From NCBI GenBank assembly GCA_025350645.1, contig JANXXM010000119.1, positions 1-33,184 on the forward strand: a stretch of 33,184 bases of DNA. The letters run 5' to 3'. Source of the DNA: Ferruginibacter sp. (GTDB lineage: Bacteria; Bacteroidota; Bacteroidia; Chitinophagales; Chitinophagaceae). This document shows, piece by piece, positions 1 to 33,184 of the stretch; the stretch's first letter is position 1; every line of letters begins with the position of its first letter. Under the pieces are notes generated by a model. The model did not search any database, was not told the origin of the DNA, and saw only the letters and a list, made by a program, of their open reading frames with translations. Position numbers and translations under genes: made by a program.

Positions 1-107
1 AACGAACAGGGCTTTGCGATGGTTGGGGATTGACCAACTGTCTGCCCGGAAACGATGCTGTATAAAGATATGAAAATGATGTTAAGAACTAATGGTCAAT
101 GTTGCTT

Positions 108-169
108 GTCCTGCCCGAACCAAAGCTGGGATATGTACAAATGCCGATTGTACGAACGTCCTGCCCAAC
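108..169. repeat. Short direct repeat GTCCTGCCC(G)AAC
   Basis: GTCCTGCCCGAAC at 108-120 and GTCCTGCCCAAC at 158-169 are near-identical. A weaker relative (TGTCTGCCCGGA) lies near 40-50. They sit just outside the left arm of the inverted repeat that encloses the DUF6934-like module. No coding sequence is convincing in the first 198 bases. The repeats may be part of a dispersed intergenic element, which cannot be tested inside one window. Confidence 0.35.
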
Positions 170-198
170 TATTGCAAAACCCCATGTTGCCTGCAGTA

Positions 199-357
199 TT
201 ATTTGGTCGATAGTTTGGGTAGTCCAATTGTACGAAGCATTTCATTTGCTTTGTCAACTTTCTCTTGGAAAATTGGCATTGATTTATATTTTTTCAGTTC
301 GTTATTTATTCTAACAATTGGAATTTTTCTTTCGTTTAATTCTTGTATTGTTTTCAT
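199..357 (-). CDS. Small hypothetical protein (52 aa) downstream of the DUF6934-like gene
   Basis: I found this by reading the minus strand. ATG at 357-355 opens a 52-codon frame that ends in TAA at 201-199. The product starts MKTIQELNERKIPIVRINNE, is charged and mostly helical in appearance, and has no signal peptide or membrane segment. The ATG lies 3 bases after the stop of the DUF6934-like gene, so the two are almost certainly co-transcribed. I do not recognise the family. The tight pairing, the small size and the accessory location would fit a two-component module such as toxin-antitoxin, but nothing in the sequence proves that. Confidence 0.55.
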   Translation of the reverse strand: MKTIQELNERKIPIVRINNELKKYKSMPIFQEKVDKANEMLRTIGLPKLSTK

Positions 358-360
358 TTT

Positions 361-822
361 CTAAATTTTAGTAAAGTTACCATTATTTCGTTTAACCACA
401 AAAGCGGTGTAATCTATGTCTTTTTCAAAATCTTCCCATTCGCCGTTCAATAAGCCATAAACTTCAAAATCGTGTCTAACTTCGTCGATATATTTTGTAA
501 TTCCCATTCTATAAAGTCTTGTCCTTGCAGGTGTACTTCCTGTCGCATAAACCCAAGCTTCATTTTCTTTGTTTGTAAAAGCGTAAACCGATGAAACTAT
601 TGTCGCCAATACCTTTTCACTATCGCCATTATTTGAAACAACTTTGTCATCGATTTCACCTGTCAATAAATTTTTGTCTCCAAAAGCAAGGTTGTAAAAC
701 CCTTTTAAAGTTGTCTCACTAAATTTTATAAGTTTTGGAATATTTCCTTTATCTCCAATAATAACAAATTCAAAAATTGCTAAAGAGTCTTCTGCTTCAA
801 TTTCATATTTTGGTAATTTCAT
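361..822 (-). CDS. DUF6934-like hypothetical protein (153 aa)
   Basis: The frame encodes 153 residues with no signal peptide or membrane segment, so a cytoplasmic protein is expected. The opening (MKLPKYEIEAED...FEFVIIGDKGNIPKLIKF) and the following YNLAFGDKN stretch match what I remember of the Bacteroidota family called DUF6934; this is recall and was not searched. The C-terminal half (YAFTNKENEAWVYATGSTPA, then RTRLYRMG) looks like a compact alpha/beta fold. Its function is unknown. A TAnnTTTG match (CAAAATTA on the plus strand, 845-852) sits 23 bases upstream of the ATG. The 52-aa gene follows after 3 bases, and both lie inside an inverted repeat in DNA that also carries recombinases. Confidence 0.75.
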   Translation of the reverse strand: MKLPKYEIEAEDSLAIFEFVIIGDKGNIPKLIKFSETTLKGFYNLAFGDKNLLTGEIDDKVVSNNGDSEKVLATIVSSVYAFTNKENEAWVYATGSTPARTRLYRMGITKYIDEVRHDFEVYGLLNGEWEDFEKDIDYTAFVVKRNNGNFTKI

Positions 823-844
823 ACAGGCTGTTAAATGTATGTCA

Positions 845-852
845 CAAAATTA
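845..852 (-). promoter_or_regulatory. Candidate -7 element for the DUF6934-like operon
   Basis: The plus strand reads CAAAATTA, which is TAATTTTG on the minus strand and matches the Bacteroidota -7 consensus TAnnTTTG. It is 23 bases from the start codon at 822. No good -33 TTTG element is visible at the usual distance. Confidence 0.4.
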
Positions 853-992
853 CGTTTTTCTGTTTAAAGTCGATTTCTTGGAGTGGTTCGGAAATATTGC
901 AGGCAACGTTTGTATTGTCGTAAGTTAATCGATTCAATTTATAATAACAATTTTTTCAACTTATTCATTTTTATAAAATTGAATATATAACC

Positions 993-1026
993 GCCGGTTT
1001 ATAAACCGGCACAATCTACATTGCGC
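993..1026. repeat. Two adjacent inverted repeats beyond the 3' end of the integrase gene
   Basis: GCCGGTTTATAAACCGGC at 993-1010 is a perfect 18-bp palindrome. It is followed by a second hairpin at 1009-1026 (GCACAAT, loop CTAC, ATTGCGC, one mismatch). They lie just downstream of the integrase stop codon (1031). There is no T-tract on either side, so a rho-independent terminator is not a good explanation. A recombination site or element end is possible. Confidence 0.5.
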
Positions 1027-1030
1027 CAGT

Positions 1031-2506
1031 TTATTGTTTATCATTTTTTCTCATTATTTTGTCTAGTGGGCTTTCAATATTTTCTAAACTTTTCTTACTT
1101 ACATGGGTGTATCGTAGCGTAGTTGTAATGTCATTGTGGCCAAGCATTTCTTGTATATATTTTATGTCTGTGCCATTTTCTAATAAGTGCGTTGCAAAAC
1201 TATGGCGCAAACTGTGAAAGCTGATTGTTTTTGGCAATCCCATTTTTTTATATATCTCATTAAAAATAGCTTGTGCACTTCTGCTGCTGTAGGCTTGTTT
1301 AGCAGATTGTCCTTCAAATAACCATTCTTTTGGTTTATATGCTTTCACATATTCCCTCAAAATTTGTAAAGTGACTTTTGCAAGTGGTACCATCCTGTCT
1401 TTTTTACCTTTTGCACATGTTATAAATATTTGCATTCTGTCGCTATTTACGTCAGTTATTTTTAAATGTATAACCTCGCTTACTCTCAATCCTGCACTGT
1501 AAGCTGTCATTAAAATGGCTTTGTGTTTTATGTTTTTTATAGAGAGTAATCCACTTAAAATTTTTTCTTCACTTATTACTTTTGGTAACTGTATTGGTTT
1601 CTTTGGTCTGGGTATTTTTACAAAAAACTTTTCGTTTCCCAATACTTGCTCATACATAAATTTTAATGCATTTAGCCTACTGTGTATGGTATTTTCGCTT
1701 AGTACTAGTTTGTTTATACAATAATGTACGTACCTGCGCACATCTTCATTGGTAAGTATGTCGGCTTTTTCATTTTGCAAGGTTTGCATAAAAATACCAA
1801 TTTCATTTTTATAGGTGCGTATGGTAGATTGGCTATAGGCTTTTAGTTGCAATTGCTCTACTGTGCGTAGTAACAATTGCATATTGTAGTGGCTTATTTC
1901 CATTGTATGGTGTATGCTTACTGTTTTTTTATGCCCGGTTCTTTCTTGTATAGCGTTTGCTATTTTTCGCTTTTGCAAATAAAAGGTCAGTGGTTTATTG
2001 TCTAACATTACTTTTCCCTGTAACGCATTGCAAGCAGCCTGGTAATTAGGTTTATTGCAGGGTATATTCCAGCATTTGTGGGTTTCGCTCCATTTTACTT
2101 CTGGCAATCTTTTTATGGCATCATTTATTATTTTATTGCCAGCCACAAAAAATCCTATCCGATCTTCTTTATCAATGTTTAGAATAGGTTTAAAAATAAG
2201 GGTAGGCAATTTTTTTAAAGCTGTTTCAGAAGCCTTTTTTTCAGCAGGCATTTCCGCTTTTTTAGGCTTTATAATCAGGCGGGCAATGGTTTTTTCATTC
2301 CCGTTCTTTTCTTCAGCTTCGAAAAACAATTTGCATTTAATTCTATGCTCCTTCGTATCTGCAATATGCCATGCGGTGTGTGTTTTGCTCCATCGGGCAT
2401 CCGTTTTTGCTCGTAGTTTATTTATCATATTTTCATCTTTTGCAAAGATTACTAATATCCTTTTTTCGCCTCGGTGTACAACGGGTTTGTATGTGATACT
2501 GATCAT
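1031..2506 (-). CDS. Tyrosine recombinase/integrase with duplicated N-terminal module
   Basis: This 491-aa protein ends in a complete tyrosine recombinase catalytic domain: R341 (AGLRVSEV), probable K366 (CAKGKKDR), H431 and R434 (HSLRH), H457 (LGHND) and the nucleophile Y466 (LRYTHV). The C-terminus ENIESPLDKI recalls the SPLD ending of integron-integrase-like and IS91-associated recombinases. A SAM-like core-binding domain precedes it (about 205-300: LKAYSQSTIRTYKNEIGIFM). The first 185 residues are unusual, because a module of about 60 residues occurs twice (WSKTHTAWHI, then WSETHKCWNI). The enzyme should cut and rejoin DNA at short inverted core sites. It appears intact and is flanked by hairpins at 993-1026 and 2570-2597. 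The target site is not known. Confidence 0.92.
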   Translation of the reverse strand: MISITYKPVVHRGEKRILVIFAKDENMINKLRAKTDARWSKTHTAWHIADTKEHRIKCKLFFEAEEKNGNEKTIARLIIKPKKAEMPAEKKASETALKKLPTLIFKPILNIDKEDRIGFFVAGNKIINDAIKRLPEVKWSETHKCWNIPCNKPNYQAACNALQGKVMLDNKPLTFYLQKRKIANAIQERTGHKKTVSIHHTMEISHYNMQLLLRTVEQLQLKAYSQSTIRTYKNEIGIFMQTLQNEKADILTNEDVRRYVHYCINKLVLSENTIHSRLNALKFMYEQVLGNEKFFVKIPRPKKPIQLPKVISEEKILSGLLSIKNIKHKAILMTAYSAGLRVSEVIHLKITDVNSDRMQIFITCAKGKKDRMVPLAKVTLQILREYVKAYKPKEWLFEGQSAKQAYSSRSAQAIFNEIYKKMGLPKTISFHSLRHSFATHLLENGTDIKYIQEMLGHNDITTTLRYTHVSKKSLENIESPLDKIMRKNDKQ

Positions 2507-2569
2507 ATAATTTAAGATGCTGTTATTTTTTTGTACAGCTTCGCCGTCCCTCAGTCACAGTGAAAGTAG

Positions 2570-2597
2570 TGCTGGCGGTAACACAATACTGCCAGCA
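2570..2597. repeat. Inverted repeat upstream of the integrase gene
   Basis: TGCTGGC at 2570-2576 pairs with GCCAGCA at 2591-2597 around a 14-base spacer. It lies 64 bases before the integrase start codon. With the palindromes at 993-1026 it brackets the integrase gene on both sides. It could be a recombination site, an operator or an element end. Confidence 0.45.
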
Positions 2598-2687
2598 AAT
2601 TGGTAATACCTTACAAATTAGTGTTATACATTTTAATAAACAAAATATTAGCACATTTTTTTAAGGTGTGTTAGATATTTTAAATGA

Positions 2688-2958
2688 GAATTACAAGATG
2701 AAATAGAAAAATTAGTAAACAAACAATTCCAATTAAAGCAACAAGACTCGAACATAACAGAGCACGTAACCAATGCATTAAAACTATTAGAAAACCTGCC
2801 ACAATACTATCCTGGTGCGGCTATACCAATAAAACAAAAGAATATTAGTTTGATGTACCCAGAAAACTCATTTTAGAAAATAAGTCATATCGAACCATAA
2901 AACTTCACGAAGTCATAAGACTAATGTGCAATATGGACAATGGTTATAAAGGGAATAA
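2688..2958 (+). pseudogene. Frameshifted C-terminal relic of a serine recombinase
   Basis: From 2688 the plus strand reads a fragment (ELQDEIEKLVNKQF, then LKLLENLPQYY, then IPIKQKNISLMYPE) that resembles the C-terminus of large Bacteroidota serine recombinases (recalled family resemblance). At 2863-2866 a run of four A appears where five would keep frame. In the original frame the next stop is TAG at 2874. Shifting frame restores KLILENKSYRTIKLHE, then a continuation to GYKGNKK, which is the usual tail of that family. No catalytic N-terminal domain remains, and a stop precedes the fragment at 2685. It is therefore a relic, ending against the terminator of tRNA-Arg. It points to an older mobile element at this locus. 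Confidence 0.7.
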
Positions 2959-2990
2959 AAAAGTACAGGCTTCCAAAATTGGAAACCTGT
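2956..2990 (-). terminator. Rho-independent terminator of tRNA-Arg
   Basis: On the minus strand, ACAGGTTTCC (2990-2981) pairs with GGAAGCCTGT (2974-2965), with one G:U pair and a 6-base loop. A T-run follows at 2962-2957. It starts 10 bases after the tRNA. Confidence 0.8.
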
Positions 2991-2999
2991 CCGAAGCGG

Positions 3000-3073
<74 letters not shown>

Positions 3074-3086
3074 ATGTTTAGGGCTG

Positions 3087-3094
3087 CAAATATA
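3087..3094 (-). promoter_or_regulatory. Candidate -7 element of tRNA-Arg
   Basis: The plus strand reads CAAATATA, which is TATATTTG on the minus strand and matches TAnnTTTG. It lies 13 bases before the tRNA 5' end, giving a very short leader. No clear -33 element is seen. Confidence 0.45.
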
Positions 3095-3214
3095 GGCATA
3101 TAAATTTCTTCTTAAAAAAAAATGAAACATTATGCAGCTAAAAGATTAAAAAAGATATCTTACAACAAATATTTGATTATAAACAATAGACAATTATATC
3201 AATTTGTTAAAAAA

Positions 3215-3248
3215 TTGTTGATTTGTATAAGATTTGATATTACATTTG
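3215..3248 (+). promoter_or_regulatory. Bacteroidota-type promoter of the OmpA/TSP3 gene
   Basis: TACATTTG at 3241-3248 matches the -7 consensus TAnnTTTG. TTGTTG at 3215-3220 supplies a -33 element with a 20-base spacer from its second TTG. The predicted transcript would have a leader of roughly 60 bases before the ATG at 3318. Confidence 0.6.
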
Positions 3249-3317
3249 TCTTTCGACAAACGTATTAATATCCTATCAATAATTCGAGGATACATTTTAA
3301 ATTAAAAATTAGCATAT

Positions 3318-4658
3318 ATGAAACAAAAACTGACACTGTTACTTTCATTTTTAGTGATCGTTACTTGTGCCTCAGCGCAAATGATGAACAGCAAATATTC
3401 TTCTGCAAAAAAAGGGAATTTATTTGGAATACATTTTAATGCTCTAGATATAGAAACTCCTGTTACTTTAAAAAACACTTCCGGTACCAGAACTTTTTCC
3501 AAAATACAAAATATGGATTACGGCGTTTCCTTATCGTACTGGAAAGGCTTAACGAATACTATTGATTTTTCAACAAGAGCTGGTTTACTTTTTCATGATT
3601 ATGCAGCGGATGACAGAGGTCAGATAAACGATAAAGATGAACAAATAGGTGCGGAACTGGAACCTACTTTAAACTTTAGACCTTATGGAGACAATGCACT
3701 GATTTCTCCTTTTTTAACTGGTGGGGTTGGTGGAGGATATTATCAAGGGAAATTTGGAGCCTATGCTCCTGCTGGTTTAGGTATACAGCTAAATTTACGC
3801 AGTCTTACTTATATATTCTTACAAGCCCAGTATCGTTTTACACTTACGAAAGATGTTTTAAAAGATAACCTATTCTATTCATTTGGATATGCACAGAATT
3901 TTTCTAAACCAAAAGCTGTAGTAATGGCTCCCCCGCCGCCACCAGTTGTTTTAGATCGTGATGGTGATGGTGTGTTGGATGCAGATGATAAATGCCCAGA
4001 TGTGCCAGGTCTTGCTGCACTTAATGGTTGCCCGGATAAAGATGGCGATGGTATAGCAGATGCTGATGATAAATGCCCTGATGTAGCTGGTCTAGCTAAA
4101 TACCAGGGTTGCCCTATACCGGATACCGATGGTGATGGTGTGAACGATGAAGTGGATAAATGTCCTACTGTAAAAGGTTTAGCACGCTACCAGGGTTGCC
4201 CTATACCGGATACAGATGGGGATGGTGTAAATGATGAGGAAGATAAATGCCCTACAAGGGTAGGACCTGCAAGTAACCAGGGCTGCCCGGTTATTGCTAA
4301 AGAGGTAGTAGATAAAATAAACTTTGCTGCAAAAAATGTATTCTTTGCAACAGGTAGTTTTAAATTATTGCCAAAATCTTTTAAATCGCTTGATGCTGTA
4401 GCAGGACTGCTAAAAACGGATGAGTCGCTAATGATAGATATCGATGGCCATACAGATGCACAAGGTTCTGATGAAAGTAATCAAACACTTTCTGATAACA
4501 GAGCTGCTGCTGTAAAAAACTACCTTGTAACTAAAGGTATTGCTGACAGCCGCTTAAAATCTACAGGTTATGGCGAAACAAAACCAGTAGCGGATAACAA
4601 AACTGCTGCAGGCAGGGCAAAAAACAGAAGAACAGAAATGACGGTAAGAAATTTCTAA
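3318..4658 (+). CDS. OmpA family outer-membrane protein with TSP type 3 repeats
   Basis: The 446-aa product has a Sec signal peptide (MKQKLTLLLSFLVIVTCASA, then Q). Residues about 25-200 look like a small beta-barrel rich in aromatic strands. A proline linker (APPPPPV, about 204) follows. Next come calcium-binding thrombospondin type 3 repeats (DRDGDGVLDADDKCPD and four relatives, about 212-325). The last part is an OmpA peptidoglycan-binding domain (NVFFATGSFKLL, DIDGHTDAQGSDESN, GYGETKPV, NRRTEM). The likely role is to tie the outer membrane to peptidoglycan. It stands alone between its own promoter (3215-3248) and a strong terminator. Two adjacent repeat units are nearly identical in DNA. 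Confidence 0.93.
   Translation: MKQKLTLLLSFLVIVTCASAQMMNSKYSSAKKGNLFGIHFNALDIETPVTLKNTSGTRTFSKIQNMDYGVSLSYWKGLTNTIDFSTRAGLLFHDYAADDRGQINDKDEQIGAELEPTLNFRPYGDNALISPFLTGGVGGGYYQGKFGAYAPAGLGIQLNLRSLTYIFLQAQYRFTLTKDVLKDNLFYSFGYAQNFSKPKAVVMAPPPPPVVLDRDGDGVLDADDKCPDVPGLAALNGCPDKDGDGIADADDKCPDVAGLAKYQGCPIPDTDGDGVNDEVDKCPTVKGLARYQGCPIPDTDGDGVNDEEDKCPTRVGPASNQGCPVIAKEVVDKINFAAKNVFFATGSFKLLPKSFKSLDAVAGLLKTDESLMIDIDGHTDAQGSDESNQTLSDNRAAAVKNYLVTKGIADSRLKSTGYGETKPVADNKTAAGRAKNRRTEMTVRNF
4101..4274 (+). repeat. Tandem 87-bp repeat within the TSP3 region
   Basis: The unit beginning at 4101 and the one beginning at 4188 share an identical first 26 bases and close similarity after that. Each encodes a 29-residue unit (YQGCPIPDTDGDGVNDE, then DKCPT and a short spacer). 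This implies a recent duplication, and the repeat number could vary between strains. Confidence 0.8.
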
Positions 4659-4675
4659 AAATATAAAACTCTTTT

Positions 4676-4712
4676 ATAACAAAGCCATCTTTAAAAGATG
4701 GCTTTGTTATTT
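4676..4712 (+). terminator. Terminator after the OmpA/TSP3 gene, possibly bidirectional
   Basis: ATAACAAAGCCATCTTT (4676-4692) is matched by its full reverse complement at 4694-4710, so a long stem forms with a small loop. The T-rich end on the plus strand is short. The hairpin lies 18 bases beyond the stop codon and between convergent genes, so it may serve both strands. Confidence 0.75.
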
Positions 4713-4859
4713 ATAAAGGTTTTGCTTAACGCCTTTGCTAATATACAAATACTTGGTTTATACAAAAATGACAACACTAAAATAAATTATGTACTATTAT
4801 AATTATCTCCGTATTGTTTAAATAACTTAACCTGTATATGGAATTAAAAAAATGTGCAT

Positions 4860-5987
4860 CTAACTAAAATCTTTTATTTCGTTGTAAAGCGTATCTCTTT
4901 CTATGGGTTGTCGTTTTACCTGTTTTATTAGTGTTACCAGATCTTCTGTACTCATAGCAGGTGTTTGCTCTTCACTACCAGCCATGCTGTATATTTTTGT
5001 AGAATCATCTATTGTTCCATCAATATCATTCACACCAAAAGATAAAGATAGCTGTGCATTTTGCCTGCCCAGCATTGGCCAGTAAGATTTTAAGTGAGGA
5101 AAGTTATCAAGGTAAATTCTTGCAATAGCATACAGGCGCATATCTTCTGTAATGGTACTCTCCGGCACATCGCTCATATCATTATTCATATTGCGAAATT
5201 TGAGTGGAATAAAAGTTTGAAATCCTTTTGTTTTATCTTGTAATTCCCTCAGCCTGCTCATGTGGTCTACCCTGTGTTCATATTTTTCAATATGCCCGTA
5301 AAGCATAGTAGCATTGGTATGCATACCTAAATTATGTGCTGCTTCATGTATATTAAGCCACCCATCACCGGTTACTTTATCGCCTGCAATAATGTTTCTT
5401 ATTTCCGGATGAAAAATTTCTGCACCGCCGCCGGGTAATGACTGCAGGCCAGCATTTTTTAATTGCAGCATTCCTTCTTCTACAGATACTTTTGCTTTGC
5501 GAAACATATAATCTAACTCCACAGCGGTGAACCCCTTTACATGCAAGGCAGGCCTGTGTGCATGTATTTTTTGAATAAGCTCAATAAAATAAGCCATATT
5601 CATTTTTGGATGCACACCACCCACGATATGTACTTCTGTTATTGGCTTATCATCATAAGTTTTTACAATATCCAGCATTTGGTCTATACTAAGTTCCCAT
5701 CCTTCTTCTTTGTGTGCATATAATCGGGAATATGCACAAAATTTACAACTGAACACACAAACATTTGTAGGCTCAATATGAAAATTTCTATTGAAATAGG
5801 TTTTATTGCCATGTAGTTTTTCCCTTACATGGTTTGCTAATGCACCAACAAAAGGAAGATCAGCTTTTTCAAAAAGGAGCAGGCATTCTTCGTTGGTAAT
5901 TCTTGTGGCATTTTTTATTTTGTGAGCAATATTTTTTAGGGAAGCATCGGTAGTAAAATCTATTATAGTATCTATTGAAGTACTCAT
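4860..5987 (-). CDS. mqnE: Aminofutalosine synthase MqnE (radical SAM)
   Basis: The 375-aa protein carries the radical SAM motif C77-x3-C81-x2-C84 (NVCVFSCKFCAYS). Family signatures are HIVGGVHP, SLPGGGAEIFHPEIR, TNATMLYGHIE and RVDHMSRLRELQDKTKGFQ. SLPGGGAEIF together with NATMLYGHIE favours MqnE over its relative MqnC. The enzyme adds a SAM-derived adenosyl group to the chorismate-derived enolpyruvyl substrate and forms aminofutalosine, an early step of the futalosine route to menaquinone. Length is normal. A TAnnTTTG match lies 18 bases upstream of the start. It has no pathway neighbours here, so the other mqn genes must lie elsewhere. Confidence 0.93.
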   Translation of the reverse strand: MSTSIDTIIDFTTDASLKNIAHKIKNATRITNEECLLLFEKADLPFVGALANHVREKLHGNKTYFNRNFHIEPTNVCVFSCKFCAYSRLYAHKEEGWELSIDQMLDIVKTYDDKPITEVHIVGGVHPKMNMAYFIELIQKIHAHRPALHVKGFTAVELDYMFRKAKVSVEEGMLQLKNAGLQSLPGGGAEIFHPEIRNIIAGDKVTGDGWLNIHEAAHNLGMHTNATMLYGHIEKYEHRVDHMSRLRELQDKTKGFQTFIPLKFRNMNNDMSDVPESTITEDMRLYAIARIYLDNFPHLKSYWPMLGRQNAQLSLSFGVNDIDGTIDDSTKIYSMAGSEEQTPAMSTEDLVTLIKQVKRQPIERDTLYNEIKDFS

Positions 5988-6004
5988 TCCAATTTAATTT
6001 TTTG

Positions 6005-6012
6005 CAAATTTA
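6005..6012 (-). promoter_or_regulatory. Candidate -7 element of mqnE
   Basis: The plus strand reads CAAATTTA, which is TAAATTTG on the minus strand and matches TAnnTTTG. It lies 17 bases before the ATG, implying a very short leader. Confidence 0.45.
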
Positions 6013-6558
6013 CGTAGTAAAAAAAGAAGTTTGTTTTATTAAAAAGATTGTTATTGCGGTAGCTTTTATTTTAACAAAAAGTACTGCATTACGTTCGGCA
6101 TAACCTAAGCTAAAAGAATTAAAAACGCTGAAAATTTAAAAAAAACAATACCGGTAATGTAAAAATAACTTGCTAAAGTTGGATGTTTTAATTACCAGCC
6201 ACACCATTTTCAACAAAATAAAAAATGGCACGGGAATTAAAATATTTTTATCAAATTTCCTGTAAGCCACGCTGTTATTATATTTAAGCTTATCATACTA
6301 AATTAAATTATTATAACTAACCACTTTGCGGTATTGTATTGGGTATAATATATTTTTACTTTTACTTTTTAAAGATGAGATAGTTTATATCATCAACTTT
6401 AAAAAAACCGTAAAATATTATCGATACTATTTTTTGGTAACCTAAAGCGCTATTGCCCCTCTGCTGCTTCATTAGTAAAAATCTCCTATCCGTAAACGGC
6501 CTCTACTGCAGTCAGATAAACTGATGTGCACATTTTTTAACGATTAAATTTTTATGTT
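6013..6558. other. Intergenic region without a recognised gene
   Basis: This AT-rich stretch separates mqnE from the divergent four-gene cluster. I see no credible reading frame, tRNA or tandem repeat. A weak hairpin (CCATTTT with AAAATGG, about 6204-6228) is present. No TAnnTTTG match is placed well for the 6559 gene, so its promoter was not identified. The long leader could hold regulation that cannot be read by eye. Confidence 0.5.
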
Positions 6559-7872
6559 ATGGCTAACGAAAACGAGTCAGCAATACCCTGCTGCCCAAAT
6601 CTTATAAAAGACGATCATTGTGATGTAATTAATTTTAGCAGAGTGCTCACCTACCCTGCCGGGCTTGCTACCAACAGGCAACCCGTAAATGTAGAAGTAA
6701 TACTGCATTTTAAATTTACAAGATGTACGCTTGGCCTCACGCTTGGCGACCCTGCATACAGTACCACCGTACTTCCTGGCGAAAAAGTAAAACTTTCTAC
6801 TACTGATAGAAAGAGTCGATTTACGTATGACAGCGAAACAAAATTAAGCTACCGCAGCGAGCAGATTTCTGAAGAGCAGTATTTTATGACTGCCACTCAA
6901 AAATATATGGCAGATGCATCCGCATCCCAATCCGGCAATGCAGAAAGTTCTTCTGAAGGGCATTGGGATTTTCATGGCGATGCAGGTGGAAGTATTAACC
7001 CATTTAGCTTAAGTGCAAGCGCAAGTACCAATGCAAAAGGTAATCATAACAGTCATTCTGTTTCCGATTATTTAAACCAGCAAAAATCGCATGTGGAAAG
7101 TAGTGCTTCGCAGGCAGTAAGTGCTACACATAAAGCACACTCCGTATCCATAGGGGAAGTAAGCACACGCACGCATATACAAGGCGAATCCGAAGATCAT
7201 TTTGAAGCAAGTAGCCGCGAGTTTACCAATTATAATAAATGCCATGCGGTTACTTACCTATTTTACCGGCTTAATAAAAAACAAAAAATATCGTTTGAAC
7301 TTGTAGCTATTGAAAGAAGAGTGCTGGATGCCAATGCTCCTATTGGCGGGGTATTACAACCTGGTGCAGCAAAATTACCCATAGCACTTGTACCGCAGGA
7401 TATTCCTGCAACCGCAGTTTTAAAAAGAAGCACTGTGAATGCTGTGGGTATATCTGCCAATGCAAATCTGGATACTTCATCATTATTATCTGCCAACCTG
7501 AGAACTGCAAATACAGACAGATTAGGAACGGCTTTTAACCCTAACCAAAATGCAGGTACCGCACTGGATGGAGATACAAGGGCAAAAGCTTTAAAAGAAG
7601 TAGATAGCCAATTAATGGCTACCGGGCTTATAGATAAAGAAGGAAAAGTTTCTAAAGAAACAAAATTAAAAATTGATTTTCAAATGGAATTTTCTTTACC
7701 TACACCCGGTATCATCGTAAAAGGATGCCTGGATGACTGCGATGTATGTGAGCCCGTTTTAAAAGAGAGAATGCAACTGGAAAATGATCTGCTTCGCAAA
7801 CAAATTGAACTGCTGGAAAAATCGCAGGAGTACAGATGTTGCCCGCCTGCACCAGTTTTTGAAGAGGCATAA
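6559..7872 (+). CDS. Unassigned cysteine-containing protein with His/Ser/Ala-rich centre (437 aa)
   Basis: I do not recognise a named family. The N-terminus has C11-C12 and C21 (CCPNLIKDDHC). A beta-rich segment follows (about 43-110) with TLGDPAYSTTVLPGEKV and TTDRKSRFTYDSETK. Residues 120-200 are rich in Ser, Ala, Gly and His, including a SASAS-like stretch. A conserved-looking block SEDHFEASSREFTNYNKCHA spans 211-230. The C-terminal part holds a cysteine knuckle C390-x3-C394-x2-C397, a short coiled-coil-like helix (399-423) and C427-C428. There is no signal peptide or membrane segment. It is the first of four same-strand genes with gaps of 31, 23 and 11 bases, so an operon is likely. The flexible centre plus coiled coil suggests self-assembly, which is inference only. 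Confidence 0.85.
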   Translation: MANENESAIPCCPNLIKDDHCDVINFSRVLTYPAGLATNRQPVNVEVILHFKFTRCTLGLTLGDPAYSTTVLPGEKVKLSTTDRKSRFTYDSETKLSYRSEQISEEQYFMTATQKYMADASASQSGNAESSSEGHWDFHGDAGGSINPFSLSASASTNAKGNHNSHSVSDYLNQQKSHVESSASQAVSATHKAHSVSIGEVSTRTHIQGESEDHFEASSREFTNYNKCHAVTYLFYRLNKKQKISFELVAIERRVLDANAPIGGVLQPGAAKLPIALVPQDIPATAVLKRSTVNAVGISANANLDTSSLLSANLRTANTDRLGTAFNPNQNAGTALDGDTRAKALKEVDSQLMATGLIDKEGKVSKETKLKIDFQMEFSLPTPGIIVKGCLDDCDVCEPVLKERMQLENDLLRKQIELLEKSQEYRCCPPAPVFEEA

Positions 7873-7903
7873 AATATTGATAAAATAAGTTTTACTAAAA
7901 ATT

Positions 7904-10246
7904 ATGAAAACAAATAAAAAAATAATAATGGAAAATTTAAAAAGAATTTCTTTAATGGTAGAATATGAGCAGCCATTGAAAGAAGAAATAGCGCTCAGAG
8001 GATTCTTGTTTCTCTGCAATGGTATTTTTTTACAAACCCAGGTGGTGAAAGAAAATATGCTCCAATTTGATTTTAGTGATAATAATAAACCGGCAATAAA
8101 AAATGAAGACAGTTCTGTAATAACAGAAAATGAACCGGATATTATTACCTCAAAGCAATTGAGGATATTTATTGCACCAGCTACGGATAAAAGAATTTTA
8201 AACGTAACAACTATTGAAGAACTGGAAAATTTTAAATCTTATGAAGCTGTATTGAATACAGAACGGGAAGGTAATTTTTCTATTCTACCTATTCCAAATA
8301 TAGTTTCACAGTTCTGGCCATTTTGCCATTGCAGGGTTACGGGTAAAGTTTCTAAATGGAATCTTGTTGGTAACCATTGGCAAGATCAGGCGGTATGCAG
8401 GGCAAGGGTAAACATTTGTGAGGTAGATACAATACGGTACTGGATTTACAAGATTCCGGATTTTATAATTGCTAAAATTCCAAAGCTAATTTTAGATCCG
8501 AAAGAGATCATAAAATTACCAATCCCCATCCCCGACCCACCACCATTTTTAAGAAGAGGAACTATTGAACGAAATACCGGTACGTTAAATATTTTTAAAA
8601 CAGCCAATGCAGATGATGCTGTTATGGCGCACGCAGCTAAATTACCGGAAATAGGATTTGAGATAAGACAACATTTAGCTACAGGAAATATAAATCTGAT
8701 AAGAGAAGCTATCATAAATAACTATGCCATATTGCATCCCTGGTTTTGTTTGTGGCCATGGACCTGGCCATACTTTTATAGACTTACTACCTTAAAAGTA
8801 GTTTACACAGATGCTGCCGGCCGTTTTGATACACAAGTATCTTATAATTGTTTCGGAGACATGCCAGACATCTACATTTGGGTAGAATATTTAATAAACG
8901 GCACATGGGAAACAGTATACAGACCGGCTATACCTTGCGATACCCGATGGAACTATGCATGCGGCACAAACATACCGATACATATTACAGACCCACGTGT
9001 GCCGGTAAACTGTTGCTGCGATTGTCATTTACCCGGAGAACTGGTGTGGGTAAGGAGTGTAGGGCACACAAGTGTATCCCACATTAAACAGGAATCATTT
9101 TTAAAAGCACCTGTAAACCAAACCGTGATGTATGACAGGATAGGACTTACAGATGCAGGAGCCAGTAATGACCCATCGTACCTTCCTGTACTTAATGGCG
9201 ATTATATAAGACCATTTGGCGGCAGCCCAGTTTTAAATATGGGTTTTGGCAGTAGTCTTCCCAATACAAATACTTTTTATTACCGCTGGAGTTACCGGCA
9301 AAAAACCAATGCACAACTTGTAAATGTATCGGATAATTATAAGCCATTATTACCCATCTATGGCGAGGTAAACAAAGGTTATCAGTATGAATATGTGGAT
9401 ATAAACGGAGATACCCAATCTGCACCAAACTCTGTGCGGCTGGGGCCAAACCTTGTTGGAGGAAATGATAACCTGTACATCATTCCGCCAGAACGCCCCA
9501 ACATGGCGCCTTTTAATACACCAGAGGCAAGCCCGGACTGGCACGAACCCACTGATTTTATGAATAGCATCAGTTTTAATTCTGCCACTTTAAAAAACAC
9601 GGTTTTAAATACTGAGGGTAAAGATGGGTTATATGAATTTAAATTAGAATTATTTAACCAGGCAGGAAATTTAATAAGTGCCGTACCAAGAAATACTTTT
9701 AAAGTACCAAAATTTGGTGATGCATCTTTAAGTGAAAATGCACCGGACGCTTTACTCGAAAATGAAACAGCTTTTACTGCAAGTGCATTTAATATTTTAA
9801 TGAGAGTAGACAATGCAAAATGCGAAGGAGAAATTTACACGATTAAAGTGGATGGTAACCCCGCATCGCTCAATTGTTGTGGTTTTGCAGCGTATAAAAA
9901 GGGAAGTGTAGAATCAGACTTAGAGGTTACTTTTAAAGCCAGTCATGAAAACGATTTTGCTGTTTTTAATTTTGGTGTGGTAAAAGGAACTTGTGGCGAT
10001 GTACCTGTAGCCGACGCAAGTGCGATGGTTATAGAGAGTGATATTGTACATGGTTATGCACTCAGCGGCAGTATTTACGATAAACATTTTACACCGGCAG
10101 ATTTATTGGGAGATTGTTATGCTGCTGGCACAGGAAAAGCGGCATTTGCAGAAAGTTTGCATGTAGCTGCCATGGCTACAGATGGTTATAGCCGGCTTAG
10201 TGGCAACGATGCGGGAGGCATTGCAGCATTTGCATTAGAACCATAA
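7904..10246 (+). CDS. Unassigned large multi-domain protein with cysteine clusters (780 aa)
   Basis: I do not recognise a named family. The ATG at 7904 is used, but an internal ATG at 7928 (MENLKRISLMVEYEQ) is an equally good start. A segment starting C141-H-C143 (CHCRVTGKVSKW) and continuing DQAVCRARVNICEVDTIRYW resembles a transthyretin-like or carboxypeptidase-regulatory beta-sandwich. A proline-rich stretch follows (IPIPDPPPF), then a striking tryptophan-rich patch at 278-293 (HPWFCLWPWTWPYFYR). A cluster C370-C371-C372-x-C374-H375 (NCCCDCHLPGE) and C658-C659 occur later. The rest is beta-rich with no signal peptide or membrane segment. It probably works with the 437-aa protein upstream. 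It could be structural or adhesive; the sequence does not decide. Confidence 0.85.
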   Translation: MKTNKKIIMENLKRISLMVEYEQPLKEEIALRGFLFLCNGIFLQTQVVKENMLQFDFSDNNKPAIKNEDSSVITENEPDIITSKQLRIFIAPATDKRILNVTTIEELENFKSYEAVLNTEREGNFSILPIPNIVSQFWPFCHCRVTGKVSKWNLVGNHWQDQAVCRARVNICEVDTIRYWIYKIPDFIIAKIPKLILDPKEIIKLPIPIPDPPPFLRRGTIERNTGTLNIFKTANADDAVMAHAAKLPEIGFEIRQHLATGNINLIREAIINNYAILHPWFCLWPWTWPYFYRLTTLKVVYTDAAGRFDTQVSYNCFGDMPDIYIWVEYLINGTWETVYRPAIPCDTRWNYACGTNIPIHITDPRVPVNCCCDCHLPGELVWVRSVGHTSVSHIKQESFLKAPVNQTVMYDRIGLTDAGASNDPSYLPVLNGDYIRPFGGSPVLNMGFGSSLPNTNTFYYRWSYRQKTNAQLVNVSDNYKPLLPIYGEVNKGYQYEYVDINGDTQSAPNSVRLGPNLVGGNDNLYIIPPERPNMAPFNTPEASPDWHEPTDFMNSISFNSATLKNTVLNTEGKDGLYEFKLELFNQAGNLISAVPRNTFKVPKFGDASLSENAPDALLENETAFTASAFNILMRVDNAKCEGEIYTIKVDGNPASLNCCGFAAYKKGSVESDLEVTFKASHENDFAVFNFGVVKGTCGDVPVADASAMVIESDIVHGYALSGSIYDKHFTPADLLGDCYAAGTGKAAFAESLHVAAMATDGYSRLSGNDAGGIAAFALEP

Positions 10247-10269
10247 AGAATATTTTAAAATAAAAATAA

Positions 10270-10581
10270 ATGAGTGCATTCACTTTCATATTAATATCAT
10301 TAGCATGCTGGCGAATCACTCATTTATTTTCTAAAGAAGATGGCCCTTTTGACATTATTTTTATACTAAGAAGAAAAGCTGGCGCAGGTTTTTTTGGAAG
10401 CCTGCTGGATTGCTTTTATTGTGTGAGCGTATGGGCTGCTCTGCCTTTTGGTATATGGCAGGGAGAAAGTTATTGGCAAAAATTATTATACTGGGTAGCC
10501 ATATCTGGTGCTGCGTGTTTATTAGAACAGGCAACAACTAAATATAAAAATGAAGATCCCCCCTTTTATAAAGAAGATTAA
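10270..10581 (+). CDS. DUF1360-like small membrane protein (103 aa)
   Basis: The N-terminal pattern CWRITHLFSKEDGPFDIIF, followed by a glycine-rich turn and LLDCFYCVSVWAA, fits the DUF1360 family as I remember it (a W-R-x-T start, an E-D-G-P motif, then a C-x2-C motif leading into a W-rich helix). Two or three hydrophobic helices are visible (about 3-15, 45-62 and 68-86), so it is probably an inner-membrane protein. The C-terminus is charged. Its function is unknown. It lies 23 bases after the 780-aa gene and 11 before the 86-aa gene, and may be the membrane anchor of the cluster. Confidence 0.8.
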   Translation: MSAFTFILISLACWRITHLFSKEDGPFDIIFILRRKAGAGFFGSLLDCFYCVSVWAALPFGIWQGESYWQKLLYWVAISGAACLLEQATTKYKNEDPPFYKED

Positions 10582-10592
10582 ATATAAAATTT

Positions 10593-10853
10593 ATGTGCAA
10601 TTGTGGTAATAAAAGAACCGGCTTTGCAATGCAGCAAAACTACGGGCTTGCAGATACTGTTGCAATAAATGCTTCTCCAAAAAAAATGTGGGCAGATGTG
10701 TCATTTATTTACACTGGAAAAACTGCTTTAACCGTAAGGGGAAATATAACGGGAAAAACATATCGTTTTGAGATGCAGGACAGCAGGCAGTTGGTAGATT
10801 ACAGAGATGCCTCCGCCTTAATGAAAATCATTGTACTTAGGAAAATAGTTTAA
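10593..10853 (+). CDS. Small hypothetical protein with N-terminal CNCG motif (86 aa)
   Basis: The product begins MCNCGNKRTGFAMQQ, placing two cysteines at residues 2 and 4. The remainder (VSFIYTGKTALTVRGNITGKTYRFEM, then DSRQLVDYRDASALMKI) reads as a small beta-barrel-like domain, comparable to a Tudor or SH3-like fold. No signal peptide or membrane segment is present. It is the last gene of the four-gene run. I do not recognise a named family. A role as a small adaptor or structural subunit is possible but is only inference. Confidence 0.75.
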   Translation: MCNCGNKRTGFAMQQNYGLADTVAINASPKKMWADVSFIYTGKTALTVRGNITGKTYRFEMQDSRQLVDYRDASALMKIIVLRKIV

Positions 10854-11062
10854 TTGTGGAATTTATAAACAGGTGGGTAAAAAAATCGCCTAAGTTTACC
10901 AATTAAAAATAGATGCAGGTAACTTCTGTTTTAAATCAGGTACTTATACTGTAAAAAAAACAATAAATAACCCGGCAGGAAAGTTGCAATAAATTTAAAA
11001 AGAAAAATTCTTGTTATAATTAAACGATCATGAGTTTTTATGGTCGAAACAAAAAAAGAATT
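10854..11062. other. Intergenic stretch after the four-gene cluster
   Basis: No convincing terminator follows the stop at 10853 and no larger reading frame is seen. The stretch leads to a small open frame at 11063. Confidence 0.4.
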
Positions 11063-11155
11063 ATGAAAAACTTTATCTTTTCCCTTTTTGCGCTTGTAGG
11101 TTTAATGATAATAGCATTATATCTTTTATTTTCGAAATCTTCATCTGCCAAATAG
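11063..11155 (+). CDS. Possible 30-aa single-span membrane peptide
   Basis: ATG at 11063 opens a 30-codon frame ending in TAG at 11153-11155. The product begins MKNFIFSLFALVGLMIIALY and continues LLFSKSSSAK: one hydrophobic helix with a short polar tail. An A-rich, AAGAA-containing leader precedes it. A hairpin at 11199-11219 and a hairpin with a T-tract at 11223-11247 follow, as expected for a short independent transcript. It has no recognised family. It may be a small membrane regulator or peptide, or an accidental frame in a small RNA. Confidence 0.4.
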   Translation: MKNFIFSLFALVGLMIIALYLLFSKSSSAK

Positions 11156-11198
11156 TTAACTTTAGTAACATCGTATTTCTTCAGAAATATTTATAGCC

Positions 11199-11219
11199 CT
11201 GTACATTTTATTTGTACAG
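11199..11219 (+). repeat. Hairpin between the small ORF and the asparaginase gene
   Basis: CTGTACA (11199-11205) pairs perfectly with TGTACAG (11213-11219) around a 7-base loop. It lies three bases before a second, terminator-like hairpin. Confidence 0.6.
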
Positions 11220-11222
11220 CAT

Positions 11223-11247
11223 ATAGAGTATTCTACTCTATTTTTTA
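11223..11247 (+). terminator. Intrinsic terminator upstream of the asparaginase gene
   Basis: ATAGAGTA (11223-11230) pairs with TACTCTAT (11234-11241) across a 3-base loop and runs into a stretch of T residues. It would end transcription coming from the small ORF or from the four-gene cluster. Confidence 0.65.
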
Positions 11248-11280
11248 TATTTAATCTTACCCTTTACCCTTTTATTTAGA

Positions 11281-11288
11281 TACTTTTG
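11281..11288 (+). promoter_or_regulatory. Candidate -7 element of the asparaginase/ispD operon
   Basis: TACTTTTG matches TAnnTTTG. The start codon lies 25 bases beyond it. A Shine-Dalgarno-like AAGAGG at 11301-11306, 7 bases before the ATG, is notable because many Bacteroidota genes lack one. No clear -33 element is seen. Confidence 0.55.
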
Positions 11289-11313
11289 AATTCTAAAAAA
11301 AAGAGGAAAAAAT

Positions 11314-12264
11314 ATGCAACCATTTTCTATAGTTATACACGGCGGTGCCGGTACTATTTTAAAAGAAGATATGACTCCTGATCTTGAAAAAGCTTACCAG
11401 CAGGCTCTGGATGAAGCTCTGGAAGCGGGTTATGGCGTTTTAGAACAAGGCGGGTGCGCTGTAAATGCAGTAAAGGCAGCCATTGTAGTGCTGGAAGATA
11501 ATTTACTTTTTAATGCAGGAAGAGGATCAGTATTTACAAAAAAAGGGGTGCAGGAAATGGATGCTGCTATAATGGATGGTAAAAACAGAGAAGCAGGGGC
11601 TGTTGCAGCCGTTAGAAATGTAAGAAACCCCATAGAACTTGCTGCTGAAGTAATGCACAACAGTAATCATGTTTTCTTAAGCGGAAAAGGTGCAAATGAT
11701 TTTGCCATAAAACAGGGAATAAAATTAGAGCCCGATGAATTTTTCTTTTCTCAGTTTAGGTATGATCAGTGGAAAGCTATGCGGGATAGTGATAATTATT
11801 CGCTGGACCATACACACCAGGGACTGGAAGAATTAATGAAAGATAAAAAATTTGGAACTGTAGGCTGTGCGGCTTGCGATATGGAAGGAAACATTGCCGC
11901 AGGTACCAGTACTGGCGGAATGACCAATAAAAAATATGGGAGAATAGGTGACAGCCCAATTTTAGGTGCAGGTACTTACGCACACAATACCACTTGCGCT
12001 ATAAGCTGTACGGGCCATGGCGAACCTTTTATAAAAGCAGTAGCAGCGTACGATGTAGCAGCACACATGGAGTATAAAGGAATGAGCCTGCACGACGCAA
12101 TGCACGAAGTAGTACATACAAAATTAATAGAACTTAACGGCGAGGGAGGAATGATTGGCGTAGATGCAAAAGGAAATGTAGCAATGATGTTTAATAGCGC
12201 AGGTATGTACCGGGCTATGAAAAACAGCAGCGGAGAAAAGTTTATAGGTATTTACAGAGACTAA
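11314..12264 (+). CDS. Isoaspartyl peptidase/L-asparaginase (Ntn hydrolase)
   Basis: The 316-aa protein begins MQPFSIVIHGGAGTI, typical of plant-type asparaginases such as IaaA/EcAIII. The autocleavage site is FG-T182 (KKFGTVGCAACD): the new N-terminal threonine T182 is the nucleophile, and the substrate-binding GTSTGG follows. Further matches are NAGRGSVFT and CTGHGEPFIK. The precursor splits into alpha and beta chains and removes beta-aspartyl linkages or hydrolyses asparagine. There is no signal peptide, so it is cytoplasmic. It has its own promoter and SD-like site, and ispD follows after 30 bases, perhaps in the same transcript. Confidence 0.95.
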   Translation: MQPFSIVIHGGAGTILKEDMTPDLEKAYQQALDEALEAGYGVLEQGGCAVNAVKAAIVVLEDNLLFNAGRGSVFTKKGVQEMDAAIMDGKNREAGAVAAVRNVRNPIELAAEVMHNSNHVFLSGKGANDFAIKQGIKLEPDEFFFSQFRYDQWKAMRDSDNYSLDHTHQGLEELMKDKKFGTVGCAACDMEGNIAAGTSTGGMTNKKYGRIGDSPILGAGTYAHNTTCAISCTGHGEPFIKAVAAYDVAAHMEYKGMSLHDAMHEVVHTKLIELNGEGGMIGVDAKGNVAMMFNSAGMYRAMKNSSGEKFIGIYRD

Positions 12265-12294
12265 CAAATACAACCCACCAACTATAAAATAATA

Positions 12295-12972
12295 ATGAAT
12301 AAATATGCAGTAATAGTGGCCGGAGGTACTGGCACAAGAATGAAAACAACAATACCAAAACAGTTTTTAATATTAAAAGGCAAGCCAGTATTATATTACA
12401 GCATACATACTTTTTTACAGGCTTACGATGATTGCAAAATAATATTAGTTTTACCAGAAAATCATATTGCAGCTGGGCAGGAAATAATAGATGCATTTTT
12501 TGATTACAACAAAATACAAATTGTGATGGGTGGCCGTACGAGATTTCACTCTGTGCAAAACGGACTTGCTTTAATAACAGATGAAGACAGTATAATTTTT
12601 GTGCATGATGCTGTAAGGGCTTTGGTGAGTGTTGCATTAATTTTACGATGCTATGCAAGTGCTTTAGAAACTGGTTCTGCTATACCAACTATTGCTTGCA
12701 ATGATAGTGTACGAATTATTACAGACGATGGAAATGAAGCGGTAGATCGAAATAATTTTGTACTTGTACAAACGCCACAAGCATTTCATGGAAAAATATT
12801 GATACCAGCTTTTCATATAGACTACAAAAATAAGTTTACTGATGAAGCAAGTGTGGTAGAGGCTTTTGGTTTAAAAATATCATTGGTAGAAGGCGAGGAT
12901 CAAAATATAAAAATTACAAAACCTACTGATTTAGTTTTAGCAGAAGCGATGCTTGTTGCCAACGATAATTAA
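12295..12972 (+). CDS. ispD: 2-C-methyl-D-erythritol 4-phosphate cytidylyltransferase IspD
   Basis: The 225-aa product has the nucleotidyltransferase opening VAGGTGTRM followed by IPKQF, the VHDAVRALVS motif (usually VHDAxRPxV), and TPQAF plus TDEASVVEAFG near the C-terminus, as in IspD. The enzyme joins CTP to methylerythritol phosphate in the non-mevalonate isoprenoid pathway in the cytoplasm. Length is normal. The VHDAVRALVS motif differs a little from the common form (A-L replaces R-P), which is worth noting but leaves the fold intact. The stop codon directly abuts that of the convergent gene, with no base between them. Confidence 0.94.
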   Translation: MNKYAVIVAGGTGTRMKTTIPKQFLILKGKPVLYYSIHTFLQAYDDCKIILVLPENHIAAGQEIIDAFFDYNKIQIVMGGRTRFHSVQNGLALITDEDSIIFVHDAVRALVSVALILRCYASALETGSAIPTIACNDSVRIITDDGNEAVDRNNFVLVQTPQAFHGKILIPAFHIDYKNKFTDEASVVEAFGLKISLVEGEDQNIKITKPTDLVLAEAMLVANDN

Positions 12973-13893
12973 TTATTTTTTAAATAATTTTACTAGCCAA
13001 GGCAAATTATTAAATTTTACAGCTTCATATTTTTCATTTACGGGGTTCATAGATTTATAAAAACTAGCTATTCCATTTATATCAGAACCTTCAAAATCTA
13101 ATATTAAATCTTGTCCAGAAAACTCTTCTATAATTTTATTAAATAAAAAATGATTGGCACCTATTTTTTTTCCTATTTGTGTAACTAATGGTGCAATATT
13201 ATAAAGTCTTTTTTTATCTTTCAATAGAATAACTGCAGCACATATTTTTCCATGGAAAGTTATTTTTCTTAAAACTAAATTATTGTCATTAAACAAAATT
13301 TTACAGTTCATTTTTAATCTCATATAATCACTATCCTTTAAAAATTTCAATCTATCATTATATAAATTCTTATATAAATCTATTAACTCTTCTGCAGATT
13401 CTACATTTTCATACAAAATGAAATACTTATTTGATTTAACTAAATTCCTTTTAAAATTATTATTAAATTTTGCATAAATACTTTCATAGCTATTATTTAG
13501 TGAAAGTATATAATTATTTTTTTCTGTAAAATTTATATCAATTACATCGCTGCATTTATTTGCATAATTAAGATTTATTTCTAAAAATTTGAAATGTTTT
13601 GCTGCTTCTTGTAAAAAAGATTTAACTATCTCCTCGCCTATTGCATTTACAGAAAAAATACCTGCTTGTTGTAAAAATGCAGGTTGATATAAATATGCTA
13701 TTCCATATTTTTTTCTTTTTATAAGGGGCATTATAACCTCGTAATTGCCGACTACCAGCGCATCCCAATTATTATTTGTGCAATTATTTAAATAAAAAGC
13801 ATGTACATAAATTAATGAATTGTGCGCATTAGTTATACAATTATTCCATTTATTTTCATCAATATCTTTATGTGAAATATATTGTATTTCCAT
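12973..13893 (-). CDS. FemAB/GNAT-like acyltransferase, very AT-rich
   Basis: The 306-aa protein looks like two GNAT-type halves as in FemAB-like transferases (recalled resemblance): an N-terminal VHAFYLNN and YLYQPAFLQQ segment, and a C-terminal IYAKFNNNFKRNLVKS, LYKNLYNDRL, and GANHFLFNKIIEEFSGQ then LDFEGSDINGIASFYKSMN. Such enzymes move acyl or aminoacyl groups; the acceptor here is unknown, possibly a cell-envelope glycan. The gene is unusually AT-rich: sampled rows at 13321 and 13501 have only 10 and 11 G/C in 60. It is the last gene of the envelope operon, 3 bases after the M1 peptidase gene. The odd base composition suggests later acquisition or relaxed selection. Confidence 0.75.
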   Translation of the reverse strand: MEIQYISHKDIDENKWNNCITNAHNSLIYVHAFYLNNCTNNNWDALVVGNYEVIMPLIKRKKYGIAYLYQPAFLQQAGIFSVNAIGEEIVKSFLQEAAKHFKFLEINLNYANKCSDVIDINFTEKNNYILSLNNSYESIYAKFNNNFKRNLVKSNKYFILYENVESAEELIDLYKNLYNDRLKFLKDSDYMRLKMNCKILFNDNNLVLRKITFHGKICAAVILLKDKKRLYNIAPLVTQIGKKIGANHFLFNKIIEEFSGQDLILDFEGSDINGIASFYKSMNPVNEKYEAVKFNNLPWLVKLFKK

Positions 13894-13896
13894 AGC

Positions 13897-16650
13897 TTAA
13901 AAATTTATAGCAGGAAATAAAGTAGCTGCACGAATGTTTTGCAGATCTATGCTAAAGGAAATATTTTTTACAAATCTTTTTTCAATAATAGTACTCTTAA
14001 AATAATCGCTGTACACTTTACTATACAAAATGGGCACATAAATATTAACTACATTTTTAAATAACGAAACCTGTAGTCCTGCATCATATAAAAATCTTCC
14101 GGTATTATTTCCCTTTTCCCATGCTTCTGCATAAGTGCCAATATCTGCAAATAATTTTATAGGGAGTTTGAAAGGGAGTACAGAGAGCGGATTTATTTTA
14201 TCGGGAATAGAGGAGGTAAAATTTACTGCGCTCAGCCAATTATCGGTTTTGCCTGTTTTACTGCTTAGCAAATCTGTACGTACTTTAAAAAATCCATCCC
14301 GGTTCATAATTTGCTGACTGGAGGCTCCCTCAAATTCATTTCTGCCAATAAAATAATTACTATAATTATAATCTTCATATCCCTTTGGGCCGGATAAGTT
14401 TAAATGATAACGATCTGTTTTAAACTGGTTAAAAAATGTTTTGTCTTTCGTATAAAAAAACTTTCCGGCAAATAACCGCACATTTAACCCGCCGCCTTGC
14501 GGATAATTAAAATAATAGTTTCCTGTAAAAGCAGTTCTTACAAAACCATCACCCTGCTCTGCCTGCAGGGTGGCATTGTAAGGATACAAAATTCTTTTAT
14601 TTTCCAATAAAAATTGTAGCTGGTTTATGTATCGTTTTGCTTTAGGGTAAGCAATCGTTTCTTTGCCGGTAACAATATCTTTACTAAAAGATATTTCTGT
14701 CTCACTTATTAAAAATGTTTTAAATAACACGGATACACTAGTTGTAGAACGTGCATCTTTTTCGCCAAAAAAATATTGAAGAGAGGGAACAATTTTACTA
14801 AACTGAAGTGGATTTTTTATATCTGTAGAATCCTTAAATGAACCACCCGTAAACCTAGATACAGCAACACCAAACTTTAGTTTAGCCCCAGTATTGCCAG
14901 TATATTTAGTATACGAAAAGCCGCCAATACCATTTATTTTTTTGGTACCTGTGGCATACAAAGGTGCTGCGAAAAATTGAAAATTTGATGGCGGCAAATT
15001 ATAATTATGAACGACTGCACCGAGCATTATCTTATCATAAAAATTTATCCCAGCCGCAGGCGCTACTGAAATATAATGATACTTTTCTGTTTGTTTCAGG
15101 TTAAAAAATGAAGTGAGTTTTATTTCTTTCTTTAACTGTTTTAACAGCGGGCCTTTCCTGTTTTGCAATTCAAAGAGAGCGTCCATATTTTTGCCACTTA
15201 CTTGCTCTGCCACCGCTTTAAAATCTTCCGGGTAGGGATGCTTAAATTTCCAGCGTTCATAATAGGCGTGCATTACGTTATCAAACATTGCTGTTCCCAA
15301 TTCATTCTCTAAAAGCTTCATCCACTCTGCGGCTTTTTCGTAGGCTATCAATCCATAATTAAGCTCCGAAAATTTTTCTGAGGTAGTGTTTAAAGGTTGA
15401 TCTTTTTTTAATTTAACAACTGTTTGCAAAGCAAATTCCTGTGGGTAAACCGGAAATCTTTTATGAAGAAAATTATTTTTGGGAACAAATATATTGCCTT
15501 GCTTTGCATCATAAAATGTTTTTGCATAACGCCGGTCGTAGTAAGTGTTCATGCCTTCATCCATCCACGGAAAACTTCTTTCATTTGTAGCCAGTATCCC
15601 GTAAAACCAATTGTGCCCTACCTCATGCTCTATAACCCTTTGCAGCCCTGCAGCTAAGCCTCCTGCATCTACCAGCGTTATCATGGGATACTCCATACCG
15701 CCGCTTGCGGGAGCAGCATTTTCTACCACACTTACCGCATCGTAAGGGTAATTGCCTACCCAGCTACTCCTGGTTCTTAATGTATTTTTTATGTAGGCGA
15801 GGCTATTTTTCCAGATATCAGTTTTACTATCTAAATAGTAAACAGTTACTTTAATTATTTTGTTATCCAACTGCAGGGTATCGTCTTTTACTAAAAAATT
15901 TTTATCTGCAAACCATGCAAAGTCATGCACTTTATCCTGTACAAAATGCACCGTTTTATTTGCTGCATCTGTGGTTTCATTTATAAGATTACCAGTAGCG
16001 GCAATTATATATTTTGAAGGTAATGTTATTTCCACATCAAAGTTTCCAAAGTCACTATAAAATTCTCCCTGTTCCAGGTAAGGCATTTCGTGCCAGCCAT
16101 TTTTATCATACACTGCAGGCTTCGGATACCATTGCGTAATTTGATAAGACTGATTTATATGCCCGCCCCTAGAAAAATTATAAGGTAATTTTTCGTGAAA
16201 AGCTGTTTCAATTTTTGCTTTTTTACCTGGTGCAAGTGGTACGGGTAAAATTAATTTTACAATATCCTGGTGTTTGGGATGATCTTGCATAAGCGCACTC
16301 TGCTTATCTACTTTAAAGGATAGCTGGTTAATATACCCTCTCTGATTTTCCTTTGCAAAATAAAAATCTGTATTGCCCAGTTGAAGCAACTGATCGCTAA
16401 ATGCGGTACGGTCATTTTTATATGCGTTAGGCCATAAATGCATCCATATAAAATGAAGAGTATCGGGGGAATTGTTGTAATAATCAAGCACTTCATAACC
16501 GGTAAGCGTATGGTCATTATCATTAAGTGAAACAGTTATTTTAAAATCTGTTTTTTGCTGCCAGTAGGTTTGCTGGCAAAAAGATTTTACAGAAAAAATG
16601 CACACTACAATAATCAGCAATATTTTTTTCACCCGTTTGTATTTGTTCAA
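13897..16650 (-). CDS. M1-family metallopeptidase with barrel-like C-terminal half
   Basis: The 917-aa protein starts with a signal peptide (about 1-25, ending SFCQ). The gluzincin site is H342-E343-V-G-H346 with E365 (WMDEG) 19 residues on, which fits M1 peptidases, and GGMEYP (about 315) stands for the usual GxMEN. This half (about 30-520) is an aminopeptidase-like domain for hydrolysis of peptides. From about 550 to the end the protein is beta-rich, with alternating aromatic strands (FQFFAAPLYATGTKKING, YFNYPQGGGLNVRLFAGKFF) and a terminal phenylalanine (AINF), as in outer-membrane barrels. It may therefore be anchored in the outer membrane with the peptidase domain on one side. It follows the sugar transferase gene by 29 bases. 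Confidence 0.88.
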   Translation of the reverse strand: MNKYKRVKKILLIIVVCIFSVKSFCQQTYWQQKTDFKITVSLNDNDHTLTGYEVLDYYNNSPDTLHFIWMHLWPNAYKNDRTAFSDQLLQLGNTDFYFAKENQRGYINQLSFKVDKQSALMQDHPKHQDIVKLILPVPLAPGKKAKIETAFHEKLPYNFSRGGHINQSYQITQWYPKPAVYDKNGWHEMPYLEQGEFYSDFGNFDVEITLPSKYIIAATGNLINETTDAANKTVHFVQDKVHDFAWFADKNFLVKDDTLQLDNKIIKVTVYYLDSKTDIWKNSLAYIKNTLRTRSSWVGNYPYDAVSVVENAAPASGGMEYPMITLVDAGGLAAGLQRVIEHEVGHNWFYGILATNERSFPWMDEGMNTYYDRRYAKTFYDAKQGNIFVPKNNFLHKRFPVYPQEFALQTVVKLKKDQPLNTTSEKFSELNYGLIAYEKAAEWMKLLENELGTAMFDNVMHAYYERWKFKHPYPEDFKAVAEQVSGKNMDALFELQNRKGPLLKQLKKEIKLTSFFNLKQTEKYHYISVAPAAGINFYDKIMLGAVVHNYNLPPSNFQFFAAPLYATGTKKINGIGGFSYTKYTGNTGAKLKFGVAVSRFTGGSFKDSTDIKNPLQFSKIVPSLQYFFGEKDARSTTSVSVLFKTFLISETEISFSKDIVTGKETIAYPKAKRYINQLQFLLENKRILYPYNATLQAEQGDGFVRTAFTGNYYFNYPQGGGLNVRLFAGKFFYTKDKTFFNQFKTDRYHLNLSGPKGYEDYNYSNYFIGRNEFEGASSQQIMNRDGFFKVRTDLLSSKTGKTDNWLSAVNFTSSIPDKINPLSVLPFKLPIKLFADIGTYAEAWEKGNNTGRFLYDAGLQVSLFKNVVNIYVPILYSKVYSDYFKSTIIEKRFVKNISFSIDLQNIRAATLFPAINF

Positions 16651-16679
16651 AAATAACGAATAAAAAATTTGAACTAAAA

Positions 16680-18077
16680 CTATTTTCCCTTGCCAGATAG
16701 AATGATGCTGATGGTGTAAATCATAATTTTAATATCCAGTGCAACAGATGCATTTTCTACATACAACAAATCATAAGGCATACGTTCTATCATTTCATCA
16801 ATAGAGGTGGCATAGCCATATTTTACCATTCCCCAACTGGTGAGTCCGGGCTTTACTTTAAAGAGATAAGTATACTCCGGGTGCAGGCTGGTGAGTTGAT
16901 CTATATAAAATTTTCGTTCGGGCCTGGGCCCTACAAGACTCATATCTCCTTTAATAATATTCCAGAGCTGAGGCAACTCATCCAGCCGCCATTTTCTCAT
17001 TACTTTACCCCAGGCAGTTATTCTGGGGTCATTATCGCTGCTTAGCATGGGGCCATTATCTTCGGCATGGTCATACATAGACCTCAGCTTATACATAGTA
17101 AAAGGCTTGCCCTTAAAACCAATTCTTTGCTGGGTATAAAAAACAGCACCACGAGAGGTCAATTTTAATTTTATTACAGCATATAAAAAAATAGGAAAAA
17201 TAAGAACGCAGCCTAGCAATGCAATAACAATATCTATCATTCTTTTTACATTTTGCTGCCACTGCGGCAGCAAACCGTTGTGCACATCTATAAGCGGCAC
17301 GCCCATAATATTTGTGGTGTGTATGGCGCCACTTATGATATCCAACGTATCTGGCGTTAATTTAATATTTACATTTTTATTGCTTAATTTCTGGAGCATT
17401 GCTGATATCAACTCCCGCTCATTTTTTTCTACTGCAATAATAATTTCTTCTATATGCTCTTTGGCTATGAGTTGTGAAACATCTTCATGGCTTTTATACT
17501 GGGTAATATTGTTATTATTAAAATAAAGTGTTTTGCCGTTTAAGTTTAAATAGGAAGTGAGTGTATAGCCAGAGTTATCGTTTGCTGCAAGAAAATCTTT
17601 ATAAAAAGCTGATGCTTTTTTGCCGGAGCCTATAAGTAATGTATTAAAGAATACTTTTTTTTGTATAAGTTGTTTTTTAATTACCGAAAGAAAAATAACC
17701 CTGCTTATGCCGCTTAAAAGAATTACCGGTATTAATAAAAAAAAGAATTCTGAATAATAATCGTAATTATTAGTACGGGGATTTTTAAGTATAAAAAAAA
17801 ATAATAAAAATAAACAACCTATTGTGCTTACAATAATGGTTTTTAAAAGTTCTGTTACCCGGGATTTTTGGTAAAGATTTGTATAAGTACCTGTTAGAAA
17901 ATGGAGGCTCAGCCAGCCACACACATATATAACCAAGCCTATGTAAAAACCTGACGGCATATTAAAAGTATAGCGATAAAAAAATGCACGCAGCACATAA
18001 AAGCATAACCAGGTAATAACCGCTACCAGCAAATCTGTCAACATGTAAAATGCAATATGTATTCTTGGTTGCTTCAA
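16680..18077 (-). CDS. Exopolysaccharide polyprenyl-phosphate sugar transferase
   Basis: The 465-aa protein has an N-terminal block of transmembrane helices (about 8-130), a cytoplasmic CoA-binding-like domain (about 140-260, GSGKKASAFYKDF), another helix (about 270-295) and a C-terminal sugar transferase domain with LRSMYDHAEDNGP, WRLDELPQLWNI, GDMSLVGPRPER and KPGLTSWG. This is the WcaJ/CpsE type of initiating phosphoglycosyltransferase: it links a sugar-1-phosphate to undecaprenyl phosphate on the inner membrane and starts repeat-unit synthesis. The exact sugar cannot be told from sequence. It follows the Gfo/Idh gene by 16 bases and precedes the M1 gene, so it belongs to the envelope operon. 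Confidence 0.92.
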   Translation of the reverse strand: MKQPRIHIAFYMLTDLLVAVITWLCFYVLRAFFYRYTFNMPSGFYIGLVIYVCGWLSLHFLTGTYTNLYQKSRVTELLKTIIVSTIGCLFLLFFFILKNPRTNNYDYYSEFFFLLIPVILLSGISRVIFLSVIKKQLIQKKVFFNTLLIGSGKKASAFYKDFLAANDNSGYTLTSYLNLNGKTLYFNNNNITQYKSHEDVSQLIAKEHIEEIIIAVEKNERELISAMLQKLSNKNVNIKLTPDTLDIISGAIHTTNIMGVPLIDVHNGLLPQWQQNVKRMIDIVIALLGCVLIFPIFLYAVIKLKLTSRGAVFYTQQRIGFKGKPFTMYKLRSMYDHAEDNGPMLSSDNDPRITAWGKVMRKWRLDELPQLWNIIKGDMSLVGPRPERKFYIDQLTSLHPEYTYLFKVKPGLTSWGMVKYGYATSIDEMIERMPYDLLYVENASVALDIKIMIYTISIILSGKGK

Positions 18078-18093
18078 TAGGTATTTATTCAGT

Positions 18094-19065
18094 TTATGAT
18101 TGCTCCTGGCTGGCTATTTTTTCTAAAATCTGGTGAGCAACTTCCATAGCTCTAAAACCATCTACAACCGTTACAACTGTTTCTGTATTATTTACGATAG
18201 CATCTTTAAAAGCAATCAGTTCTTGTTTCATTGCATTGGTATCTTCAATAAGCGGGCTGGCAATAGCTACAGTTTTTTTACCTTTATTTGTTTCAATATC
18301 AAAAGTAAAAACATCTTTATCCCCGGGGATATTCTGTTTAATGATCTCTGCTTTTTTATCTAAAAAATCTATACCAATATAAGCATCTTTTTGAAAGAGC
18401 CGCATTTTCCTCATTTTTTTCATAGAAATACGGCTGCTTGTTAAGTTTGCCACACAGCCATTATCAAACTCTATACGCACATTTGCAATATCCGGTGTAT
18501 CGCTCAATACTGCTACGCCATTTGCCGAAATATAATTTACATTACTCTTTACCAGGTGCAGTATAATATCAATATCGTGTATCATCAAATCCAGTATCAC
18601 ACTCACATCTGTACCACGGGGGTTAAATTGTGCCAGCCTGTGCACTTCTATAAACATAGGCTCTAATGTATATTCTTTTAATGCTATAAACGCAGGATTA
18701 AACCTTTCTATATGCCCCACCTGAAATTTAACATTAGATTCCTTTGCCAGTTTAAGCAGTGCTTTAGCTTCGTCCATAGTATTGGTGAGTGGCTTTTCTA
18801 CAAATACGTGTTTACCTTTTCTTAGCGCAAGTGCACACCATTCAAAATGAAAAGTGGTAGGCGCCACAATATCTATTGCGTCACATGCTTCCATCAGCTC
18901 TTCTGCATCGGTAAAATTTTTGATTTTATATTTTTCGCTTACCGCTTTACAATTTGCTTCGTCTGTATCATAAAAACCTGTTACTTCCACCCCATCAATT
19001 TCCGTCCAGTTATTAAGGTGAAATTTTCCCAGATGCCCAGCTCCTATCACTCCTATTTTTAGCAT
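18094..19065 (-). CDS. Gfo/Idh/MocA family oxidoreductase
   Basis: The 323-aa protein begins MLKIGVIGAGHLGKFH, an N-terminal NAD(P) Rossmann fold (GxGxxG). The family lysine motif VFVEKPLTNTM is present (about 91-101), then LDLMIHDIDIILHL (H-D dyad of the C-terminal domain). These enzymes oxidise or reduce sugars and related substrates using NAD(P). Being the first gene before a glycan-initiating transferase, it probably makes or modifies a nucleotide sugar for that pathway, but the substrate is unknown. There is no signal peptide. Its promoter is not evident in the 206-base gap before accA. Confidence 0.9.
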   Translation of the reverse strand: MLKIGVIGAGHLGKFHLNNWTEIDGVEVTGFYDTDEANCKAVSEKYKIKNFTDAEELMEACDAIDIVAPTTFHFEWCALALRKGKHVFVEKPLTNTMDEAKALLKLAKESNVKFQVGHIERFNPAFIALKEYTLEPMFIEVHRLAQFNPRGTDVSVILDLMIHDIDIILHLVKSNVNYISANGVAVLSDTPDIANVRIEFDNGCVANLTSSRISMKKMRKMRLFQKDAYIGIDFLDKKAEIIKQNIPGDKDVFTFDIETNKGKKTVAIASPLIEDTNAMKQELIAFKDAIVNNTETVVTVVDGFRAMEVAHQILEKIASQEQS

Positions 19066-19271
19066 TAGCCTTTTATTTAAAATGATGATCTTTCTTTTGC
19101 TGACTCATTAAATACTATAAAAAATTACAGCAAGTATTACTGTATTTTTATACTTACCGTTATACAGCAATGTTAATTAAATACCCACTGCATTTTTATT
19201 ATTCTACGCTAAAACATTTGCACACACAATGCTGTTTCTTACAATTTATACAATACAACTATTTTTTGTGC

Positions 19272-20243
19272 TTATTGCTCTTCCCAAAAACCCATATCGC
19301 CAAACTTTTTTATTCTTTCATCTACCCTTTGTTGCGCAGGTATTTGCTTTAGCTCTGCCAGCGTTTCTGTAAGATAATTTTTTAAGATTTCTGCAGCAGC
19401 TTCATAATCCCAGTGTGCCCCACCAAGTGGCTCGGGCAGCACTTTATCTACCAGTTTAAAATGAAGCATATCTGTACCGGTAAGTCTTAGCTGCTCTGCG
19501 GCAATTTCCTTTTTATCCCAACTACGCCATAAAATACTGCTGCAGCTTTCCGGCGATATTACGGTGTACCAGGTATTTTCCATCATCACTACCCTGTCGC
19601 CTACACCTATGCCCAAAGCCCCGCCACTGGCTCCTTCGCCAATAATTACACAAATCACCGGCACTTTAAGACTTATCATTTCAAAAATATTTCTGGCAAT
19701 AGCTTCACCCTGCCCTCGTTCCTCAGCTTCCAGCCCAGGGTATGCGCCGGGCGTATCTATTAATGTTATAACCGGCTTATTAAATTTTTCGGCAAGCTTC
19801 ATTAATCTCAGCGCTTTTCTGTATCCTTCCGGGTTTGCCATTCCAAAATTTCTATACTGGCGTGTCTTTGTATTGGTTCCTTTTTGCTGGCCAATGATCA
19901 TTACCGTTTCGCCATTAAGCTGTGCAAATCCTCCTACCATTGCCTTATCATCTTTTACATTTCTATCGCCATGAAGCTCTATAAAATCTGTACACATATT
20001 TTGTATGTACTTAAGAGTGTAAGGTCTATCCGGGTGTCTGCTTAATTGTACTCGTTGCCATGGGGTAAGGCTATCTGTAATACTTTTTTTTGTTTGTAGT
20101 ATTTTTTCTTCGAGGAGGGTTATGGCACCACTCATATCTGTTTTAGATTTTTCCTGAGTGGTTTGCAATTGTTCTATTTGATCGTATAATTCTTTAACCG
20201 GTTTCTCAAAATCGAGGAACTGCCTGTTTTTTAATTGGGGCAT
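19272..20243 (-). CDS. accA: Acetyl-CoA carboxylase carboxyltransferase subunit alpha AccA
   Basis: The 323-aa protein shows the AccA signatures [78 protein letters not shown] and [12 protein letters not shown], with the usual length. AccA joins AccD to form the carboxyltransferase that moves CO2 from biotin to acetyl-CoA in fatty-acid synthesis. The partner accD is not in this window, which is common. It is on the same strand as the envelope operon but separated from it by 206 bases, so it may be a separate unit. Confidence 0.97.
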
Positions 20244-20325
20244 AATGTAGTTTTACCTTTTAAGTAGTAGTAAGATAACTTTAATTTAATTTGTAAAAAT
20301 AGGCGTTACATTTTTTTTAAGAAAG

Positions 20326-20359
20326 TTTTGTTTTCAAAATATTTTTTCGCTTATCTTTG
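20326..20359 (+). promoter_or_regulatory. Promoter of tRNA-Asp
   Basis: TATCTTTG at 20352-20359 matches TAnnTTTG, with a TTTTG -33-like element at 20326-20330 and a 21-base spacer. The tRNA starts about 60 bases downstream. Confidence 0.6.
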
Positions 20360-20421
20360 CCATCCGAAAAAAAGAGATACGTTTAAAAATAACTTTTTAA
20401 ATTCTTTTTTTAAAAGAAGCT

Positions 20422-20495
20422 GGAGTGGTAGTTCAGTTGGTTAGAATGCTGCCCTGTCACGGCAGAGGTCGCGGGTTCGAGTCCCGTCCACTCCG
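20422..20495 (+). tRNA. tRNA-Asp (anticodon GTC)
   Basis: The acceptor stem GGAGTGG pairs with CCACTCC, followed by discriminator G. The D-arm (GTTCAGTTGGTTAGAAT), the anticodon loop CTGTCAC with GTC at 20456-20458, and the T-loop (GGGTTCGAGTCCC) are all standard. CCA is not encoded. Confidence 0.97.
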
Positions 20496-20498
20496 CAA

Positions 20499-20532
20499 AG
20501 GGTCGTTTCATTTTCTGAAACGACCTTTTTTT
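20499..20532 (+). terminator. Rho-independent terminator of tRNA-Asp
   Basis: GGTCGTTTCA (20501-20510) pairs perfectly with TGAAACGACC (20516-20525) around a 5-base loop, followed by seven T residues. Confidence 0.92.
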
Positions 20533-20761
20533 ATGTACTTTTCAAAAAAAGTAAAATATTATTTTACTGCATACATACACACTTTAAGCAAGGAAAAACG
20601 CTCGTAAACCCAGCTAATATGGGATTGGGGATAATAATCACCCGAGAAATTTTTTAATTACAGATTTTGCAGTCTATAAAATTATTCTCTATCAGCTTTA
20701 TAATTATAAAACATTCCATTTTCATTCAGCATTTGTAGTTTATTTTACCAAAAGTTTGCTC

Positions 20762-21436
20762 ATGAAAATTCTTATTGTAGACGATGAAAAGGAATTAAGC
20801 AGCAGCATAATGGCTTACTTAAAATCTGAAAATTATTTTTGTGAAATAGCGCAGAATGTGCAAACGGCATTGCGGTATACAGAAATGTACAACTACGATT
20901 GCATTTTACTGGACATTAGCCTGCCAGATGGTAACGGACTTACCGTTTTAAAAAACCTGAAGGCAGATAAAAAAACGGATGGCGTTATTATTATTTCTGC
21001 AAACAATTCGGTAGATGATAGAGTAGCGGGGCTAAACCTGGGTGCAGATGATTACCTGCCAAAGCCGTTTCATTTATCTGAACTTAGCGCACGCATAGCT
21101 GCGGTAATACGAAGGCGCAATTTTGATGGCAATAACATTATTCTGCTAAACGAAATAGCTGTGGATACTACTGCAAAAACAGTAAGTATAAATAATAATA
21201 TAGCGGAACTTACCCGTAAAGAATATGACCTCCTCCTCTACCTTATGGTAAATAAAAACAAAGTAATATCTAAAAACGCCATAGCAGAACACCTTAGCGG
21301 TAACTGTGATAATGGCTTTGATAACTTTGATTTTATTTATGCCCACATAAAAAATTTAAAGAAAAAAATGCAGCAAATGGGCTGTGCAGATTATATAAAA
21401 TCTATTTATGGAATGGGATATAAATTTGAAATATAA
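20762..21436 (+). CDS. OmpR-family response regulator
   Basis: The better start is ATG at 20762, giving 224 residues; a TTG two codons earlier is also in frame. The receiver domain (1-120) has the acidic pocket VDDEKE, the phosphorylation site D51 (LLDISLPDG) and K101 (LPKPFH). The winged-helix domain (about 130-224) shows LTRKEYDLLLYLM and IKSIYGMGYKFEI. It probably binds direct repeats as a dimer. The histidine kinase gene starts 2 bases after its stop. Its nearby targets are likely to include the PepSY, YncE and RND genes downstream, by location. Confidence 0.95.
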   Translation: MKILIVDDEKELSSSIMAYLKSENYFCEIAQNVQTALRYTEMYNYDCILLDISLPDGNGLTVLKNLKADKKTDGVIIISANNSVDDRVAGLNLGADDYLPKPFHLSELSARIAAVIRRRNFDGNNIILLNEIAVDTTAKTVSINNNIAELTRKEYDLLLYLMVNKNKVISKNAIAEHLSGNCDNGFDNFDFIYAHIKNLKKKMQQMGCADYIKSIYGMGYKFEI

Positions 21437-21438
21437 TA

Positions 21439-22707
21439 ATGAAGTTACTTAACAGGTCTATGTTTTCTTATATGATTTATGCAAGCGTATTATTGCTTGC
21501 TTCCATACCTGTATTGTATTTTTCTATACAAAAAATAATTGCTGAAGATGTAGATGAACAACTGATTTTACAAAAAAACAAATTAATAAATAAGCTTGCA
21601 AACGAGCCTTCTTTCAGCAATTTTGTACAAAAATTACAACCCCATGTTTTAATTGAAAAAGCCGGAGGGAACATACTTATCAAAGATTCATTTTACACAG
21701 TTGAAATTTACGACAGTGTAGTAAAAGAAGTAGAACCCTATCGTATGTTGAAAAGTTATTTTCATTTTCAAGAAAATAATTACCGTATACAGATAAGTGA
21801 CTCGTTGGTAGATGCTGTAGATCTTAAAGAAAGTATCGTAAAAATTGTAGGGATTATTTTGCTACTAATGGTAACGGGGCTCATCATTATAAACAGGTTT
21901 ATTTCCAGCAACCTTTGGAAACCCTTTCATGAAACTATAAAAAAATTAAAGAACCACAGCATAGAAAATGACACTACACTAGATTTAAAAAAAACGAGCA
22001 TCACAGAATTTGCTGCACTAAACGATACCCTGACTGCAATGGCAGGCAGAAACCAAAAAATATTTCAGTCGCAAAAGCAGTTTACAGAAAATGCATCGCA
22101 CGAAATGCAAACGCCGCTTGCTGTTTTACAGGCAAAAATAGATTTACTGATGCAGACAAACCCTGTAACTCCACAGCAGGCAGCGATAATAATGGATATT
22201 GAAAACGTAAACCAGCGGATGAACAGACTAAATAAAAATCTGTTGCTGCTTACAAAAATAGATAACGACCAGTTTGGAGAAAAAGAAGATATACATCTTG
22301 CAGCTATGTTGGAAAAATCGGTAGAACAATACGAGTTTACTGCGCTGCAAAAAAATATTATAGTTGAAATAAATGTAGAGCAAAACAAAAAGATAACTGC
22401 CAATAAAACATTTATAGAAATTATGATTGGTAATTTATTGAGCAACGCTATAAAGTACAATATTTACAAAGGAAAAATTAATATAAGCTTAACCAGCCAT
22501 GCGATTATTTTTTGTAATACAGGTAAAAATAAACCGTTGAATGCAACTACCATATTTGAACGGTTTTATAAAGAAACCAGTGATAGCAACAGTATTGGCC
22601 TGGGTTTGCAGATAGCCAAAAAAATTGCAACGGGCAATGGATTAAACATCAAATACGAATTTATAGATGACCTGCATTGTTTTACTATTTCCTTTTTACC
22701 AACCTAA
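21439..22707 (+). CDS. Sensor histidine kinase
   Basis: The 422-aa protein has two membrane helices (about 9-30 and 132-152) flanking a periplasmic sensor segment of about 100 residues. A dimerisation domain follows with the phosphoacceptor H221 (ENASHEMQTPLAVLQ). The ATPase part shows the N-box NLLSNAIKYN and a G-box SIGLGLQIAKKIA. It phosphorylates the partner regulator encoded 2 bases upstream. The sensed signal is unknown; the downstream efflux genes make a toxic solute or envelope stress plausible. Confidence 0.94.
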   Translation: MKLLNRSMFSYMIYASVLLLASIPVLYFSIQKIIAEDVDEQLILQKNKLINKLANEPSFSNFVQKLQPHVLIEKAGGNILIKDSFYTVEIYDSVVKEVEPYRMLKSYFHFQENNYRIQISDSLVDAVDLKESIVKIVGIILLLMVTGLIIINRFISSNLWKPFHETIKKLKNHSIENDTTLDLKKTSITEFAALNDTLTAMAGRNQKIFQSQKQFTENASHEMQTPLAVLQAKIDLLMQTNPVTPQQAAIIMDIENVNQRMNRLNKNLLLLTKIDNDQFGEKEDIHLAAMLEKSVEQYEFTALQKNIIVEINVEQNKKITANKTFIEIMIGNLLSNAIKYNIYKGKINISLTSHAIIFCNTGKNKPLNATTIFERFYKETSDSNSIGLGLQIAKKIATGNGLNIKYEFIDDLHCFTISFLPT

Positions 22708-22824
22708 TCCTATAATAATTTCTCATCCGCATCATTCATCATTCCTAATTCATCATTGATTTTCCCTCATCCCTACAATAACAAACTGTTAAATATAATG
22801 GAGTGTTAAGAAATTCAACATCTG

Positions 22825-22851
22825 TACAGATTTGTTACAGACTTTTACACT
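22825..22851 (+). promoter_or_regulatory. Three phased TACA repeats, possible response-regulator site
   Basis: TACAGA at 22825-22830, TACAGA at 22836-22841 and TACACT at 22846-22851 are spaced 11 and 10 bases apart, close to one helical turn, as in OmpR-family binding sites. They lie 13 bases before the ATG of the PepSY-like gene. Such closeness to the start would suggest repression, or a short-leader promoter within the repeats. Confidence 0.35.
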
Positions 22852-22864
22852 CAAAAAATATACT

Positions 22865-23293
22865 ATGAAAAAATTAATTATTATCACTGTAACAATACTA
22901 TCTACGGGTATTACTGCCTGCGCACAAAAATTAAAAGAAGCTGCAGTGCCTGCTGCTGTTAAAACAGCTTTTGCAAAACAATACCCTGGTGCTGCTGCAA
23001 AATGGGAAAAAGAAGCAGGTAAGTATGAAGCCGGTTTTAGTAAAGATGGAAACACAATGTCTGCATTATTTGAACCGAACGGCACTATGACGGAAAGTGA
23101 AAAAGACATTGCAATAACAGCATTGCCCGCCACTGTACTAGGCTATGTAAAAGAAAACTACAAGGGTAAAAAAATAAAAGAAGCCGCCATTATTACAAAG
23201 GCAGATGGTACGGTAACTTATGAGGCTGAGGTAAACGGCAAAGATGTAATTTTTGACAGCAAAGGAAAATTCATCAAAGAAATGAAAGATTAA
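22865..23293 (+). CDS. PepSY-like secreted protein
   Basis: ATG at 22865 is preferred to an upstream TTG because a signal peptide begins there (MKKLIIITVTILSTGITACA, then Q), giving 142 residues. The mature part has two similar beta-alpha repeats of PepSY-like style: VPAAVKTAFAKQYPGAAAKWE, then ALPATVLGYVKENYKGKKIK. Each is followed by a beta-hairpin (YEAGFSKDGNT and YEAEVNGKDVIFD). The family is commonly described as PepSY-like or BLIP-like. It is expected in the periplasm, perhaps as a small inhibitor or sensor. It lies between a two-component pair and an efflux operon, so it may be a target or an accessory of that sensor. Confidence 0.82.
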   Translation: MKKLIIITVTILSTGITACAQKLKEAAVPAAVKTAFAKQYPGAAAKWEKEAGKYEAGFSKDGNTMSALFEPNGTMTESEKDIAITALPATVLGYVKENYKGKKIKEAAIITKADGTVTYEAEVNGKDVIFDSKGKFIKEMKD

Positions 23294-23306
23294 AATTGTA
23301 TTTTTC

Positions 23307-23334
23307 GGGGCGGTTGCACAGCCGCTCCTTTTAT
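23307..23334 (+). terminator. Terminator after the PepSY-like gene
   Basis: GGGGCGGT (23307-23314) pairs with GCCGCTCC (23321-23328) with two G:T pairs, and TTTTATTT follows. It sits 14 bases beyond the stop and may partly separate this gene from the YncE-like gene. Confidence 0.6.
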
Positions 23335-23357
23335 TTATATTTTTTAAAAACAATTAC

Positions 23358-24365
23358 ATGAAACTACGATTATTGTATTTTGCCCTAATGAGTATTGCTG
23401 TTACACAGTGTTTTGCACAAACCAAAACCGGGTTTAAAATTATTAAAACTTTTCATATAGCAAGTGCAGGCGGATGGGACTACTTGGAAACCTGCCCCGT
23501 AAACGATAATATTTATGTGAGCCATGGTACACAGGTAAATATCCTCAATAAAAAAACGGGAGACTCTGTGGGAATTATAGAAAATACCACAGGCGTGCAT
23601 GGTATTGCTTTTGATGTAGCCAACGGAAAAGGATATACCAGCAATGGCAGGCTAAACAATGTAACCGTTTTTGATATAAAGACAAATAAAGTACTTACAC
23701 AAATTGCAACAGGGCAAAACCCCGATGCCATATTTTATGAACCTTTTTCTAAAAAAATAATTACCTGTAATGGCCGCAGCAAAAACCTCGGAATTATAGA
23801 CCCTGCTCAAAATAAAACAATAGATAGTATAGCTGTAGGTGGCAAGCCAGAAACTGCGGTAAGCGATGGAGAAGGTAAAATTTTTGTAAACATAGAAGAC
23901 AAAAATGAAATTGTAGCTATAGATGCAAAAACATTTAAAGTACTTGCTCATTATAGTATTACACCTGCAGAAGGCCCTACCGGCCTGGCTTACGATAAAC
24001 AAACTAAAAGATTATTTGCAGGCTGCGATAAATTAATGGTAGTGCTAAATGCAGAAAATGGTAAAGTAGTAACCACTTTGCCTATTGGCGATGGCTGCGA
24101 CGGATTGGTGTTTGATGCAGATTCAAAAAACATTTATACTTCCAACGGAGATGGAACGCTTACTGTAATACACGAAGATGCTGCTGATAAATATACAGTG
24201 ACAGAAAACATTATTACAAAAAAAGGAGCAAGAACAATTACAATAGATAAAGTATCTCATTTACTATATTTACCCACAGCAGACCTTGAGGCGGCAGAGC
24301 CAGGTGCAAAAGGAAGGCCTAAGATGATACCGGGCAGTTTCCAGATTTTAGTTGTAGGTAAATAA
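23358..24365 (+). CDS. YncE-like beta-propeller protein
   Basis: The 335-aa product has a signal peptide (1-20, ending CFA, then Q). It then has repeated blades of the type GVHGIAFDVANGKGYTSNGR, NVTVFDIKTNKV, GQNPDAIFYEPFSKKII and GPTGLAYDKQTKRLF, typical of YncE-like 40-residue propeller repeats. It is probably periplasmic and probably binds a ligand, but not with known catalysis. It precedes the tolC-like gene by 11 bases, so it likely belongs to the efflux operon. Such proteins often accompany export systems; the direct role here is inference. Confidence 0.85.
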   Translation: MKLRLLYFALMSIAVTQCFAQTKTGFKIIKTFHIASAGGWDYLETCPVNDNIYVSHGTQVNILNKKTGDSVGIIENTTGVHGIAFDVANGKGYTSNGRLNNVTVFDIKTNKVLTQIATGQNPDAIFYEPFSKKIITCNGRSKNLGIIDPAQNKTIDSIAVGGKPETAVSDGEGKIFVNIEDKNEIVAIDAKTFKVLAHYSITPAEGPTGLAYDKQTKRLFAGCDKLMVVLNAENGKVVTTLPIGDGCDGLVFDADSKNIYTSNGDGTLTVIHEDAADKYTVTENIITKKGARTITIDKVSHLLYLPTADLEAAEPGAKGRPKMIPGSFQILVVGK

Positions 24366-24376
24366 AATATTCGGTA

Positions 24377-25615
24377 GTGCTTAAAAAAAATCTTCTTACT
24401 GTTTGTTGTTTTTTATTGTATGCTGCATGCTTATGCCAGGTAAAAGGCCTGCAATATTACACGGAGAATGCTGTACAAAACAGCCCGCTTATAAAAGAAT
24501 ATAATAACCAGGCAATAAGTAATACCATTGATAGTTTACTGATAAGAGCTGCATTAAAACCGCAGGTTACGGGCAGCAGTATCAACAGTTATGCACCGGT
24601 AATAAAAGATATTGGATATGATGGCGCCATTACAAACGGTGGAAATTTTTCTGCACTGGTGGGAATAAATAAACAACTGGGCAATAAAAAAAATCTGTAC
24701 GCACAGTTTGAAAATATTGCTATCCTTAACGAATCGCTGCGTAATAATATTAGCATTACCATACAGGATCTTAAGCGGAATATTATTGCGCAATACATAA
24801 CCACTTATGGCGATGAGCAGCAACTGAATTTTAGTAAAGAAATAAATACATTACTCACCCGTGAAGAAATTATTTTAAAAAAACTTACACAGGGCAATGT
24901 ATACAAACAAGTGGATTATCTTACTTTTTTGGTAACCCTGGAGCAGCAACAATTATCAATAAAACAGAATGCTATCCAGTTTAAAAATGATGTGGCATTG
25001 CTCAATTACCTCAGTGGTATTACAGACACCAATGCTGTTTCTTTAGCTAACCCAGCCATTGTTATAAACGAACAAACAGATGCGGTGCACAGCATTTTTA
25101 GCAAACAATATACACTGGACAGCCTGCAACTGGAAAACAAAAAAAAACTTGCTGATGTAAATTACAGGCCTAAAATAAATGTGTATGCAGATGCCGGATT
25201 TAACTCTACACTAGCTTACCAGCCATATAAAAATTTTGGCACCAGTGCAGGCTTAAGCCTTATTGTACCTATATATGATGGCAAACAAAAAAAATTGCAA
25301 TACCGTAAAATTGATACAGAAGAAAAAACAAGGCAAAGTAAAAAAGACTTTTTTGAACACCAGTACAACCAGCAAACAATGCAACTTACACAGCAGCTAC
25401 AGGCTACAGAAGATTTACTCAGAGACATAAACCAGCAACTAAAATACACACAAAGCCTCATAGATGTAAATGGAAAATTGCTGGAAGCAGGCGAAGCAAG
25501 GATAACAGATTATATTCTTGCACTTAATAATTACATTAATGGAAAAAATCTTATTACCCAAAATAATATAACCCGGCTACAGATAATAAACCAATTGAAT
25601 TACAGAAGCAGGTAA
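24377..25615 (+). CDS. TolC-family outer-membrane efflux protein
   Basis: The start is GTG at 24377, since the signal peptide (MLKKNLLTVCCFLLYAACLC, then Q) begins right there and the preceding stop is at 24365. The 412-aa protein is largely helical, with the OEP layout: helical stretches (ITIQDLKRNIIAQYITTYG, KKLTQGNVYKQVDYLTFLVT), then a beta part (YRPKINVYADAGFN) and GLSLIVPIYDGKQKK, which is the typical second-half strand motif. It forms the outer-membrane channel of the tripartite pump. The adaptor gene starts 4 bases after its stop. It is slightly short relative to common TolC proteins (about 440-490). Confidence 0.88.
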   Translation: MLKKNLLTVCCFLLYAACLCQVKGLQYYTENAVQNSPLIKEYNNQAISNTIDSLLIRAALKPQVTGSSINSYAPVIKDIGYDGAITNGGNFSALVGINKQLGNKKNLYAQFENIAILNESLRNNISITIQDLKRNIIAQYITTYGDEQQLNFSKEINTLLTREEIILKKLTQGNVYKQVDYLTFLVTLEQQQLSIKQNAIQFKNDVALLNYLSGITDTNAVSLANPAIVINEQTDAVHSIFSKQYTLDSLQLENKKKLADVNYRPKINVYADAGFNSTLAYQPYKNFGTSAGLSLIVPIYDGKQKKLQYRKIDTEEKTRQSKKDFFEHQYNQQTMQLTQQLQATEDLLRDINQQLKYTQSLIDVNGKLLEAGEARITDYILALNNYINGKNLITQNNITRLQIINQLNYRSR

Positions 25616-25619
25616 CATT

Positions 25620-26534
25620 ATGCGACAAACAATTTTATATTTTCTTTTACTCATTACACTTGCAGCGTGCAAAAATAACGTTGCAAAAGAAGAAGAAATC
25701 AAGGAAATAAAAACGCCTGTAACAGTGGCGGGTATTGCCAATGAGCCGTTGGCAGAATATGTAGAACTAAATGCTGTTTCTTCTTTTTTGCAAAAATGGA
25801 TAGTGCGGGCAAATACCACGGGTTATCTGAAAACCGCTCATGTAGAGCTGAATAAATTTGTACAAAACGGAGAACTGCTTTACACTATTAAAACAAAAGA
25901 AGCGGAGAGTATTGGTAACCGTATTAATGTGCTGGATTCTTCTTTTCGCTTTAGCGGTTTAAACAACATAAAAGCAAATGGAAGTGGTTTTATCTCACAA
26001 ATAAACCACCAGAATGGCGATTACGTGCAGGATGGCGAGCAACTTGCTACCATTACAGATACGAAGAGTTTTGTTTTTTTACTGGATATGCCTTACGAAC
26101 TGCGACCTTTTATCATAAACAAAAAAAGCCTGGAAATGCTGCTGCCAGACGGAGAAAGACTCACAGGAATGATTGCCGGAAACTTGCCCAGTATGGATGC
26201 CGCATCGCAAACGCAAAGTATTATTTTAAAAGTAAACAGCACCCACCCTTTTCCGGAAAATCTTATAGCAAGAGTAAGGGTTACCAAATCTTTTTCCAGA
26301 AGTGGAAACTCATTGCCAAAAGCTGCTGTGCTTACTAATGAAACGCAAACAGCATTCTGGATAATGAAAATGCTGAATGATTCTACAGCAGCAAAAGTTA
26401 TCATTAAAAAAGGCATTGAAACAGCAGACAGAATTGAAATAGTAAGCCCTATACTAAGCCCTGCAGATAAAATATTGATAACCGGTAATTATGGATTGAG
26501 CGATACTGCAAATGTTGTAATTGTAAAAGAATAA
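25620..26534 (+). CDS. RND efflux adaptor (membrane fusion protein, lipoprotein)
   Basis: The 304-aa protein has a lipoprotein signal ending in LAAC17 (ITLAAC). The mature part shows a biotinyl-lipoyl-like hybrid (VRANTTGYLKTAHVELNKFVQNGELL, then SGFISQINHQNGDYVQDGEQL) and a beta-barrel (FLLDMPYELRPF, LPDGERLTGMI), as in HlyD/AcrA adaptors. It lacks the long helical hairpin of typical AcrA and is short. It links the inner-membrane permease and the outer-membrane channel. The genes on both sides are 4 bases away, showing tight coupling. Confidence 0.88.
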   Translation: MRQTILYFLLLITLAACKNNVAKEEEIKEIKTPVTVAGIANEPLAEYVELNAVSSFLQKWIVRANTTGYLKTAHVELNKFVQNGELLYTIKTKEAESIGNRINVLDSSFRFSGLNNIKANGSGFISQINHQNGDYVQDGEQLATITDTKSFVFLLDMPYELRPFIINKKSLEMLLPDGERLTGMIAGNLPSMDAASQTQSIILKVNSTHPFPENLIARVRVTKSFSRSGNSLPKAAVLTNETQTAFWIMKMLNDSTAAKVIIKKGIETADRIEIVSPILSPADKILITGNYGLSDTANVVIVKE

Positions 26535-26538
26535 GGCG

Positions 26539-29500
26539 ATGCAGAAATTCTTTTTATCCCATAAAAATCCTTTGTCTGTTGTACTCATCCTCATTATTGC
26601 AGGCGGTTTTTTTGCATACAGTAAAATGCAGTCATCGTTATTTCCAGAAATTACTTTTCCTAAAATAAAAGTAATTGCAGATGGTGGTTTACAGCCCGTA
26701 GATAAAATGATGATAAGCGTAACAAGACCGCTGGAAAATGCTATAAAACAAATTCCGGATCTTACACTCATACGCAGTACCACTAGCCGGGGCAGTTGCG
26801 AAATTTCTGCTTTTATGGATTGGAGTGCCAATATAGACCTGAGCCAGCAGCGCATAGAAAGCCGGATTGCAGAAATACGAAACACCCTGCCAGCCGATGT
26901 TTCCATCACTGTAGAAAAAATGAACCCTTCTATTTTACCGGTGATGGGTTATACATTAGAAAGCCACAATAAATCTCCCATAGAATTAAAACAACTGGCC
27001 GTTTATACCATCAAACCTTTTTTGAGCCAGGTAGATGGTGTGGCAGAAGTAAGAATCATTGGCGGTAAAACAAAAGAATACCAGGTAGAAATGAACGCAC
27101 AAAAAATGAGTGCATTATCTGTAACGCCGGATACCATTGCGGCTGCTCTAAACGCTACCAATTTTATAAAAAGCAATGGTTACCTGGCAGATTACCGGTA
27201 TCTGTATCTAACCGTAACAGATGCAACAGTACATTCCAAAAATGACCTGGAAAATATAGTTATAAAAAATGATGGCAAGCGCATTACTTATTTAAAAGAT
27301 ATTGCTGCCATACAAATAACAGAAGCTGTAGAATACACAAAAATAAATGCAAACGGGCATGATGGTATTCTGGTAGCTATTATAAAACAACCTAACGCAA
27401 ACCTGCTGGCCATATCAAAAAATATGGAGGCAAAAATAAAAGCACTCCGGCAGATTTTGCCCGAGGATGTAACCATTAAACCCTATTACATTCAGGCAGA
27501 TTTTGTAAACGATTCTATAAAAAGTGTGAGCGATAGTTTGTGGATAGGCTTACTGCTGGCTATTATTGTTGCGGTTATATTTCTTCGTTCTTTAAAAGCA
27601 AGCGCAACAATTCTTATCATTATACCTGTAACACTCGGGCTTACCATAATTATTTTGTATGCCATTGGGTATACCTTTAATATTATGACGCTGGGCGCAA
27701 TTGCAGCGGCCATTGGCCTTATTATTGATGATGCCATTGTGGTGGTAGAGCAAATTCATCGTACACACGAGGAGCATCCTGCAGAAACGAACAGCACCGT
27801 GGTGCGGCAGGCTATCAAATATTTATTTCCAGCAATGGTGGGCTCATCTTTAAGTACTATCGTAATTTTTATTCCGTTTGTTTTAATGAGTGGTGTGGCA
27901 GGTGCATATTTTAAAGTGATGACGGATACGATGATCATTACCCTCATCTGCTCCTTTTTTGTAACCTGGATAGGACTGCCTGTTGTATATTTATTACTGA
28001 GTAAAAAGAAGAGGCATTCCACCAAAATATTATCTGCAAAACAACAAAAAAAATTAACCGAAGCCCATGCAGTAAAAAACCAGCGGTGGGTTGCATTCTT
28101 TATCCGCAAGCCATACATCAGTTTTATAATGATACTAATGCTGGCACTCTCTGTATACATTATTCTGCCAAAACTGGAAACCGGGTTTTTGCCCGAGATG
28201 GATGAAGGCAGTATTGTACTGGATTATAATTCACCTCCTGGTACATCGCTGGAAGAAACAGACAGGATGCTGCGAGCAGCAGAAAAATTAATTGTAACAG
28301 TGCCGGAGGTAGAAGCATACAGCCGCCGTACAGGAACGCAAATGGGATTTTTTATTACAGAGCCCAACCGGGGCGATTATTTAATACAGCTTAAAAAGAA
28401 AAGAACAAAAACAACAGATAAAGTTATTGCAGAGATCCGTAAAAAAATAGAGGCTTCGCAACCTGCGCTGCGTATAGAGTTTGGGCAAGTAATAGGCGAT
28501 ATGCTCGGCGACCTTACCAGTGCTGTGGAGCCTGTAGAAATAAAAGTATTTGGAAACGATCCTAAAAAACTACAGCAATTATCTACCCAAATAAAAGAAG
28601 TGCTGGATAGTGTAAAAGGAATTGCAGATGCTTTTGATGGAATTGTAATTGCTGGCCCATCTATAAGTATTGAACCCGATTATACAAAACTAGCACAGTT
28701 TGGCATAACGCCTGCAAACCTGCAAAGCCAGTTACAGGCTTCCTTGCAGGGAAATATAGCAGGTAATATTTATGAAAAAGAACAGGTAAATGATGTACGG
28801 TTGCTGTACCCCGGCAGCAATAAAATTAGTGTAACAGACCTTGCCCGGTTACAAATATTTTTACCCGGCGGCAGACTCATTCCCATAACCTCGCTGGCAA
28901 AAATAAAAGTAAATGCCGGTGATGCAGAAATAGAAAGACAAAATTTACAATCTATTGGCGTGGTAACCGCCCGGCTGGATAATAGGGATCTTGGCAGTGC
29001 TATAAAAGAAATTAAAAACGCCATAAACAATAAAGTGGCTTTGCCAAAGGGCTATAGCATTGAGTTTGGTGGCGCCTATGCAGATCAGCAACAATCTTTT
29101 AAAGAACTCTTATTGATTTTACTTACAGCAAGCCTGCTAGTATTCGGCGTAATATTATTTTTATTTAAAGATTTTAAAATAGCATTTACCATTTTATTTA
29201 TTGCAGTACTGGGCATATCAGGCAGTTATATGGCATTATACTTTACAGGTACACCACTCAATGTGGGCAGTTATACCGGCCTTATTATGATTGTAGGTAT
29301 TATTGGTGAAAATGCCATCTTTACTTTTCTGCAGTTTAAAGAATCACTTCATCAAAAAACGGTGGAAGAATCTATCATCTATGCTATTTCTACCCGGCTG
29401 CGGCCAAAATTAATGACAGCACTTGGTGCCATAATAGCCTTGCTGCCACTGGCTTTAGGCATTGGTACAGGTGCACAGTTGCACCAGCCGCTGGCCATAG

Positions 29501-29622
29501 CTGTTATTGGCGGTTTTATTATTGCACTCCCTTTATTACTTATCGTATTGCCCAGTATACTGCTTGTATGGTATAAAAATTATAAAAGAGAGGATGAAGC
29601 AGCAGAAGGAAATATTATTTAA
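26539..29622 (+). CDS. RND efflux permease (HAE1-type)
   Basis: The 1027-aa protein matches the AcrB/MexB family in layout: a first helix after a short cytoplasmic N-terminus, two large periplasmic loops and twelve helices. The proton relay is visible as GAIAAAIGLIIDD with D397 and D398. Further motifs are PLENAIKQIP, LFPEI near the start, GFLPEMDEGSIV at the second loop and GIIGENAIFTFLQFKESL. It drives export with the proton gradient, together with the TolC-family channel and the adaptor. The substrate is not deducible. The 20.7-22.7 kb regulators may control it. Confidence 0.94.
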   Translation: MQKFFLSHKNPLSVVLILIIAGGFFAYSKMQSSLFPEITFPKIKVIADGGLQPVDKMMISVTRPLENAIKQIPDLTLIRSTTSRGSCEISAFMDWSANIDLSQQRIESRIAEIRNTLPADVSITVEKMNPSILPVMGYTLESHNKSPIELKQLAVYTIKPFLSQVDGVAEVRIIGGKTKEYQVEMNAQKMSALSVTPDTIAAALNATNFIKSNGYLADYRYLYLTVTDATVHSKNDLENIVIKNDGKRITYLKDIAAIQITEAVEYTKINANGHDGILVAIIKQPNANLLAISKNMEAKIKALRQILPEDVTIKPYYIQADFVNDSIKSVSDSLWIGLLLAIIVAVIFLRSLKASATILIIIPVTLGLTIIILYAIGYTFNIMTLGAIAAAIGLIIDDAIVVVEQIHRTHEEHPAETNSTVVRQAIKYLFPAMVGSSLSTIVIFIPFVLMSGVAGAYFKVMTDTMIITLICSFFVTWIGLPVVYLLLSKKKRHSTKILSAKQQKKLTEAHAVKNQRWVAFFIRKPYISFIMILMLALSVYIILPKLETGFLPEMDEGSIVLDYNSPPGTSLEETDRMLRAAEKLIVTVPEVEAYSRRTGTQMGFFITEPNRGDYLIQLKKKRTKTTDKVIAEIRKKIEASQPALRIEFGQVIGDMLGDLTSAVEPVEIKVFGNDPKKLQQLSTQIKEVLDSVKGIADAFDGIVIAGPSISIEPDYTKLAQFGITPANLQSQLQASLQGNIAGNIYEKEQVNDVRLLYPGSNKISVTDLARLQIFLPGGRLIPITSLAKIKVNAGDAEIERQNLQSIGVVTARLDNRDLGSAIKEIKNAINNKVALPKGYSIEFGGAYADQQQSFKELLLILLTASLLVFGVILFLFKDFKIAFTILFIAVLGISGSYMALYFTGTPLNVGSYTGLIMIVGIIGENAIFTFLQFKESLHQKTVEESIIYAISTRLRPKLMTALGAIIALLPLALGIGTGAQLHQPLAIAVIGGFIIALPLLLIVLPSILLVWYKNYKREDEAAEGNII

Positions 29623-29633
29623 TTTTTCCTGAA

Positions 29634-29667
29634 AATCATTTTGGGGATTAATGATTATAATTTTTTA
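29634..29667 (+). terminator. Possible terminator of the efflux operon
   Basis: AATCATT (29634-29640) pairs with AATGATT (29650-29656), with a 9-base loop and T residues at 29661-29666. The stem is short, so support is modest. Confidence 0.4.
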
Positions 29668-29887
29668 ACAGAAAAAATTAGTTGTTTATTTTATTCCGCT
29701 ATTATTTGTACTTTATATCTAAAATTAGCTCATTATAAAATTGGGTATAATACTGAAATATAGTTCACATTTTTGGTTTATTATTTTCCATAATTTTTAT
29801 AATGGTATATATCGCTGCCCGAGTATGAAATATTATTCTGCTTCCAAAGGCTTTTCTATAGCAAGAGTAAATCTTGCTTAGTAAAAT
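29668..29887. other. Intergenic stretch without a recognised gene
   Basis: This AT-rich spacer between the convergent efflux operon and the secreted protein gene shows no credible reading frame or RNA gene. A terminator hairpin follows at 29888. Confidence 0.45.
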
Positions 29888-29917
29888 AAAAAAACGCCAC
29901 AAATTGCGGCGTTTTTA
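29888..29917. terminator. Bidirectional terminator
   Basis: ACGCCACA pairs with TGCGGCGT with one mismatch; the plus strand ends in TTTTT and the minus strand in seven T residues. It should end transcription of the secreted-protein gene on the minus strand. Confidence 0.75.
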
Positions 29918-29936
29918 CATGTATATATTTTTTAAA

Positions 29937-30311
29937 TTAAGGCTTTTTATTTGCCTTGTAACGCATATCAGCACTGCCATCTTTTTTTGTAGGACCGGCA
30001 GCAGGCGTAGTATTTTTATAACGCTTATCTGCAGTGCCATCTTTTTTAAGAACTACACCTGTTGCAGGCTTTGCTGCAGGTGCGGCTACTGGTGCTTTTG
30101 CAGCAGGTTTAGTGGTTACTGTTTGTGTGCTTGTAGTAGTTTTAAAAACTGGTTTTGCTGTAGTAGTAGTTGTAGTTGCAGCAGGCTTTGTCGTAGCTGT
30201 TTTAGTTGTTACTACAGGCGGTTTTGCAGCTGTAGCAGGCTTTGCAGTCTGCGCAAAAGTTGCAGTACCCAATCCAATAATCATTAAAGTAGAAAAAATA
30301 ATCTTTTTCAT
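29937..30311 (-). CDS. Secreted Ala/Thr/Lys/Pro-rich protein with KKDGxxDxRYK repeats (124 aa)
   Basis: The product has a signal peptide (MKKIIFSTLMIIGLGTATFA, then Q). The mature part is low complexity (about 22-85), made of Ala, Thr, Lys, Pro and Val. Two copies of a C-terminal motif follow: KKDGTADKRYK (89-99) and KKDGSADMRYK (109-119). Comparable short proteins occur in Chitinophagaceae as I recall; the function is unknown. It is exported and may be a cell-surface or matrix peptide. It is divergent from a two-component pair, with operator-like repeats between, so it is a likely target of that regulator. Confidence 0.8.
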   Translation of the reverse strand: MKKIIFSTLMIIGLGTATFAQTAKPATAAKPPVVTTKTATTKPAATTTTTTAKPVFKTTTSTQTVTTKPAAKAPVAAPAAKPATGVVLKKDGTADKRYKNTTPAAGPTKKDGSADMRYKANKKP

Positions 30312-30341
30312 GTTGTTTGTTTTAATTGTAATTTATATAAG

Positions 30342-30349
30342 TAAAGATA
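30342..30349 (-). promoter_or_regulatory. Weak -7 element of the secreted low-complexity protein gene
   Basis: The plus strand reads TAAAGATA, which is TATCTTTA on the minus strand and misses the last G of TAnnTTTG. It lies 30 bases before the start. No -33 is seen, and TTAAC repeats begin just upstream, as for an activator-dependent promoter. Confidence 0.35.
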
Positions 30350-30375
30350 TTTTAAATAATAGTGTTCGCATATAG

Positions 30376-30427
30376 TTAACCGGTAATTAACAAATAAATA
30401 GATACTAAGGTTTAACCGGTGCTTAAC
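30376..30427. promoter_or_regulatory. Two TTAAC-N6-TTAAC direct repeats (candidate response-regulator boxes)
   Basis: TTAACCGGTAATTAAC at 30376-30391 and TTAACCGGTGCTTAAC at 30412-30427 share 14 of 16 bases. Each contains two TTAAC half-sites 11 bases apart, and the second copy begins 36 bases after the first. This is the geometry of OmpR/PhoB-family binding sites. They lie between a secreted-protein gene and a kinase/regulator pair, just upstream of the expected -33 of the former. Confidence 0.6.
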
Positions 30428-30485
30428 GCTAAATATATACTGGCTGGCCATTTTTTTGGCAATTTTGTACACTAAACTGTATTGC

Positions 30486-30523
30486 CACAAATAAACGACC
30501 ATTTAACCATGGTTTTATTTGTG
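30486..30523. repeat. Inverted repeat upstream of the second histidine kinase gene
   Basis: CACAAATAAA (30486-30495) pairs with TTTATTTGTG (30514-30523) across an 18-base spacer. Further on, AATATTTTAAG occurs twice (30534-30544 and 30571-30581). Either could be a regulator site for the 30618 operon. No standard promoter element was found in this 306-base divergent region beyond those listed. Confidence 0.4.
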
Positions 30524-30617
30524 TATTAGGGGTAATATTTTAAGAGGGTTTTTGTTTTTGTATTCGTGGGAATATTTTAAGCGATTTATTATATCATCAA
30601 ACCAATTTTAATAACAC

Positions 30618-31877
30618 ATGCGTTCAGTTACGCTAAAATGGATATTACTTTCTACCGCAATAATTATAAGTTTAATTGTGGCTATGCAACTCGTATGGCT
30701 AAGTAAACAATATACCCGGGAGCAAAAAGAATTTACGGTAAATGTTGTAAAATCTATAAGGGGGCTTTATGAAGATTTTAATATTTATGGAGATTACAAC
30801 CTTCGTAACTCTATAGAACTGCCAGATAAAAATTCATTTCTGATGCGACTGGATACTGTATTGGATAAACAAACTATTCTGGATTCTTTATCATCTGAGC
30901 TACAGCAATCTGATGTATTTACAGATTGTAAAGTAGCCTTTTATAATGCTCCTGCCCATAAATATCTTTATAAAATTTACCTGCCTGCCGCGGCTTCCCA
31001 CTACCCTACCAACGAAGGAAATGAGATGCCCGCATTTAAAAGAAAGTTCTCCTACCTATTTTTATTTTTCCCCCACCGGGATAAATATATTTTAAGCCAG
31101 ATGGTGTGGTGGGTAATCTCCTGCGTTATCCTCATTTTGCTTCTCATCGGTTTTGCCATAAGCCTGTTTTATTTATACCGTCAAAAGTTTTTAAACGAAG
31201 TACAAAATGATTTTATAAGAAATGTAACCCATGAGTTTCAAACACCGCTTACCACGCTTACCCTTGGGCTGGATATGCTCTCTAAGCCAGCTACAGCAGC
31301 ACAGCCGGAGAAGCACAGCAAATATATAAAACTAATGCAGGGGCAAACTATGTATCTTAAACAGCATATAGAAAACCTTATGAAAGTGATAACTACAGAG
31401 TCAAAGAGGCTAGTTATTGTTAAAGAAAAAGTAGTGCCAAACCAATTGATAAAAGATGCCGTAGTTCAGTTATTTGCATCCATTGATGAAAAAAATGCGG
31501 TTATTCATTATCACCTGGAAGATAAAAATGAAATCATTACCGGCGATGGAAATAATTTATTTGTAGCAATATTAAACGTAATTTCCAATGCGGTAAAATA
31601 TGCTAAAAACCCTGTTATAAGATTAGAAACAATAAGCAGCAGCGATGCATACATCATCCGAATAAAAGATAATGGTATAGGCATAGAAAAAAAATATCAG
31701 CAAAAATTATTTAAAAAATTTTATCGTGTACCCACTGGCGACCTGCACACCGTAAAAGGGCTGGGGCTTGGATTATATTTTGTGAAAAAAGTTGTAGATG
31801 CGCACAAAGGAACCATTACCATAGAAAGTGTGCCGGAAATAGGAACCATATTTACCATTTCATTACCCAAACATTAA
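30618..31877 (+). CDS. Sensor histidine kinase
   Basis: The 419-aa protein has membrane helices at about 8-28 and 168-192 around a periplasmic sensor of about 140 residues. The dimerisation domain carries H205 (IRNVTHEFQTPLTTLTLG). The ATPase part has NVISNAVKYA (N-box), IKDNGIGIEKKYQ, and KGLGLGLYFVKKVV (G-box). It is complete and should phosphorylate the regulator encoded 10 bases downstream. The signal is unknown. The N-terminal helix and sensor segment have no obvious named domain. Confidence 0.94.
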   Translation: MRSVTLKWILLSTAIIISLIVAMQLVWLSKQYTREQKEFTVNVVKSIRGLYEDFNIYGDYNLRNSIELPDKNSFLMRLDTVLDKQTILDSLSSELQQSDVFTDCKVAFYNAPAHKYLYKIYLPAAASHYPTNEGNEMPAFKRKFSYLFLFFPHRDKYILSQMVWWVISCVILILLLIGFAISLFYLYRQKFLNEVQNDFIRNVTHEFQTPLTTLTLGLDMLSKPATAAQPEKHSKYIKLMQGQTMYLKQHIENLMKVITTESKRLVIVKEKVVPNQLIKDAVVQLFASIDEKNAVIHYHLEDKNEIITGDGNNLFVAILNVISNAVKYAKNPVIRLETISSSDAYIIRIKDNGIGIEKKYQQKLFKKFYRVPTGDLHTVKGLGLGLYFVKKVVDAHKGTITIESVPEIGTIFTISLPKH

Positions 31878-31887
31878 AACAGAAACT

Positions 31888-32583
31888 ATGCTTACAAAAG
31901 CTACCATTTTATTTGCAGAAGATGATGAAAGCCTTGCCATAATGGTAAAAGATACGCTGGAAGATGAAGGCTACAAAGTGATACACTGTGCAGATGGACA
32001 AACGGCTATTGATGCTTTTGAAAAAAGTAAAATAGATATTTGCCTGCTGGATATCATGATGCCAAAAAAAGACGGTTATGCGGTAGCAAAAAAAATACGT
32101 GCTCAAAGCGATATTATTCCCATACTCTTTTTAAGTACCAAAAACCAGCAAGAAGATATTTTAAAAGGTTATGATACCGGAGCAGATGATTACCTGAGCA
32201 AACCTTTTAATATGCCGGAACTCCTGAAAAAACTGGAAGTATTTTTAAGGAGAACAAAAAAATTATATTCGGCAAATGAAGATGAATTTAAAATAGGAAG
32301 TTTTATTTTTATACCAGCACACCTCAGGCTCACAACAGCAAAAGAGACTATTAAAATAACTCAAAAGGAAGCCGACCTGCTGAAATTTTTTTGTGAGTAT
32401 AAAAATAAAGTTGTAAAAAGAGAAGAAGTGCTGCTGCACGTGTGGGGTAAAGATGATTTTTTTTTAGGCAGAAGTATGGATGTGTACATGACGAAAATAC
32501 GTAAATATTTAAGCAAAGATAAAACACTTGTACTGGAAACCATACATGGAATAGGATTTAGATTTACTGTACCAGAGGAATAG
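31888..32583 (+). CDS. OmpR-family response regulator
   Basis: The 231-aa protein has a receiver domain with EDDESL, the phosphorylation site D55 (CLLDIMMPKKDG) and the switch lysine in LSKPFNM. The winged-helix part has ITQKEADLLKFF, VLLHVWGKDDFFLGRSMDVY and IHGIGFRFTV. It pairs with the kinase 10 bases upstream. It is the natural candidate to bind the TTAAC repeats in the divergent region. Confidence 0.95.
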   Translation: MLTKATILFAEDDESLAIMVKDTLEDEGYKVIHCADGQTAIDAFEKSKIDICLLDIMMPKKDGYAVAKKIRAQSDIIPILFLSTKNQQEDILKGYDTGADDYLSKPFNMPELLKKLEVFLRRTKKLYSANEDEFKIGSFIFIPAHLRLTTAKETIKITQKEADLLKFFCEYKNKVVKREEVLLHVWGKDDFFLGRSMDVYMTKIRKYLSKDKTLVLETIHGIGFRFTVPEE

Positions 32584-32592
32584 CGTTCAAGA

Positions 32593-32631
32593 AAATGCTG
32601 CTGTACTTTTATATAGCAGCATCTTTATTTT
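32593..32631 (+). terminator. Terminator after the second two-component operon
   Basis: ATGCTGCT (32595-32602) pairs with AGCAGCAT (32615-32622) around a 12-base loop, followed by CTTTATTTT. It lies 11 bases after the stop. Confidence 0.75.
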
Positions 32632-32645
32632 ATACCATAAATTTT

Positions 32646-33068
32646 TTATCCGAACACCCGTAGCATGTTACCCGTAAGTGTAGTCTGGTATTGCTTTAGC
32701 GAAGTTTGTGCAGGGCCTGTGGTAACTGCACCCGTAGCAGAAAAAGCAGCTCCGTGCGAAGGGCAATAAAAACTGGTACTGCTGTTTACAAACTGCACCG
32801 TTACACCTTGGTGAGGGCACGCCTGCGATACAGCGATATAAGTGCCAGCAGTAGTCTTTGCAACAATAACTCCAGTGTTATAAATATACCCACCGGCATT
32901 GGCCAGTGCTGCATTTTGCGCCAAACTCAGGTCCAGCGTAAAGTCCGCATTCACGGCAGCCACAGCGCCACTATCTGCAGTTTTTTTTGAACAACCGCCC
33001 AGGCATGCAGCGGTAAGTATTGATGCACTTGTAAGACCAACCAAACTTAAAAATTGTTTTCTTTTCAT
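32646..33068 (-). CDS. Small Rieske 2Fe-2S lipoprotein
   Basis: The 140-aa protein has the two Rieske cluster boxes: C84-x-H86 (CPHQG) and C102-x2-H105 (CPSHGAAF), the ligands of a 2Fe-2S cluster. The N-terminus has KR and a hydrophobic stretch ending LGGC26 (or LTAAC22), so export and lipid attachment are likely. Such proteins carry electrons in the periplasm or at the membrane, or are orphan ferredoxin-like carriers. No respiratory complex partner is present here. Length is typical of Bacteroidota short Rieske proteins. Confidence 0.88.
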   Translation of the reverse strand: MKRKQFLSLVGLTSASILTAACLGGCSKKTADSGAVAAVNADFTLDLSLAQNAALANAGGYIYNTGVIVAKTTAGTYIAVSQACPHQGVTVQFVNSSTSFYCPSHGAAFSATGAVTTGPAQTSLKQYQTTLTGNMLRVFG

Positions 33069-33184
33069 GAGATGATTGTTTTTAATAATTGTTTTAAAAA
33101 AGATAAAAAAAATATGAAGCGAAGTATAATCCTATTTATTTTTATGAAAGTGAAGATACCCGTAAAAAATACAAAAACCTGTTA

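What the first reader, a model, noticed from the sequence alone, without database searches (positions are those of the whole stretch)
6559..10853. Four-gene cluster of unassigned cysteine-bearing proteins: candidate new system
Four same-strand genes with gaps of 31, 23 and 11 bases encode a 437-aa protein with a His/Ser/Ala-rich centre and coiled-coil tail, a 780-aa beta-rich protein with a tryptophan-rich patch, a DUF1360-like membrane protein and an 86-aa CNCG protein. All have closely spaced cysteines (C11-C12, C390-x3-C394-x2-C397; C141-H-C143, C370-C371-C372-x-C374; LLDCFYC; C2-x-C4). None of the first, second or fourth can be assigned. Shared cysteine chemistry suggests metal binding or disulfide-linked assembly of a cytoplasmic or exported particle. 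The function is inference.
Basis: partly seen in the sequence, partly recalled or inferred. Interest (0 to 1): 0.82.

Follow-up and report, generated by a model that had tools for sequence, protein, structure and literature searches.

The report
Conserved four-gene system with swappable subunit
Four neighbouring bacterial genes of unknown function form a real, recurring unit found in distant bacterial groups; the first gene stays nearly constant while the big second gene is exchanged for very different versions, as in systems that change what they recognise.

Summary
Four same-strand genes (6559-10853; gaps 31, 23, 11) encode A (437 aa), B (780), C (DUF1360, 103) and D (86). Pfam, PHROGs and NCBIfam assign only C. 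It is a conserved unit: of the 80 A loci kept from genome contigs, 26 carry A, B, C and D (Bacteroidota, Pseudomonadota), 11 part of the set, 43 A alone. Record titles of the 80 span about ten phyla; A keeps ten cysteines (44-46 of 46 rows).

New here: B is a swapped slot. Of 99 locus pairs with A at least 70% identical, 48 have B proteins without a significant BLAST match; in the 43 of these with C and D on both sides, C and D always match. Two Nitrospira bins are 90-91% identical in DNA through the flank and A, then differ over B.

The parts
6559..7872 (+). Gene A, 437 aa: constant core protein; long-strand beta domain, Ser/Ala/Gly/His-rich insert about 85-225, helical tail ending in RCCP, ten conserved cysteines
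   Evidence: ORF; 142 relatives in genome contigs, best 80 kept; Cys kept in 44-46 of 46; AlphaFold2 mean pLDDT 68; no family assigned
7904..10246 (+). Gene B, 780 aa: exchangeable slot protein (type B1); transthyretin-like domain with helical insert (about 140-365), PDPPPF at 210-215, Ig-like sandwiches (about 378-780)
10270..10581 (+). Gene C, 103 aa: DUF1360 protein, probably membrane-embedded, with invariant EDGP and DCFxC motifs
   Evidence: Pfam PF07098 E 5e-6 above cut-off, phrog_781 E 1e-6, alignment of 18; some phage relatives are annotated 'membrane protein'; no topology predictor was run
10593..10853 (+). Gene D, 86 aa: small protein with N-terminal CxC or CC and a conserved YTGxTxLxVxG...G..YRF...VDYRDA core
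   Evidence: alignment of 19 members; no family assigned

Best explanation
A, B, C and D are one functional unit that has spread between lineages. A is a constant partner with an elongated beta scaffold and a low-charge Ser/Gly/Ala-rich insert whose tip is suited to membrane contact. B is a large binding protein (transthyretin-like domain, a proline-rich PDPxPF segment, several Ig-like domains) that decides specificity and is therefore replaced wholesale between close relatives. C holds the B-D module at the membrane or helps it across, and D, partly co-inherited with B, assists folding or attachment. A and B would work at or beyond the cell envelope: B binds a surface, A inserts into or coats it. 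Shown: conserved operon, wide spread, constant A, exchanged B, and on trees C and D clustered by B type while A is not. Inferred: envelope location, binding by B, membrane action by A, roles of C and D.
For: Co-occurrence: 26 of 80 A loci have all four, 8 AB, 1 ABC, 1 ABD, 1 ACD. In 345 sampled Bacteroidota genomes A is in 9, D in 7, both in 4. Exchange: among pairs from 31 chosen loci, 99 have A at least 70% identical and B in both; in 48 the B proteins have no BLAST match at E 1e-5, in 11 more the match is significant but under 35% identity or 60% coverage; in the 43 of the 48 pairs with C and D in both, C and D match in all 43. B1 and B2 profiles hardly align (probability 12.9). Nitrospira L050/L051 DNA is 90-91% identical to just past A, then has no match over B; L024/L026 and L019/L022 share flanks, A and parts of C/D at DNA level but not B. 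B type needs 5 changes on the A tree (130 and 119 of 500 shuffles as low), 3 on the C tree (4 and 3 of 500) and 3 on the D tree (1 of 500). A PDPxP-like pattern is in 33 of 35 B proteins against 14 of 120 other long ORFs (in L084 it lies elsewhere and is probably chance). Fold hints: about 16 of 19 VIA rows for A are beta-pore-forming proteins, several of them repeats of one protein; VIA rows for B are largely adhesive or secreted Ig/TTR proteins.
Confidence: 0.3

Rival explanations
1. Surface or extracellular adhesion/matrix complex without membrane attack: A is a disulfide-stabilised scaffold, B a variable adhesin, C and D anchor and assembly factors; exchange of B reflects escape from phage or grazers.
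For: B's structural neighbours include the biofilm scaffold RbmA and WxL-interacting protein; an A-like region lies in a 1553-aa protein with an OmpA domain (L135); B swapping.
Against: No signal peptide seen by eye; A's long Ser/Gly-rich insert is unusual for a plain scaffold; no anchoring motif noticed.
Confidence: 0.27
2. Cytoplasmic metal-binding or disulfide-linked particle: clustered cysteines bind zinc or iron and A assembles through its helical tail.
For: Ten cysteines of A are kept in 44-46 of 46 rows, C keeps CxxC, D keeps an N-terminal Cys; the apparent absence of signal peptides fits the cytoplasm.
Against: B's cysteines are mostly not conserved; Ig/TTR domains and swapping suit binding rather than a housekeeping particle; a probable membrane protein belongs to the set.
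Confidence: 0.17
3. A phage- or mobile-element-derived morphogenesis module, domesticated.
For: DUF1360 relatives occur in actinobacterial phages (33 records at E up to 1, best listed 6e-4; phrog_781).
Against: No relative of A in phages or, with two short patterns each, viral contigs; no PHROG for A or B; D's phage matches are chance level.
Confidence: 0.07
4. Unrelated genes that share a neighbourhood by descent.
For: A is often alone; C-D also occurs with another large protein (L128).
Against: Same four together in 26 loci of two phyla, in two gene orders and at different chromosomal sites; A and D share 4 genomes where 0.2 would be expected from 9 and 7 of 345 (own arithmetic, relatedness not corrected).
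Confidence: 0.06

Closest known systems
DUF1360 (PF07098) proteins
   Same: Gene C reaches the family's cut-off
   Different: Function of DUF1360 is unknown (Pfam title); one paper of the held library names it (listing only)
Aerolysin-like and Toxin_10 beta-pore-forming proteins
   Same: Elongated long-strand sheet with a Ser/Thr/Gly-rich insert between strands; most VIA rows for A are such proteins
   Different: Scores at noise level, no sequence relation in Pfam or PDB; the insert of about 140 residues is partly helical and, from recall, much longer than theirs; ten conserved cysteines; no secretion signal seen by eye
Carboxypeptidase-regulatory / transthyretin-like domain proteins
   Same: B's first part models as a TTR domain; B relative L131 reaches CarboxypepD_reg weakly (E 6.8e-4, below cut-off)
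   Different: Long helical insert, conserved PDPxPF segment, Ig tail, and position in an exchanged operon slot
Extracellular contractile injection systems (eCIS)
   Same: Both occur in environmental bacteria; BTAD-type regulators sit near A in two loci and near eCIS according to PMC8213781 (passages)
   Different: The eCIS marker Pvc16_N is in 10 of 38 genomes searched (36 of them with A, 9 of these positive) and not in the window's genome

Membership tests
DUF1360 (PF07098) | Score over the curated Pfam cut-off | tested here: met
   26.9 bits against 21
Aerolysin-like / Toxin_10 pore-forming proteins | Profile match to a known family | tested here: not met
   None of the families listed for 46 A proteins at E 0.05 is of this kind
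Aerolysin-like / Toxin_10 pore-forming proteins | Same fold at significant score | tested here: inconclusive
Aerolysin-like / Toxin_10 pore-forming proteins | Oligomeric pore in membranes | not testable with these tools
   needs protein and liposomes
Transthyretin-like / carboxypeptidase-regulatory domain (part of B) | Pfam cut-off | tested here: not met
   Window B has no such match; relative L131 E 6.8e-4, below cut-off
Transthyretin-like / carboxypeptidase-regulatory domain (part of B) | Fold | tested here: inconclusive
Extracellular contractile injection system | Tail terminator Pvc16_N in the genome | tested here: not met
   0 matches in the window's genome

The most novel reading that the evidence does not exclude
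A founds a new family of membrane-acting proteins, spread over about ten bacterial phyla and shared with an amoeba giant virus, whose target is set by an interchangeable Ig/TTR protein B that is replaced as a module with its membrane helper C and adapter D: a bipartite, retargetable surface weapon or anti-predator system unlike any described.
Probability: 0.18. Interest if true: 0.88.

Novelty: categorically new. Interest (0 to 1): 0.64.

Why it matters
Three protein families with no entry in the libraries searched form a recurring unit with a clear constant/variable division. Such a division usually marks recognition: of prey, predators, rivals or phages. It gives a direct experimental handle (compare B types, see what each recognises) on genes that are now unnamed. 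'Categorically new' here means that no known system could be named to file it under; it is not a claim that its chemistry is new.

Tried and rejected
Phage or virus origin: A in viral contigs (two short patterns each) and phages: none; plasmids: one partial match in a long Nostoc protein. PDB sequence searches: nothing credible; the best two for the D profile (E 3e-4) are designed TIM barrels over 19 positions. Pfam on the members of A and B alignments: only scattered weak matches (best 0.0012, TIG_2 in 6 of 46 A proteins). eCIS cargo: rejected as a requirement. Toxin with a co-swapped immunity gene: mean C and D identity does not follow B type, although trees of C and D do so partly: weakened, not excluded. 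Promoters: sigma-70-like sites no more than in shuffles (16 against 19.6); the Bacteroidota -33/-7 pattern (recalled) gave only 5-of-6 matches upstream of A. A fusion of A-like and TTR domains in the 1259-aa protein of L017 looked plausible by eye but Pfam found nothing: not claimed. Other families near A: kinase/regulator-like (15 loci) and ABC-ATPase-like (9 loci) groups, named by eye, are generic; the rest mostly reflect the shared nadB...ispG site. Paper searches (listings) showed no title or abstract start about A, B or D; of PMC8213781 passages were read. 'Not described' rests on these searches and on Pfam, PHROGs, NCBIfam and PDB only.
Full report
The observation. The window holds four same-strand genes at 6559-7872 (A, 437 aa), 7904-10246 (B, 780), 10270-10581 (C, 103) and 10593-10853 (D, 86), with gaps of 31, 23 and 11 bases. 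Scanning 46 A and 30 B proteins against Pfam gave only scattered weak matches, and PDB sequence searches with profiles of all four gave nothing credible.

A conserved unit. In two relatives of the window's genome the same four lie in the same order. A profile of A found 142 relatives in genome contigs, of which the best 80 were kept. By record titles they come from about ten phyla: Bacteroidota, Pseudomonadota, Chloroflexota, Acidobacteriota, Nitrospirota, Actinomycetota, Verrucomicrobiota, Calditrichota, KSB1 and Chlorobi/Ignavibacteria. A six-frame profile scan of these 80 loci found A, B, C and D in 26, A and B in 8, ABC, ABD and ACD in one each, and A alone in 43; some of the last are at contig ends and a few of the 26 are near-copies (L019 and L023 are 96% identical in DNA). 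The 26 are Bacteroidota and Pseudomonadota; 21 have the order A-B-C-D and 5 (L038, L058, L069, L080, L083) B-C-D-A. A Chlorobi locus has A-C-D and a Nitrospira locus A-B-C. The set also stands apart from A in genomes that hold an A elsewhere: B-C-D in a KSB1 bin (L112) and C-D-B in an Acidobacteria bin (L118). In a sample of 345 Bacteroidota genomes A was in 9 (one match weak), D in 7 and both in 4. D without a standard A was in 3: beside B in G082 and G338, and in G123 behind C and another large protein. In 25 genomes with A, 22 of them without B beside A, B was found in 8 and D in 4. So A is the widest part and can do without the rest, and B-C-D is a module of its own that often sits beside it. 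Phylum labels need 14 changes on the A tree where 8 would be the least, which suggests transfer without proving it.

The swapped slot. Profiles of the types B1 and B2 scarcely align (probability 12.9, E 0.002, C-terminal part only), although both occur in Chitinophagaceae; B1 aligns better with a proteobacterial type (96.9). Among pairs from 31 chosen loci with A at least 70% identical and B in both, 59 of 99 have B under 35% identity or under 60% coverage; of these, 48 have no BLAST match at E 1e-5 and 11 a significant but poor one. In the 43 of the 48 pairs that have C and D on both sides, C and D match significantly in all 43. Two Nitrospira bins (L050, L051) have 90-91% identical DNA across the upstream flank and A, ending just past A; their A proteins are 96% identical and their B proteins do not align. 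These are bins, so a chimeric contig cannot be excluded for this pair alone. At the site between nadB and ispG (names by NCBIfam), L024/L026 and L019/L022 align in DNA over both flanks, A and parts of C/D but not over B. On trees of nine such loci B type needs 2 changes for nadB and 3 for ispG, at least 2 forced by well-supported branches, about what shuffled labels give. On trees of 18 Bacteroidota clusters B type needs 5 changes for A (130 and 119 of 500 shuffles as low), but 3 for C (4 and 3) and 3 for D (1), so C and D partly travel with B while A does not. Mean pair identities show little of this (C 61.8 against 58.6, p 0.018; D 49.6 against 49.4); pairs are not independent. The changes cannot tell replacement from loss of alternative copies.

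What B types keep. Members of each main type carry a Pro-rich stretch of the form PxPxPDPxPF after the transthyretin-like part: 33 of 35 B proteins match a loose pattern somewhere, against 14 of 120 other ORFs over 600 aa. In L084 the match lies elsewhere and is probably chance, L045 and L048 have none, and types recruited by the B profile are not independent evidence. The slot can hold still other proteins: beside A in Dechloromonas (L060) a protein with a GEVED match below cut-off, and in G123, at the nadB...ispG-like site without A, a 620-aa protein with a TTR-52 match just above cut-off, followed by C and D.

Cysteines. Ten cysteines of A are kept in 44-46 of 46 rows, C keeps C48 and C51 in all 18 rows, D keeps C4 in at least 90% of 19, B keeps only C659 and nearly C372 across 30. 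This supports metal binding or disulfides in A, but not one chemistry shared by all four. No signal peptide is apparent by eye on A or B; no predictor was run.

Mechanism. The constant/variable division argues that B sets specificity and A does a common job. With the domain make-up of B, the probable membrane protein C and the weak fold hints for A, the favoured reading is a two-part envelope or secreted system: B binds, A inserts into or coats the bound surface, C and D assemble or anchor B. Confidence is 0.3 for this and about 0.9 for the statement that the four form a conserved unit with an exchanged B. An adhesion or matrix complex without membrane action is nearly as likely; a cytoplasmic metal particle is less so.

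Novelty. No known system could be named for it with the libraries and papers searched (papers as listings, except passages of PMC8213781). Most subscription papers were not searchable.

Noticed in passing
model of A (window 6559-7872) against BFVD: A giant virus of amoebae, Yasminevirus, encodes a clear Foldseek relative of A (A0A5K0U6Q4, E 1.4e-16, 22% identity), although viral-contig scans found none.
   Followed up: partly
L018 (G243), about 8590-8745: Between nadB-like and ispG-like genes, where relatives carry A-B-C-D, only a decayed N-terminal remnant of A is left (47% over 32 residues, then stops).
   Followed up: partly
L013, L037, L038, downstream of A: A small papain-like protease with a lipoprotein-like start (Peptidase_C70, E 2.5e-8 in L013) and a second lipoprotein-like gene follow A in three Chitinophagaceae loci.
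   Followed up: partly
L045, L046, L048, L076, L095, upstream of A: A large ATPase/regulator family sits near A in Thiomonas, a gammaproteobacterium and a Thermoflexales bin; of the three scanned, L076 and L095 match BTAD and L046 only AAA-type models.
   Followed up: partly
L017 7419-11198, L099 9167-13183, L135 5716-10377: An A-like domain occurs inside long proteins of 1259, 1338 and 1553 aa; the last also has an OmpA domain.
   Followed up: partly
L128 6854-9427 (G123): At a nadB...ispG-like site a 620-aa protein with a TTR-52 match precedes C and D, and no A is present there.
   Followed up: partly
L107/L109 (G425): A is broken in one Bacteroidota genome: two overlapping matches, one with a TGA inside.
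   Followed up: no
window 4860-5987 and 11314-12264: In the window the cluster lies between mqnE (NCBIfam, above cut-off) and a beta-aspartyl-peptidase-like gene (below cut-off), not at the nadB...ispG site of its relatives.
   Followed up: no
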